From Deltaproteobacteria bacterium (GTDB lineage: Bacteria > Myxococcota_A > UBA9160 > PR03): a DNA stretch of 64,000 nt. This document shows, in pieces, positions 1-64,000 of the stretch. Position 1 is the first letter of the stretch. Every line of letters starts with the position of its first letter. The DNA is taken from NCBI GenBank assembly GCA_035063765.1, contig JAPSFT010000012.1, positions 62,001 to 126,000 on the forward strand, in the 5' to 3' direction. The notes under the pieces were generated by a model, which did no database searches, was not told where the DNA came from, and was given only the letters and a program-made list of their open reading frames with translations. Position numbers and translations under genes: made by a program.

Positions 1-1588
<1,588 letters not shown>

Positions 1589-1630
1589 CTAAGTACCCGT
1601 AAAGGCTTCGGGATCGCTCCTGCTCGAGAC

Positions 1631-2746
1631 TCAGAGGCGCATCGGCATCACGACCGCGAGGCTGTCGCCGTCCTCGATCGGGCGGACGAGCGCAGGTGCC
1701 AGCTCGTCCTCGAGGGCCAGCTCGACCTCCTTGGCCTTGAAGGCGGCGAGGCAGTCGGCGAGGTAGCGGGCGTTGAAGCCGATCGCGAGCGCGTCGCCCT
1801 GGTAGTCGACGTCGAGCTCCTCGAGCGCGTCGCCGAGGTCCGGGTTCGTGGACGAGATGCGCAGGACCCCCGGCTCGAGCTCGAGCCGGATCGCCTTGCT
1901 GCGTTCGATCGAGACCAGCGAGGCGCGCCGCACGGCCTGGGCGAGGGCATCGCTGGGGACCGCCACGCGATGGCGGTTGCCCTTCGGGAGCACCTGGCGG
2001 TAGTTCGGGAATTCGCCCTCGACGAGGCGCATCACGAGCGTGACCTCGCCCTTGCGCGCGAGCGCCGAGTTCCCCTCGAAGCCGAGGTCGATCTCGTCGG
2101 CGTCCTCCTCGTCGACGAGCTTCTTGAGCTCGGCGAGCGCCTTGCGCGGCAGGATGACACCGCTTGCAAGGCCGGCGGCCTCGGCGCCGACCGTACGCTC
2201 CGCGATGGCGAGGCGATGGCCATCGGTCGCCACCATCCGCAGCCGCGCAGAGTCCTCGAGCAGCTCGAAGTAGACCCCGTTCAGGTTGTAGCGGGTCTCG
2301 TCGGTGGAAGCCGCGTAGATGGTGCGTTCGATCATGCTCGAGAGCACGGCGGCCTGGAGACGCCCCATCGTTCCGGGTACGAGCGCCGGCATGGTCGGGA
2401 ACTCCTCGGCGGCCGTGCCGGCGATCGTGAAGCGGCTGCGCGCGCACTTGAGCTCGAGGTAGGCATTCGCCGTGGCCGTCAGCTCGACGGGCTCCTCGGG
2501 AAGCTCGCGGGTGATCTCGAAGAGCTTGCGTGCGGAGACGGTGAGGGCGCCGGGCTTGGTCACCTGCGCCGGATGGACGCCACGGATGCCGATCTCGAGA
2601 TCGGTCGCGGCGATCTCGAGCTTGCCGTCCTTGCTCGCCGTGAGGAGGGCATTGGCGAGAATCGGCATCGAGTTGCGCTTCTCGACGATCGACTGGATGC
2701 GACCCAGTCCGCGCACGAGCTCCGCTCGCGGGATCGACGCCTGCAT
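1631..2746 (-). CDS. dnaN: DNA polymerase III beta subunit (sliding clamp)
   Basis: Ring-shaped clamp that tethers DNA polymerase III to the template. At 371 residues it has the usual family length. Recognisable are the opening block ELVRGLGRIQSIVEKRNSMPILANALL, seen in part from residue 7, three clamp domains, YNLNGVYFE in the second domain, and the C-terminal VVMPMRL that forms part of the partner-binding pocket. I start at ATG 2746 rather than an in-frame ATG at 2818 because AAGGAG lies 8 nt before it and the family begins here. It is transcribed away from rpmH. dnaA, normally just upstream, is not present, so the gene must rely on a promoter in the 363-bp gap to its right. Confidence 0.97.
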   Translation of the reverse strand: MQASIPRAELVRGLGRIQSIVEKRNSMPILANALLTASKDGKLEIAATDLEIGIRGVHPAQVTKPGALTVSARKLFEITRELPEEPVELTATANAYLELKCARSRFTIAGTAAEEFPTMPALVPGTMGRLQAAVLSSMIERTIYAASTDETRYNLNGVYFELLEDSARLRMVATDGHRLAIAERTVGAEAAGLASGVILPRKALAELKKLVDEEDADEIDLGFEGNSALARKGEVTLVMRLVEGEFPNYRQVLPKGNRHRVAVPSDALAQAVRRASLVSIERSKAIRLELEPGVLRISSTNPDLGDALEELDVDYQGDALAIGFNARYLADCLAAFKAKEVELALEDELAPALVRPIEDGDSLAVVMPMRL

Positions 2747-2943
2747 CGTGTCGTCTCCTTGTGACGGTCTGGATCTCCTGCTTGCCTGCTCACCGGATGA
2801 GGAGATCGGGAAAGACATGGCAGGAGAGGGCGACGAGGCCGACGAACCCCCCGGAAGCCACCGTCGCGCCTGCGAAAGTCCTGTCGGAGCGAGCGCGGGA
2901 GAGCCAGCGGCCCGATCGCGCGCGCGCCGAGCGGTGGCATCTT

Positions 2944-2958
2944 ACCACGCAGCGTGGT
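2944..2958. promoter_or_regulatory. 15-bp palindrome in the dnaN/rpmH gap
   Basis: ACCACGC-A-GCGTGGT, a perfect 7-bp inverted repeat around one base. It lies about 200 bp before dnaN and 150 bp before rpmH, so it could be an operator for either direction. I do not recognise the protein it would bind. Confidence 0.4.
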
Positions 2959-3027
2959 GCCGTCGGCGGTGCGAGGACGACAATCTTGCGCGCGGGTCGT
3001 GGCGGTTGCGGGGTGCGATCCGGCTGC

Positions 3028-3057
3028 TTGACATGGGGTTCCTCCGCTGGCTAGCCT
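3028..3057 (+). promoter_or_regulatory. Promoter of rpmH-rnpA-yidD-yidC
   Basis: TTGACA at 3028-3033, 18 bp, then TAGCCT at 3052-3057. The same TAGCCT-GCG box, also 18 bp after a TTGACG, stands before the polyprenyl synthase gene at 25160, which supports it as a house sigma-70 promoter type. The leader would be about 45 nt before the rpmH ATG. Confidence 0.6.
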
Positions 3058-3109
3058 GCGCCGCTCCCGTTCGGGCCCGTCAGGGGTCTCGAGGGACGGA
3101 TCCCGAGCC

Positions 3110-3259
3110 ATGAAGCGTACCTATCAACCGAGTCGCATCCGTCGCCGGCGGACCCATGGGTTCAGGTCTCGCATGAAGACCCAGGGCGGGCGGACGGTGC
3201 TCGCGCGGCGGCGGGCAAAGGGCCGCAAGCGCCTGGTGGTCTCGACGCCCTCGAAGTGA
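3110..3259 (+). CDS. rpmH: 50S ribosomal protein bL34
   Basis: Forty-nine-residue highly basic ribosomal protein, with the family signature [20 protein letters not shown] at residues 2-21 and RAKGRKRL later. Its length is typical, allowing for a few extra C-terminal residues. Its stop codon overlaps the GTG of rnpA (GTGA), the classical rpmH-rnpA arrangement. The sequence is unambiguous. Confidence 0.97.
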
Positions 3260-3639
3260 CGGTCGCTGGTGGGAGCGAGCGCTTTCGCCGAGCCGACCGC
3301 CTCCGCTCCTCCAAGGACTTCCGCCGGGTCTCGCGAGAGGGGACGCGCATGGCGTCACGGTCGTTCGTGCTCCTCGTCGCGGATCAGGGCGGGAGGAGCG
3401 GTGGGGCAGCGACCCGCCTTGGGATCACCGTCAGCCGCCGCGTGGGTGGGGCCGTCGTGCGAGCGCGCGTGAGGCGTCGGCTGCGCGAATGGTTTCGGAA
3501 GAACAGGGTTGTTTTCCCCACAGGAAACGACTACGTCGTGATTGCTCGCCCGATGGCCGCCAGGATCACCGCCCAGGAGCTCGGTCGGGAGCTCGAGTCC
3601 ATGCTGGCCCGTCTCCACGGGTCGAGCCCTGCCACGTGA
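3256..3639 (+). CDS. rnpA: Ribonuclease P protein component
   Basis: Protein subunit of RNase P, which matures tRNA 5' ends together with the catalytic RNA. Of 127 residues, the start [17 protein letters not shown] and the basic signature [18 protein letters not shown] (about residues 67-84, the RNR box) are clear. It starts on GTG overlapping the rpmH stop and ends overlapping the yidD GTG, so the three are translationally coupled. Confidence 0.95.
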
Positions 3640-3857
3640 GCACCCGACTCGCGTACTGGCTCCCGGCCCTGCTGCGCGGCTATCACCGCTGGCTCTCGCC
3701 CGCACTGCCTCCCGCGTGCCGCTACTGGCCGAGCTGCTCGGAGTACACCGCGAGCGCGATCGAACGCCATGGCCCGTGGCGGGGAGGCTGGCTTGGCCTC
3801 CGGCGCCTCGCCCGCTGCCATCCCGGCCATCCGGGCGGCCCCGATCCGGTTCCGTAG
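3636..3857 (+). CDS. yidD: Membrane protein insertion efficiency factor YidD
   Basis: Small membrane-associated protein of 73 residues that assists YidC. The family core is plain: [31 protein letters not shown], shown by the residues [10 protein letters not shown] near position 31 with the conserved cysteine pair. GTG at 3636 overlaps the rnpA stop codon. It sits in the usual position between rnpA and yidC, nine bases before the yidC start. Confidence 0.95.
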
Positions 3858-3866
3858 CGAGCCGCC

Positions 3867-5585
3867 GTGGACCGCAACGCCTTTCTTGCCTTCGCGCTCT
3901 CGTTCCTGGTCCTCAGCGCCTGGATGACCTGGGAGGCGAAGAACCGGCCGGAGCCGGCGCCCGAGCCTGCCATCGCCGAGCGCGGGGCAGCCAGCGCGCC
4001 GGTCCAGCAGGCGGAGCCCCCCGCGCTGCCCGCCGGGGGCGCGCCACCTCCCCCCGATGCTCCGGCGCAGGGACAGGCGCTGGTGCCGGACGGGTCGACG
4101 ACGCCCGAGGCCCAGGGCGAGGAGCTGCACTTCGCGAGCCCGGACGTCCGCGCGACCCTCTCCTCGCGCGGCGCCGGCATCACGCGTTGGGAGCTGCTCG
4201 GGTACCTGACGCCGCCCGCGGAAGGCCGCCAGCCGGTTGCACTCATCGACACCACTGCGGGTGACGCGCCGGCCCTCGCGACACCCTTCCCCGAGCTCGG
4301 CCTCGGGGACCTCTCGACAGCCGTCTTCGAGGTGACCGAACGAGGGCCGCGCAGCTTCAGCTTCCAGCTCGCGCGCGGCGGGCTGATCGTGCGCAAGCGG
4401 ATCGAGCTCGAGGAGGAGGGCTATCGCGGGCGCCTGCGGATCGAGGTCGAGAACGGCACCCGGGCGGCGCTCGAGCCCTCGTTCTCGGTGGCGCTCACGG
4501 AGCGCGTACGCGACGGCTCGGACTTCCGCGACCTCGCCCTGATCGCGCTCGCCGATGGCAGCGTGGAGCGCACGCCGGTCGCGTCGTTCGCAACGCCCGG
4601 GCTCGTGTCGTCGCTCTTCGGTGGCGGCGCCGAGCGCGAGCGCGCGTTCCCGGCGGCGGTCGAGTGGATCGGCGGCGACTCCAACTACTTCCTCGCAGCG
4701 ATGATGCCCGACGTCTCGCGCGAGGCGCGGGGACTCTGGGTTGCGCTCGATCCGGGACACGTCGCTCTCGCGTCGCTCGCACGGCCCGCCTCGCTACCGC
4801 CGGGTACGACCCTCACGCGTGAGGTGCAGCTCTACCTGGGACCGAAGGAGCCCGATCGGCTCGAGGCGATCGGCGCGCAGCTCGAACGTTCGATCCAGCT
4901 CGGCTGGTCGTGGATGGCGCCGGTGACGCGCGCCTTCAGCAAGCTGCTCACCGCCAGCTACCAGATCGTCCCCAACTACGGCGTCGCGATCATCCTGCTC
5001 ACGGTGCTCGTGCGGCTCGTGACGGCTCCGCTCACGCACAAGCAGATGGAGTCGATGAAGCGCCTCGGCACGATGCAGCCGCGCATGAAGGAGATCCAGG
5101 AGAAGTACAAGAACGACCGGGACCGCCAGTCGCAGGAGATGGCGAAGCTGATGCGCGAGACCGGCTGGAACCCGCTCGGGGGATGCCTGCCGATGCTGCT
5201 CCAGTTCCCGGTGATGATCGGCCTGTACTATGCGCTGCAGAGCTCGATCGCGTTGCGCCAGGCGCCGTTCATGCTCTGGATCGACGACCTGTCGCGTCCC
5301 GAGACGCTCTTCACGGTCCCTGGCTTCGAGCTGCCCGTGCGCTTGCTGCCGATCCTGATGGCGGCGAGCATGGTCATCCAGCAGAAGCTGACGCCGAGCA
5401 CGAGCATGGACCCGACGCAGCAGCGGATGATGATGGTGATGATGCCGCTGATGTTCGGCTTCCTCTTCTACACCTTCCCGTCGGGTCTCGTGCTGTACTG
5501 GCTCGTGAGCAACCTCCTGGCGATCGCGCAGCAGCTCTGGATGAACCGCCGGAGCAAGCTCCAGACGCAGGCGGCAAAGTCGTGA
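3867..5585 (+). CDS. yidC: Membrane protein insertase YidC/Oxa1
   Basis: Inner-membrane insertase that folds and inserts membrane proteins with or without SecYEG. At 572 residues it is the long Gram-negative form: first membrane segment near residues 4-20, a Pro/Ala-rich linker, a large periplasmic domain to about 345, then the five-helix Oxa1 core. The core shows VPNYGVAIILLTVLVRL with the groove arginine near residue 382, the cytoplasmic hairpin MKEIQEKYKNDRDRQ, and PLGGCLPMLLQFPVMIGLYY. The start is GTG, nine bases after yidD. Atp b and other membrane proteins encoded nearby are likely clients. Confidence 0.97.
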   Translation: MDRNAFLAFALSFLVLSAWMTWEAKNRPEPAPEPAIAERGAASAPVQQAEPPALPAGGAPPPPDAPAQGQALVPDGSTTPEAQGEELHFASPDVRATLSSRGAGITRWELLGYLTPPAEGRQPVALIDTTAGDAPALATPFPELGLGDLSTAVFEVTERGPRSFSFQLARGGLIVRKRIELEEEGYRGRLRIEVENGTRAALEPSFSVALTERVRDGSDFRDLALIALADGSVERTPVASFATPGLVSSLFGGGAERERAFPAAVEWIGGDSNYFLAAMMPDVSREARGLWVALDPGHVALASLARPASLPPGTTLTREVQLYLGPKEPDRLEAIGAQLERSIQLGWSWMAPVTRAFSKLLTASYQIVPNYGVAIILLTVLVRLVTAPLTHKQMESMKRLGTMQPRMKEIQEKYKNDRDRQSQEMAKLMRETGWNPLGGCLPMLLQFPVMIGLYYALQSSIALRQAPFMLWIDDLSRPETLFTVPGFELPVRLLPILMAASMVIQQKLTPSTSMDPTQQRMMMVMMPLMFGFLFYTFPSGLVLYWLVSNLLAIAQQLWMNRRSKLQTQAAKS

Positions 5586-5597
5586 TCGAATGAACCG

Positions 5598-5696
5598 GAG
5601 GGCCAGGCGCTGCGCGCCATGCCCGATGACCCCAGAGGGCCAGGCGCTGCGCGCCATGCCCGATGACCCCAGAGGGCCAGGCGCTGCGCGCCATGC
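5598..5696 (+). repeat. 37-bp tandem repeat, 2.7 copies
   Basis: Three near-perfect units begin at 5598, 5635 and 5672 with period 37. Each starts GAGGGCCAGGCGCTGCGCGC and contains the small hairpin GGCGC-TGC-GCGCC; the third unit ends at 5696 where the sequence diverges. The array fills most of the yidC-jag gap. It reads through in the jag frame, but I place the jag start beyond it. There are no spacers, so it is not a CRISPR. Confidence 0.85.
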
Positions 5697-5724
5697 GTGT
5701 GGGCCCGATGAAGAAGGAGAGGCC

Positions 5725-6711
5725 GTGTACGACCCGATGTCGGAAGCCCATGAGTTCGTTGGAAGAGACCGCGGCGAGGCGGTCGCGAAGGCGACTGCGT
5801 TCTTCGACGCCGCGGAGGCGGATCTTGCGATCAGCGAGGTCGATGCAACACGGGCCTCGGGGATCGGCACCCGGTTCGTGCTGGTGGCCTATCTGCGCTC
5901 GGCCGGCGCACCTTCGCGCCGGCCGTCGAACGGCGAGGGCCGGCAGGGGCGCGAGGCGCGGGGTGATCGCGGGCATCGCGAAGCGCGGGGCGGACGGGAT
6001 CGGGAGCGCGGGGGCAGGAATCGGGACAGGGACCGGGATTGGGATCGGGGGGATCGCCCGGAGCGTGGTGAACGAGGCGAGCGCGGAGACCGCAACGAGC
6101 GCGGGGGCCGTGGTCGCCCGCGCCGCGAGGAGGAGCCGCGGGGCGCACGCCAGCACGCGGCGCCCGCAGAAGCCTCGGGCCCGTCGACCGGGATCGCGAC
6201 CGGTCCGCTTGGCGAGATCGGGCAGTTCGTCTCCGGCCTGATCGAGCGGATGGGGGCCGGACCCTTCGAGATCGCCGAGTCCAGCGAGGCGGAGGGACTG
6301 ATCGTGGTCCAGATCCGTGGGCAGGCGGTGTCGCGGCTCGCGTCCGGCGACGGGCGCGCGGTCGACGCGATCCAGCTCCTGGCAAACCAGGCCTCGCTCC
6401 GGGCTGGTGGGGACGATGCCAAGCGGGTGGTGGTCGAGGTGGAGGGAAACACCGACCAGCGCACGGCATTCCTCGAGAAGATCGCCGACCGCGCGGCCGA
6501 GCGTGCGCGCGAGACCGGGCGGCCCGTCGCACTCGAGGCGATGAGTCCGAAGGAGCGACGCGTCGTCCACATGGCGCTGCGCGAGGTGGATGGCATCGCG
6601 ACGATGAGCGTCGGCGAGGGGCGCTACCGGCAGGTTGTCGTGGTCCCCGAGAACGCTCCCGAGTACGAAGAAGCGAAGCGCTACGAGTCGCATTCTCGCG
6701 ACCGCGACTGA
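5725..6711 (+). CDS. jag: Jag/KhpB RNA-binding protein
   Basis: RNA-binding protein found beside yidC in most bacteria, linked to small-RNA binding and cell-envelope control. Of 328 residues: a Jag_N domain from about 5-60 (AHEFVGRDRGEAVAKATAFF), a very long Arg/Gly/Asp-rich low-complexity linker at roughly 70-150, a KH domain near 165-240 and a C-terminal R3H domain (VHMALREVDGIATMSVGEG). I start at GTG 5725, preceded by AAGGAG; the frame is open further upstream only because it runs through the 37-bp repeat. The RGD-type linker is unusually charged and probably disordered. Confidence 0.88.
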   Translation: MYDPMSEAHEFVGRDRGEAVAKATAFFDAAEADLAISEVDATRASGIGTRFVLVAYLRSAGAPSRRPSNGEGRQGREARGDRGHREARGGRDRERGGRNRDRDRDWDRGDRPERGERGERGDRNERGGRGRPRREEEPRGARQHAAPAEASGPSTGIATGPLGEIGQFVSGLIERMGAGPFEIAESSEAEGLIVVQIRGQAVSRLASGDGRAVDAIQLLANQASLRAGGDDAKRVVVEVEGNTDQRTAFLEKIADRAAERARETGRPVALEAMSPKERRVVHMALREVDGIATMSVGEGRYRQVVVVPENAPEYEEAKRYESHSRDRD

Positions 6712-6716
6712 TCCCA

Positions 6717-6826
6717 GTTCCACGTGGAACGTTCCACGTGGAACGACGCGCCCAGGAGCCCCGGATGTTCCACGTGGAACATCGGCCCAGGGCGCGAAGC
6801 CTCACCGTCAGCGTTCCACGTGGAAC
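6717..6826. other. parS: Cluster of four parS centromere sites
   Basis: Four perfect copies of the 14-bp palindrome GTTCCACGTGGAAC lie at 6717-6730, 6731-6744 (directly abutting the first), 6767-6780 (with the full 16-bp form TGTTCCACGTGGAACA at 6766-6781) and 6813-6826. These are the ParB-nucleation sites of chromosome segregation. They lie about 0.7 kb before parA and run into the start of rsmG. Confidence 0.95.
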
Positions 6827-7506
6827 ACGTCGAGCAGACCCCTGCAGCCCGCACGGTCCTCGAGAGCGGCCTGCGCGAGCTGTCGCTGGACGAGGCGTTG
6901 GCCCCTCGGCTCGCAGCCCTGGCCCACCTGCTCGCTCGCTGGGCCTCGCGCATGAACCTGACCGGCCATCGGACACCGGAGGCCATCGCCCGGCGCCTGA
7001 TCCTGGATGCCCTGGCGCTTGGAGCGGCCCTTCCGACGCAGCCCACCTCGCTCGCCGATCTCGGTAGCGGCGCAGGATTCCCGGGCCTTCCGATTGCGAT
7101 CAGCCACCCGAGCTGCAAGGTCCTGCTCGTAGAGGCCCGCGAGCGCCGCCACCACTTCCAGCGCGCGGCAGTGCGAACGATCGGTCTCGTGAACGTCGAG
7201 GCACGGCGCGGGCGCATCGAGGAGATCGAGCCCACGGCCCACCAGGTGGTCGTCGCGCAGGCTCTCGCCCGGCCGATCGAGGCCGTGTCCATGATGCTGC
7301 GCTGGGTCGCCCCAGGCGGGTGGCTGGTGCTGCCGCGAGCGGCCGAGGCGGATCCCCTTCCAGCGATCCCGGGTCTGGAGGACGTTCGCACCACCCGGTA
7401 CGAAGTTCCGGCCGGAGGCCCATCACGATCGCTGTGGGTGGCGCGCAGGCCGCTGGACGCATCGTCCGGGCCTGTGGTACGAACAGGGCGCCCCCCCGAT
7501 CTCTAG
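6820..7506 (+). CDS. rsmG: 16S rRNA m7G527 methyltransferase RsmG
   Basis: SAM-dependent methyltransferase that modifies G527 of 16S rRNA (GidB). Typical features are RWASRMNLTGHRTPEAIARR near residue 40 and the SAM-binding loop LADLGSGAGFPGLP. I start at GTG 6820, giving 228 residues, but this codon lies inside the fourth parS site and has no clear ribosome site. An in-frame GTG at 6724 inside the first site is the alternative, and it would translate parS DNA. It lies in the classical slot before parA. Confidence 0.88.
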   Translation: MEHVEQTPAARTVLESGLRELSLDEALAPRLAALAHLLARWASRMNLTGHRTPEAIARRLILDALALGAALPTQPTSLADLGSGAGFPGLPIAISHPSCKVLLVEARERRHHFQRAAVRTIGLVNVEARRGRIEEIEPTAHQVVVAQALARPIEAVSMMLRWVAPGGWLVLPRAAEADPLPAIPGLEDVRTTRYEVPAGGPSRSLWVARRPLDASSGPVVRTGRPPDL

Positions 7507-7530
7507 TGTCCCCTTGGGGAAACCTCGCGG

Positions 7531-8325
7531 ATGCGCCTTCGAAGCCGCGTCTTCGCCGTCGCCAACCAGAAGGGCGGCGTCGGCAAGACCACCACCGCCG
7601 TGAACCTGGCTGCGTCGTTCGCCGTCTCGGAGCGCCGCACCCTGCTCGTCGACATGGATCCGCAGGCCAACGCCTCGAGCGGCTTCGGGATCCACGCTCC
7701 GGCGACACACGTCTATGACGCGCTGATCGGATCGTGCGGGATCAAGGACGCGAGCCAGCCGAGCGAGCTCGAGTACCTCCGGATCGTGCCGGCCGGCCCG
7801 GACCTGGTCGGCGCCGAGCTCGAGCTGGTCGACGCCGAGGCGCGCGAGCACCGCCTCGAGCGGGCGCTCGCCGACGTGCGCGCCGACTTCGAGATCATCG
7901 TGATCGACTGCCCGCCCTCGCTCGGGCTGCTCACCTTGAACGCGCTGGTCGCCGCCGACGCGGTGATCGTGCCGCTCCAGTGCGAGTACTACGCGCTCGA
8001 AGGGCTCGCGCGCCTGCTCGACACGATCGAGCGCGTGCGCGAAGGACTGAACCCGCGCCTCACGCTGGAGGGTGTCATCCTGACGATGATGGACGCGCGC
8101 AACAACCTGAGCCGGCAGGTCGCCGACGAGGTGCGCGAGCACCTCGGCGCGCGCGTCTTCGAGACCGAGATCCCGCGCAACGTGCGCCTCTCCGAGGCGC
8201 CGAGCCACGGCCGGCCGGCGCTCCTCTACGACGTGCGCTCGAAGGGGGCGCTCGCGTACCTGCGCGTGGCCGAGGAGATCCTGCGCCGCCTGGAAGCCGG
8301 ATCGGCGCCCGAAGGAGACCGATGA
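7531..8325 (+). CDS. parA: Chromosome-partitioning ATPase ParA (Soj)
   Basis: Deviant-Walker ATPase that drives segregation of ParB-parS complexes. Of 264 residues, NQKGGVGKTT at 12-21 carries the signature lysine K14, and DMDPQANAS and VIDCPPSLGLLTLNA give the A' and B motifs. ATG 7531. Its stop overlaps the parB ATG (ATGA), so the pair is co-translated. The four parS sites just upstream complete the ParABS system. Confidence 0.96.
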   Translation: MRLRSRVFAVANQKGGVGKTTTAVNLAASFAVSERRTLLVDMDPQANASSGFGIHAPATHVYDALIGSCGIKDASQPSELEYLRIVPAGPDLVGAELELVDAEAREHRLERALADVRADFEIIVIDCPPSLGLLTLNALVAADAVIVPLQCEYYALEGLARLLDTIERVREGLNPRLTLEGVILTMMDARNNLSRQVADEVREHLGARVFETEIPRNVRLSEAPSHGRPALLYDVRSKGALAYLRVAEEILRRLEAGSAPEGDR

Positions 8326-9245
8326 GCACTCCTCCCCGACGCGGCCTCGGCCGCGGCCTCGGTGCGCTGATCCCGGGCGCCGCGGTGGCGCCGCGTCCGA
8401 CCAGCGCCGCGCCGGCCGATCCGCTTCCCGCTCCCGCTGGACCCCCCGAGGCTCCGGGCCCGGCCGTGATCGCGATCGAGCGCATCCGCCCGAACCCGGA
8501 GCAGCCACGCCGCGTCTTCGATCCCGGCGAGCTCGGACGCCTCGCGGCGTCGATCCGGCAGCACGGGATCCTGCAGCCCGTCGTGGTTCGCCAGGCCGAC
8601 GGCGGCGACTACGAGCTGGTCGTCGGCGAGCGGCGCTGGCGCGCCGCTCGCCAGGCCGGTCTTCCCGCCATCCCGGCGGTCGTCGCCGACGTCGCGCCGC
8701 GCGATCGCCTCGCCGTCGCGCTCGTCGAGAACGTCCAGCGCCACGATCTCAACCCGATCGAGCTGGCGCACGCCTTCGAGGCGCTGGCGGCCCAGGGTGC
8801 GACGCAGGAGGAGATCGGGACGCGCGTCGGCTTCGAGCGCGCCACGATCGCAAACCACCTGCGGCTGCTCGAGCTCTCGCGCGAGCTCCAGCAGGACGTC
8901 GAGGGCGGCACGCTCACGCTCGGGCACGCGAAGGCACTGCTCTCGGTCGCGAGCCCCGAGCGACGCCGCACCCTGCGCGACCGCATCGTTGCCGAAGGGC
9001 TCTCGGTACGGCGCGCGGAGGAGGAGGCGCGCACGCTCGGCGCCGCGGTGCGCCCGGCGCGCAAGGCGCGTCGGGCAGCCGACGTCCTCGACGCCGACAC
9101 CGCGCGCGTCGTCGACGCGCTGCGGACCCGGCTCCAGACCAAGGTGCAGCTGCGCGGCAACGCGGCGCGGGGGCGACTCGAGATCGAGTACTACGGCCCC
9201 GAGGAGCTGCACCGGCTCGTCGAGCGGATCCTGGGGGCGTCGTGA
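8322..9245 (+). CDS. parB: Chromosome-partitioning protein ParB
   Basis: CTP-dependent clamp that loads at parS. Of 307 residues: N-terminal ParA-contact motif RRGLGRGLGALIP, a Pro/Ala linker, then the ParB/Srx CTPase domain with VERIRPNPEQPRR-like sequence and GERRWRAARQAG (C motif) near 100-112, NVQRHDLNPIE, a helix-turn-helix (TQEEIGTRVGFERATIANHLR), and a C-terminal dimer domain. ATG overlaps the parA stop and the end overlaps the bactofilin GTG. Confidence 0.96.
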   Translation: MSTPPRRGLGRGLGALIPGAAVAPRPTSAAPADPLPAPAGPPEAPGPAVIAIERIRPNPEQPRRVFDPGELGRLAASIRQHGILQPVVVRQADGGDYELVVGERRWRAARQAGLPAIPAVVADVAPRDRLAVALVENVQRHDLNPIELAHAFEALAAQGATQEEIGTRVGFERATIANHLRLLELSRELQQDVEGGTLTLGHAKALLSVASPERRRTLRDRIVAEGLSVRRAEEEARTLGAAVRPARKARRAADVLDADTARVVDALRTRLQTKVQLRGNAARGRLEIEYYGPEELHRLVERILGAS

Positions 9246-9688
9246 GGCCGCGGGAGCAGGGGGGCATGGTCCGCGAGGAGCCCGAGGTCGCGATCGAGCC
9301 CGACGGCCAGGGTTCCGGCGCGACGCCGGCCGGCCTGGTGGCCGTCTGCGCCGTGGGCGCCGGCGCGCACTTCGAAGGCCTGCTCTCGTTCTGGGGGGCG
9401 GCGCGCGTCGAGGGCGCGCTCGAGGGCGAGGTCGCCTCGCGCGGCACGCTCGAGGTGGGCCCGGCGGCATCCGTCACGGGGCGCGTCGAGGTCGACGTGC
9501 TGGTGGTCGAGGGCGCGGTGGCAGGGGAGGTCTTCGCCCGCGAGCGGGTCGAGGTCCTGCCCGGCGCACACGTGACGGCGACGATCCGCACCCCGCGCCT
9601 GGCGGTCGCCGAGGGAGCGCATTTCGAGGGCCGCCTCGACATGGTGAAGGCACCCGCTGCGGGGGCGCCCGCGGCCCCCGTTGCGTGA
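9242..9688 (+). CDS. Bactofilin (polymer-forming cytoskeletal protein)
   Basis: Beta-helical filament protein of 148 residues. The DUF583/bactofilin core from about residue 45 to 135 shows the repeating strand pattern GAHFEGLLSFWGAARVEGAL ... GEVFARERVEVLPGAHV ... EGAHFEGRLDM. The start is GTG 9242 overlapping the parB stop; ATG 9266 is an alternative. Myxococcus bactofilins are known to organise the ParABS machinery, and this gene is translationally coupled to parB, so a role as a scaffold for the segregation apparatus is a reasonable inference. Confidence 0.9.
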   Translation: MRPREQGGMVREEPEVAIEPDGQGSGATPAGLVAVCAVGAGAHFEGLLSFWGAARVEGALEGEVASRGTLEVGPAASVTGRVEVDVLVVEGAVAGEVFARERVEVLPGAHVTATIRTPRLAVAEGAHFEGRLDMVKAPAAGAPAAPVA

Positions 9689-9698
9689 GCGGAGGCCC

Positions 9699-9726
9699 TT
9701 GATCCCCTCCCCGACTTTGTAAGAAT
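9699..9726 (+). promoter_or_regulatory. Probable promoter of the atp operon
   Basis: TTGATC at 9699-9704 is followed after 15-16 bp by TAAGAAT at 9720-9726, one of the few AT-rich spots here. It lies about 100 bp before the first atp gene, after the bactofilin stop. The spacing is slightly short, so confidence is moderate. Confidence 0.45.
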
Positions 9727-9829
9727 CCCGCCGCCCTGCAGCCCGCCGGCCTGCCGCCGCGGCCCCGTGCAGCGGCACCATCGAGCCGCGCCCGGGGCCC
9801 GTTCCGTCCCTCTGGAGTGAGGCAGCGCC

Positions 9830-10345
9830 ATGATCCGCCACCTCCGCGCTCCGGCCGTGCTGGGCGCCGTCGCCCTCGTGGCCGGGCCGGCGCGGGCGTC
9901 CGAGGGCGGCCTCACGCTCGTGCCCGAGCCGCAGCGGCTGATCTTCCTGCTGGTGCTCTTCCTGGTGCTGGTGCCGCTCCTGAACGCGCTGCTCTTCAAG
10001 CCCCTCCTCGCGGTGCTCGAGGAGCGCGCCCGAAGGATCGAGGGCGCGCGAGCCCGAGCGGCCGAGCTCTCCTCGCGCGCCGCCGCGCTGGTCGCGCAGC
10101 ACGACGCCGCGGTGCACTCGGTTCGCCAGGCCGCCCAGCACGAGCGCGCGCAGTTCGTCGAGCAGGCGCGCCGCTCCCACCAGGGGGCGATCGGCGCCGC
10201 GCGCGGCGAAGCGGAGCGCCGGCTCCTCGCGACGCGCGCCGAGATCGACGCCGCCCTCGATGCCGCCCGCACGCAGCTTCGGGGTGCCGCCGCGCCGCTC
10301 GCACGCGAGGCAGCCGAGCGCTTGCTCGGCAGGAGCCTCTCCTGA
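9830..10345 (+). CDS. atpF': F-type ATP synthase b' subunit
   Basis: First of two tandem b-type peripheral stalk subunits, 171 residues. It has a cleavable-looking N-terminus (residues 1-23), one membrane span (RLIFLLVLFLVLVPLLNALL) and then a long charged alpha-helical arm. Organisms with two b genes build a heterodimeric stalk. Its stop TGA overlaps the next ATG (TGATG at 10343-10347). Confidence 0.9.
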   Translation: MIRHLRAPAVLGAVALVAGPARASEGGLTLVPEPQRLIFLLVLFLVLVPLLNALLFKPLLAVLEERARRIEGARARAAELSSRAAALVAQHDAAVHSVRQAAQHERAQFVEQARRSHQGAIGAARGEAERRLLATRAEIDAALDAARTQLRGAAAPLAREAAERLLGRSLS

Positions 10346-10938
10346 TGCGCGCCGCCCGCCTGCTCGCGCTCGCGCTCCTGGCCGCGCTGCTCCCGATCGC
10401 CGCCCGGGCCGCCGGGGACGGCGGCCACGGTGCCGGCGCCACCACGATCTTCTGGCACGCCTTCAACCTGCTCGTGCTGATCGGGGTGCTCGTCTACTTC
10501 GCGCGCGCACCGATCGCGAGCTACCTGGCCGAGCGCCGCTCCCAGATCGAGGAGGGCATCGAGAGCGCCGGCCGTGAGCTCGCCGAGGCCGAACGCCGGC
10601 TGGCGGCCTGTGAGCAGCGCGCCGCCTCGCTCGAGGGCGAGCTCGACGAGATCCGCCGGGTCGTACGCCAGCAAGCGGAAGGCGAACGCGATCGCCTGCT
10701 CGCCGAGGCCCAGGCGACCGCCGAGCGGATCGAGCGCGACGCGGTCGCCGCCGCCGAGCAGGAGGTGCGGCATGCCCGCGAGCGGCTGCGCGCCGAGACC
10801 GTCGATCTCGCGATCCAGATCGCCGGCGAGACCCTCCGCGGGCAGGTGACCGACGCCGATCGGGCCCGGCTGGTGGACGACTTCGTGCAGCGCATCGAAA
10901 GGTCCGGCTCCGGCACGGGCTCCCTGGCGAGGAGCTGA
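10345..10938 (+). CDS. atpF: F-type ATP synthase b subunit
   Basis: Second peripheral-stalk subunit, 197 residues. It has an N-terminal signal-like stretch ([17 protein letters not shown]), a membrane segment ([20 protein letters not shown]) and the usual [16 protein letters not shown] helix into the coiled stalk. It partners the b' protein encoded just before and joins the delta subunit encoded two bases downstream. Confidence 0.92.
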
Positions 10939-10939
10939 G

Positions 10940-11491
10940 ATGGCCGCTCGTGGCTCCGCCGCCGCCGAACGCTACGCGCGCGCCCTCTTCGGGCTGGCCC
11001 GCGACCAGGACCGGGTCGACGCGGTGGGCCAGGAGCTCGCGACCGTGATCGAGGCGATGCGCCAGGTCCCGGCGCTGCGCGACGTGCTCCTGCGCCCGCT
11101 CCATCCGGCCACGGAGCGGCGCGCTGCGCTGCGCGCCGTGGGCGAGCGGCTCGGGCTCTCGCCGCTCCTCCAGCACTTCGGCTCCTTCCTGATCGACCAG
11201 CGCCGCACCCGCGACCTCGAGGCGATCCACGACTGCTACCAGCGCCTCGCCGAGGAGGCCGCCGGCCGGGTGCGCGGGGAGCTGGTGTCGGCGGCGCCGC
11301 TCGAGAGCGCGCAGCTCGAGCGGCTGCGCGCGGCGCTGGCGCAGCGCACCGGGCGGAGCGTGGATCTCGAGGTCCGGGTCGACCCGGCGCTGCTCGGCGG
11401 CGTCGTGGCCCGGGTCGGCGACCTGGTCTTCGACGGGAGCCTGCGAACCCAGCTCGCGCAGCTGCGCGCGAGCCTCACCGGAGAACGTTGA
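10940..11491 (+). CDS. atpH: F-type ATP synthase delta subunit
   Basis: OSCP/delta subunit linking the b stalk to the F1 head, 183 residues. The N-terminal bundle shows [12 protein letters not shown] at about 9-20, and the C-terminal signature [25 protein letters not shown] is intact (seen in two parts). ATG, with the gene three bases ahead of atpA. Confidence 0.94.
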
Positions 11492-11494
11492 GCG

Positions 11495-13045
<1,551 letters not shown>

Positions 13046-13048
13046 CCG

Positions 13049-15390
<2,342 letters not shown>

Positions 15391-15393
15391 GCC

Positions 15394-15822
15394 GTGCCCG
15401 TCAATCTCACGATCGTGACGCCCGAGGGCGTCCGCTACGACGGCGGGGTCGACAGCGTCGTCGTGCCCGGCACCGAGGGTGACTTCGGCGTGCTGCCGGG
15501 CCACGAGCGCTTCCTCGCTCCGGTCCGCATCGGCGAGCTCGAGGTGCGCGGCGGCAACGACCCGGCGCGGCGCTGGGCCGCCGTCTCCGACGGCTTCGCC
15601 GACGTGAGCGCCGAACGCGTCGTGGTCCTCGTGGACACCTGCGAGTTCGCCCCCGACATCGACGAAGCGCGGGCGGAGCGTGCGCGTGCCCGAGCCGAGC
15701 GCGAGCTCGACCGCCTGCGACAGGACCGCAGCGAAGCGCTCGACTTCAAGCTCGAAGAGGCGGCGCTGCAGCGCGCGGTCATCCGGATCCAGGTGTCGAA
15801 GAAGCGGGGGATGGCGGCGTAG
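15394..15822 (+). CDS. atpC: F-type ATP synthase epsilon subunit
   Basis: Rotor subunit and inhibitor of ATP hydrolysis, 142 residues. The beta-sandwich starts LTIVTPEGVRYDGGVDSVVV and has PGTEGDFGVLPGHERFLAPV, followed by the C-terminal helical pair. GTG start three bases after atpD. Subunits a and c (atpB, atpE) are not in the window, a split seen in many relatives. Confidence 0.95.
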   Translation: MPVNLTIVTPEGVRYDGGVDSVVVPGTEGDFGVLPGHERFLAPVRIGELEVRGGNDPARRWAAVSDGFADVSAERVVVLVDTCEFAPDIDEARAERARARAERELDRLRQDRSEALDFKLEEAALQRAVIRIQVSKKRGMAA

Positions 15823-15829
15823 CGTACCC

Positions 15830-15857
15830 GAGCGCCGGGGCGGTCCCCCCGGCGCTC
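15830..15857. terminator. Hairpin between atpC and the convergent gene
   Basis: GAGCGCCGGGG, four bases, then CCCCCCGGCGCTC: a very strong GC hairpin 7 bp after atpC. It has no T tract, but it lies between convergent genes and could stop transcription from both sides. Confidence 0.6.
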
Positions 15858-15864
15858 TCGACGC

Positions 15865-16266
15865 TCAGCCCGGATCGAGCCGCAGGAAGTGGCGCGGCGG
15901 GAAGCCGGTAAGGACCCGGAACACCAGTGGGTGTCCGTGCTCGGCCATCAGCCGGTCGTGCTCCGGGCCGCTGACGGGCACCGCCGTGTAGGGGCCGCTC
16001 CGGCCGTCGATCGCGACCTCGACCTTGGGGTGCGCGAGCGCCTGCTCGTACCAGGCGCGCGGCCAGTGGTTCGCCGAGACGTAGAGCCTGCCGTCGCTCC
16101 AGACGCTCGAGACGACCCGTGCGCTCCGGTGCCCCGCGTCGTCGGCGGTCGTGATCACGATCGTCCCCGCGCTGTCGGGCTGGAAGAAGCCGAGCAGCGA
16201 CTCGAAGGCGATCACGATCCCGACGTAGACGGCGGCGACGACGAGCAGGATCCGGAGGACTCTCAC
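15865..16266 (-). CDS. DUF385/DDN-like flavin-type oxidoreductase, membrane anchored
   Basis: Protein of 133 residues with an N-terminal membrane segment (VLRILLVVAAVYVGIVIAF) and a small split-barrel domain. The pattern GRLYVSANHWPRAWYEQALAHPKVEV ... RSGPYTAVPVSGPEHDRLMAEHG, here given in parts, resembles the deazaflavin (F420)-dependent nitroreductase/quinone reductase family. The substrate cannot be inferred. GTG start. It faces atpC and shares the hairpin between them. Confidence 0.6.
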   Translation of the reverse strand: MRVLRILLVVAAVYVGIVIAFESLLGFFQPDSAGTIVITTADDAGHRSARVVSSVWSDGRLYVSANHWPRAWYEQALAHPKVEVAIDGRSGPYTAVPVSGPEHDRLMAEHGHPLVFRVLTGFPPRHFLRLDPG

Positions 16267-16353
16267 GCGGCGCCCTCCTCGCGGGAAGCAGCCGCACCCA
16301 TCCTACCAGAGCCGGCCGCGAATCCGGCCCGGCAAGGCGCCGGGGCCCGGCTC

Positions 16354-16656
16354 TCAGCCCCCGAGCCGCCCGAAGATCGCCTCGGGTGTGTCCCCCGAGC
16401 GGGCGCTCTCCTGGAGCCGCGCCGCCCCGCTGCGGATCTCGCCGCACAGCGTCTCGCCGTTCTCGATCCCGCGCGACGCCAGCGCCCCGGGCAGCAGGCG
16501 CTCGAGCACGACCTGCATCTCGCGCACGCTGACGCCCGCGCCCAGACCGGCCTCCTTGAGCGCGAGGCGCACGGTGCCCCGCGCTTCCAGGCGGCCCAGG
16601 GAGGTGCGGCGCTCGAGCTCTCCGCACACGAACTCGAAGACGGGGGAATCGGCCAT
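16354..16656 (-). CDS. Hypothetical protein, 100 residues
   Basis: Unrecognised small soluble protein, starting MADSPVFEFVCGELERRTSL, with no obvious motif beyond amphipathic helices and two cysteines. Codon use matches its neighbours, and it begins one base after the stop of the membrane-protein gene upstream, so it is probably co-transcribed with it. Part of the middle (LGRLEARGTVRLALKEAGLG) could be a helix-rich effector-type domain, but I name no family. Confidence 0.55.
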   Translation of the reverse strand: MADSPVFEFVCGELERRTSLGRLEARGTVRLALKEAGLGAGVSVREMQVVLERLLPGALASRGIENGETLCGEIRSGAARLQESARSGDTPEAIFGRLGG

Positions 16657-16657
16657 C

Positions 16658-17401
16658 TCAGCTCTCCATGCCGGCCGCGCGGCGCACGCGCGCGAGGTAG
16701 GCGGCCGGCGGCACGAAGGCCAGCAGCAGACAGGCGCCCGCGACGGCGGCGATGGCGCCGGTCAGCGTCATCCCGACGACGGTGCCGGCCACGGGAACCC
16801 CGAGCGCCTGGCAGATCGCGAGCGTGGTCGCGCCGGCGACCGCGGCGCCCATGCAGAGCGCCCACAGGCGCATGCGATTCGTCACGACGGGATCAGCGAG
16901 CCCGAGCGCGCGCCGGCGCACCTGCATCCGGTCCTGACGCCACGCCTCGCAGGCAGCCCACAGGTAGGTCGCGACGCCGACCCACGAGGCCAGCACCCAC
17001 GGCCCCTGCTCGCTGCGCGCGTAGTCGACCCAGCCCGCACCGCTTCCCTGGACGGCGAAGCAGGCGACGAGCGCCAGCACGAGGGCGCCCGTGAGCGCCG
17101 CCGCCCACGCCGCGTGGGGCCGGTAGACGCGCCAGTTGAAGAGCGCGAGGCTGCTCATCCCGGCGACGGCGCAGACGGCGCCTGCGGCGACGAGCGTGCC
17201 GCGGACCGGATCCGGGAGCCCCGGCGCCTGCCGCCCGATCGCCACCAGCGGGCTCCAGCAGCCGCCCGCGAGGAACAGCGTGAGCCCGAGCAGCAGCTCG
17301 GGGAGCTGGCGCGTACGCCGTGCGAGCAGCACGAGCCGCCCGCCGACGAACCAGCTCGTGAGGACCGAGAAGAGGCCGGCCAGGGCCGCAAGGATCACCA
17401 T
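16658..17401 (-). CDS. Seven-helix integral membrane protein, unknown
   Basis: Hypothetical 247-residue protein with about seven hydrophobic segments (first MVILAALAGLFSVLTSWFVG, last in VVGMTLTGAIAAVAGACLL). It has charged loops (RVYRPH, EAWRQDRMQVRRRALG) and no recognised motif. I chose ATG 17401 over an upstream in-frame start because translation before it is Arg-rich and unlike protein. It is coupled to the 100-residue gene that follows and diverges from the hybrid kinase at 17559. Confidence 0.65.
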   Translation of the reverse strand: MVILAALAGLFSVLTSWFVGGRLVLLARRTRQLPELLLGLTLFLAGGCWSPLVAIGRQAPGLPDPVRGTLVAAGAVCAVAGMSSLALFNWRVYRPHAAWAAALTGALVLALVACFAVQGSGAGWVDYARSEQGPWVLASWVGVATYLWAACEAWRQDRMQVRRRALGLADPVVTNRMRLWALCMGAAVAGATTLAICQALGVPVAGTVVGMTLTGAIAAVAGACLLLAFVPPAAYLARVRRAAGMES

Positions 17402-17558
17402 CGGAGCCCCTCGGAGGGGACCCCGCCTGCGGCCCCCCTGCCGCTCCTCTCGGCGGCCGGCTGCCACGGCTTGAGCGGGTCGCCGCGGCCCACGCCCGTC
17501 CCGAGCCGCCCCCCGCCCTGGGCTAGAGTCGGCGATCTCTCCCCGGGAGAGGTCGCTC

Positions 17559-19783
<2,225 letters not shown>

Positions 19784-19787
<4 letters not shown>

Positions 19788-20392
19788 GACGCCTTCACGG
19801 GCGTCGCCTTGAGCTTCGCCTTGCCGGCCTCGACGACCACCCGGAAGCGCACGTCGTCGCAGCCGTACTTCTTCTGGATGGCGGCGCGTTGCTGCGCGAC
19901 GAGCTGGTCGAGCTTCTCGCGCGTGAGGCCCGACGGGTCGTCGCCACACTCCCGCCGCGCCCGGCAGTAGGCCTCGAACAGGTCGGTCCCGCCGCCGGTC
20001 GTCTCGTCGCGACGCGCCTTCGCGTGGCTGCCAGCGCCCCCGGGCTCCTCCACGCCCCGCTCCCGCTCGTGCAGCTTCGCCTTGAACAGGTGCGGCTTGT
20101 AGGTGCCTTCCTCGATCTGTTTGAGGATCCCGTCCCACTGCCGCCGCAGCGCGTAGTAGCGCGCGCACAGGTTGTTGAACTTGAAGCGCAGGGCCGTGTT
20201 CTGGATGCCGGTGTTCGAGTAGCGCGTCACGATCTTCTGGACGTCGCCGCGTAGCATCACGGGCTCGCGCGGCCGGCCGCCCATGAAGTACTGCTCGTAC
20301 TCGAACTTCAACTGCTTGATCTTGTTGTCGAGGACGACGAGCTCCTCGGAGATCGACTCCGTCGTGTGGGTCGTCGGCGGGGGGAGCGGCAC
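19784..20392 (-). CDS. MXAN_5187-like conserved protein
   Basis: 202-residue soluble protein. It begins with a helical region and the block IKQLKFEYEQYFMGGRPREP, then NTALRFKFNNLCARYYALRRQWD and QIEEGTYKP, which I recall from the C-terminal domain of the myxobacterial MXAN_5187 family (recalled, not searched). A variable Gly-rich linker precedes a C-terminal domain with ECGDDPSGLTREKLDQLVAQ and KKYGCDDVRFRVVVE. Function unknown; in other family members it accompanies signalling modules. GTG start; four-base overlap with the kinase end. Confidence 0.65.
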
Positions 20393-20462
20393 GCCGGGGG
20401 GATCGGAGCTCCGCAGCGCACCCTTGAGGCGCCCGGGAGGGAGCGCCGGCAGCAGCCGTCCC

Positions 20463-20485
20463 TGACGCAGGACCCGTCTGCGTCA
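20463..20485 (-). terminator. Hairpin after the bio operon
   Basis: TGACGCAG, seven bases, CTGCGTCA: a perfect 8-bp stem lying 9 bp beyond the bioD stop in the direction of transcription. A second small palindrome, GCGTCA-TGA-TGACGC (20491-20505), overlaps the stop codon itself. Together they are a likely end of the biotin transcript. Confidence 0.5.
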
Positions 20486-20493
20486 TTCTCGCG

Positions 20494-25058
<4,565 letters not shown>

Positions 25059-25061
25059 TCC

Positions 25062-25081
25062 CGGCGCCTCGAGAGGCGCCG
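25062..25081 (+). terminator. radA terminator hairpin
   Basis: CGGCGCCTC-GA-GAGGCGCCG, a perfect 9-bp stem with a two-base turn, four bases after the radA stop and followed by ATTCACGTTT. Good intrinsic-terminator candidate with a weak T tract. Confidence 0.65.
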
Positions 25082-25120
25082 ATTCACGTTTGATGTCGGG
25101 CGTTTCCGCGTGTTCTCGGG

Positions 25121-25150
25121 TTGACGGCCCCGGTCCGCCGTGGCTAGCCT
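25121..25150 (+). promoter_or_regulatory. Promoter of the polyprenyl synthase gene
   Basis: TTGACG at 25121-25126, 18 bp, TAGCCT at 25145-25150. The likely start of transcription (about 25157) is within a few bases of the ATG at 25160, so the message may be leaderless. The arrangement matches the rpmH promoter. Confidence 0.65.
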
Positions 25151-25159
25151 GCGCGGCAA

Positions 25160-26203
25160 ATGCGGCCCCCCTCCTCCTCGGCGCTGGCCTCCGCTCCCTC
25201 CTTCGCGCGCGCGCTCGAACGCATCACGCCGTCGCTCGAGCTCGTCGAGCGCAGCATGCGCGACCAGCTCGCCTCCGAGAGCGAGGTGATCGCGGCCGTC
25301 GGTGACCACGTGCTCGGCTCGGGGGGCAAGCGCGTGCGCCCGGCCCTGCTGCTCCTGTGTGCCGAGCTCTGCGGCTACACGGGACCGCGTCGGGTCCAGG
25401 TGGCCGCGGCGGTCGAGCTGCTCCACACGGCGACCCTGCTCCACGACGACGTCGTCGACTTCTCCGCGCTGCGCCGGGGCAAGCCGTCCGCGATGGCGCT
25501 GTGGGGCAACCGGCGCGCCGTGCTGGCGGGGGACTTCTTCTACGCGCGCGCCTCCTCGATGATCGTCGAGGACGGCGATCTCGACGTCCTGTGGGTGTTC
25601 TCGAACACGATCCGGCTGATGGCCGAGGGCGAGATCCTCCAGCTCCAGCGCAGCTTCGACCCCGAGGTGACCGAGGCCCAGTACTACGCCGTGATCGACC
25701 GCAAGAGCGCAGCGCTCCTGGCCGCGGCTTGCGAGGCCGGGGCGATCCTGGGCGGTGTCACGCGCGCCGAGCGGCGCCAGATCGCCGAGTTCGGTCGCGA
25801 GCTGGGTCTCGCCTTCCAGATCCGCGACGACGCCCTCGACTACGAGGCCGGCGCCGAGGTGCTCGGCAAGCCGCCCTGGACGGACCTGCGCGAGGGCAAG
25901 GTGACCTTGCCGCTGCTGCTCGCCCTCAAGCGCTCGACGCCGGCCGAGCGCGCCGCGGTCGCCGCCACGCTCAAGGGCCTGGCCCGGCGCGACGCGCAGG
26001 ACGGCGAGGCCGGCCCCGTCACGCAGGAAGAGCTCCGGCCCGCGCTCGAGATCGTGGCGCGCTACCGCGGCGTCGAGGACGCCGTGCGGCGCGCCGGGGA
26101 GCACGTCGAGCGGGCGCGCAGCGCGGTGGCGCCCTTTCCCGACGGTCCGGCGAAGGAGGCGCTCGCCACCGCGGCCGATTTCGCGGTCGTGCGCGATCGC
26201 TAG
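25160..26203 (+). CDS. ispB: Long-chain polyprenyl diphosphate synthase
   Basis: Trans-prenyltransferase making the quinone side chain (octaprenyl/polyprenyl diphosphate). The 347 residues carry GGKRVRPALLLL, the first aspartate-rich motif LLHDDVVD near 93-100, and the second IRDDALDY near 221-228. Chain length cannot be read with certainty. ATG with almost no leader (see promoter at 25121). No quinone genes are near. Confidence 0.9.
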   Translation: MRPPSSSALASAPSFARALERITPSLELVERSMRDQLASESEVIAAVGDHVLGSGGKRVRPALLLLCAELCGYTGPRRVQVAAAVELLHTATLLHDDVVDFSALRRGKPSAMALWGNRRAVLAGDFFYARASSMIVEDGDLDVLWVFSNTIRLMAEGEILQLQRSFDPEVTEAQYYAVIDRKSAALLAAACEAGAILGGVTRAERRQIAEFGRELGLAFQIRDDALDYEAGAEVLGKPPWTDLREGKVTLPLLLALKRSTPAERAAVAATLKGLARRDAQDGEAGPVTQEELRPALEIVARYRGVEDAVRRAGEHVERARSAVAPFPDGPAKEALATAADFAVVRDR

Positions 26204-26254
26204 GCGCGCACCGCACCGCTCCGGTTCACCCCACGGTCCCGTGGGAGTCTCTCG

Positions 26255-26560
26255 ATGGATGGCAAGAAGCTCGTGGCCGCGCTGCTGCTCGGGGCGGCGT
26301 TCGGCGCAGGAGTGCCGGGCGCCGGCGTGGCCGAGGAGCGGCCGGGCGTCGTCGACCTGAACAGCGCGACGCTCGACCAGCTCGTGGCGCTGCCGGGCGT
26401 CGGCGAGAAGACCGCGCAGGCGATCCTCGACGCCCGCAAGGAGCGGGGCGGCTTCGAGAGCGTCGAGGAGCTGCTCGACGTGCGCGGGATCGGCGCCGCG
26501 AACCTCGAGAAGCTGCGGCCGCACCTGCGGCTGGGCGGCCAGGGCGGCGCGGCCCGCTAG
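26255..26560 (+). CDS. ComEA-like helix-hairpin-helix protein
   Basis: Exported DNA-binding-type protein of 101 residues. Residues 1-27 form a signal peptide ending GAGVAEE; the rest is the ComEA HhH repeat VVDLNSATLDQLVALPGVG and ARKERGGFESVEELLDVRGIG. Such proteins bind DNA at the cell surface during uptake; here no other competence genes are seen. It stands alone, closed by a hairpin. Confidence 0.85.
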   Translation: MDGKKLVAALLLGAAFGAGVPGAGVAEERPGVVDLNSATLDQLVALPGVGEKTAQAILDARKERGGFESVEELLDVRGIGAANLEKLRPHLRLGGQGGAAR

Positions 26561-26571
26561 CCGCGCATCCG

Positions 26572-26601
26572 GGTGCCGGGGGCCGCGCAGCCCCCGGCAC
26601 C
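26572..26601 (+). terminator. Strong 12-bp hairpin after the HhH gene
   Basis: GGTGCCGGGGGC, loop CGCGCA, GCCCCCGGCACC: a perfect 12-bp stem between the HhH gene and the ABC importer. No T tract follows. It lies where a cobalamin riboswitch might be sought, but it is a plain hairpin. Confidence 0.6.
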
Positions 26602-26628
26602 GATCCCGGGCCGCTACCGTGGCCCGCC

Positions 26629-27525
26629 ATGGTGCGGATCGGGACGATCGGATCCGCGCAGGGCGGGCGCCCTGCCGCGGCGGGCCTCCTGCTCGTGCTG
26701 GCTCTCCTCGGCGGGGCCTCCGCGCGCGCGGAGGTGCAGGCGCCGGCGCGGCGGATCGTGTCGCTCAACCCCTCGCTCACCCGGATCCTCGTGGCGATCG
26801 GGGCGCGCGAGGCGCTGGTCGGGGTGGACGACTTCTCGGCGCGCGCCGAGCCCGCGGTGGCCGCGCTACCCCGGGTCGGCGGGCTCTACGCGCCGAGCCT
26901 CGAGGCGGTGGTGGCGCTCGCGCCGGACCTCGTCGTGCTGGTGCCGAGCGTCGAGCAGGAGGCCTTCCGCGACCGGATCGAGGGGCTCGGCGTCGCGGTC
27001 CTCGCGCTGGCCGGCGATCCGGTCAGCTTCGACGGCGTGCTCGCCGCGATCGAGACGCTCGGCCGGCGCACCGGGCACGAGGCGGCGGCGCGCGCGCGCG
27101 TCGAGATGATCGAGGGCGCGCGCCGGACGGTGCGCCGCGCGACGGCGGGCCGGGCACGCCCGCGCACGGTCTTCGTGCTCCAGCGCGAGCCCCTCTTCGT
27201 GGTCGGGCGCGGCAGCTTCCTCGACGAGATGATCGGCCTGGCCGGGGGCGAGAACCTGGGTGCCGCGCTCGGTGAGCCCTGGCCGCGGGCGTCGCTCGAG
27301 TGGCTGGTTGCGCAGGCCCCCGAGGTCCTGCTCGACAGCGACGACGACGCCGAGCCGGCGGCAGACTTCTGGAGCCGCTGGCCGTCGCTGCCGGCCGTGG
27401 CGGGCCACCGCGTCGTCGTGGTCGAGAGCATGGTCACGCTGCCGGGCCCGGATCTCGACCGTGCGCTCCTGCGCCTGGCCCGGGCGCTGCACGGCGACGG
27501 GCTCGCCGTGGAGGGCGCGCACTGA
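26629..27525 (+). CDS. ABC transporter substrate-binding protein (BtuF type)
   Basis: Periplasmic receptor for cobalamin or ferric chelates, 298 residues. Signal peptide to about residue 36 (LLLVLALLGGASARA), then the type III binding fold with RIVSLNPSLTRILVAIGA, PRVGGLYAPSLEAVVALAPDLVV and a second lobe with VVGRGSFLDEMIGLAGGENL. First of three overlapping importer genes. The ligand is not certain; the arrangement and ATPase fit B12/haem/siderophore uptake. Confidence 0.85.
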   Translation: MVRIGTIGSAQGGRPAAAGLLLVLALLGGASARAEVQAPARRIVSLNPSLTRILVAIGAREALVGVDDFSARAEPAVAALPRVGGLYAPSLEAVVALAPDLVVLVPSVEQEAFRDRIEGLGVAVLALAGDPVSFDGVLAAIETLGRRTGHEAAARARVEMIEGARRTVRRATAGRARPRTVFVLQREPLFVVGRGSFLDEMIGLAGGENLGAALGEPWPRASLEWLVAQAPEVLLDSDDDAEPAADFWSRWPSLPAVAGHRVVVVESMVTLPGPDLDRALLRLARALHGDGLAVEGAH

Positions 27526-27557
27526 GGGCGCCGCTCCGGCCCGCGCGCCTCGCGGCG

Positions 27558-28547
27558 GTGCTCGTCACGCTCGCCGCCCTGCTGGCCGCGGCGCTGGCCG
27601 CCGGCCTGGTCGTCGGGCCGAGCGCGCTCGGGCCCGGCGAGGCGCTGCGCGCGCTCCTCGACCCCGGCGCCGCGGGCCCCGCCGGCGACATCGTGCGCCG
27701 CATCCGGCTCCCGCGCGTGGCGGCGGCGGCGCTGGTCGGCGCCTCGCTGTCGCTCGCCGGGGTCTGCTTCCAGGCGCTCCTGCGCAATCCCCTCGCCGAC
27801 CCCTTCGTGCTCGGCATCTCGGGCGGCGCGGCGCTCGCCGGCGTGGCCGTCCTGAGCCTCGGCGCGGCGATCGGGGCGGGCGCCGGGCTCGTGCCGATCG
27901 CGGCCTTCGCGGGCGCGCTCGGCGCGACGGCGCTGCTCTTCGGCGTGGCCGGCTGGCGCGGCCGGCTCTCGGCGACGACGCTGCTCCTGACCGGTGTCGT
28001 CTTCAACGCCTTCGCGTCCGCGGCGATCGTCTTCCTGGCCTCGCTCGGCGGCCTGAGCGAGGGCACGAGCATCTTCCTGTGGCTGATCGGGACGCTCGCG
28101 GCGGCGCCGCCGCAGCTCCTCGCGGCGCTCGCCGGGCTGCTCGCGGCGGGCCTCGCCTGCGCGCTCCCGCTGGCGCGCGCGCTCGACCTGCTCGCGCTCG
28201 GCGAGGACGGCGCGGCGCAGCTCGGGGTGGCGGTCGAGCGCACGAAGCGGCTCGTGCTGCTCGCGACGGCGCTCGTGGTGGGCGGCGCCGTCTCGGTGTC
28301 GGGCCTGATCGGCTTCGTCGGCCTCGTCGTGCCGCACGCGCTGCGCCTGCTCTTCGGCCCCGACCACCGGCTGCTGGTGCCGGCGTCGGTGCTCGGCGGG
28401 GGCGCCTTCCTGGTCGCCTGCGACACGCTGGCGCGGACCCTCCTGCCGGGCCGCGAGCTCCCGGTCGGTGCGATCACCGCGCTCCTCGGGGGCCCCCTCT
28501 TCCTGGTCCTCCTGCGCCGCCAGGGCGGCCGGGGCTTCCTGCCGTGA
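27558..28547 (+). CDS. ABC transporter permease (BtuC/FecCD type)
   Basis: Integral-membrane part of the importer, 329 residues from GTG 27558 (BtuC length about 326). Several transmembrane helices and RLPRVAAAALVGASLSLAG and RNPLADPFVLGISGGAALAG are the family signatures. A CTG at 27522, overlapping the receptor stop, would add twelve basic residues before the first helix and may be the real start. Its end overlaps the ATPase GTG. Confidence 0.88.
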   Translation: MLVTLAALLAAALAAGLVVGPSALGPGEALRALLDPGAAGPAGDIVRRIRLPRVAAAALVGASLSLAGVCFQALLRNPLADPFVLGISGGAALAGVAVLSLGAAIGAGAGLVPIAAFAGALGATALLFGVAGWRGRLSATTLLLTGVVFNAFASAAIVFLASLGGLSEGTSIFLWLIGTLAAAPPQLLAALAGLLAAGLACALPLARALDLLALGEDGAAQLGVAVERTKRLVLLATALVVGGAVSVSGLIGFVGLVVPHALRLLFGPDHRLLVPASVLGGGAFLVACDTLARTLLPGRELPVGAITALLGGPLFLVLLRRQGGRGFLP

Positions 28548-29320
28548 GCGGCCCGCGGCTCGCGCTCGAGGGCGTGGCGCTCCGGCTCGGGCCGCGCGCG
28601 GTGCTCGCAGGGGCCGACCTCGCGCTCGCGCCGGGCGAGGTGGTGGGCCTGCTCGGGCGCAACGGCGCCGGCAAGACGACGCTGCTGCGCGCGGCGGCCG
28701 GGCTCGTGGCACCGGACGCGGGCACGGTGCGGCTCGAGGGGCGGCCCCTCGCCGCCTGGGGCCGCCGCGAGCGCGCCCGGGCGATCGCGCTCGTGCCGCA
28801 GGAGACGCACTTCCCGTTCCCGTTCACGGTGGCCGAGGTGGTGCTGATGGGCCGGGCCCCCCACCTCGGCTGGATCGGCTTCGAGGGCCGCCACGATCTC
28901 GACGCAGCCCATGACGCGATGAGGCAGGTCGGGATCGAGGCCCTGGCCGGGCGCTCGGTGCAGACGCTCTCGGGCGGCGAGCGCCAGCTCGCCGTCGTGG
29001 CGCGGGCGCTCGCCCAGGAGCCGCGCCTCCTCCTCCTCGACGAGCCGACCGCCTTCCTCGATCTGCGCCACCGCCTCGACGTGCTCGCCCGGGTGCGGGC
29101 CTTCGCGGCGGCCGGCGGCAGCGCGCTCGTCGTCTCGCACGACCTCGGCCTCGCGGCGCGCGCCTGCGATCGCCTCGCGCTGCTCGCCGGGGGCAGGATC
29201 CTGGCGGCCGGCCCGCCGGCCGAGGTGCTGGTGCCCGCGCTCCTGCGCGAGGCCTTCGCGATCGAGGCGGAGGTGGCGGCGGGGCCCGACGGCGCGCCCG
29301 TCGTCGTCGCGGTTCGCTAA
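28544..29320 (+). CDS. ABC transporter ATPase (BtuD/FecE type)
   Basis: Energy subunit, 258 residues: Walker A GRNGAGKTT near 38-46, Q-loop VPQETHFPF, signature LSGGERQLAVVARAL, Walker B LLLLDEPTAFLD and switch SHDLGLAARACD. GTG start overlaps the permease stop (GTGA). Closes the receptor-permease-ATPase operon. Confidence 0.92.
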   Translation: MSGPRLALEGVALRLGPRAVLAGADLALAPGEVVGLLGRNGAGKTTLLRAAAGLVAPDAGTVRLEGRPLAAWGRRERARAIALVPQETHFPFPFTVAEVVLMGRAPHLGWIGFEGRHDLDAAHDAMRQVGIEALAGRSVQTLSGGERQLAVVARALAQEPRLLLLDEPTAFLDLRHRLDVLARVRAFAAAGGSALVVSHDLGLAARACDRLALLAGGRILAAGPPAEVLVPALLREAFAIEAEVAAGPDGAPVVVAVR

Positions 29321-30649
<1,329 letters not shown>

Positions 30650-30680
30650 GGCAGCGGGATCCCGGCCCGCGTCATGGTTC

Positions 30681-31376
30681 GTGACGCGCGTCATGCTGGG
30701 CGTGCTGGCAGTGCTCGCCGCCGCCCCGAGGCCCGCCGTCGCGGTGATCCCCTCTGCGGAGGCGGTGCGCAGCGAGGTCGCGCGCACGAACCGCCAGGCC
30801 GGCCGCAGCCAGCCGCTGGTGCTCGAGGTGGCGGTGATCGGGGAGGACGGGGAGCCGGTGGCGAGCGGCCGGGCGATCCTCGACCCGGTCCGCCCGTCAC
30901 GCCTCCAGCTCACCCTGGCCGACGGCCGCCACGAGTTCCACGAGCGGAGCGGCGAGCGCTACACCGTGACCCGCGACGACGTGCCGGTCGAGCGCGCGAT
31001 GCCGCTGCTCCCGCCCTTCGCGCTCCTCCAGGCCGGCAGCGAGGCCGAGGTGGCGGCGGCGCTCGCGGCCCTCGGCGGCGAGCCCGAGCGGGTCGACCTC
31101 GGCATGGACGGGAGCGCCGACTGCTGGGTGCTGGGGGGCCGCGACCCGGGCCCCTTCGACCACAACGGCCGGCCCTCGTACTGGTTCGACCAGGACGGCC
31201 GCCGGCCGGTGCGCATCGACGAGGCAGGCGGCGTGCGCTTCCGCTTCGGGCCGCCGGCCAAGCACGCACCGGCGATCTTCTTCCCGGCCTCCTACACCAT
31301 CGAGGCGCCGGGCTGGCCGCGCTGGCGGGTCGAGGTGCGCAACGGGACGGCCGGCCATCCCGCCTCCGCACCCTGA
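30681..31376 (+). CDS. Exported protein, unknown
   Basis: 231 residues with a signal peptide (VMLGVLAVLAAAPRPAVAVI) and a mature domain containing QPLVLEVAVIGEDGEPVASG, SGERYTVTRDDVPVERAMPL, CWVLGGRDPGPFD and a paired sheet pattern like lipoprotein carriers of the LolA type. This is only a resemblance. GTG 30681 and ATG 30693 are both possible starts. It follows eno by 31 bp on the same strand. Confidence 0.65.
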   Translation: MTRVMLGVLAVLAAAPRPAVAVIPSAEAVRSEVARTNRQAGRSQPLVLEVAVIGEDGEPVASGRAILDPVRPSRLQLTLADGRHEFHERSGERYTVTRDDVPVERAMPLLPPFALLQAGSEAEVAAALAALGGEPERVDLGMDGSADCWVLGGRDPGPFDHNGRPSYWFDQDGRRPVRIDEAGGVRFRFGPPAKHAPAIFFPASYTIEAPGWPRWRVEVRNGTAGHPASAP

Positions 31377-31421
31377 GCCGGCGGAGCCGGCCCCGGAGCG
31401 CTCCGCGCGTGACCGGGCCGC

Positions 31422-32627
31422 GTGCGTCTGGCATCCTTGCCCTCGCCGAGGCCGAGCCGCTGGCGACGAGGGGGACTGGCGCTGCGTTCCGTCGAAGACA
31501 CCCATCCGCGCAAGGGCCTCTCGGTTCCGGTCGTGACCGTCCTCGACGAGGACGCCGCGCTGCTCGAGGAGGACCAGCGCGCGGTCGTCCGCTACGTGAT
31601 CCAGGACGGCAGCGGAGCCGACGTGATCTTCGCCGCGGGCACCACCGGCGAGTGGGACCGGGTCGGCAACGAGATCCGCCAGCGCGTGATCCAGGTCTGC
31701 GCCGAGGAGGTCGCCAAGGCCAACGCGCAGCTCGCGGGCTCCGCGCGGCTCGGCGGCCGGGAGGTCGAGCTGTGGGCCGGCATCACCGCGCCGAGCCCCG
31801 AGGAGACGCTCGAGAACCTGGACCTCGCGATCGCCTGCGGCGCCGACGCCGCGGTGCTGGCGCCGCTCTCGATCGTCGGCGTGGACGACCCGGTGCGCTT
31901 CGTGGCCCGCGAGATCGCCGAGCTCCTCGACGCGCGCTCCCGGCGCATCCCGGTGTACCTCTACGACAACGCCGACATCGCGATCGACCCGAAGGTGCCC
32001 CACATCCGCACGCGCCAGGTGAAGGCGCTCTCGCGGCTCGACTTCGTGCGCGGGATCAAGGTCTCGGCGCCGCGCAAGGTGCTCGGCAACTACACCAAGG
32101 CGGCGCGCCACTTCAACGACCGCGGCGAGTTCGCGATCTACGTCGGCGACGCGATGCTGATCTTCGACCTGTTCCGCCCGCGCAGCGGCCCCTGGGGCAC
32201 GCTCGTAGACCACTGGAACCGCTGGCGCCTGCACGGAGCCGTGCCGGCGGGCGTGGTGGCCGGCCCGGCCAACGCGCTGCCGCGCGAGTGGGCGCGGGCC
32301 TGGCAGGTGTGCCGCGCCGGCGATCTCGAGCGCATGGAGCAGGTCCGCGAGGTGCTGGCGGACTTCCGCTCCGGCACGCACTCGACGAGCGGGCGGCGCA
32401 CGATCGCCTGCCTCAAGCGCGCGCTCTTCCACCTCGGCGTGATCCGCAGCGACGCCGTGGCGCCCGGCACGCCGAAGCTCGCGCGCCCCGATGCCGAGCG
32501 CTTCGACGAGGTCTTCGCGCGGGTGCGCGAGAAGGCCGCCCGGACGATCCGCGCGCCCTGGGTGAGCGTGGCGCCGGCCGCGCCTCCGCTCGGTGTCGAG
32601 CGCGAGAGCGGCCTCCGAAGCGTGTGA
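31422..32627 (+). CDS. Dihydrodipicolinate synthase-family aldolase
   Basis: Class I aldolase/lyase of the DapA/NanA/KDG-aldolase superfamily, about 401 residues. GTTGEWDRVGNEI is the carboxylate loop, PVYLYDNADIA holds the proton-relay tyrosine, and FVRGIKVSAPRK the Schiff-base lysine. It is longer than DapA (about 290) and has an extra C-terminal region, so it is probably not lysine biosynthesis. The GTG start is uncertain because the first 24 residues are Arg-rich. Four-base overlap with the kinase-isomerase gene suggests a shared sugar-acid pathway. Confidence 0.8.
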   Translation: MRLASLPSPRPSRWRRGGLALRSVEDTHPRKGLSVPVVTVLDEDAALLEEDQRAVVRYVIQDGSGADVIFAAGTTGEWDRVGNEIRQRVIQVCAEEVAKANAQLAGSARLGGREVELWAGITAPSPEETLENLDLAIACGADAAVLAPLSIVGVDDPVRFVAREIAELLDARSRRIPVYLYDNADIAIDPKVPHIRTRQVKALSRLDFVRGIKVSAPRKVLGNYTKAARHFNDRGEFAIYVGDAMLIFDLFRPRSGPWGTLVDHWNRWRLHGAVPAGVVAGPANALPREWARAWQVCRAGDLERMEQVREVLADFRSGTHSTSGRRTIACLKRALFHLGVIRSDAVAPGTPKLARPDAERFDEVFARVREKAARTIRAPWVSVAPAAPPLGVERESGLRSV

Positions 32628-34249
32628 GCCGCGACTCGGCACGCCGGCCGGGCCGCGACCGGCTCCAGCTCGTCGGGCTCGGCTCGATGGTGGTGGACCG
32701 CGTGCACCGCGCGGCGCGCATCGTCGGCCCCGACGAGAAGGGGGCGCTCCTGCGGCTCGCCGGGGGCGGCTCGGTCGCGAGCTTCGTGGGCGGGGTGATC
32801 CTGAACCAGCTCGGCTGGGCGAGCGCGCTCGGCGTGCGCACGGGGATCTTCGGCAAGCAGGGCGACGACGAGGCCGGCCGCGTGCTGCGCGGCGCGATGG
32901 ACCGCGCCGGCATCGAGCACCAGTTGACCCTCGACGGCGGCGCCAGCTCGGTCGCCGAGATCTTCCTCGACGCGAGCGGCGAGCGCGCGATCTACTTCGA
33001 CCCGGCCGGGACCGCGGAGCTGACCGCCGGTGAGGTGCGGGCGCGCCACGCCGACTTCCTGCGCCGGGGCGCGCGCTTCACCACCGAGGTGCACCAGGTG
33101 CCGCTCGCCGCCGTCCACGAGGCGCTGCGCATCGCGCGCGAGGCGGGGCTCGAGACCGTGGTGGACCTCGACGTGCCGCCCTCCGGCGCGGTGCCGGCGC
33201 TCGGCGACGAGGCGACCCTGCACGCGGTGCTCGCGATGGCCGACCTGCTCAAGCCCGGCAAGCGCGCCGCCCGCGAGCTCCTGGGCACTCGCGACGCCGA
33301 CCCGCTCGGGCTCGCGCGCGCGCTGCGCGCGCGCTTCGGCTCGCAGGCCGTGGTCGTGACCGACGGCGAGATCGGCTGCGCGGTCTCGTCGGGCGAGTTC
33401 GAAGGGATCGTGGCCGCGCCGCGGGTCACGGTCGTCGACGCCACCGGGGCGGGCGACGCCTTCCTCGGCGGGCTGCTCGCCGGGCTGCACCAGGGCCTCG
33501 GCCTCGCGGACGCGGCGCGCCTCGGCAACGCCTGCGGCGCGGCCTGCGTCGAACGGCTCGGCGCCTTCCCGGCCGACGCCGCCTGGGCGCGCACGCGCGC
33601 GCTCGAGCTCTACGACGGCGCTCCCTTCGTCCTGGCGCCGCCGCCCCCCGATCCGACCCTCGCCGAGATCGCGGGCGCCTTCGACATCGCGCTCGAGGAG
33701 CTCGGCGCCCTGCGCCGGCGGCTCGCGCCCGAGTCCTACGCCGACGCGCTCGCGCTGATCCGCGCCGCCGAGGCCACCGGCGGGCGCGTGCACGTGACCG
33801 GCGTCGGCAAGCCCGAGCACCTGGCGCGCTACGGCGCCTCGCTGCTCGCCTCGACCGGCACGCCCGCGCAGTTCCTGCACGCCACCGAGTGCGTGCACGG
33901 GAGCGCGGGGCAGATGGTGGCGGGCGACGTCGTGATCGCGATCAGCAACAGCGGCGCCACCGGCGAGCTGCTCGCCGCGGTGGCGACCCTGAAGGCGCTC
34001 GGCGGCCGCGTGATCGCGATCACCGGCGGCCTCGACTCGCCGCTCGCGAAGGCCGCCGACGTCACGCTCGACGCCGGCGTCGCGCGCGAAGGCGGCGGCC
34101 TCGGTCTGGCCCCGCGCGCCAGCATCGCCGCTGAGCTGCTGGTGCTGGCCGCGCTCTCGACCGGCCTCGAGACCGCGCGCGGCTTCACCCGCGCCGACTA
34201 CCACGCCCGCCACCCCGGCGGCCGGCTCGGCCAGCTCTCGAAGGGCTGA
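32624..34249 (+). CDS. PfkB sugar kinase - SIS isomerase fusion
   Basis: Two-domain protein of 541 residues. The first half (about 10-330) is a PfkB/ribokinase fold: LVGLGSMVVDRVHRAA at the start and the ATP/phosphate-binding DATGAGDAFLGGLLAG. The second half (about 345-541) is a KdsD/GutQ-type SIS domain: RVHVTGVGKPEHLARYGASL, ASTGTPAQFLHATECVHG, VIAISNSGATGELLA, ending DYHARHPGGRLG. Kinase and isomerase are usually separate. The chemistry is inferred: kinase plus phosphosugar isomerase, in one operon with an aldolase. GTG start. Confidence 0.85.
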   Translation: MSRDSARRPGRDRLQLVGLGSMVVDRVHRAARIVGPDEKGALLRLAGGGSVASFVGGVILNQLGWASALGVRTGIFGKQGDDEAGRVLRGAMDRAGIEHQLTLDGGASSVAEIFLDASGERAIYFDPAGTAELTAGEVRARHADFLRRGARFTTEVHQVPLAAVHEALRIAREAGLETVVDLDVPPSGAVPALGDEATLHAVLAMADLLKPGKRAARELLGTRDADPLGLARALRARFGSQAVVVTDGEIGCAVSSGEFEGIVAAPRVTVVDATGAGDAFLGGLLAGLHQGLGLADAARLGNACGAACVERLGAFPADAAWARTRALELYDGAPFVLAPPPPDPTLAEIAGAFDIALEELGALRRRLAPESYADALALIRAAEATGGRVHVTGVGKPEHLARYGASLLASTGTPAQFLHATECVHGSAGQMVAGDVVIAISNSGATGELLAAVATLKALGGRVIAITGGLDSPLAKAADVTLDAGVAREGGGLGLAPRASIAAELLVLAALSTGLETARGFTRADYHARHPGGRLGQLSKG

Positions 34250-34297
34250 CGGGCCTCGTCCCGGCGCCCCGGCGGCGCCTCCCGTCCGCGCTCCCGA

Positions 34298-34750
34298 TCA
34301 GCTCTCCTCGCGCGCCTTCACGGTGAGGACGGCGCAGGGCGCCTTCTGCACGACCCGCTCCGCCACGCTGCCGAGCAGCAGGTGCTTGAGCCCCGTGTGC
34401 CCGCGCGTGCCGATCACGATCAGGTCCACGTGGCGCTCCTTCGCCTCCTCCTCGATCACGCTCGCCGGGTAGCCCTCGCGCAGCACGGTCTCGACCCGCA
34501 GCCCGCGCGTGCGCAGGCCCTGGGCGTGCTTCTCGAGGTTGGCGCCGGCGTCGCTCTTCACCTGCGCCCAGAAGTCCGGGGGCAGGTAGGCGCCCTCGAG
34601 CTGCTGGAAGTCGACCGGCAGGTGGTAGGCGTGGAGCAGGACCAGCGGGCAGCCGTGCTCCTCGGCCAGGTGGGCCGCCCAGTCGAGGACGGTGGCGGCG
34701 TTCGCGGAGAAGTCGATCGGGACCAGGATGGAGCGGATGTCGATCGTCAT
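34298..34750 (-). CDS. Universal stress protein
   Basis: UspA-family cytoplasmic nucleotide-binding protein of 150 residues. It begins RSILVPIDFSANAATVLDWA and ends with the ATP-site motif GTRGHTGLKHLLLGSVAERVV. ATG 34750. It faces the tRNA gene across a 100-bp gap. Confidence 0.9.
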   Translation of the reverse strand: MTIDIRSILVPIDFSANAATVLDWAAHLAEEHGCPLVLLHAYHLPVDFQQLEGAYLPPDFWAQVKSDAGANLEKHAQGLRTRGLRVETVLREGYPASVIEEEAKERHVDLIVIGTRGHTGLKHLLLGSVAERVVQKAPCAVLTVKAREES

Positions 34751-34805
34751 GCGCCTAGCCTGCACGGATTCCCAGGATGCGGCAAGGCCACCGGAGGTCG
34801 TTCGG

Positions 34806-34834
34806 TTGACGCCCCAGGACCCCGGCTCTACCGT
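34806..34834 (+). promoter_or_regulatory. Promoter of tRNA-Ala
   Basis: TTGACG at 34806-34811, 17 bp, TACCGT at 34829-34834, with transcription expected to begin about 17 bases before the tRNA. It resembles the boxes before rpmH and ispB. Confidence 0.6.
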
Positions 34835-34857
34835 GCGGAGCCGGTTTTCCAGGTCCC

Positions 34858-34933
34858 GGGGCCGTAGCTCAACTGGGAGAGCGCCTCGTTCGCAACGAGG
34901 AGGTTGGCGGTTCGATCCCGCTCGGCTCCACCA
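34858..34933 (+). tRNA. tRNA-Ala (anticodon CGC)
   Basis: A complete 76-nt cloverleaf with CCA encoded. Acceptor stem GGGGCCG pairs with CGGCTCC, including the G3-U70 wobble that is the alanine identity signal. D-arm GCTC-AACTGGGA-GAGC; anticodon stem CCTCG/CGAGG with loop TTCGCAA, anticodon CGC; T-loop TTCGATC. It reads GCG, a common codon in this GC-rich DNA. Confidence 0.97.
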
Positions 34934-35168
34934 CCCTGGTCCGCGACCTGCCGGACGCCCCGGGGAGGCGCGAGGGATCGCCGCGTGCGCCGGCCACACC
35001 GGCCGCCGTCACGACGTCTCCCGCAAGACACGCGGGAACCTCTCGCCGGGCCGGGGCCACCTACTCCGCGTCCCCCGGCCGGCCGCGGGAGCGGGTGCTG
35101 ACCGAATGGCCGGAGTCGGTCCAGGGAAATCCTTGACCGATCGTGCGGAAGCTGGCAGAGGCTCCATC

Positions 35169-35477
35169 GTGCGGGTTGCGGCCGACACCGATCTCACCCA
35201 GCGCGCCGCCGCGGGCGATCGCGACGCCTTCGAGCAGGTGTTCGCCGACTGCCTGCCCTCGATCTGGGCCTTCGTCGGCCGGCGCACGCGCGGGCGCGCG
35301 GCGGCAGAGGCGCTCGCGAGCCGGATCCTGCGCCGTGCCTTCGCGGAGCTCGACGACTACGACGGGCAGGTGCCCTTCGCGGCCTGGCTGCTCGCCGTGG
35401 CCCGGCGCGTCGCGAGCACGAACGCGCCGCATCCCGCCAGGCCCTCCGGCTCGCCGCGCCATACGCACCACGCGTAG
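35169..35477 (+). CDS. Sigma-70 region 2-like protein, truncated
   Basis: 102 residues resembling only region 2 of an ECF sigma factor: TQRAAAGDRDAFEQVFADCL, WAFVGRRTRGRAAAEALASR and AFAELDDYDGQVPFAAWLLA. Regions 3 and 4 that bind the -35 box are missing and the frame closes after a short Pro/His tail. It may be a degenerate or regulatory fragment. GTG 35169 follows GAGG; an in-frame ATG at 35106 is another option. RNase HI follows in the opposite direction. Confidence 0.5.
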   Translation: MRVAADTDLTQRAAAGDRDAFEQVFADCLPSIWAFVGRRTRGRAAAEALASRILRRAFAELDDYDGQVPFAAWLLAVARRVASTNAPHPARPSGSPRHTHHA

Positions 35478-35487
35478 GCCGCCTGCG

Positions 35488-35988
35488 TCAGGCGCTCGGG
35501 GAATGCAGGTAGGTGGTGGCGAGGGCGTCGGCGTACTCGTTCCAGCGCGAGCCGTCGTGGGCCGCGATCCAGACCAGCTTCGCGCGCGGATGGGCGCGGG
35601 CGAGCGCGTAGAGCTCCTGGACCAGCTCGAGGTTCGCGATCGGGCCGGTCTTGCGCCGCCAGCCTCGCGCCGCCCAGCCCGGCGCCCACTCGTTCACGGT
35701 CTTGACGCAGAGCTGGCTGTCGGAGTGGATCGTCACCGCCGCGTCGGGCGGCAGCAGCTTGTAGGCCTCGATCAGCGCGCGCAGCTCCATGCGGTTGTTG
35801 GTCGTGCTCGGGTCGGCCCCGTGGCGCTCGGCGACGACGCGGTCCTCCTCGACCCAGACGACCCCCCAGCCGCCCGGGCCCGGATTGCCCTCGCAGGAGC
35901 CGTCGGTGAAGACGCCCGTGGTCGGCCCGCCGCGATGGCGCGCGAGGACCTGCTCGGGCGTCAGGAAGCTGCCGCGTCGCTCTGCCAT
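35488..35988 (-). CDS. rnhA: Ribonuclease HI
   Basis: Degrades RNA in RNA-DNA hybrids, 166 residues. The catalytic set is present: Asp29 (FTDGSCEGNPGPGGWG), Glu68 (TTNNRMEL), Asp90 (HSDSQL), His144 (AAHDGSRWN) and Asp154 (EYADA). ATG 35988. Convergent with the sigma fragment. Confidence 0.95.
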   Translation of the reverse strand: MAERRGSFLTPEQVLARHRGGPTTGVFTDGSCEGNPGPGGWGVVWVEEDRVVAERHGADPSTTNNRMELRALIEAYKLLPPDAAVTIHSDSQLCVKTVNEWAPGWAARGWRRKTGPIANLELVQELYALARAHPRAKLVWIAAHDGSRWNEYADALATTYLHSPSA

Positions 35989-36083
35989 GGCGGCGCAGGG
36001 TAGGGGCGTCCGCGATGCTCCGCCCGGAGGCCCCCGCCCTGGCGCTCGAATCGACGGCCCGTCCCGCTCGTCCGCCCGGCCGC

Positions 36084-36719
36084 ATGCGGCCTCCGGCGGC
36101 GCTTGCTCTCGGGTTCCTCGTTCCGTTCGCGCTCGGCGCGGCGCGGCCGGCCGACGAGGTGCGGCGCAGCTATGCCGCGCTCGAGCGCGCGCTGGTCGCG
36201 CGCGATGCGGGTGCGGCGCTCGGGCTCGTCTCCGAGGCGTCGATCGCCGAGTGGGCGCGCCTGCGGCAGCTCGCCCTGCACGGCCCGGTCACGGAGGTGG
36301 CGGCGCTCGCGCCGGGGCCGCGCCTTGCCGTGCTGGCGCTCCGCCACCAGGCCCCCGTCTGGCTCCTGCGCGACGGCCCGCCGCGCGAGCTCGCCGCGCA
36401 GGCGGTGCGCGCCGGCCTCGTCGACCGCCGGGCCGCCCGGCAGGTGGAGCTCGCCGACGTCGCCGTCCTCGACCCGGCGCGCGCGCTCGGCCAGCTCTAC
36501 GCCGCCGGCCTGCCCTCGGGCTTCCGGGCCGGCTTCGTGCGCGAGGCGGGTGCCTGGAAGCTCGACCTGCCGGTGACGCTGACCGGCGTCGGCCGCGTGG
36601 TGTCGCAGGTGGCGCGCACGACGGGCGCCTCCGAGGACGCCGTGATCGTGAACCTGCTCGCGGCCGCCACCGGCGAGCCCGTGGGCGGGGCGGTCTGGCG
36701 GCCGCTGCTGGCGGAGTAG
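36084..36719 (+). CDS. Exported protein, unknown
   Basis: 211 residues with a signal peptide (ALALGFLVPFALGAARPAD) and a mature domain of regular helices, ADEVRRSYAALERALVARDAGAAL, and SEASIAEWARLRQLALHG. It resembles small periplasmic or SnoaL-type helper folds, but I recognise no family. ATG 36084 rather than an upstream ATG at 36015 that adds a Pro/Arg tail. Ten bases before the MFS gene; probably one operon. Confidence 0.6.
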   Translation: MRPPAALALGFLVPFALGAARPADEVRRSYAALERALVARDAGAALGLVSEASIAEWARLRQLALHGPVTEVAALAPGPRLAVLALRHQAPVWLLRDGPPRELAAQAVRAGLVDRRAARQVELADVAVLDPARALGQLYAAGLPSGFRAGFVREAGAWKLDLPVTLTGVGRVVSQVARTTGASEDAVIVNLLAAATGEPVGGAVWRPLLAE

Positions 36720-36729
36720 CATCGACCCC

Positions 36730-37995
36730 GTGCGGGGCCCCGGACACACGCTCCTGCCGGCCAGCGCCGGGCCGGTGGCCGGGCGGCTCGTGGCGGCGCG
36801 CGCGCTGCGAGGCTTCGCCGACGGCTTCGCGAGCGTGTGCCTGGCCGCCCATCTCGCGGCGCTCGGCTTCTCGGCCACCGCGATCGGCGCGATCGCGACG
36901 GCGGCGCTGCTCGGCTCGGCCGCGCTGACGCTCGCGGTCGGCCTCGCGGCCGACCGGCTCGCGCCGCGCGCCGTGCTGCGGGCCGCGAGCCTGCTCCTGC
37001 TCGCGACCGGCGCAGGCTTCGCGGTCCTGACCGGCTTCTGGCCGCTGCTCGTGCTGGCCTTCGTCGGCACCCTGAACCCGACCGGCGGCGACGTCAGCGT
37101 GTTCGCCCCGACCGAGCAGTCGCTGCTCGCCGGCCAGGCGGCGGCGCGCGACCACACCGCCCTCTTCGCCCGCTACAACCTCGGCGGGGCGCTGCTCGGA
37201 GCCCTCGGCGCGCTCGCGAGCGGCGTACCCGGGCTCGCCGCGGGCCCGCTCGGCGTGTCGCTCGAGTCCGCGCTGCGCGCCGGCTTCGCGCTCTACGGCG
37301 CGGCGGCGTTCGGCCTGCTCGTGCTCTACCGCGCCGTGCCGCCCGCGGCCCCGAAGCCCGCGGCGCCGGGGCCCCACCGGCCGCTGGCCCGTTCGCGGCG
37401 CGTCGTGCTCGAGCTCGCGGCGCTCTTCAGCCTCGACGCCTTCGGCGGCGGCTTCGTCGTGCAGTCGCTCCTCGCGCTCTGGCTCTTCCAGCGCTTCGAC
37501 CTCTCGCTCGCGGCCGCCGGGGCCGTGTTCTTCGGGGCCGGCGTGCTGGCGGCCTTCTCGCAGCTCGCCTCGGCCTGGCTCGCCGCGCGCATCGGGCGTG
37601 TCCGCACGATGGTGTACACGCACGTCCCGGCCAACCTGTTCCTGGTGCTGGCGGCGCTCATGCCGACGGTCGAGGGGGCCGTCGCCTTCCTGCTCCTGCG
37701 CATGGCGCTCTCGCAGATGGACGTGCCGGCGCGCCAGTCGCTGGTGATGGCGCTCGTGCCGCCCGAGGAGCGGGCGGCGGCGGCGAGCGTCACGAACGTG
37801 CCGCGCGCGCTGGCCGCGGCGCTGGCACCCCTGCTGGCGGGCGCGCTGCTCGACGCCTCGGACCGCGGCTGGCCGCTGATCGCGGCCGGCGGGCTCAAGC
37901 TCGCCTACGACCTGCTCTTCTTCGTGCGCTTCCGCGGCGTCGAGCCGCCGCTCGCACCGGAGCCCGGCTCGTCGCCGGCGGACTCCGCGCCGTAG
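36730..37995 (+). CDS. MFS transporter
   Basis: Major facilitator with about 12 membrane segments, 421 residues. The first helix block holds FADGFASVCLAAHLAALGFSA and the loop GLAADRLAPRAVL is the usual signature. The second half shows SQLASAWLAARIGRVRTM and DVPARQSLVMALVPPEERAAA. Substrate unknown. Its last 91 bases overlap the antisense end of tgt. Confidence 0.85.
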   Translation: MRGPGHTLLPASAGPVAGRLVAARALRGFADGFASVCLAAHLAALGFSATAIGAIATAALLGSAALTLAVGLAADRLAPRAVLRAASLLLLATGAGFAVLTGFWPLLVLAFVGTLNPTGGDVSVFAPTEQSLLAGQAAARDHTALFARYNLGGALLGALGALASGVPGLAAGPLGVSLESALRAGFALYGAAAFGLLVLYRAVPPAAPKPAAPGPHRPLARSRRVVLELAALFSLDAFGGGFVVQSLLALWLFQRFDLSLAAAGAVFFGAGVLAAFSQLASAWLAARIGRVRTMVYTHVPANLFLVLAALMPTVEGAVAFLLLRMALSQMDVPARQSLVMALVPPEERAAAASVTNVPRALAAALAPLLAGALLDASDRGWPLIAAGGLKLAYDLLFFVRFRGVEPPLAPEPGSSPADSAP

Positions 37996-39098
37996 TCGGC
38001 CAGGAACCCGCGGCGCCAGTCCTCGTAGCGCCCGGCGGCGATCGCCTCCCGCGCGCGCTGCACGAGGCGCTCGTAGAAGCGCACGTTGTGGATCGAGAGC
38101 AGGATCGCGGAGAGGATCTCGTTGGCGGCGAAGAGGTGGTGCAGGTAGGCGCGCGTGAAGCCCCCCGTGCAGGCCGCGCAGTCGCAGGAGGTGTCGATCG
38201 GGTAGCCGTCGCGGCGATAGCGACGGTTCGTGAGGCGCACGCGCCCGCGGCTCGTGAAGGCGACCGCGCTGCGCGCGTAGCGGGTCGGGATCACGCAGTC
38301 GAAGAGGTCCATGCCGTAGCCGATGGCGGCCACCAGGTCCTCGGGAAGGCCCACGCCCATGAGGTAACGGGGCTTGTCCTCGGGGAGCAGCGGCGCGGTG
38401 AAAGCGGTGATCCGGCACAGGAGCTCGTGGCCCTCGCCGACCGAGACGCCGCCGATCGCGTAGCCCCGGAGGTCCATCGCGACCAGCGCCTCCGCGCAGC
38501 GCCGGCGCAGCTTCTCGTAGACGCTGCCCTGCACGATCCCGAAGAGCGCCTGGTCGGCGCGCGAGTGGGCGCGCAGGCAGCGCTCCATCCACGCGAGGGT
38601 GCGGCGCACGCCGGTGGCGGCGAGCGGCTCGTCGGCCGGGTACGGCGTGCACTCGTCGAAGGCCATGATCACGTCGGCGCCGAGCGCGTTCTGGATCTCG
38701 ATCGAGCGCTCCGGGGTGAGCTCCATCGCCTCGCCGCTCAGCTCGTTCTCGAAGCGCACGCCGCGGTCCGAGATCTCCTTCCGGGGCAGCGAGAAGACCT
38801 GGAAGCCGCCGCTGTCGGTGAGGATCGGGCCGGGCCAGCGCATGAAGCCGTGCAGGCCGCCGAGCTTGTGGACGAGCCCCTCGCCCGGGCGCAGCGCCAG
38901 GTGGTAGGTGTTGGCGAGCACCATCTCGGCGCCGGCCGCCGCGACCTGATCCGGCGTCATCGCCTTCACCGCGCCGTGGGTGCCGACGGGCATGAAGGCG
39001 GGCGTGTGGACCGGGCCGTGGGGCGTCTCGAGCACGCCGGCGCGGGCGGCGCCCGCGCGGGCCTCGACGCGGAACGCGAAGGCGGGCGCTGCCGCCAT
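37905..39098 (-). CDS. tgt: tRNA-guanine transglycosylase
   Basis: Exchanges guanine 34 for preQ1 in GUN-type tRNAs, 397 residues. Substrate aspartate in TDSGGFQVFSLP, GIVQGSVYEKLR and GGVSVGEGHE; the zinc site CDCAAC with the later SIHN histidine is intact. A 42-residue basic gene ends nine bases before its ATG and is probably co-transcribed. The 3' end overlaps the convergent MFS gene by 91 bp. Confidence 0.95.
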   Translation of the reverse strand: MAAAPAFAFRVEARAGAARAGVLETPHGPVHTPAFMPVGTHGAVKAMTPDQVAAAGAEMVLANTYHLALRPGEGLVHKLGGLHGFMRWPGPILTDSGGFQVFSLPRKEISDRGVRFENELSGEAMELTPERSIEIQNALGADVIMAFDECTPYPADEPLAATGVRRTLAWMERCLRAHSRADQALFGIVQGSVYEKLRRRCAEALVAMDLRGYAIGGVSVGEGHELLCRITAFTAPLLPEDKPRYLMGVGLPEDLVAAIGYGMDLFDCVIPTRYARSAVAFTSRGRVRLTNRRYRRDGYPIDTSCDCAACTGGFTRAYLHHLFAANEILSAILLSIHNVRFYERLVQRAREAIAAGRYEDWRRGFLADYGAESAGDEPGSGASGGSTPRKRTKKSRS

Positions 39099-39107
39099 CG
39101 GCGGAGG

Positions 39108-39236
39108 CTACCGGTAGGTCTTGCGGTGCCCGGAGCTCATGCGCTTGCGGGCGCGCTGCTGCTTGGCCTTGAGCTTCGCCCGGTAGCGCCTGGTCTTCGT
39201 GCGCTTGCGATGGCTCAGGTCGGCGTTCTGTTTCAC
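39108..39236 (-). CDS. 42-residue Arg/Lys-rich protein before tgt
   Basis: Short reading frame, GTG 39236 to TAG 39108, preceded by GGAG at good distance. It encodes 42 residues beginning MKQNADLSHRKRTKTRRYRA and ending RKTYR, almost half lysine or arginine, with a predicted single helix. It looks like a ribosome-associated or nucleic-acid binding peptide and shares an operon with tgt. No family recognised with certainty. Confidence 0.6.
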   Translation of the reverse strand: MKQNADLSHRKRTKTRRYRAKLKAKQQRARKRMSSGHRKTYR

Positions 39237-39332
39237 GGCGGTCTCCGGGCGGGGGCGATGCGAAGGGGGGCTTCGCCGGGGCGCCCAACCTAGGGGAGTC
39301 GCCCGCAGACGTCCAGGCTACCCTGCCGCCCG

Positions 39333-40511
39333 ATGCCGAACCCCCTCGACCGCGTGATGGACTTCGACCTCGGCGAGGAGCAGCGCCTGGTGCGCCGCAC
39401 GGTGCGGGCCTTCGCCGAGCAGGAGATCCTCCCGCACGTCGAGGAGCACGAGCGCGCGAAGCGCTACCCGCTCGAGCTGATCCGCAAGCTGGTTCCGATG
39501 GGCCTCATGGCGCCGATGATCCCCGAGCGCTGGGGCGGCTCCTTCACCGACGTCGTCACCTACGGCCTGATCTGCGAGGAGCTGGCGCGGGTCGACTGGG
39601 TGGTCGCGAGCGTCGTCTCTGTCAGCAACTCGCTGGTCGCCGGCTCGATCCTGCGCTTCGGGAGCGACGCCCAGAAGGAGCGCTGGCTGCCGCCGATCGC
39701 GCGCGGCGAGTGCCTCACCTCGGCGTGCCTCACCGAGACCGGCGGCGGGACCGACCTCGGCAACCTGGCGACCACCGCCACCCGCACCGACGGGGGCTGG
39801 CGCCTCAGCGGCACCAAGGTCTTCATCTCGCACGCGGCGCACGCCGGGCTCTTCTTCGTGGTCGCCTCGATCGACCGCAGCCGCAAGCACCGCGGCGTGA
39901 CCGCCTTCCTGGTCGACCCGAAGGCCACGCCCGGGATCACGATCGGCGAGTTCCCGATGCGCACGCTCCAGCGCGACAACCTGGCCGAGGTGCACTTCCA
40001 GGACGCCTTCGTGCCCGACGCGGCCGTGCTCGGCGAGCCCGGCCAGGGCTTCCCGATCCTCGGCGCCGCGCTCGACATGGGCCGCTTCTCGGTGGCGGCG
40101 CGCTGCGTCGGCCAGGCGCAGCGCTGCCTGGACCTCACGCTGCCCTACGCACTCGAGCGCGAGGCCTTCGGCCAGAAGATCGGCGAGTTCCAGCTGATCC
40201 AGCAGAAGATCACGGCCATGCTCTGCCGCGTGCAGCAGGCCCGGCACGTGGTCTACCAGCTCGGGCGCATGAAGGACGCCGGCGTCGAGCGCTGCTCGAT
40301 GGAGGCGTCGATGGCGAAGCTGCTGGCGAGCCAGGCGGCCGTGCAGAACGCGCTCGACGGCATGCAGGTCTTCGGGGGCTACGGGGTGTCGGCGGAGTAC
40401 GAGATCGGGCGGCTCCTGCTCGAGGCGAAGTCGCTCGAGTTCGGCGAGGGCACGAGCGAGCTGCACACGAAGCTGATCGCGGAGTACGCGCTCGGGATCC
40501 GCAAGCAGTGA
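39333..40511 (+). CDS. Acyl-CoA dehydrogenase
   Basis: FAD-dependent acyl-CoA oxidation enzyme, 392 residues. The N-terminal helical domain has DFDLGEEQRLVRRTVRAFAE, then LTETGGGTDLGNLAT and SGTKVFISHAAHAG of the middle beta domain, and LEFGEGTSELHTKLIAEYALG at the end with the catalytic-base Glu context. It most resembles the glutaryl-/butyryl-CoA type. The stop overlaps pyrE (GTGA). Chain specificity is not determinable. Confidence 0.9.
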   Translation: MPNPLDRVMDFDLGEEQRLVRRTVRAFAEQEILPHVEEHERAKRYPLELIRKLVPMGLMAPMIPERWGGSFTDVVTYGLICEELARVDWVVASVVSVSNSLVAGSILRFGSDAQKERWLPPIARGECLTSACLTETGGGTDLGNLATTATRTDGGWRLSGTKVFISHAAHAGLFFVVASIDRSRKHRGVTAFLVDPKATPGITIGEFPMRTLQRDNLAEVHFQDAFVPDAAVLGEPGQGFPILGAALDMGRFSVAARCVGQAQRCLDLTLPYALEREAFGQKIGEFQLIQQKITAMLCRVQQARHVVYQLGRMKDAGVERCSMEASMAKLLASQAAVQNALDGMQVFGGYGVSAEYEIGRLLLEAKSLEFGEGTSELHTKLIAEYALGIRKQ

Positions 40512-41077
40512 GCGCCCCCGCCGGCGCCGAGCGCCGCGAGCTCCTCGCCCTGATCCTGCACCACTCCTTCGAGCGCCGCCGGGTCGTGCTCGCGAGCGGC
40601 CGCGAGAGCGACTTCTACCTCGACCTGCGCACCACGATGATGCGCCCGCGCGGCATCGAGCTGGCCGGCCGGCTCCTCTTCGAGCGGCTCGCGGCCGGGC
40701 CGCGCGTCGAGGCGGTGGGCGGGATGGTCGTGGCGGCGGTGCCGGTGGTGTCGGCCGTGCTGCTGGCCGCCGCGACCCGGGGTGGCGCCGCGTGGGCGGA
40801 GCTGGCCGGCTTCTTCGTGCGCAAGGAGGCCAAGCAGCACGGCCTCGGCAAGCGCATCGAGGGCGGCTTCCGCGCCGGCCAGAGCGTGGCGCTCGTCGAG
40901 GACACCATGACCACCGGAGGCTCCACGCTCGAGGCGCTCGACGCCGTCACGGCGGCGGGTGGCCGGGTGGCCCGCGTCCTCTGCATCGTCGACCGCGGCG
41001 AGGGCGCGGCCGACGCCTTCGCGCAGCGCGGGCTCGCGCTCGAGGCGCTCTACACGCGGGCGGATCTGCCGCTCTAG
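40508..41077 (+). CDS. pyrE: Orotate phosphoribosyltransferase
   Basis: Pyrimidine biosynthesis, 189 residues: PRPP-binding VALVEDTMTTGGSTLEA and the flexible loop FVRKEAKQHGLGKRIEG are diagnostic. GTG start overlaps the acyl-CoA dehydrogenase stop. A 20-bp-armed hairpin repeat follows immediately. Confidence 0.93.
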   Translation: MSAPAGAERRELLALILHHSFERRRVVLASGRESDFYLDLRTTMMRPRGIELAGRLLFERLAAGPRVEAVGGMVVAAVPVVSAVLLAAATRGGAAWAELAGFFVRKEAKQHGLGKRIEGGFRAGQSVALVEDTMTTGGSTLEALDAVTAAGGRVARVLCIVDRGEGAADAFAQRGLALEALYTRADLPL

Positions 41078-41126
41078 AGCCCCTCTCGTGGACCCCGGGT
41101 GGGAGCGGGTCCACGAGAAGGGTTCC
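41076..41126. repeat. REP-like hairpin A
   Basis: Inverted repeat with 20-nt arms 41076-41095 and 41107-41126 around an 11-nt loop CGGGTGGGAGC. Copy B at 51166-51216 has the same 20-11-20 plan and loop CGGACGGGAGC, so this is a dispersed element. Here it lies between convergent genes and could also act as a terminator for both. Confidence 0.75.
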
Positions 41127-41161
41127 AGCCCGACCGCGGCGGGCGCCCGCAGCCGGCCCGC

Positions 41162-41410
41162 TCAGAGCCCCGGCAGCTCGCCGTCGTGCGCGTGGCCGAT
41201 CGCCCGGCACAGCCGCTCGTCGAGCTTGCGGCAGTCGAAGACCACCTTCTGCGAGTGCACGGCGGCGACCGCGTCGAGCGGGACCCGGAACTCGCCGGCG
41301 TTCTCGACGTAGACGACGAGCCCGTCGGGGTGTACCTCGCGGATCGCCCCGAACTCCTCGCTCCCGTCGGACGCGAAGGCCTGGAAGCCGACCTCGATCC
41401 GTTCGCGCAT
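41162..41410 (-). CDS. Small protein of unknown function (PRC-barrel-like)
   Basis: 82 residues: MRERIEVGFQAFASDGSEEF, IREVHPDGLVVYVENAGEFR, then a helical end. The beta-strand alternation around VHPDGLVVYV resembles small PRC-barrel or DUF2171-type domains, but the match is weak. I start at ATG 41410; an in-frame start at 41464 lacks sense. Convergent with pyrE. Confidence 0.55.
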   Translation of the reverse strand: MRERIEVGFQAFASDGSEEFGAIREVHPDGLVVYVENAGEFRVPLDAVAAVHSQKVVFDCRKLDERLCRAIGHAHDGELPGL

Positions 41411-41510
41411 GACCCCTCCCGGAGGCCCCCTCGCGGGGCATAGCCGATCCGGGCGCGACGACACGCCCGCGGTCTCGAGCGGAGGAGGCCCCGGCGTGCC
41501 TCCCTGGTGT

Positions 41511-42389
41511 TCAGGACAGGTGCCCCATCCGGCCGCTCTGGTAGTCGCGAACGGCCTCGTCGATCTCCTCGGGCCGGTTCATCACGAACGGTCCGTGGCC
41601 GACGATCGGCTCGCCGATCGGTTGGCCGGCGAGCAGCAGCGCGGTCGTGCCCTGGGCGGCGTCGATGCGCAGGAGCGTCCCGGCGCGGTCGAAGACCGCG
41701 ACCTCGGCCTCGCGGATCGGCTCCGCGCCGCCCGCGCGCAGCGAGCCGCGCAGCACGGCGAGCGCCGAGGTGTAGCCGTCGGGGATCGTGAGCTCGACGG
41801 GGCCGCCCGCGAGGCGCAGGTCCCAGAGCTGGATCGGCGTGAAGGTGCGCGCCGGGCCGCGCGCGCCGGCGAGCCCGCCGGCGATCACGCGCGCGCTCCC
41901 GCCCCCGCCCAGCAGCTCGGCGCGCGGGATGTCGCGCGCGAGCAGCGCCTGGTAGCCGGGCGCGGCCGTCTTGTCGCGCGCGGGCAGGTTCACCCAGAGC
42001 TGCACCATCTCGAAGGGCCCGCCGCGCCGCGCCCACTCGCGGCCGTGGAACTCCTCGTGCACGAGGCCGGAGGCAGCGGTCATCCACTGCACGTCGCCGG
42101 GGCCGATGTGGCCGCCGCCGCCCGACGAGTCGCGGTGCTCGACCTCGCCGTCGTAGACGATCGTCACGGTCTCGAAGCCGCGGTGCGGGTGCTCGCCGAC
42201 GCCGCGGCGCGCGGCGGTCGGCGGGAACTCCGCGGGGCCGGCGTAGTCGAAGAGCAGGAACGGGTCGAGCAGCCGCCCGTGTTCCGAGTAGCCGAAGAGG
42301 GAACGGACCGGGAAGCCGTCGCCCACCCAGTGGCGGCCGTGGGGGCGCAGCACCGTGCGCAGGGCCTTCGTCGAGGTCGGGTTCGTCAT
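41511..42389 (-). CDS. Pirin family protein
   Basis: Bicupin protein of 292 residues. The metal-binding first cupin shows EHPHRGFETVTIVYDGEVEH (His, His, Glu) and GDVQWMTAASGLVHEEF; the second cupin follows AQ/LRLAGGPVELTIPDGYTS. Pirins are quercetinase-like or redox-sensing proteins. ATG 42389. It follows the LysR gene on the same strand, 10 bp apart, so the pair is one unit. Confidence 0.9.
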   Translation of the reverse strand: MTNPTSTKALRTVLRPHGRHWVGDGFPVRSLFGYSEHGRLLDPFLLFDYAGPAEFPPTAARRGVGEHPHRGFETVTIVYDGEVEHRDSSGGGGHIGPGDVQWMTAASGLVHEEFHGREWARRGGPFEMVQLWVNLPARDKTAAPGYQALLARDIPRAELLGGGGSARVIAGGLAGARGPARTFTPIQLWDLRLAGGPVELTIPDGYTSALAVLRGSLRAGGAEPIREAEVAVFDRAGTLLRIDAAQGTTALLLAGQPIGEPIVGHGPFVMNRPEEIDEAVRDYQSGRMGHLS

Positions 42390-42399
42390 GGGCAGGAGC

Positions 42400-43383
42400 C
42401 TATGACCGGGGAGCGCTCCCGGGAAGCCGGCTCCCGGCGGACGCCGCGTTCGCCGGATGCGAACGATCGCCCGGCCGCGTCCAGGGCGCCGGATGCCGGA
42501 GCTCGCCGGCCAGATGGTCGATCGCGGCCCGCAGCTTGCGAGGCACGTGGCGCGAGGGCGGGTAGAGCGCCGCGATCGCATAGGGCAGCGGCTCCTCGCC
42601 GGGCAGCACCCGCACGAGGCGACCCGCGCGCAGGGGCTCTGCAGCCAGGAAATCGGGCAGCAGCACGAGGCCCAGGCCCTCGATCGCGGCGTCGCGCATG
42701 GCTTCGCCGTTGTTCGCGACGACGCGCCCGCGCATCGCCACCGCGCGCGGCTGGCCGCCGCGCCGCGCCGGCTCGAAGCGCCAGAGCCGGCTCCCATGCA
42801 CGTGTGCGTAGTCGATGCAGGGATGCGCGGGCAGATCCTCGAGCGAGGCGGGCACGCCGTGCGCGGCTGCGTAGGCCGGGCTGCAGCAGACCATGCGCCG
42901 GCTCGTGCAGAGCTTGCGCGCGACCAGGCTCGAGTCGGCGAGCCGGCCCACCCGCACCGCCAGGTCGTAGCCGCCGCCCACCAGGTCCACGATGCGGTCG
43001 TCGAGGTCGAGCGCCAGCTCGAGGCGCGGGTGCGCGGCCGCGAAGCGCGCGAAGCTGCGCGCCAGGTAGAGGGTCCCGAGGCTCATCGGCATCGTGACCC
43101 GCAGCCCTCCGTGCAGCTCGCCCTCTCCGGCGCCCTCCTCGACGGCTTCGTCGAGCTCGCGCAGGAGGGGACGCATCCGCGCGTAGAGCGCCTGGCCCCG
43201 CTCGGTCGCGACGACGCGCCGCGACGAGCGGCGCAGCAGCTCGACGCCGAGCGCTTCCTCGAGGTCGTGGACGCGCTTGCTCACCACCGACTTCGAGAGC
43301 CGCAGGCGCCGCGCCGTCCCGGTCATGCTGCCGGTCTCGACGACGTCGAGGAAGGCGAGCATGTCGTCGAGGCGCCAGCGCAC
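42400..43383 (-). CDS. LysR-family transcriptional regulator
   Basis: 327 residues. The N-terminal winged helix MLAFLDVVETGSMTGTARRL and SKSVVSKRVHDLEEALGVEL is followed by a substrate-binding domain (GGLRVTMPMSLGTLYLARSF, YDLAVRVGRLADSSLV). It heads the transcription unit with the pirin and probably controls it and itself. ATG. Confidence 0.92.
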   Translation of the reverse strand: MRWRLDDMLAFLDVVETGSMTGTARRLRLSKSVVSKRVHDLEEALGVELLRRSSRRVVATERGQALYARMRPLLRELDEAVEEGAGEGELHGGLRVTMPMSLGTLYLARSFARFAAAHPRLELALDLDDRIVDLVGGGYDLAVRVGRLADSSLVARKLCTSRRMVCCSPAYAAAHGVPASLEDLPAHPCIDYAHVHGSRLWRFEPARRGGQPRAVAMRGRVVANNGEAMRDAAIEGLGLVLLPDFLAAEPLRAGRLVRVLPGEEPLPYAIAALYPPSRHVPRKLRAAIDHLAGELRHPAPWTRPGDRSHPANAASAGSRLPGSAPRS

Positions 43384-43505
43384 GGGCGCGAGTCTATCCC
43401 AGGGCCCGCTTGCCGGAGGCCGCCACCGGGGCTACCTGCTCGCCCAGGACGGAGCGAGAGGGGCGACAGGCGGCGCCTCGCGAGCCCCTCGGCCGGAGGG
43501 TGGGC

Positions 43506-44360
43506 ATGGGCAAGCTCTTCCGCGAGCCGCTCCTGCACTTCCTCGTGCTCGGTGCGCTGCTCTTCGCGCTCTACGGCGGGATCGGGAGCGGCGGCGCGGA
43601 GCCCGGCGGCGAGATCGTGGTCGACGCCGGGCGGATCGCGAGCCTGGAGGCGCAGTTCGAGCGGCTCTGGCAGCGGCGGCCGAGCGCGGCGGAGCGCGCC
43701 GGCCTGGTCGAGACCTTCGTGCGCGAGGAGGTGCTCTACCGCGAGGGCGTGGCGCTCGGCCTCGACCGCGACGACCCGGTGATCCGGCGCCGGGTCGGCC
43801 AGAAGATGGGCTTCCTCGCCGACGGGCTCGCGCCCGAGGCACCGACCGACGCGGAGCTCCAGGCCTGGCTCGACGCGCATCCCGCCGACTACGAGAGCGA
43901 GGCGCGCACGAGCCTCGAGCAGGTGTTCTTCGATCCGTCGCGGCACGGCGCCGCGCTCGACGGCGAGCTGGCGAGCGCGCAGGCGGCGCTCGCGCAGGGC
44001 GCGGCGGCGCGGGCCCTCGGCGACCGCACGCTGCTGCCCGCGGCGCTCGAGCGGGCCCCGGCCTCCGAGGTGGAGCGCCAGTTCGGCCGCGCCTTCGCAG
44101 CGGCCGTGGCAGAGCTCCCGGCCGGTGCGTGGGAGCCCGTGCGCTCCGGCTACGGCGTGCATCTGGTGCGCGTGACGGCGCGCGAGGGCGCGCGCCGGCC
44201 GGCGCTCGACGCGGTCCGCGCCGAGGTCGCGCGCGATCTCCTGCACGAGCGGGCGCAGGAGGCGAACGAGGCGTTCTACCAGGACCTTCGCGCGCGCTAC
44301 ACGGTGCGGATCGAGGGTGCGGGCGCAGGGCCGCCCGGCGGCGCGGCGGAGCGGCCGTGA
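43506..44360 (+). CDS. PpiC-type peptidyl-prolyl isomerase, anchored
   Basis: 284 residues. N-terminal membrane anchor GKLFREPLLHFLVLGALLFA, chaperone helices (VETFVREEVLYREGVALGL), then a parvulin-like domain with GAWEPVRSGYGVHLVRVTA. ATG 43506 is chosen for the anchor, with an upstream frame rejected as Pro/Arg-rich. It is coupled (GTGA) to hupE and is probably its folding partner. Confidence 0.85.
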   Translation: MGKLFREPLLHFLVLGALLFALYGGIGSGGAEPGGEIVVDAGRIASLEAQFERLWQRRPSAAERAGLVETFVREEVLYREGVALGLDRDDPVIRRRVGQKMGFLADGLAPEAPTDAELQAWLDAHPADYESEARTSLEQVFFDPSRHGAALDGELASAQAALAQGAAARALGDRTLLPAALERAPASEVERQFGRAFAAAVAELPAGAWEPVRSGYGVHLVRVTAREGARRPALDAVRAEVARDLLHERAQEANEAFYQDLRARYTVRIEGAGAGPPGGAAERP

Positions 44361-45349
44361 CGCGCCGGCTCGGCGCGGCGTGTCTGGTGGCGCTGGCCTG
44401 CTGGGCGGCGCCCGCCCGTGCCGACGTGTTCCGTCCTGCCTACCTCGAGCTGCGCGAGGCCGGCGCGGGCCGCTACGACGTGCTCTGGAAGGTCCCCGCG
44501 CAGGGCGAGAGCCTGCGCCTCGCGGCCGAGGTGCGCTTCCCCGAAGGCACCGTCGAGACGAGCCGCGCGCCGGCGCTCTTCGCCGCCGGCGCGCACGTCG
44601 AGCGCTGGCGGATCGAGCGCCCGGGCGGGCTCGTCGGCGAGACCGTCCGCATCGACGGGATCGCGGGCGGCGCCACCGACGTGCTGGTGCGGGTCGAGCG
44701 CGCGGACGGCACGAGCCAGGTCGAGCGCCTGCTGCCGGAACGCCCGCAGTTCACCGTCACGGAGCCGGCCGGGCTCGGCGAGGTGGCGCGCTCCTACCTC
44801 GTGCTCGGCGTCGAGCACATCCTGGGCGGCGTCGACCACCTGCTCTTCGTGCTGGCGCTGCTGCTCCTGGTGCGCGGCGGCCGGCGCATCGTCGCGACCG
44901 TCACCGCCTTCACGGTGGCGCACAGCCTCACGCTCGTGGCGGCGACGCTCGGCTGGGTGCGCGTGCCGACCGCACCGGTCGAGGCCGTGATCGCGCTCAG
45001 CATCGTCTTCGTCGCGGCCGAGGGGGTGCACGGGCTGCGCGGGCGGCCGGGCCTCACGGCGCGCGCGCCGTGGGTCGTCGCCTTCACCTTCGGCCTGCTG
45101 CACGGCCTCGGCTTCGCCGGCGCGCTCGCCGAGGTGGGCCTGCCGCAGCGCGCGATCCCGCTCGCGCTCCTCACCTTCAACGTCGGGGTGGAGGTGGGAC
45201 AGCTCCTCTTCGTCGCCGCCGTCCTCGCGCTGCGCCGCCTGCTCGCCGGCGCGCCGCTCCCGGCGCCGCGCTGGGCCCCCTACCTGCCGCCCTACGCGAT
45301 CGGAGCGCTCGCGACGATGTGGGTCTTCGAGCGGATCGCAGCCTTCTAG
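44357..45349 (+). CDS. HupE/UreJ-like membrane protein
   Basis: 330 residues. Signal peptide (LVALACWAAPARA), an extracytoplasmic domain to about 140, then six membrane segments with metal-type motifs GVEHILGGVDHLLFVLAL, FTVAHSLTLVA and TFGLLHGLGFAGAL. The family is thought to carry nickel or cobalt, and related pairs sit beside PpiC proteins. GTG overlaps the PpiC stop. The stop TAG lies inside the left end of the MITE-like element. Confidence 0.85.
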   Translation: MTRRLGAACLVALACWAAPARADVFRPAYLELREAGAGRYDVLWKVPAQGESLRLAAEVRFPEGTVETSRAPALFAAGAHVERWRIERPGGLVGETVRIDGIAGGATDVLVRVERADGTSQVERLLPERPQFTVTEPAGLGEVARSYLVLGVEHILGGVDHLLFVLALLLLVRGGRRIVATVTAFTVAHSLTLVAATLGWVRVPTAPVEAVIALSIVFVAAEGVHGLRGRPGLTARAPWVVAFTFGLLHGLGFAGALAEVGLPQRAIPLALLTFNVGVEVGQLLFVAAVLALRRLLAGAPLPAPRWAPYLPPYAIGALATMWVFERIAAF

Positions 45350-45543
45350 TGTCCGGTGTCGGAAGTTCGCCGTCGAAGTCTCGAGCCGTCGCGGGCGGCT
45401 GGGTGGGCACCGAGATCGCGGCTACGGGCCGCTCGCAAGGCGCGCGACCGAGCCATGGCCGTCGCCATGGGGAGGGAGCGCAACGCTGCGAGCGGCCCGT
45501 AGCCGCAATCGAATGCAGGCGAGCTTCCGAGACGGGGCACTAG
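45346..45543. mobile_element. MITE-like element, 198 bp
   Basis: Ends are inverted repeats: the left 25 bp (CTAGTGTCCGGTGTCGGAAG and on) matches the complement of the right end (CTAGTGCCCCGTCTCGGAAG and on) at 21 of 25 positions. Inside is a perfect 20-bp inverted pair at 45418-45437 and 45487-45506 (GCGGCTACGGGCCGCTCGCA). No gene is encoded. The stop codons of hupE and of the gene at 45540 lie within the ends. No transposase is seen. Confidence 0.75.
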
Positions 45544-46898
45544 CTGCGTCTCCTGCTGCCCGTGAAGCGCCAGCGCGCGAGAGCGGCGAGCGCGAGCGCA
45601 GCGCCTGCCGCCGAGGCGGCGGGCCCGGGCGCGGGAACCTCGACGGCGCCGCGATCGCAACGCGCCTCGCCGTTGCCGTCGCCGTCGCGCGGGCGCGCGA
45701 AGCCGCGCTGGTCGCTCGCGAGCGGGCCGTCGTAGCCGGGGCAGGCGCTCGCGCCGCTGTCGACGGCGGCGCTGTACGCGAAGGGCGCGTGGGTCGCGGT
45801 CGGCCCGCCGTTGTCGGCGAGCGGCCCCAGGTCGGGCGGGGTGGCGGGGAGGTCGTCGGGCTCGTCGAGCGCGCAGCTGTCGTCGTTCGCGAGGTTGTGG
45901 CCGAGCGAGACGACGGGCTGGCCCCCGCAGTTCACGTTCGGCTCGCCGCTCGCGAGCACGACGTGGGACAGGCGCAGCGGGAAGTCGGCGGGGTCGCCGC
46001 TGTAGATCGGGACGAAGAGATTCGCGCCGCCGTTGTCGACGAAGGTCGAGTGGTAGACCGATGCGCTCGGGCCGGGCCCGTCGGCGTTGACGAGCGCGAG
46101 GCCGGTCGCCTGGTTGCCGCTCACCGTCGAGCTCTCGATCACGATGGCGCCGGCGCCCGTGATGCCGCCCACGCCGATCCCCGCACCGGGGTTCGAGTCG
46201 ACCAGCACGCGCGTGAGCCGCGTGCCGCCCATCCCGACGTAGAGCGCGCTCGCGGTGCAGCCGGTGAGGCGCGCGTCGCGGATCGTGAGCGTGCCGAGCG
46301 CGTAGACGCAGCCGCCCGTGCCCGGCTCGTAGGAGCTGGCGCCGGAGTTGCCGTCGCGGATCGTCAGGCCCTCGAGCACCACCCCGCCGCCGAAGGCCTG
46401 CGCCAGGAAGACGCGCACGAGCCCGTCGCCGCTCACCGCGAGCTGGTCCGCGCCGGGCCCACGGATCGTGAGCTCGCTCGTCAGGAACGGCAGCTCGCCG
46501 GCTCCGACGTGGATCACGCCCGCGAGGCCGCGCAGGTCGATCAGGTCGGCGCCGCTGCCGGCGGGACAGCTCCCCGCCGGCGCGTCGGCGTTGGCGGCGT
46601 CGAGCGCGTCGCGCAGGCCGCACGCGCCGCCCGGCGCCGGGTCCGCGGCCGTCGTGACCGGGATCGTCGCGGCGCGCGCACCCGGCACGAGCGCGGCCGA
46701 GAGCAGCAACGCGAGCACGGCGGCCCGCGCGCCCGCGCGCGCCCCCGGCTCCGGCACGCGCTGCCCGGCGATCGCGCCGGCGAGGGCGCTGGACGCGAAG
46801 CGGTGCAGGCCGTCCGGGCTCACGGGGACGGGCCGTGCGGCCACCCCCGGCGCCGCGAAGGCGAGCCCGAGCCGGCCGCGAAGCAGGGATCGACGCAT
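45540..46898 (-). CDS. CSLREA-type parallel-beta-helix surface protein, PEP-CTERM-like
   Basis: Secreted protein, 452 residues. After an unusually long signal region (hydrophobic AAVLALLLSAALVPGARA near 58-76) comes a CSLREA-like start (CGLRDALDAANADAP), beta-helix rungs (LTIRGPGADQLAVSG) and the choice-of-anchor end DNGGPTATHAP ... DSGASACPGYDGPLASDQRG (in parts). The C-terminus VPAPGP, a hydrophobic stretch and RRRS is like a PEP-CTERM sorting tail. It shares its promoter architecture with the gene at 49762. Confidence 0.8.
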   Translation of the reverse strand: MRRSLLRGRLGLAFAAPGVAARPVPVSPDGLHRFASSALAGAIAGQRVPEPGARAGARAAVLALLLSAALVPGARAATIPVTTAADPAPGGACGLRDALDAANADAPAGSCPAGSGADLIDLRGLAGVIHVGAGELPFLTSELTIRGPGADQLAVSGDGLVRVFLAQAFGGGVVLEGLTIRDGNSGASSYEPGTGGCVYALGTLTIRDARLTGCTASALYVGMGGTRLTRVLVDSNPGAGIGVGGITGAGAIVIESSTVSGNQATGLALVNADGPGPSASVYHSTFVDNGGANLFVPIYSGDPADFPLRLSHVVLASGEPNVNCGGQPVVSLGHNLANDDSCALDEPDDLPATPPDLGPLADNGGPTATHAPFAYSAAVDSGASACPGYDGPLASDQRGFARPRDGDGNGEARCDRGAVEVPAPGPAASAAGAALALAALARWRFTGSRRRS

Positions 46899-46921
46899 TC
46901 CGCCCTCCCCTTCCCGGTCAC

Positions 46922-46967
46922 ACCGTAGGAGCGGGACACGCTCTGGCGCATCGGCGAAATCGCCTAG
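46922..46967 (-). promoter_or_regulatory. PEP-CTERM gene operator/promoter, copy 1
   Basis: On the minus strand: CTAGGCGATTTCGCCGATGC (46948-46967), 20 bases, then TACGGT (46922-46927), 24 bases before the ATG at 46898. The 20-mer contains GGCGA-TT-TCGCC, centred at about -43. An identical 20-mer stands before the gene at 49762. It begins 8 bp beyond the LuxR-type gene's stop. Confidence 0.75.
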
Positions 46968-46974
46968 GCCGGGC

Positions 46975-49656
46975 TCAGCGGCGGCCCCCTTCGGTCGCGA
47001 CGCGCAGCACCAGCTCGCTGCGACTGTGCAGGGCCAGCTTGCGGAAGATCGCGCGCAGGTGCGCGTCGATCGTGCGCACCGACAGCACGAGCTGCTCGGC
47101 GGCGGCGGCGTTGGTCGCGCCGCGGCCGATCAGCATCGCGACGCGCAGCTCGGCGTCGGTGAGCTGCTGCGCGAGCGAGGAGGCGCCTTCGCCGGCGGCG
47201 CCCGAGAGCGCGCGGGCGCGCGCCGCCCACGGCCGCGCGCCGAGCCGTTCGAAGTTCGCGAGGGCCGTGGCGAGCCCGGCCGCGTGTGCGTCGAGGCGCT
47301 CGTGCTCGACCAGGGCGAGGCGGGTACGCGCCTGCTCGAAGGGCGCGTCGAGTGCGTCGGCGGTGCGGATCGCGTCCTGCGCCGAGCCGCGGCCGAGCAG
47401 GGCGCGGCCACGCGCCGCCACCGCGGCCGCCCAGCGCCCGCCGGTCGCCTCGGCGCTCCGCGCGACGTCGCGCACCACCTCGGCGGCCTCGCTGCGCCGG
47501 CCCGCGCCGAGCAGGGCCTCGATCCAGTCGCCGTGGTACCAGACCACGCCCGGCTCGGCGACGCCGCCGCGCAGGCGGATCTCCCAGACCACGCCCAGCT
47601 CCTCCGCGGCCGTCCTGGGGTCCCCGCGCGCCAGCGCCGCGGCGCCGAGCGCGGCGCGCGCGAAGGCCGTGATGCTCGCGAGGCCGGCGCGCTCGGCGCC
47701 CGCGAGCGCGTGGCGCGCGCGCTGCTCGCAGCCCTCGCCGTCGCCGAGGTGGGCGAGCACGTGCGCGGCGATGCTGTGGCCGAACCCGGGGCGGCCGGCG
47801 TCGCTGTTCTCGGCCAGCGTGATGTCGATCGTGGCACCGGTCAGCGCGTCGAGCCAGCGGCCGCGCCGGAAGTCGAGCTCGGCGAGCAGCGCGCTCGAGA
47901 ACGCCTCCACCGAGGCGATGCCGCGGCGCGCCGCCGAGGCGATCACCGCGCGCAACGCGTGCTCGGCGTCCCCCCAGCGCTCGCGCACGAGCAGCCCGTA
48001 GCCGGCGAGTTGGAGCAGCTCGAGCGCGTCGTCGTCGAGCCTGTCGGGGGCAATGGCCCCGAGCCCCTCGAGGATGCGGATCGCATCGCCCCCGGAGCCG
48101 TCGCCCCGGTGCAGCGCGGCGTAGCCGCGCAGCGCGCGGGCGGCGGTGAGCCGCACGTCGTCGCCGGCCGCAGCCGCCTCGGCGCGCCGGCCGAGCTCGA
48201 GCCCGAGCGTGGCGTCGGCGGCCAGCAGCGCCGCGACCGTCGCCTCGGTGAGCAGCGGCAGCTCGAGCTCCGCCACCCGGTCGCGCACGCGATCCGCCTC
48301 GGCGCGCAGCGCCACGGCGGCGCCCCGCGCGTCCTCGCCGAAGGCGCGGATCTTGTTGCGCAGCAGCACGGCCTCGGCACGCGTGCGCTCGTCGGGAAGC
48401 CGGCCGATCGCGCGATCGAGCAGCGCCGCCGCCGCGCCGCCCATCGCGGCGTCGTGGAACGCGCGCGCCGCCGCGAGCTCGCGCGGCAGCCGGGTGGCGT
48501 CGCTCGCGGAGAGGCGCGCGGCGTCGCTCCAGGCACGCGCCGCCATCGCCGGCAGCCCGCGCGCGGCGCAGCGGCGCGCGAGCGCGTCGAGATCGCTGGC
48601 GATCGTCTCGTCGGCGCGCTCGGCCGCGGCGGCACGGTGCAGGGCCGCCCGGTCCGGGTCGGCGCTGTGATCGGCGAGCGCGCGGTGCACGCGCCGGCGC
48701 ACGGCCGGGCCGACGACGTCGAGCACCGCCGCGCTCCAGAGAGGATGGGAGAGCCGCGGCGGCCCGAGCGCGGCGACCCCCGCCTCCTCGGCGGCCGCGA
48801 GGTCCGCCTCGCGGGCGCCGACGGCAGCCAGCACGTCGGCGAGCCGGTCGCCGCCGCCGGCGCCGGCGGCGAGGACGGCCAGCGCGCGCAGCGTCGCGCC
48901 CGGCAGCGCGGCGAGCCGCGCGGCGAAGACCTCGTGCAGGCGCGCGGGCAGCGTCTCGACGCCGTCGATCGGGCGCTGGCCGCTCCGTTGGTCGGCGCTC
49001 AGCGCGTCGCACAGGTGGAGCAGGGCGAGCGGGTTGCCGCCGGTCAGCTCGATGCAGCGGTCCGCCACGTCTGCGCGCAGCGGCTGGCGCGTGCGCAGGA
49101 GCGCGTGGCACTCGTGGCGGCCGAGCCCACCGAGCGCGAGCCGCCGGGCGCCCGGGAAGCACGGCGGGCACCCGGGGCGTTGCGCCGCCACGATCGCGAC
49201 CGGATCGGCCGCGAGCCGGTGTGCGGCGAACGCGAGCGCTTCGGCGGAGGGCGGATCGAGCCACTGCGTGTCGTCGACCAGCACGAGCAGCGGCGCGCGC
49301 TCGCCCCGGCCCGTGAGCAGTGCGTGCAGGGCGGACCCGGCCGCCACCCGGCTGCGCGGCGCTCCGCCCGCGATCTCGCGCGCGAGCGCCGGCGAGCCGC
49401 CGCGCGGGTGGGCCAGCAGGAGGCTTGCGAGGCCGGCCCAGGCGAGATCCGCCTCGGCCTCGAGCGCCGCGATCCGCACCTGCTCGAAGTCGGGCGCCCG
49501 GCGCGCGACGGCGTCGAGCAGGGTCGTCTTGCCGATCCCGGGCGGGCCCGTGATCACGAGCGTGCCGGCCGTACCCGTGCGCGCGCCCGCGAGCAGCTCG
49601 TCGAGCGCTTCGAGCTCGGGGCCGCGGCCCAGCAGTGCCGGCTCGCCGGAGATCAC
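46975..49656 (-). CDS. Large LuxR-family (LAL-type) ATPase regulator
   Basis: MalT-like regulator of 893 residues: Walker A GPPGIGKTT at 37-45, Walker B LLVLVDDTQWLD, a long helical TPR-like middle (about 300-810), and a C-terminal LuxR helix-turn-helix LTDAELRVAMLIGRGATNAA ... VLSVRTIDAHLRAIFRKL. Such proteins are ATP-gated activators. It lies between two genes with the same operator and is the best candidate to bind it. ATG. Its own control is not visible. Confidence 0.92.
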   Translation of the reverse strand: MISGEPALLGRGPELEALDELLAGARTGTAGTLVITGPPGIGKTTLLDAVARRAPDFEQVRIAALEAEADLAWAGLASLLLAHPRGGSPALAREIAGGAPRSRVAAGSALHALLTGRGERAPLLVLVDDTQWLDPPSAEALAFAAHRLAADPVAIVAAQRPGCPPCFPGARRLALGGLGRHECHALLRTRQPLRADVADRCIELTGGNPLALLHLCDALSADQRSGQRPIDGVETLPARLHEVFAARLAALPGATLRALAVLAAGAGGGDRLADVLAAVGAREADLAAAEEAGVAALGPPRLSHPLWSAAVLDVVGPAVRRRVHRALADHSADPDRAALHRAAAAERADETIASDLDALARRCAARGLPAMAARAWSDAARLSASDATRLPRELAAARAFHDAAMGGAAAALLDRAIGRLPDERTRAEAVLLRNKIRAFGEDARGAAVALRAEADRVRDRVAELELPLLTEATVAALLAADATLGLELGRRAEAAAAGDDVRLTAARALRGYAALHRGDGSGGDAIRILEGLGAIAPDRLDDDALELLQLAGYGLLVRERWGDAEHALRAVIASAARRGIASVEAFSSALLAELDFRRGRWLDALTGATIDITLAENSDAGRPGFGHSIAAHVLAHLGDGEGCEQRARHALAGAERAGLASITAFARAALGAAALARGDPRTAAEELGVVWEIRLRGGVAEPGVVWYHGDWIEALLGAGRRSEAAEVVRDVARSAEATGGRWAAAVAARGRALLGRGSAQDAIRTADALDAPFEQARTRLALVEHERLDAHAAGLATALANFERLGARPWAARARALSGAAGEGASSLAQQLTDAELRVAMLIGRGATNAAAAEQLVLSVRTIDAHLRAIFRKLALHSRSELVLRVATEGGRR

Positions 49657-49761
49657 GGCGGCGCATGGTAGGGGAGGCGGCGAGGGGCAAGCGAGCGGAG
49701 CGAGCGCGCATGCGCAGCCGGGCGAGGTCGATCGCGCTGGTCGGTGCGTGGAACGCGCCGG

Positions 49762-51099
49762 CTACGCGCGCCGCGAGCGCCGCCGGGCCGCGACGGCCAG
49801 GGCGGCGGCCGCCGTGAGTCCGGCGCCCGACACGCCCGGCTCGGGCACCGCCACGAACACGTCGGGCGAGCTGTTCGTGTCGTCCGGGACGAGGTCCGAG
49901 GCGTCCGAGTCGAAGACCATCACGGAGCCGTCGGCGCTGATGCTGCTGTAGGTGGCGGAGACGCCGTTGCCGGGACCGGCGGTCAGCGACGTGCTCAGCT
50001 GGTAGAGCGCGTCCTCTCCGGCGTGGTACAGGAAGGCCTGGGCGTTGCACTGGGCGACGATGTCGCCCCGATCGGAGACGCGCGGACCCTCGCAGCTCGC
50101 CGTGCCCGGCGGCAGCGGCATGTTGGCGGTCACGCCCTGCTCGCGGTCGCGCCGGTAGATCCGGCTGCCGCTCGGACTCGCCACCAGGTTGCTCGAGAAC
50201 GACCGGAAGACGACGAAGCGCCCGCTCGGCGAGATCGCGGCCATGTCCGAGGAGCTGTTCCCGGCCACGCCGGCGCTGCTCTTGCTGACGAGGCTCGTGG
50301 TGCCCGCCTGGCGGTCGCGGACGAAGACGTCCTCGAGCGTGCCGGCATTCGAGCCGTCGATCGAGATCGGCGTGTCCACGGCGAAGGCGACGTAGCGGCC
50401 GTCGGCCGAGATCGCGCTCGGCGAGAGCGCGCGGCTCGGGCCGTCGATCTGGGTGCCGGCGCCAGTCACGCTGACCCGCTCGGGTGTCGAGAAGCCGTCG
50501 TTCTCGTCTGCGACGAAGACGTCGGGCTGTCCGTTGGTGTCGGAGCCCACCAGGTTCGAGGCATGGGACAGGAAGGCCACGAAGCGGCCATTCGCCGAGA
50601 TCGACGCGTTCTGCGAGGCGCCGTTCGGCGCCGCACCGCCGAGGCCGCGGCTGACCAGCAGGGTCTCGAAGCCGAAGGCGCCCCCGCCGAGGGCGACGGT
50701 GCCGCTGTAGAACACGTCCGTCACGTCCGACGTGCCCGAGACGACCAGGTCGTTCGCCAGGGACTGGAATGCGAGCGCGAGCCCGTCCTCGCTGATCGAG
50801 GGCGCCGTGCTGTTGCCGCTGCCGAGCCCGGCGGTCGCGAGCTCGAAGACGTCTTCCTGGAGGTCGTAGCGGTAGACGTTGGTCGAGCCGTTGAAGGGCA
50901 CACCCAGGTTGTCGGAGCTCGACACGAAGGCGACCCAGCGCCCGTCGGGCGAGAGCGAGGGCGCCAGCGCGCCGTCGCCGAGCTGCTCGCCGACGCCGGT
51001 GGTGGTGAGCCGGCCGAGCAGCACGACGTCGGCGCCCGCGGGCGCGGGCACGAGCGCACCCGCAGCGGCGAAGAGCAGCACGAGGAACGCAGGTCGCAT
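49762..51099 (-). CDS. PD40/TolB-type beta-propeller protein with PEP-CTERM tail
   Basis: Secreted propeller, 445 residues. Signal peptide FLVLLFAAAGALVPAPAGAD, then repeated PD40 blades (LSPDGRWVAFVSSSDNLG, ISEDGLALAFQS, ISANGRFVAFLSHASNLVG, ISADGRYVAFAV, ISPSGRFVVFRSFSSNLVA, ISADGSVMVFDSDASDLV). The C-terminus VPEPGVSGAGLTAAAALAVA then RRRS is a typical PEP-CTERM sorting signal. ATG 51099 lies 22 bp beyond a -10 box of the shared operator. Confidence 0.85.
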   Translation of the reverse strand: MRPAFLVLLFAAAGALVPAPAGADVVLLGRLTTTGVGEQLGDGALAPSLSPDGRWVAFVSSSDNLGVPFNGSTNVYRYDLQEDVFELATAGLGSGNSTAPSISEDGLALAFQSLANDLVVSGTSDVTDVFYSGTVALGGGAFGFETLLVSRGLGGAAPNGASQNASISANGRFVAFLSHASNLVGSDTNGQPDVFVADENDGFSTPERVSVTGAGTQIDGPSRALSPSAISADGRYVAFAVDTPISIDGSNAGTLEDVFVRDRQAGTTSLVSKSSAGVAGNSSSDMAAISPSGRFVVFRSFSSNLVASPSGSRIYRRDREQGVTANMPLPPGTASCEGPRVSDRGDIVAQCNAQAFLYHAGEDALYQLSTSLTAGPGNGVSATYSSISADGSVMVFDSDASDLVPDDTNSSPDVFVAVPEPGVSGAGLTAAAALAVAARRRSRRA

Positions 51100-51121
51100 C
51101 GCGAGGACCCCCTCGCGATCG

Positions 51122-51167
51122 AGGCTAGGTGTACGCCCCGCGCGGCCGCATCGGCGAAATCGCCTAG
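51122..51167 (-). promoter_or_regulatory. PEP-CTERM gene operator/promoter, copy 2
   Basis: Identical 20-mer CTAGGCGATTTCGCCGATGC (51148-51167), exactly 20 bases, then TAGCCT (51122-51127) on the minus strand, 22 bases before the ATG at 51099. Architecture equals copy 1 base for base in spacing. Its left end abuts repeat B. Confidence 0.75.
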
Positions 51168-51216
51168 AACCCATCTCCTGAACCCCGGACGGGAGCGGGT
51201 TCACGAGATGGGTTCT
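51166..51216. repeat. REP-like hairpin B
   Basis: Arms 51166-51185 (AGAACCCATCTCCTGAACCC) and 51197-51216, with one C-C mismatch and the 11-nt loop CGGACGGGAGC. It has the same plan as copy A at 41076. It lies between divergent promoters, so it is not a terminator. Confidence 0.75.
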
Positions 51217-51260
51217 GGATCCCGCGAGGAGCTACGCTCGCCCGCCGGGAGGCGCCCCCC

Positions 51261-52760
51261 ATGGCCCTGAACCTCGGCACGATCCTCCAGGCGAGCGCGA
51301 CCGAGCGCCCGGGGCACCCCGCTCTCCGGTTGCACGAGCGCGCGCTCACCTACGCCCAGCTCGACCGCGCCGCGCGCGGCGTCGCGAGCGCGCTGCGCGC
51401 GCGGGGCATCGCGCCCGGCGACCGGGTGGCGCTCCTGATCCCGAACGTGCCCGAGTTCACGATCGCCTACTTCGGCGTCCTCTACGCGGGCGCCGTCGTG
51501 GTCCCGATCAACGTGCTCGCCGCCGGACCCGAGATCCACTACTTCCTCGAGGACTCCGGGGCGAAGCTCCTGCTCGCCCATCCCTTCTTCACGGAGTCCG
51601 CGCGGCGGGGCGCGGCGGACGCCGGGGTGCCGCTCGTCCTGGCGGGCGGCGGCGCCGGGAAGGACACCCTCGAGGAGATGCAGGAGGCCGCGCCGGTCGA
51701 GGCCCTGCACGCGACGGGCGCCGACGACACCGCGGTGATCCTCTACACCTCGGGCACCACCGGCAAGCCGAAGGGCGCCGAGCTCACCCACTCGAACCTG
51801 TTCCTGAACTGCGCCTTCGTGGTGCCGCGGCTGCTGCCCCCCATCGCCCCGGACCGCCTCGTCACGATCGCGTGCCTGCCGCTCTTCCACTCCTTCGGCC
51901 AGACCTGCATCCAGAACGCCACGATCGCGCGGGGCGGCACCTTCACGCTGCTGCCGCGCTTCGGGCCCAAGGAGGCCTACGAGATCCTGGAGCGCGACCG
52001 GGTCACCCTCTTCGCCGGCGTGCCCACCATGTACTTCGCGCTGCTCCACCACCCGCCCGGGCGCGACTACGACCTCTCGGCGCTCGAGCTGTGCATGTGC
52101 GGCGGCGCGCCGATGCCGGTCGAGGTGATGACCGCCTTCGAGAAGCGCTTCGGGGTGCCGGTCCTCGAGGGCTTCGGGCTCTCCGAGACCTCGCCGGCCG
52201 CGAGCTTCAACGTGGTCGGCAAGCCGCGCAAGGTGGGCTCGATCGGCTACCCGGTGTGGGGCGTCGAGATGGCGATCGTGGACGACCAGGACCGCCCGCT
52301 CCCCGACGGCGAGCGCGGCGAGATCGTGGTCCGCGGCCACAACGTCATGAAGGGCTACTGGAAGCGCCCCGAGGCCACCGCCGAGACGCTGCGCAACGGC
52401 TGGTTCCACACCGGCGACATCGGCACCCGCGACGAGGACGGCTGCTACTGGATCGTGGACCGCAAGAAGGACATGATCCTGCGCGGCGGCTTCAACGTGT
52501 ATCCGCGCGAGGTGGAGGAGGTGCTCTACCAGCACGAAGCGGTCGCCGAGGCGGCCGTGCTCGGCGTGGCGCACGACAGCCACGGCGAGGAGGTGAAGGC
52601 GGTCGTCGCGCTCAAGGCCGGGCGCACGGCCACCGCCGAGGAGCTGATCGCCTGGTGCAAGGAGCGCCTGGCCGCCTACAAGTACCCGCGCCTGGTCGAG
52701 TTCCGCGACGCCCTGCCGAAGGGCCCGACCGGGAAGATCCTGAAGCGCGAGCTGCGCTGA
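51261..52760 (+). CDS. Long-chain acyl-CoA ligase
   Basis: AMP-forming fatty acyl-CoA synthetase, 499 residues. ATP-binding YTSGTTGKPKGAELTHSNLF near 163-182, EGFGLSETSPAASFN, and the hinge GWFHTGDIGTRDEDG; the C-terminal lysine context GKILKREL completes it. GGAGG-type site before ATG 51261. Next to a DedA gene; it may feed acyl-CoA to lipid genes. Confidence 0.93.
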   Translation: MALNLGTILQASATERPGHPALRLHERALTYAQLDRAARGVASALRARGIAPGDRVALLIPNVPEFTIAYFGVLYAGAVVVPINVLAAGPEIHYFLEDSGAKLLLAHPFFTESARRGAADAGVPLVLAGGGAGKDTLEEMQEAAPVEALHATGADDTAVILYTSGTTGKPKGAELTHSNLFLNCAFVVPRLLPPIAPDRLVTIACLPLFHSFGQTCIQNATIARGGTFTLLPRFGPKEAYEILERDRVTLFAGVPTMYFALLHHPPGRDYDLSALELCMCGGAPMPVEVMTAFEKRFGVPVLEGFGLSETSPAASFNVVGKPRKVGSIGYPVWGVEMAIVDDQDRPLPDGERGEIVVRGHNVMKGYWKRPEATAETLRNGWFHTGDIGTRDEDGCYWIVDRKKDMILRGGFNVYPREVEEVLYQHEAVAEAAVLGVAHDSHGEEVKAVVALKAGRTATAEELIAWCKERLAAYKYPRLVEFRDALPKGPTGKILKRELR

Positions 52761-52775
52761 TCCCTGGGAGTTGCC

Positions 52776-53432
52776 GTGCTCGAGCTGTTGACGCAGGCGA
52801 TCGACGTGTTCCTGCACCTCGACGCCCACCTGAACGAGTGGGCCGTGACGCTCGGGCCCTGGCTCTACGTGGTGCTCTTCCTGGTCGTGTTCTGCGAGAC
52901 CGGCCTGGTCGTGACGCCCTTCCTGCCCGGCGACTCGCTGCTCTTCGCGATCGGCGCGCTCGCCTCGATCGACGGCTCGCCGATCTCCCTGCCCGCGATG
53001 ACCGTGCTGCTGATCGTCGCCGCGGTGCTGGGCGACGCCGTCAACTACTCGATCGGCCACTACCTGGGGCCGCAGGTCTTCCAGAGCGCGAACTCGCGCC
53101 TGCTGAACCCGCAGCACCTCGTGCGCACGCAGGAGTTCTACGCGCGCCACGGGCGCAAGACGATCTTCCTGGCGCGCTTCGTCCCGATCGTGCGCACCTT
53201 CGCGCCCTTCGTCGCCGGGATCGGCCGCATGTCCTATCCCGTCTTCGCGGCCTGGAACGTGACGGGCGGCACGGTGTGGGTCGTCTCGCTGACGCTGGCC
53301 GGCTACTTCTTCGGCGCGATCCCGCTCGTCAAGGAGAACTTCGAGACCGTGATCCTCGCCATCATCGGGATCTCGGTGCTCCCGATCGCCGTCGAGTACC
53401 TGCGCGCCCGCCGGGCGCCGGCCGAGGCCTGA
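52776..53432 (+). CDS. DedA/SNARE-associated membrane protein
   Basis: Lipid-scramblase-type membrane protein, 218 residues. Signatures FCETGLVVTPFLPGDSLLFA, GDAVNYSIGHYLG and KTIFLARFVPIVRTFAPFVAG with the membrane arginine and proline are complete. GTG start. Its last 130 bases overlap the antisense end of the DUF3419 gene. Confidence 0.93.
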   Translation: MLELLTQAIDVFLHLDAHLNEWAVTLGPWLYVVLFLVVFCETGLVVTPFLPGDSLLFAIGALASIDGSPISLPAMTVLLIVAAVLGDAVNYSIGHYLGPQVFQSANSRLLNPQHLVRTQEFYARHGRKTIFLARFVPIVRTFAPFVAGIGRMSYPVFAAWNVTGGTVWVVSLTLAGYFFGAIPLVKENFETVILAIIGISVLPIAVEYLRARRAPAEA

Positions 53433-54526
53433 GCGGCCACCACCTCCGTGGCCACGAGGCGGTAGAAGACCGAGAGGTCCTCGGCGTCGAGGGCGGCCCC
53501 GACCCCCGGCAACGCGACCAGGCGGGGACGCCCGGGCCGCGCCGGCGGCAGCCCGCGCAGGGCCGCCAGGTTGCGGAAGCAGACGCGTGAGCCCACGGGG
53601 CTCCGGGCGGCGATCGCGTCGAGCAGGGCGTGGAAGCGCGGCTCGCTCATCCAGCAGCTCACGTCCGAGAGCGACCAGTGGACGCGCGGCGCGGGCGGCA
53701 GCCGGGCGGGCAGCGCGGCCACGTCGGCGCAGCGGAGCTCGAGCGACCCGAGCCGCTTGCGCGCGCGCTCGCTGCCCTCGCGGTCGAGCCAGAGCGGGAG
53801 CGCGCCGGCGGGGTCGTAGCGGCCCCGCCAGATCAGCGCGAGGAGGAAGCTCTCGCGCAGCAGGTGGCGGTCGGCCCAGGCCACCAGGCGGCGGTACAGG
53901 CAGCGGCCGGGATTGCCCTCGCTGCTGCGCAGGAAGCTCGGGTCGCGCAGCGCCGGCCAGGCGACCACGGGATGCATGAGCAGCGCGAAGCCCTGCTCGC
54001 CGCGGGCAACCTCGGCGGCGCGCGCGAGCAGACGCGCGCGCTGCTCGGCGAGATCGGCCGCGGCGAAGCAGGCCTCCGGCCAGCGCAGCCACCCGCCGCG
54101 CCGCAGCCAGGCCGCGCAGCGCGCGAGCCAGGTCTCGAGCCGGCCCGCGTAGAGGATCCCGTCGCGCACGAGCGAGGGCCGCGCGTCCCAGTAGCGGCGC
54201 GCGCCGCGCGAGAGCCCGCCCCGCAGCGCCGCGTAGACGTCGAGCCGCTCGCGCTCGGGATCGACGCCGGCGAAGCCGCGCAGCGCCGGGTACGGCAGGG
54301 CGTCGAGCGCCGCTGCCTTGAGCTCGAGCACGTGGAGCTGCTCGGGGCGGCGATCGACCGCGAGCAGGCGCCCGGCGCCCCCCGCGAGCAGCGACAGGGC
54401 CCGCCCACCTCCCGCGGCCACGCACACCACGAGGTCCCCGGCCGCCGGCACGAGGGCGCGCAGCTCCGAGCGCGTGTCCTCGTTGTCGGCGCTGTAGAGC
54501 GGCCGCGGCGCGCAGGGGCTCCTCAC
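53303..54526 (-). CDS. DUF3419/BtaA-like protein
   Basis: 407 residues. The Rossmann start LVVCVAAGGGRALSLLAGGA and LLAVDRRPEQLHVLELKAAA, then YWDARPSLVRDGILYAGRLETW and VHWSLSDVSCWMSEPRFHAL, is the DUF3419 pattern. BtaA enzymes move the 3-amino-3-carboxypropyl group of SAM to diacylglycerol, the first step of betaine lipids. The GTG overlaps the LolA-like gene stop by four bases. The last 40 residues, opposite dedA, may be a read-out tail without function. Confidence 0.75.
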   Translation of the reverse strand: MRSPCAPRPLYSADNEDTRSELRALVPAAGDLVVCVAAGGGRALSLLAGGAGRLLAVDRRPEQLHVLELKAAALDALPYPALRGFAGVDPERERLDVYAALRGGLSRGARRYWDARPSLVRDGILYAGRLETWLARCAAWLRRGGWLRWPEACFAAADLAEQRARLLARAAEVARGEQGFALLMHPVVAWPALRDPSFLRSSEGNPGRCLYRRLVAWADRHLLRESFLLALIWRGRYDPAGALPLWLDREGSERARKRLGSLELRCADVAALPARLPPAPRVHWSLSDVSCWMSEPRFHALLDAIAARSPVGSRVCFRNLAALRGLPPARPGRPRLVALPGVGAALDAEDLSVFYRLVATEVVAAQASAGARRARRYSTAIGSTEIPMMARITVSKFSLTSGIAPKK

Positions 54527-55389
54527 GGCGGCTCGCGCCCGTATCGCTCGGCGAGCTCGAAGAGATCCTCGCCCTCGCGCTCGAGGCGGGTCGCGGAGAA
54601 GACGCCCGCGGCGATCGCGGGATCGATCGCGAGCCGCTCGACGCGCAGCTCCGTCCGCGCCTCTCCGCCCTGCGCCTCGATCGCGATCCGCTGGACGCGC
54701 AGGTAGCCGGCCTCCTCGCCGACACCGGCGAGCGGGACGCGCAGCCGCTTCAGCGCCGGCTCGCCGGCTTCGGGCCGGGCGCCCGCGCGGCCGAAGAAGT
54801 CGATGCGCGCGACGGCGTCGATCCCGGTCGCGCGCCAGATCCGCAGGCGGCCGTACTGCGAGGTGGCCGGCGGCCAGGCGTCGAGCACCTCGCAGGGGAG
54901 GCCGTCCTCCTCGCCCGACGCGACGGCCGCTGCCCGCCAGCGCCGCCAGTCGGCGCGTTCGAGATCCTCGTAGCTGAGGTCGCTGCCGTAGAAGGCGTCG
55001 CTTCGCTGGGTCGCGCCGACCCGGCGCGGCCGCTGCGCCTCGGGCTGGTAGAGCCAGATGTCGGGCGGATCCCCCGCGCCCGCGTCCACGATCAGGAGCG
55101 CGTGCCCGCGCAGGTAGCCGGGCTCGAGGAAGCGCACGAGCGAACGGGCGCCGCGCCCCTCGCGGCGGTAGGCGTGCTCGAAGGCGCGCCGCGCCACCTC
55201 GCGCCCGCCGCGCGCGACGCGCAGCTCGATCCGGCGCACGCCGGGCGGCTGGAAGGTGCGCTCGAAGGCGCGCTCCACCCGGCCGAGGGCCGCGTCGCGC
55301 GAGGCCTCGGCCAGCGCCAGCGGCGCGGACGCCAGCGCGAGCGAGGCGCCCACCAGGAAGACCGCGACTGCCACCCACTCCGCTGCCAT
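54523..55389 (-). CDS. LolA-like outer-membrane lipoprotein-sorting protein
   Basis: 288 residues. Signal peptide (VAVAVFLVGASLALASA), then a half-barrel fold: RSLVRFLEPGYLRGHALLIV and DIWLYQPEAQRPRRVGATQR are the marker of the outer membrane lipoprotein-sorting family that accompanies RND exporters, with SDAFYGSDLSYEDLER and VFSATRLEREGEDLFELAERY. Stop overlaps the DUF3419 gene; one base after the response regulator. Confidence 0.85.
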   Translation of the reverse strand: MAAEWVAVAVFLVGASLALASAPLALAEASRDAALGRVERAFERTFQPPGVRRIELRVARGGREVARRAFEHAYRREGRGARSLVRFLEPGYLRGHALLIVDAGAGDPPDIWLYQPEAQRPRRVGATQRSDAFYGSDLSYEDLERADWRRWRAAAVASGEEDGLPCEVLDAWPPATSQYGRLRIWRATGIDAVARIDFFGRAGARPEAGEPALKRLRVPLAGVGEEAGYLRVQRIAIEAQGGEARTELRVERLAIDPAIAAGVFSATRLEREGEDLFELAERYGREPP

Positions 55390-55390
55390 C

Positions 55391-56710
55391 TCAGCCTCCG
55401 CGCCGGCTCCGGCCCTCGAGCCCGAGCCGCTGCCAGCGGTGCCGCCAGGCCGCGCGCGAGAGGCCGAGCGCGCGGCGCGCGGCCTCCTGGTTGCCGCCGG
55501 CCGCACGCCAGGCCGCCAGCATCCGCTCCGCGAGCAGGCCGTCGCCGCCGGCAGGCGGCGCGAGCGAGCGCAGCGCCTCGGCGAGGTCGCCGGGCCCGAG
55601 CGGCGCGCGGCCGTCCCACCAGAGCAGCACCGCCTGGAGCGCCGCACGCAGCTGGCGCGCGTTGCCCGGCCACGGCTGGGCGCGCAAGGCCACCAGGAAG
55701 GCGGGCGAGGGCTCCGGCTCCGGCATCGCCATCGCGGCGGCGAGCTCGCGCAGGAAGGCCTCGACCAGCACCGCCACGTCCTCGGGGCGCTCGCGCAGCG
55801 GGGGCACGTGCACCACCGCCTGGTGCAGCCGGTAGTAGAGATCGCGCCGGAAGCGACCTGCCTGCACCGCACCGGCCAGGTCGCGGTGGGTGGCGGCGAT
55901 CACGCGCACGTCCGTGAGCCGCGGGGCCCCGCCGCCCACCCGGCGCAGCTCGCCGGTCTCGAGCACGCGCAGGAGCTTCGCCTGGAGCGCGGGCGGCGCG
56001 TCACCGATCTCGTCGAGCAGCAGCGTCCCGCCGTGGGCCTGCTCGAAGAGCCCGGCGCGCGTCGCGACCGCGCCCGTGAAGGCACCGCGCTCGTGACCGA
56101 AGAGCTCCGCCTCGAGCAGGGTCTCGGCGAGCTCGGTCACCGCGAAGCTGCGCAGCAGCGCCCGCCCGCTCTCCTCGTGCAGCGCGCGCGCCACCACCTC
56201 CTTGCCGACCCCCGTCTCGCCGAGCACCAGCGTGGTGGTGCGCAGCGGCCCGAGGCGCGCGATGCGGGCGCGTACCTGCTCCGCGGCGGGCGAGACGCCG
56301 AGGAAGCGCGCCGCCCCGCGCGGCGGAGGCGCGTGGCCCCGGCGCGCTCCGGCCAGGCTTGCCGCGATCGTCGGCAGGAGCTGCTCCTCGAGCCGGAACG
56401 GGAACGCCAGGCAGCCGGTCGCGCCGAGCCGCGCGGCGCGCGAGGCCAGCTCGGGCTCGGCGCCCGCGCTGTAGAGGACGAAGGGCACCGCGGCGCGGTC
56501 GCGCAGCGCGCGCAGCAGGCCGAGCCCGTCGAGGCGCGGCATGCGGTGGTCCGCGAGCACCAGGTCGACGGGCTCCCGCTCGAAGTGGTCGAGCGCCTCG
56601 GCGCCGTCGCAGGCGGTGACGACGGCGTAGCCCGACGCGCGCAGGGCGCCCCCGAGCCGTTCGCGGGTCGCCTCGGAGTCCTCGGCGAGCAGGATCCGCG
56701 CGCTCCTCAC
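55391..56710 (-). CDS. NtrC-type sigma-54 response regulator
   Basis: 439 residues. Receiver 1-115: phospho-acceptor Asp54 (LVLADHRMPRLDG), but the conserved lysine before Pro-Phe is Phe (LAFPFRLEEQ near 104). AAA+ domain: GETGVGKE 164-171, GAFTGA 209-214, Walker B GGTLLLDEIGDA, and a Fis-type C-terminal helix-turn-helix (NQEEAARRALGLSRAAWRHR-like). GTG overlaps the kinase stop. The Lys loss suggests altered activation. Confidence 0.9.
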   Translation of the reverse strand: MRSARILLAEDSEATRERLGGALRASGYAVVTACDGAEALDHFEREPVDLVLADHRMPRLDGLGLLRALRDRAAVPFVLYSAGAEPELASRAARLGATGCLAFPFRLEEQLLPTIAASLAGARRGHAPPPRGAARFLGVSPAAEQVRARIARLGPLRTTTLVLGETGVGKEVVARALHEESGRALLRSFAVTELAETLLEAELFGHERGAFTGAVATRAGLFEQAHGGTLLLDEIGDAPPALQAKLLRVLETGELRRVGGGAPRLTDVRVIAATHRDLAGAVQAGRFRRDLYYRLHQAVVHVPPLRERPEDVAVLVEAFLRELAAAMAMPEPEPSPAFLVALRAQPWPGNARQLRAALQAVLLWWDGRAPLGPGDLAEALRSLAPPAGGDGLLAERMLAAWRAAGGNQEAARRALGLSRAAWRHRWQRLGLEGRSRRGG

Positions 56711-59367
56711 GAGGCGGCTCCCGGCAGCCGCGGCAGCAGCGCGCGGAACACCGTCCGGCCGGGCTGCGACTCCACCTGGAGCTCCCCCGCGTGGAGCGCG
56801 ACGGTCTCGCGGCAGAGCGCGAGGCCGAGCCCGCAGCCGCCCGGGAAGGCGCCGACGCCGGGCTCGAAGATCTCGTCGCCGAGCTCCGGTGCGATGCCGG
56901 CGCCGTCGTCCTCGACCTCCAGCCACACCAGGCCCGGTTCGCGGGCGCCCGAGCGCACGGCGACCCGCCCCTGCGCGCCCGCGGCGCGCAGGGCGTTGTC
57001 GAGCAGGTTCTCGACGAGCGAGACGAGCCGCACGGCGTCCCCGAGCAGGGGCAGGCGCGCCTGCTCGTGCGACACCGTGATGGCTCGCTCGCAAAGCAGG
57101 CCCACGCGCTGCACCGCCTCGTCGACGAGGCGTGCCAGGTCGACGCGGCGCGCGTCGGGGCGGTGGCGGCGCGCGAGCAGTGCGTCGAGGCGGCGGCCGA
57201 GCTGGCACGCGGCGGCGTCGATGCGGGCCAGCGAAGGGCGCGCCGGTGCGGGCAGCTCGAGGGCCAGCGCCGCGACGAGGTGGCGGATCTCCTCGCCGGG
57301 CTTGCGCAGCTCGTGGGCGGCACACCGCACGAACTCGCCGTGCCGGCGGTCGGCGGTGACGGCGGCCAGCTCCTGGGCCTGGCGCTCGACCTCGCGCTTG
57401 AGCCGGTCGAGGAGGTGGAGCCGCTCGAGCGCGACGTCGGCGAGCGCGCAGAGCGCGTCGACCTGCGGCTGGAGGTCGGCCGCGCGCTCGTCGTCCGTGG
57501 CTTCCGTCTCCCAGCTCCGGCGTACCGCAGGCGGCCGACACAGGACCGCTGCCACCCGTGCGGATCCCGCGCCGCCTCGCGCGGCCAGGAAGCCCTCGAC
57601 CGCGGCGTCGACCGCCGCGGTGTCGGATGCGCACTGGATGCGCTCGGAGGCCGTGAGCAGCGCGGTGCGGTCGTCGAGCGCGCAGCGCAGCGCGGCGGTG
57701 CGCTCCGCCACCACCTCCTCGAGCCGCGCCGCATCGAGCGCGTCGCCGAGCGCGAGCCCCGCCAGGCGACCGGCGTCGGCGAGCGCCGCGGTCTCCTCGG
57801 GCGCGTAGGGAAGCCCGTCGGCGCGGGGCGCCACGGCGAGCACCACCGGGGGGCAGCCTCGCGCGTCGATCCGCAGCGCGAGCTCGGGGGCCAGGGGATC
57901 CGGATCCTCCGCGCGCGGGGCGCGGACGAGGGCGACCCCGGCGCGGGCCGGCACGCCTTCGCACAGCCCGATGCCGCGGCGGAGCAGCAGATCCCCGGGT
58001 GGCGCACCGCCCGCGACCGGGGCCGCACCCACCGCGACGCGGCTCGCGCCGAGCCCGTCGCGGACGATCGCTGCCAGCCGGGCCACCACGCTCGCGGCGC
58101 CCTGGGCCGCCGCGAGCTCGCGCCCGGCGCGGGCGACGAGCGCCTCCGGTGCGGGCCGCGTGCCCGCGAGCCGGCGTACGAGGGCTGCGAGTGCGAGCTG
58201 CACGAGCTGCGCCAGCAGGATCGCGCCGAGCACGAGCACGGGAACCGCGGGTTCGGCCGAGGTTGCGTGCAGCGCCGCGGCTGCCAGCCCGAGCGCACCG
58301 AGCGCGCTCGCGCCGCCGAGCAGGGTCCGCGGCAGCCAGGCGGGCGGATCGAGGAGCCGATAGCGGGCCACCGACCAGCCGAGCGCCACGGGCAGGGCGA
58401 GCGCCGCGAGCGAGAGCACCGTCGCCGTGCCGGAGCCTACCGCGTGCCCCGAGGCGAAGGTCGCGAGCGGCCCCGCTCCCGCCAGCACCAGGCCCGCCGT
58501 CGCGGCGCGCGCGCGGGCGCGCTCGACCGGGGTGAGGCGCCGGCCGGGCCGGACGCATCCCGCCACCAGGATGCCGCCCGCCAGGAAGCTCGAGGTGAGA
58601 GCGAGGCGCTCGACGCTCTGGCCGAGCCCCGCGTCCGCGAAGCGCAGCTGCACGAGCGCCGCGGGAGCCGCCCAGATCCCCCACGGCAGCGCCGCGAGCG
58701 CCGGCCTCCGGAAGCGCGGCATCGTCACCGGGAAGCGCGCCGCGAGGTGCAGCAGCGCGGCCGGGAGCAGGCTCCAGGCGAGGGCGGCCAGCCGCCCTCT
58801 CAGGCCCGGGATGCCGAGCGGGCCCCCGTCGGCGGGCAGGGCGAGATCGAGCGCGCCGAGGATCCCGGCGCCCAGGCAGCCCGCCACCGCGACGAGCGGT
58901 GTCGCCACCGGGTGTCGCCCCCCGATCGCGCACACGCCGGCGAAGAGCAGGAGGAGCGCGCCGGCGAGCGCCGCGGGCCACTGCGCGGCGAGCGCGCGGC
59001 GGGCGCCGAGCCGGTGGAGCCGGGTCGGCACCTCGCGCTCGCCCGCGGCGCCGGCCACGCGCAGGGTCGCCGGCGCGCCGGGCGAGCCCGCCGCGAGCGC
59101 GGCGAGCAGCTCCGGACGGCTGCGCGGCACGAGCAGGCCGGGATCCCCCGGCAGGTGGACGCCCAGCACGCGCTCGCCCGGTGCGAGCAGGCGCGGCTCG
59201 CCGCCCGCGCGCAGCAGGACGCTCGCGAAGGGCGTGCGCAGCGCCGGGTCGAGCCACGCGCCGGCGCGCGCCACCGGCGCGTCGCGCCACCAGGCGCGCG
59301 GGTCCGGCGCGAGCCCGGCGGCGAGCAGGGCGAGCCCGAGCCCCGCGACGAGCGCCCGCCGCGTCAA
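56707..59367 (-). CDS. Membrane histidine kinase (PrsK-like)
   Basis: 886 residues. A signal-like start, a small extracytoplasmic or PDZ-like part (GVHLPGDPGLLVPRSRPELL), about seven to eight membrane helices (roughly 140-450), a GAF-type region (TASERIQCASDTAAVDAAVE), then HisKA with CAAHELRKPGEEIRHLVAAL and HATPase with NLLDNALRA and DDGAGIAPELGDEI. TTG 59367 overlaps the RND stop (TTGA), GTG 59376 being the alternative. The overall plan resembles kinases tied to PEP-CTERM systems. Confidence 0.85.
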   Translation of the reverse strand: MTRRALVAGLGLALLAAGLAPDPRAWWRDAPVARAGAWLDPALRTPFASVLLRAGGEPRLLAPGERVLGVHLPGDPGLLVPRSRPELLAALAAGSPGAPATLRVAGAAGEREVPTRLHRLGARRALAAQWPAALAGALLLLFAGVCAIGGRHPVATPLVAVAGCLGAGILGALDLALPADGGPLGIPGLRGRLAALAWSLLPAALLHLAARFPVTMPRFRRPALAALPWGIWAAPAALVQLRFADAGLGQSVERLALTSSFLAGGILVAGCVRPGRRLTPVERARARAATAGLVLAGAGPLATFASGHAVGSGTATVLSLAALALPVALGWSVARYRLLDPPAWLPRTLLGGASALGALGLAAAALHATSAEPAVPVLVLGAILLAQLVQLALAALVRRLAGTRPAPEALVARAGRELAAAQGAASVVARLAAIVRDGLGASRVAVGAAPVAGGAPPGDLLLRRGIGLCEGVPARAGVALVRAPRAEDPDPLAPELALRIDARGCPPVVLAVAPRADGLPYAPEETAALADAGRLAGLALGDALDAARLEEVVAERTAALRCALDDRTALLTASERIQCASDTAAVDAAVEGFLAARGGAGSARVAAVLCRPPAVRRSWETEATDDERAADLQPQVDALCALADVALERLHLLDRLKREVERQAQELAAVTADRRHGEFVRCAAHELRKPGEEIRHLVAALALELPAPARPSLARIDAAACQLGRRLDALLARRHRPDARRVDLARLVDEAVQRVGLLCERAITVSHEQARLPLLGDAVRLVSLVENLLDNALRAAGAQGRVAVRSGAREPGLVWLEVEDDGAGIAPELGDEIFEPGVGAFPGGCGLGLALCRETVALHAGELQVESQPGRTVFRALLPRLPGAAS

Positions 59368-61688
59368 GGGCGCCACCCCCGGGCAGCCCCACCCAGCAGC
59401 GCGGCCGGCAGCAGCAGCACGTCCCCGGCCAGCAGGAGCGCGACGCCGAGGCTCGCGACGAGCCCGAACGAGACGAGCCCGCCCCACTGCGAGCAGAGCA
59501 GCACCGAGAAGCCCACCGCGAGGCACAGGCTCGTCGCGAGCACGGCCTCGCCCACGGTGTCGAAGACCTCCGAGACGGCCTCCGCCATCGAGCGGCCGCG
59601 GCGGCGCGCGTCGCGCACGCGCAGCGAGACGTGGATCGTGTCGTCGACGCCGAGGCCGAGCAGGATCGCGCCCACCATCGTGTTGGCCGGGTCGACGCCG
59701 ATGCCGGCCCAGCCCATCAGGCCGAGCAGCGCCAGCACCGGCACCACGTTGACGGCAATCGCCCAGCCGACCAGGCGCGGCGGGCTGCGGAGCAGTACGA
59801 GCAGCGTGGCCGCCACCACCAGGAAGGCGCTTGCGAAGCTCGTGCGCTGCGTGTCGCGCAGCTGGCCGACGAAGCGGTCGGCGAGCAGCAGGCCGCCGGT
59901 GAGCTCGATCTCGGCACCCGCGGCGGCCGGCTCGCGGGCCAGCGCTTCGAGCGCCCGGCCGACGCGCGCCACGTAGGGTCCCTGCGCGGCGTCGTCGAGC
60001 CAGGCACGGTCGACCGACACGTGCGCGCGTTCCCTGCCGCCACGCCCGTTCTCGTTCCACAGCCAGCGCATGCGCTCCGAGGCGGCCACCAGCGCCATCT
60101 GGCGCGGCGCCGCCTCCACCAGCGCGGCGAAGGAGGCGGGCGGTGCCCCGCGGTCGAGCCGGTGCGCCTCCTCGAGCAGGTCGAGGAAGCTCCAGGCCGC
60201 GCCCGTCGAGGGCTCCGCCGCGAAGATCGCCTCGATGCGAGCCAGCAGCGCGAGCGCCGGTGGCTCCCAGACGTGGGCCCCGGGCGGCAGCGTCACGACC
60301 ACGTCGGTCGTCATCGGCTTGCGGAAGTTGGCCTCGATCGCGCGCAGCGAGCGGACCACGTAGGAGTCCTCACCGAACCCGAAGTCGCTCGCGTAGCGCA
60401 GCCGGACCATGCCGGAGCCGAGCACGCCGAAGGCCACGAGCGAGGCCACGACGACGAAGCGGGGGTGGCGCGTCACCGTCTCGCACAGCGCCGCGAGCAC
60501 CTCGCGGGCCAGCGGGCTGCGGTGGTGGCGGACGCGCAGCGGGCCGCGGCGCAGGCGCAGGCACAAGAGCGCGGGCAGCAGGGTGAAGGTCACGACGAAC
60601 GCCAGCAGTACGCCCGCCCCGGCCAACGCACCGAAGTGGCGGAAGCTCGCGAGGTCGCTGGTCAGGAAGGACGCGAAGCCCGCGGCGGTGGTGAACGCCG
60701 ACCAGAAGCAGCCCTCGCCGACGTCGCGCGCCGCCGACACCAGGACCTGTCCCGGGGCGGCGCCGGGCGCGCGCGCCACCGCCGCGAGCAGGTGGATCGA
60801 GCCCGCGATCGCGATCGCGACGAGCAGCGGCGGCAGCGCCGCCAGGAGCGAGGTGCGCGGCAGGCCGGCGGCCTGCGCGGCTCCCTCGACGAGGACGCTG
60901 ACGACCGCCACGGCCAGCAGCGGCAGCGCCGTCAGCCAGGGGTCCCGGAAGAGCAGCCAGAGCAGGCCCGCCATCGCCACGAACATGAGCGCGGTGAGGA
61001 GCGCCGAGTCGCGGTCCAGGCTGTCCGCCGAGACCACCGTCCAGACCGGGTCGCCGGCCAGATGGAGCTCGGCGCCGAGCTCGCGCTCGAAGCGCGGCAG
61101 GAGCGCGAGCGCACCACGGACCGTCGCGCGCAGCGCCTCGCTCTCGATCGAGGTCAGCTCCACGACGACGCCGGCGGCCCGCGCGTCGGGGGCGACCACG
61201 ACGCCGGCGAAGGAGGGCTGGGCGAGGCCGGCTGCGAAGCGGGCGCGCCAGTCCGGTGCGAGGACGAAGCGGCCGCCGCCGGGTGCGGCGAGCGGTCGCG
61301 CGTCGAGCGGGCCGAGCACCACCGGGACCGTCCAGGCGCTCGACACGCGGCGGGCGTTGGGAAGCGCCTCGGCCGCCTCGTGGAGGCGCGCCAGGAAGTC
61401 GAGCGCCCATGGCTCGTCGACCCGCTCGCAGCGCGGGCTCTCGCGACACCCGAAGACGATCAGCAGCGCGGAGCCGGTCTCGAACTCGTCGAGGAAGGCC
61501 TCGAGTCCGCGCAGCTCGGGGCTCTCGGGCCCGAAGTAGGCGGCGTAGCCGACCTCGCTGCGCCCGCCGCCGGACGCCGCCAGGGCACCGGCCGCCAGCA
61601 AGGCGCAGATCCCGGCCACCCAGCCGGGGTGGCGCGTGCTCGCGGCCGCGAGCCGGCCGGCCAGGGCTTCCCCAGGTGCGCGCAGCAC
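59364..61688 (-). CDS. RND/MMPL-type exporter
   Basis: 774 residues, two homologous halves each with six membrane spans and a periplasmic loop. Second half: LRYASDFGFGEDSYVVRSLR, GLLLADRFVGQLRDTQRTSF and ILLGLGVDDTIHVSLRVRDARRRG. Comparable to hopanoid or mycolate-type lipid exporters. I choose GTG 61688, with AAGG within GGAGAAGG just upstream; GTG 61703 is possible. Its stop overlaps the kinase start. First gene of five. Confidence 0.88.
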   Translation of the reverse strand: MLRAPGEALAGRLAAASTRHPGWVAGICALLAAGALAASGGGRSEVGYAAYFGPESPELRGLEAFLDEFETGSALLIVFGCRESPRCERVDEPWALDFLARLHEAAEALPNARRVSSAWTVPVVLGPLDARPLAAPGGGRFVLAPDWRARFAAGLAQPSFAGVVVAPDARAAGVVVELTSIESEALRATVRGALALLPRFERELGAELHLAGDPVWTVVSADSLDRDSALLTALMFVAMAGLLWLLFRDPWLTALPLLAVAVVSVLVEGAAQAAGLPRTSLLAALPPLLVAIAIAGSIHLLAAVARAPGAAPGQVLVSAARDVGEGCFWSAFTTAAGFASFLTSDLASFRHFGALAGAGVLLAFVVTFTLLPALLCLRLRRGPLRVRHHRSPLAREVLAALCETVTRHPRFVVVASLVAFGVLGSGMVRLRYASDFGFGEDSYVVRSLRAIEANFRKPMTTDVVVTLPPGAHVWEPPALALLARIEAIFAAEPSTGAAWSFLDLLEEAHRLDRGAPPASFAALVEAAPRQMALVAASERMRWLWNENGRGGRERAHVSVDRAWLDDAAQGPYVARVGRALEALAREPAAAGAEIELTGGLLLADRFVGQLRDTQRTSFASAFLVVAATLLVLLRSPPRLVGWAIAVNVVPVLALLGLMGWAGIGVDPANTMVGAILLGLGVDDTIHVSLRVRDARRRGRSMAEAVSEVFDTVGEAVLATSLCLAVGFSVLLCSQWGGLVSFGLVASLGVALLLAGDVLLLPAALLGGAARGWRP

Positions 61689-61868
61689 GTCCGCCTTCTC
61701 CACGTCGGCCCCGGCGGCGGATGCTACGTGCGGGGGTGTCGCGCCTGGCCTAGGAAACACCAAAGAAGGGCGAAATCGGGCGGCGGGCTGGTGGCTCCTG
61801 GTCGGCCGTCGAGCCACCAGGGGGCGGCCGCAGCGCGCGCTCGGGACGATCCCGGCGGCGGGCAGGGC

Positions 61869-61883
61869 TGGCACGCGGTTTGC
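61869..61883 (+). promoter_or_regulatory. Sigma-54 promoter
   Basis: TGGCAC-GCGGT-TTGC, a perfect -24/-12 element (GG at 61870-61871, GC at 61882-61883). Transcription would start near 61895, 15 bases before the ATG at 61910. It fits the sigma-54 activator gene it serves. Confidence 0.85.
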
Positions 61884-61909
61884 CACCGACCCGGGGCGGG
61901 AGGAGCCGG

Positions 61910-62932
61910 ATGTTCCCGACCCCGGCGGCCGCGCCGCCGCGCGCCCTCGCAGCACCGCCCTCCGACCCGCTCGCGGCGCTGGTCGGCTCGTCGGCCCCGC
62001 TCGTGGCGCTGCGCCGCGCGCTGCGCCGGATCGCAGCCAGCGACGCGGGTGTCCTCCTCACCGGCGAGACCGGCACCGGCAAGGGGCTCGTCGCGCGGGT
62101 GCTGCACGCGGCGTCGCCGCGCGCCGCCGGGCCCTTCGTGCACGTCGACTGCGGGGCGCTCGCCGCGAGCGTGATCGAGAGCGAGCTCTTCGGACACGAG
62201 CGCGGCGCCTTCACGGGCGCGGTGGCCGCGCGCGCGGGACGCCTCGAGGCCGCTGCCGGCGGAACGCTCTTCCTCGACGAGGTGGCCGAGCTCGACCTGC
62301 GCCAGCAGGTCAAGCTGCTGCGCGTCCTCCAGGACCGCGCCTTCGAGCGCGTCGGCGGCGGGCGCACGCTCGCGCTCGCGGCGCGCGTCGTCGCCGCCAC
62401 CAACCGGGACCTCCGGCGCGCGGTCGGCGAGGGCGGCTTCCGCGCCGATCTCTACTACCGGCTCCAGGTCGTCGAGCTCGAGCTGCCGCCCCTGCGCGCG
62501 CGGCCGGACGACCTTCCGGCGCTCGTCGAGCATCTTTCGGGCGAGGCCGCGTGCCGCGCCGGCTGCGCGGCGCCGCGTGCCACGCCCGCCTTCCTGGCGG
62601 CGCTCGCGGCCCACGACTGGCCCGGCAACGTGCGCGAGCTCGCGAACCTGGTCGAACGCCTGCTCGCGCTCGGCGCCGGCCCGGTCCTCGACGCCGCGGA
62701 TCTCGACGGTGCTCTCGCGGCGCGCCGCGGCGGATCGTGGGACCGCGTCGCCGAGACCCACGACCAGGTCCCGGCGCCGCTCGCCGGCCCCGACGCCACC
62801 CGCATCGCGGCCGCGCTCCGCGCGACCGGCGGCAACGTCGCTCGCGCCGCCCGCCGTCTCGGCCTCCCACGCGGCACCCTGCGCCACCGGATCGCGAAGC
62901 ACGGGCTCGGGCACCTGATTCCGAGGGATTGA
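61910..62932 (+). CDS. Sigma-54-dependent activator without receiver
   Basis: 340 residues. No N-terminal sensor, only a Pro/Ala-rich stretch of about 20; AAA+ with GETGTGKG 52-59, GAFTGA 99-104, GGTLFLDEVAELDL 118-130, and the C-terminal Fis-type helix-turn-helix ATGGNVARAARRLGLPRGTL. ATG 61910 with GGGAGG upstream. Being behind a sigma-54 promoter and lacking a sensor, it may act on itself or be controlled by another activator, perhaps the response regulator of the divergent operon. Confidence 0.9.
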   Translation: MFPTPAAAPPRALAAPPSDPLAALVGSSAPLVALRRALRRIAASDAGVLLTGETGTGKGLVARVLHAASPRAAGPFVHVDCGALAASVIESELFGHERGAFTGAVAARAGRLEAAAGGTLFLDEVAELDLRQQVKLLRVLQDRAFERVGGGRTLALAARVVAATNRDLRRAVGEGGFRADLYYRLQVVELELPPLRARPDDLPALVEHLSGEAACRAGCAAPRATPAFLAALAAHDWPGNVRELANLVERLLALGAGPVLDAADLDGALAARRGGSWDRVAETHDQVPAPLAGPDATRIAAALRATGGNVARAARRLGLPRGTLRHRIAKHGLGHLIPRD

Positions 62933-63024
62933 GGCGCGCCGTGCGGTGCCCCTGGTGGGTCTCCGGCGCGTGTGACCGTGCCTGTCACGGCGCCGGGTTC
63001 TCCTCGATGCGGAAGGAGACACCC

Positions 63025-63267
63025 ATGGCACATGCCCAGACTCGGGTCCCCCGAGCCCGCCCTGCCGCCAGCGTTCCCCAATGCGATCTCTGCGGCTCCG
63101 ACGAGATCGCCTCCGACGAGGCCTTCGACGGCGGCCTGTGGCTGCTCGGCGAGTGTGGTCGCTGCGGGCACCGCTGGACGGCGGGCCCGTTCGCCGGCCC
63201 GACCCCCGCCCCGGCCCGCGTCCGCCCGCTGCCGCCCGCGCCCGAAGGAGGCATCGTCGCCGCCTAG
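63025..63267 (+). CDS. Small zinc-ribbon protein
   Basis: 80 residues. A CxxC pair in QCDLCGSDEIAS and another in GECGRCGHRW, 25 residues apart, form a zinc ribbon; the flanks are Pro/Ala-rich. AAGGAG stands six bases before ATG 63025. No family beyond zinc ribbon is clear. 33 bases before the ATPase gene, likely one unit. Confidence 0.65.
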   Translation: MAHAQTRVPRARPAASVPQCDLCGSDEIASDEAFDGGLWLLGECGRCGHRWTAGPFAGPTPAPARVRPLPPAPEGGIVAA

Positions 63268-63300
63268 GGCCCTGCCAGCGGGGTCGGATACCTTCCGCGC

Positions 63301-64000
63301 GTGCCGTCCTCGCGAAGCACGACGCGGGTGGTGTTCTTCACCGGCAAGGGGGGCGTCGGCAAGACCACGACGGCGGCCGCCACCGCGGCGCTCGCCGCGC
63401 GCCGGGGCAAGCGGACGCTGGTCCTCTCCGCCGACCCTGCGCACAGCCTGGGCGACGTGCTCGGGGTGCGGCTCGGTGCGGAGCCGCGCACGGCCGGTGC
63501 GCGCGGGGCCGCCCCGCTCGAGGCCGTCGAGGTCGACCCGCGTGCCGAGATGGAGCGCCACTGGGGTTCGATCCGCGACTACCTGACCGCCCTCTTCCGC
63601 CACCAGGGCATCGAGGCCGTGGTCGCCGACGAGCTGGCGCTCCTGCCGGGCGCCGAGGAGATGGCGGCGCTGCTCGCCGTCGAGCAGCACGCGGGCTCGG
63701 GCGCCTACGACCTGATCGTCGTCGACTGCGCGCCGACCGGTGCGACGCTGCGCCTCGTGACGCTGCCCGAGGTCGCCACCCGCGGGCTGCGCGTCGTGCT
63801 CCGGCTCCAGCGCGCCTTCGCGGCCAGCATCACGCCGCTGGCGCGTGCCGTGCTGCCGGTGCCGCTCCCCGATGCCGGCGTCTTCCGCGAGCTCGAGGCG
63901 CTCCTCTACGAGCGCCTCGCCACGATCCGTGCCCGCCTCCTCGATCCGCTGACGACGATCCGGCTCGTCGCCACGCCCGAGCGCATGGTGATCGACGAGG
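63301..64000 (+). CDS. ArsA/GET3-type ATPase, 3' end beyond window
   Basis: First 233 codons of an anion-transporting ATPase family protein. The deviant Walker A FFTGKGGVGKTTTAAATAAL at about 11-30 and SADPAHSLGDVLGVRLG, then VVDCAPTGATLRLVTLPE are the family marks. GTG start. Members move tail-anchored proteins or, in bacteria, act in lipid and surface organelle handling. The part of the gene that would tell ArsA from GET3 is cut off. Confidence 0.9.
   Translation, partial: MPSSRSTTRVVFFTGKGGVGKTTTAAATAALAARRGKRTLVLSADPAHSLGDVLGVRLGAEPRTAGARGAAPLEAVEVDPRAEMERHWGSIRDYLTALFRHQGIEAVVADELALLPGAEEMAALLAVEQHAGSGAYDLIVVDCAPTGATLRLVTLPEVATRGLRVVLRLQRAFAASITPLARAVLPVPLPDAGVFRELEALLYERLATIRARLLDPLTTIRLVATPERMVIDE

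Follow-up and report, generated by a model that had tools for sequence, protein, structure and literature searches.

An identical 20-base sequence that precedes two unrelated secreted-protein genes is probably the operator of the regulator encoded between them, and a class II activator site for both genes. In the window, the 64,000-nucleotide stretch of DNA that was analyzed, a search with CTAGGCGATTTCGCCGATGC located it at 46948-46967 (operator A, before a gene for a beta-helix protein) and at 51148-51167 (operator B, before a gene for a PD40 protein), on the minus strand in both cases. This bears out the preliminary description, which had reported one identical 20-mer at these two minus-strand positions. 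The exact identity covers 21 bases (46947-46967 and 51147-51167). The two exact copies lie 4.2 kb apart and flank the gene for a large ATP-binding LuxR-family (LAL) regulator, LAL1. No further match with up to three mismatches was present in the window, and 100 shuffles also gave none. When the whole genome (4,415,927 bases) was scanned, the two exact copies were joined by two hits with three mismatches. The statement that no similar box precedes other genes therefore holds inside the window, but not genome-wide, as a diverged copy was found on contig C5. The inner symmetry of the element is imperfect, with 12 of 16 positions symmetric in TAGGCGATTTCGCCGA.

The order on the minus strand is operator B, the PD40 gene (51099-49762), LAL1 (49656-46975), operator A, and the beta-helix gene (46898-45540). 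LAL1 (893 aa) carries an N-terminal AAA_16 ATPase domain (E 9.2e-18), with the motif GPPGIGKTT, and a C-terminal GerE helix-turn-helix (HTH) at residues 831-884 (E 7.2e-10). The gene that follows operator B encodes a secreted PD40 beta-propeller of 445 aa with a sub-threshold PEP-CTERM-like tail. It is separated from LAL1 by a 105-base gap on the same strand, and the two genes are possibly cotranscribed. The gene that follows operator A encodes a secreted right-handed beta-helix/choice-of-anchor Q protein, which starts at either ATG 46898 or GTG 46757. The ATG has a good purine-rich Shine-Dalgarno sequence. However, the start is uncertain because both the signal peptide, which is internal, and the homology begin ~45-60 codons past this ATG, with homologues aligning only from residue 43 or 62. 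The two secreted proteins showed no significant similarity when compared, in agreement with the earlier claim that they are unrelated.

The region is flanked by genes for an acyl-CoA dehydrogenase and an acyl-CoA synthetase, which are ~10 kb apart here and ~1.4 kb apart in two related genomes, G002 and G005. This difference places the module in a variable stretch. A near-perfect 51-base hairpin (51166-51216; arms of 12 + 7 base pairs, no T-run) abuts operator B on the side of the acyl-CoA synthetase gene; the RNA fold of this region has a z-score of -3.9. At the other end, a MITE-like element of ~198 bases (45346-45543) has terminal inverted repeats starting with CTAGTGTCC and a strong internal inverted repeat. 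The same-genus genome G001 contains some ten related copies of this element, full-length or partial, at 82-88% identity.

The promoter geometry is the same at both operators. Exactly 20 bases after each of them stands a -10-like hexamer on the minus strand, TACGGT after operator A (46922-46927) and TAGCCT after operator B (51122-51127), and this is the sole TANNNT within the next 90 bases. The pattern is rare in the window, with a frequency of 3.3e-4 per position at 75% GC. The hexamers are followed by the ATG after 23 and 22 bases, respectively, so that the proposed arrangement of exactly 20 bases to TANNNT and 22-24 bases from there to the start codon was confirmed. If the -10-like hexamer is assigned to -12 to -7, the operator extends from -52 to -33, with its centre at -42.5, which supports the earlier placement of the centre close to -43. 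A centre near -42.5, overlapping the -35 region, is the class II activation geometry of LuxR-class proteins. No sigma-70 consensus promoter with -35 and -10 elements was found near the operators, and no -35 element was recognisable, as expected for activator-dependent promoters.

A second locus of the same genome, on contig C5, encodes a paralogue of LAL1 (LAL2, 63%). The HTH domains of the two regulators are identical at 45 of 56 positions, and their recognition helices are nearly the same. A copy of the operator with three mismatches (C5:24586-24605) lies ~70 bases from the LAL2 start, between LAL2 and a divergently oriented gene whose product is a secreted PKD/PD40 protein of 1461 residues. 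No TANNNT was found 20 bases from this site toward the PKD/PD40 gene. The sole TANNNT near it, TAGACT, overlaps the operator edge and faces LAL2. Given this arrangement, the C5 site may work differently, be repressive, or be decaying.

The element is also conserved outside this genus. G002 belongs to the same family but to another genus. Its PD40 orthologue (77% identical) is preceded by CTAGGCGATTCCGCCGATGT, which has two mismatches (18/20 positions retained). Exactly 20 bases further follows TAGCGT, again the sole TANNNT within 90 bases; the 20-base spacing is thus found at three of the four sites, one of them in another genus. The distance from the operator to the ATG differs in G002 (~73 bases), which indicates that the operator-to--10 geometry alone is conserved. 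The PD40 orthologue keeps its operator despite having different neighbouring genes. The LAL gene of G002 runs off the end of a contig and does not adjoin the operator in the assembly. Across the four sites, the left half CTAGGCGATT is invariant, whereas the right half varies and is poorly conserved; accordingly, 12 of the 16 inner positions are symmetric in operators A and B, 10 in the G002 site, and 8 in the C5 site.

A degenerate 17-position core, CTAGGCGATTNCNCCGA, was loosened after the C5 and G002 copies had been seen so that it takes in all four sites; its weight therefore rests on the absence of other hits. Among 80 genomes of the order it had four occurrences, at operators A and B and at the C5 and G002 copies only, and the reversed core used as a control had no occurrences in the same 80 genomes. 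Close relatives of LAL1 and LAL2 (≥63%) were confined to G000, G002 and G005 among the genomes compared, so that the presence of the regulator and that of the site nearly coincide. G005 has a LAL1 relative, and the operator was not found in its 67%-complete assembly. The same-genus genome G001 had no close LAL1 relative, PD40 orthologue or operator. A wider scan of public genomes with a LAL alignment gave strong matches only to G002-like and G005-like contigs, from metagenome-assembled genomes labelled Proteobacteria and Myxococcota, and one weak Variovorax match besides. Looser searches were less telling. Matches with three mismatches were many among 98 relatives; they were taken as a class, not individually by position, and judged uninformative because most genomes have them. 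Their likely source is GGCGA/TCGCC words in coding repeats. The exact 16-mer had 27 hits in viral contigs, which were given little weight since a 16-base pattern yields chance matches in so large a collection. A plasmid search with the 121-base region returned no match. Taken at the sequence level, the conservation suggests that the element functions as an operator.

Homologues of the PKD/PD40 gene on C5 are paired with other regulators in the relatives. The G005 orthologue (75%) stands opposite another LAL regulator, whose diverged HTH shares 21 of 56 positions with that of LAL1, and a more distant G002 homologue (36%) faces a 509-aa protein with two GerE matches. No operator was found upstream of either homologue with up to five mismatches allowed. 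Thus, the three related genomes pair their PKD/PD40 homologues with different regulators: LAL2, another LAL, and a double-HTH protein. Of these, only the LAL1/2 type is accompanied by the operator. It follows that the operator goes with this type of regulator and not with the PD40 gene as such. The G005 case looks as if regulator and operator had been exchanged together. Homologous secreted PKD/PD40 genes, paired divergently with different LuxR-type regulators, were seen at L191:2428-7699 and L190:1-7104. It is a doubtful idea that secreted PD40/PKD propellers form modules with exchangeable GerE-type regulators, in which the surface protein may do more than serve as a target, for instance by forming part of the regulator's input.

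The preliminary description had linked the shared element to PEP-CTERM-like tails on both proteins. The tail of the PD40 protein is a near miss (16.7 bits, with a PEP-CTERM cut-off of 20.7; its orthologue reached 19.2), but the beta-helix tail had no PF07589 hit and gave only sub-threshold PVV-CTERM and MYXO-CTERM matches. The genome encodes three exosortases and at least 18 PEP-CTERM proteins above the Pfam cut-off. The whole-genome scan placed no copy of the 20-mer near these at least 18 clear PEP-CTERM genes, and a PEP-CTERM-wide regulon was therefore rejected. The anticipated concentration of hits before PEP-CTERM genes thus did not materialise, while the narrower claim, that the site neighbours LuxR-type regulators, stood. 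Nearness to the regulator, not the PEP-CTERM tail, defines the putative regulon. Control by the sigma-54-dependent system of PEP-CTERM genes with PrsR was likewise rejected: a -24/-12 site was absent upstream of both genes, and sigma-54-like matches in the window were at chance level (54 vs 58 expected), with none in front of either gene.

In the mechanism that we propose, the GerE-type HTH dimer of LAL1 would bind the imperfect inverted repeat TAGGCGA-TT-TCGCCGA. The promoters carry a TANNNT -10 element and lack a recognisable -35; bound LAL1, centred at ~-42.5, would overlap their -35 region and recruit RNA polymerase (class II activation), so that the PD40 beta-propeller and the beta-helix protein are expressed. 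The gene order PD40-LAL1 would make LAL1 autoregulated if these two genes are cotranscribed. LAL1 binding, activation rather than repression, and autoregulation are all predictions from sequence. The proposed tie between the shared operator and the LuxR-class protein encoded at 46975-49656 is supported by the conservation of the site beside the paralogue and at the G002 PD40 orthologue.

The element could instead be a genuine operator of another transcription factor encoded elsewhere, with LAL1 a mere neighbour. Neighbourhood does not prove binding, and in the G002 assembly no LAL gene adjoins the site; however, all three sites in the window's genome adjoin LAL1 or LAL2, the site and close LAL relatives nearly coincide across the 80 genomes, and the form of the site suits a GerE-type dimer, which makes this explanation somewhat unlikely. 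We also regard it as unlikely that LAL1 and LAL2 bind the site as repressors or auto-repressors and not as class II activators. The site of C5, where the only nearby TANNNT (TAGACT) runs into the edge of the operator and is oriented toward LAL2, would fit such a role, and a Streptomyces LAL regulator represses and binds its own promoter (PMC9628970). In contrast, at operators A and B and at the G002 site the element lies upstream of the -10 hexamer, at a constant distance that suits an activator, and no -35 is seen.

Two further explanations were considered. The identity could stem from a stretch of promoter that was copied recently (gene conversion) and has no regulatory meaning, and the two spacers do agree at 11 of 20 positions, where ~6 are expected. 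Yet the operator is identical at 20 of 20 positions while the spacer and the -10 hexamer have diverged, and the orthologous site in the other genus keeps 18/20 positions together with the spacing; given this G002 site in particular, gene conversion is very unlikely. Still harder to credit are readings of the element as a mobile repeat or as a hairpin or terminator in RNA (GGCG-ATTT-CGCC). The short inverted repeat and the position of site A after the LAL1 end are in keeping with them, but no intrinsic terminator with a T-run and no Rfam match were found, no compensatory changes accompany the broken stem at C5 or the shortened one in G002, and the copies are few, with no flanking repeat beyond the site.

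The closest known systems include the operators of PAS-LuxR regulators (PimM type), CTVGGGAWWTCCCBAG, which are bound by a GerE-type HTH and lie in the -35 regions of target promoters (PMC9774167). The present site can be written CTAGG(C)GA-TT-TC(G)CC and shares with this 16-base palindrome-like sequence the CT-N-GG element, the central A/T pair, the location in the -35 region, and the proposed association with a GerE-type HTH. It differs in having one more base per arm (CTAGGCGA-TT-TCGCCGA), a degenerate right half, and a LAL protein as the candidate binder. LAL regulators of the MalT/SCO6993 type share with LAL1 the AAA/STAND ATPase and the C-terminal GerE HTH, and known members are pathway-specific or autoregulating, some with palindromic sites (PMC9628970, PMC3282765). 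However, MalT uses short GGA[TG]GA boxes, and the SCO6993 sites gave no consensus (PMC9628970, PMC3282765), whereas the four sites described here agree closely. ComA/NarL operators are also inverted repeats bound by a GerE/NarL HTH dimer, with a better conserved first half-site, but their binders are response regulators and their hexamer elements have another sequence (PMC4797271). The control motif of most proteobacterial PEP-CTERM genes combines a PrsR box with a sigma-54 -24/-12 site (Haft et al. 2006, PMC1569441). This motif, too, is conserved upstream of genes, in its case those for secreted proteins of the exosortase type. Unlike it, the present element is combined with a TANNNT -10 hexamer and a LAL neighbour and precedes two genes, and sigma-54-like matches are not enriched in the window.

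Two other features of the window were recorded. Four parS-like sites (TGTTCCACGTGGAACA, 0-2 mismatches) cluster at 6716-6827, at the start of an rsmG-like gene and upstream of parA/parB-like genes; this cluster is probably near the replication origin. A tandem 37-base direct repeat with two to three copies (5598-5700) lies around the point where a yidC-like gene ends and a jag-like gene follows.

LAL regulators are common, and few of them have a defined operator. The two paralogues described here, with a likely site, a fixed promoter geometry, and an apparent natural exchange of regulator and operator that is visible from sequence, offer a testable pair in a lineage known chiefly through metagenome assemblies. 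They also suggest that surface beta-propeller proteins may be controlled by a route other than PrsR/sigma-54, the control known for exosortase-type proteins.
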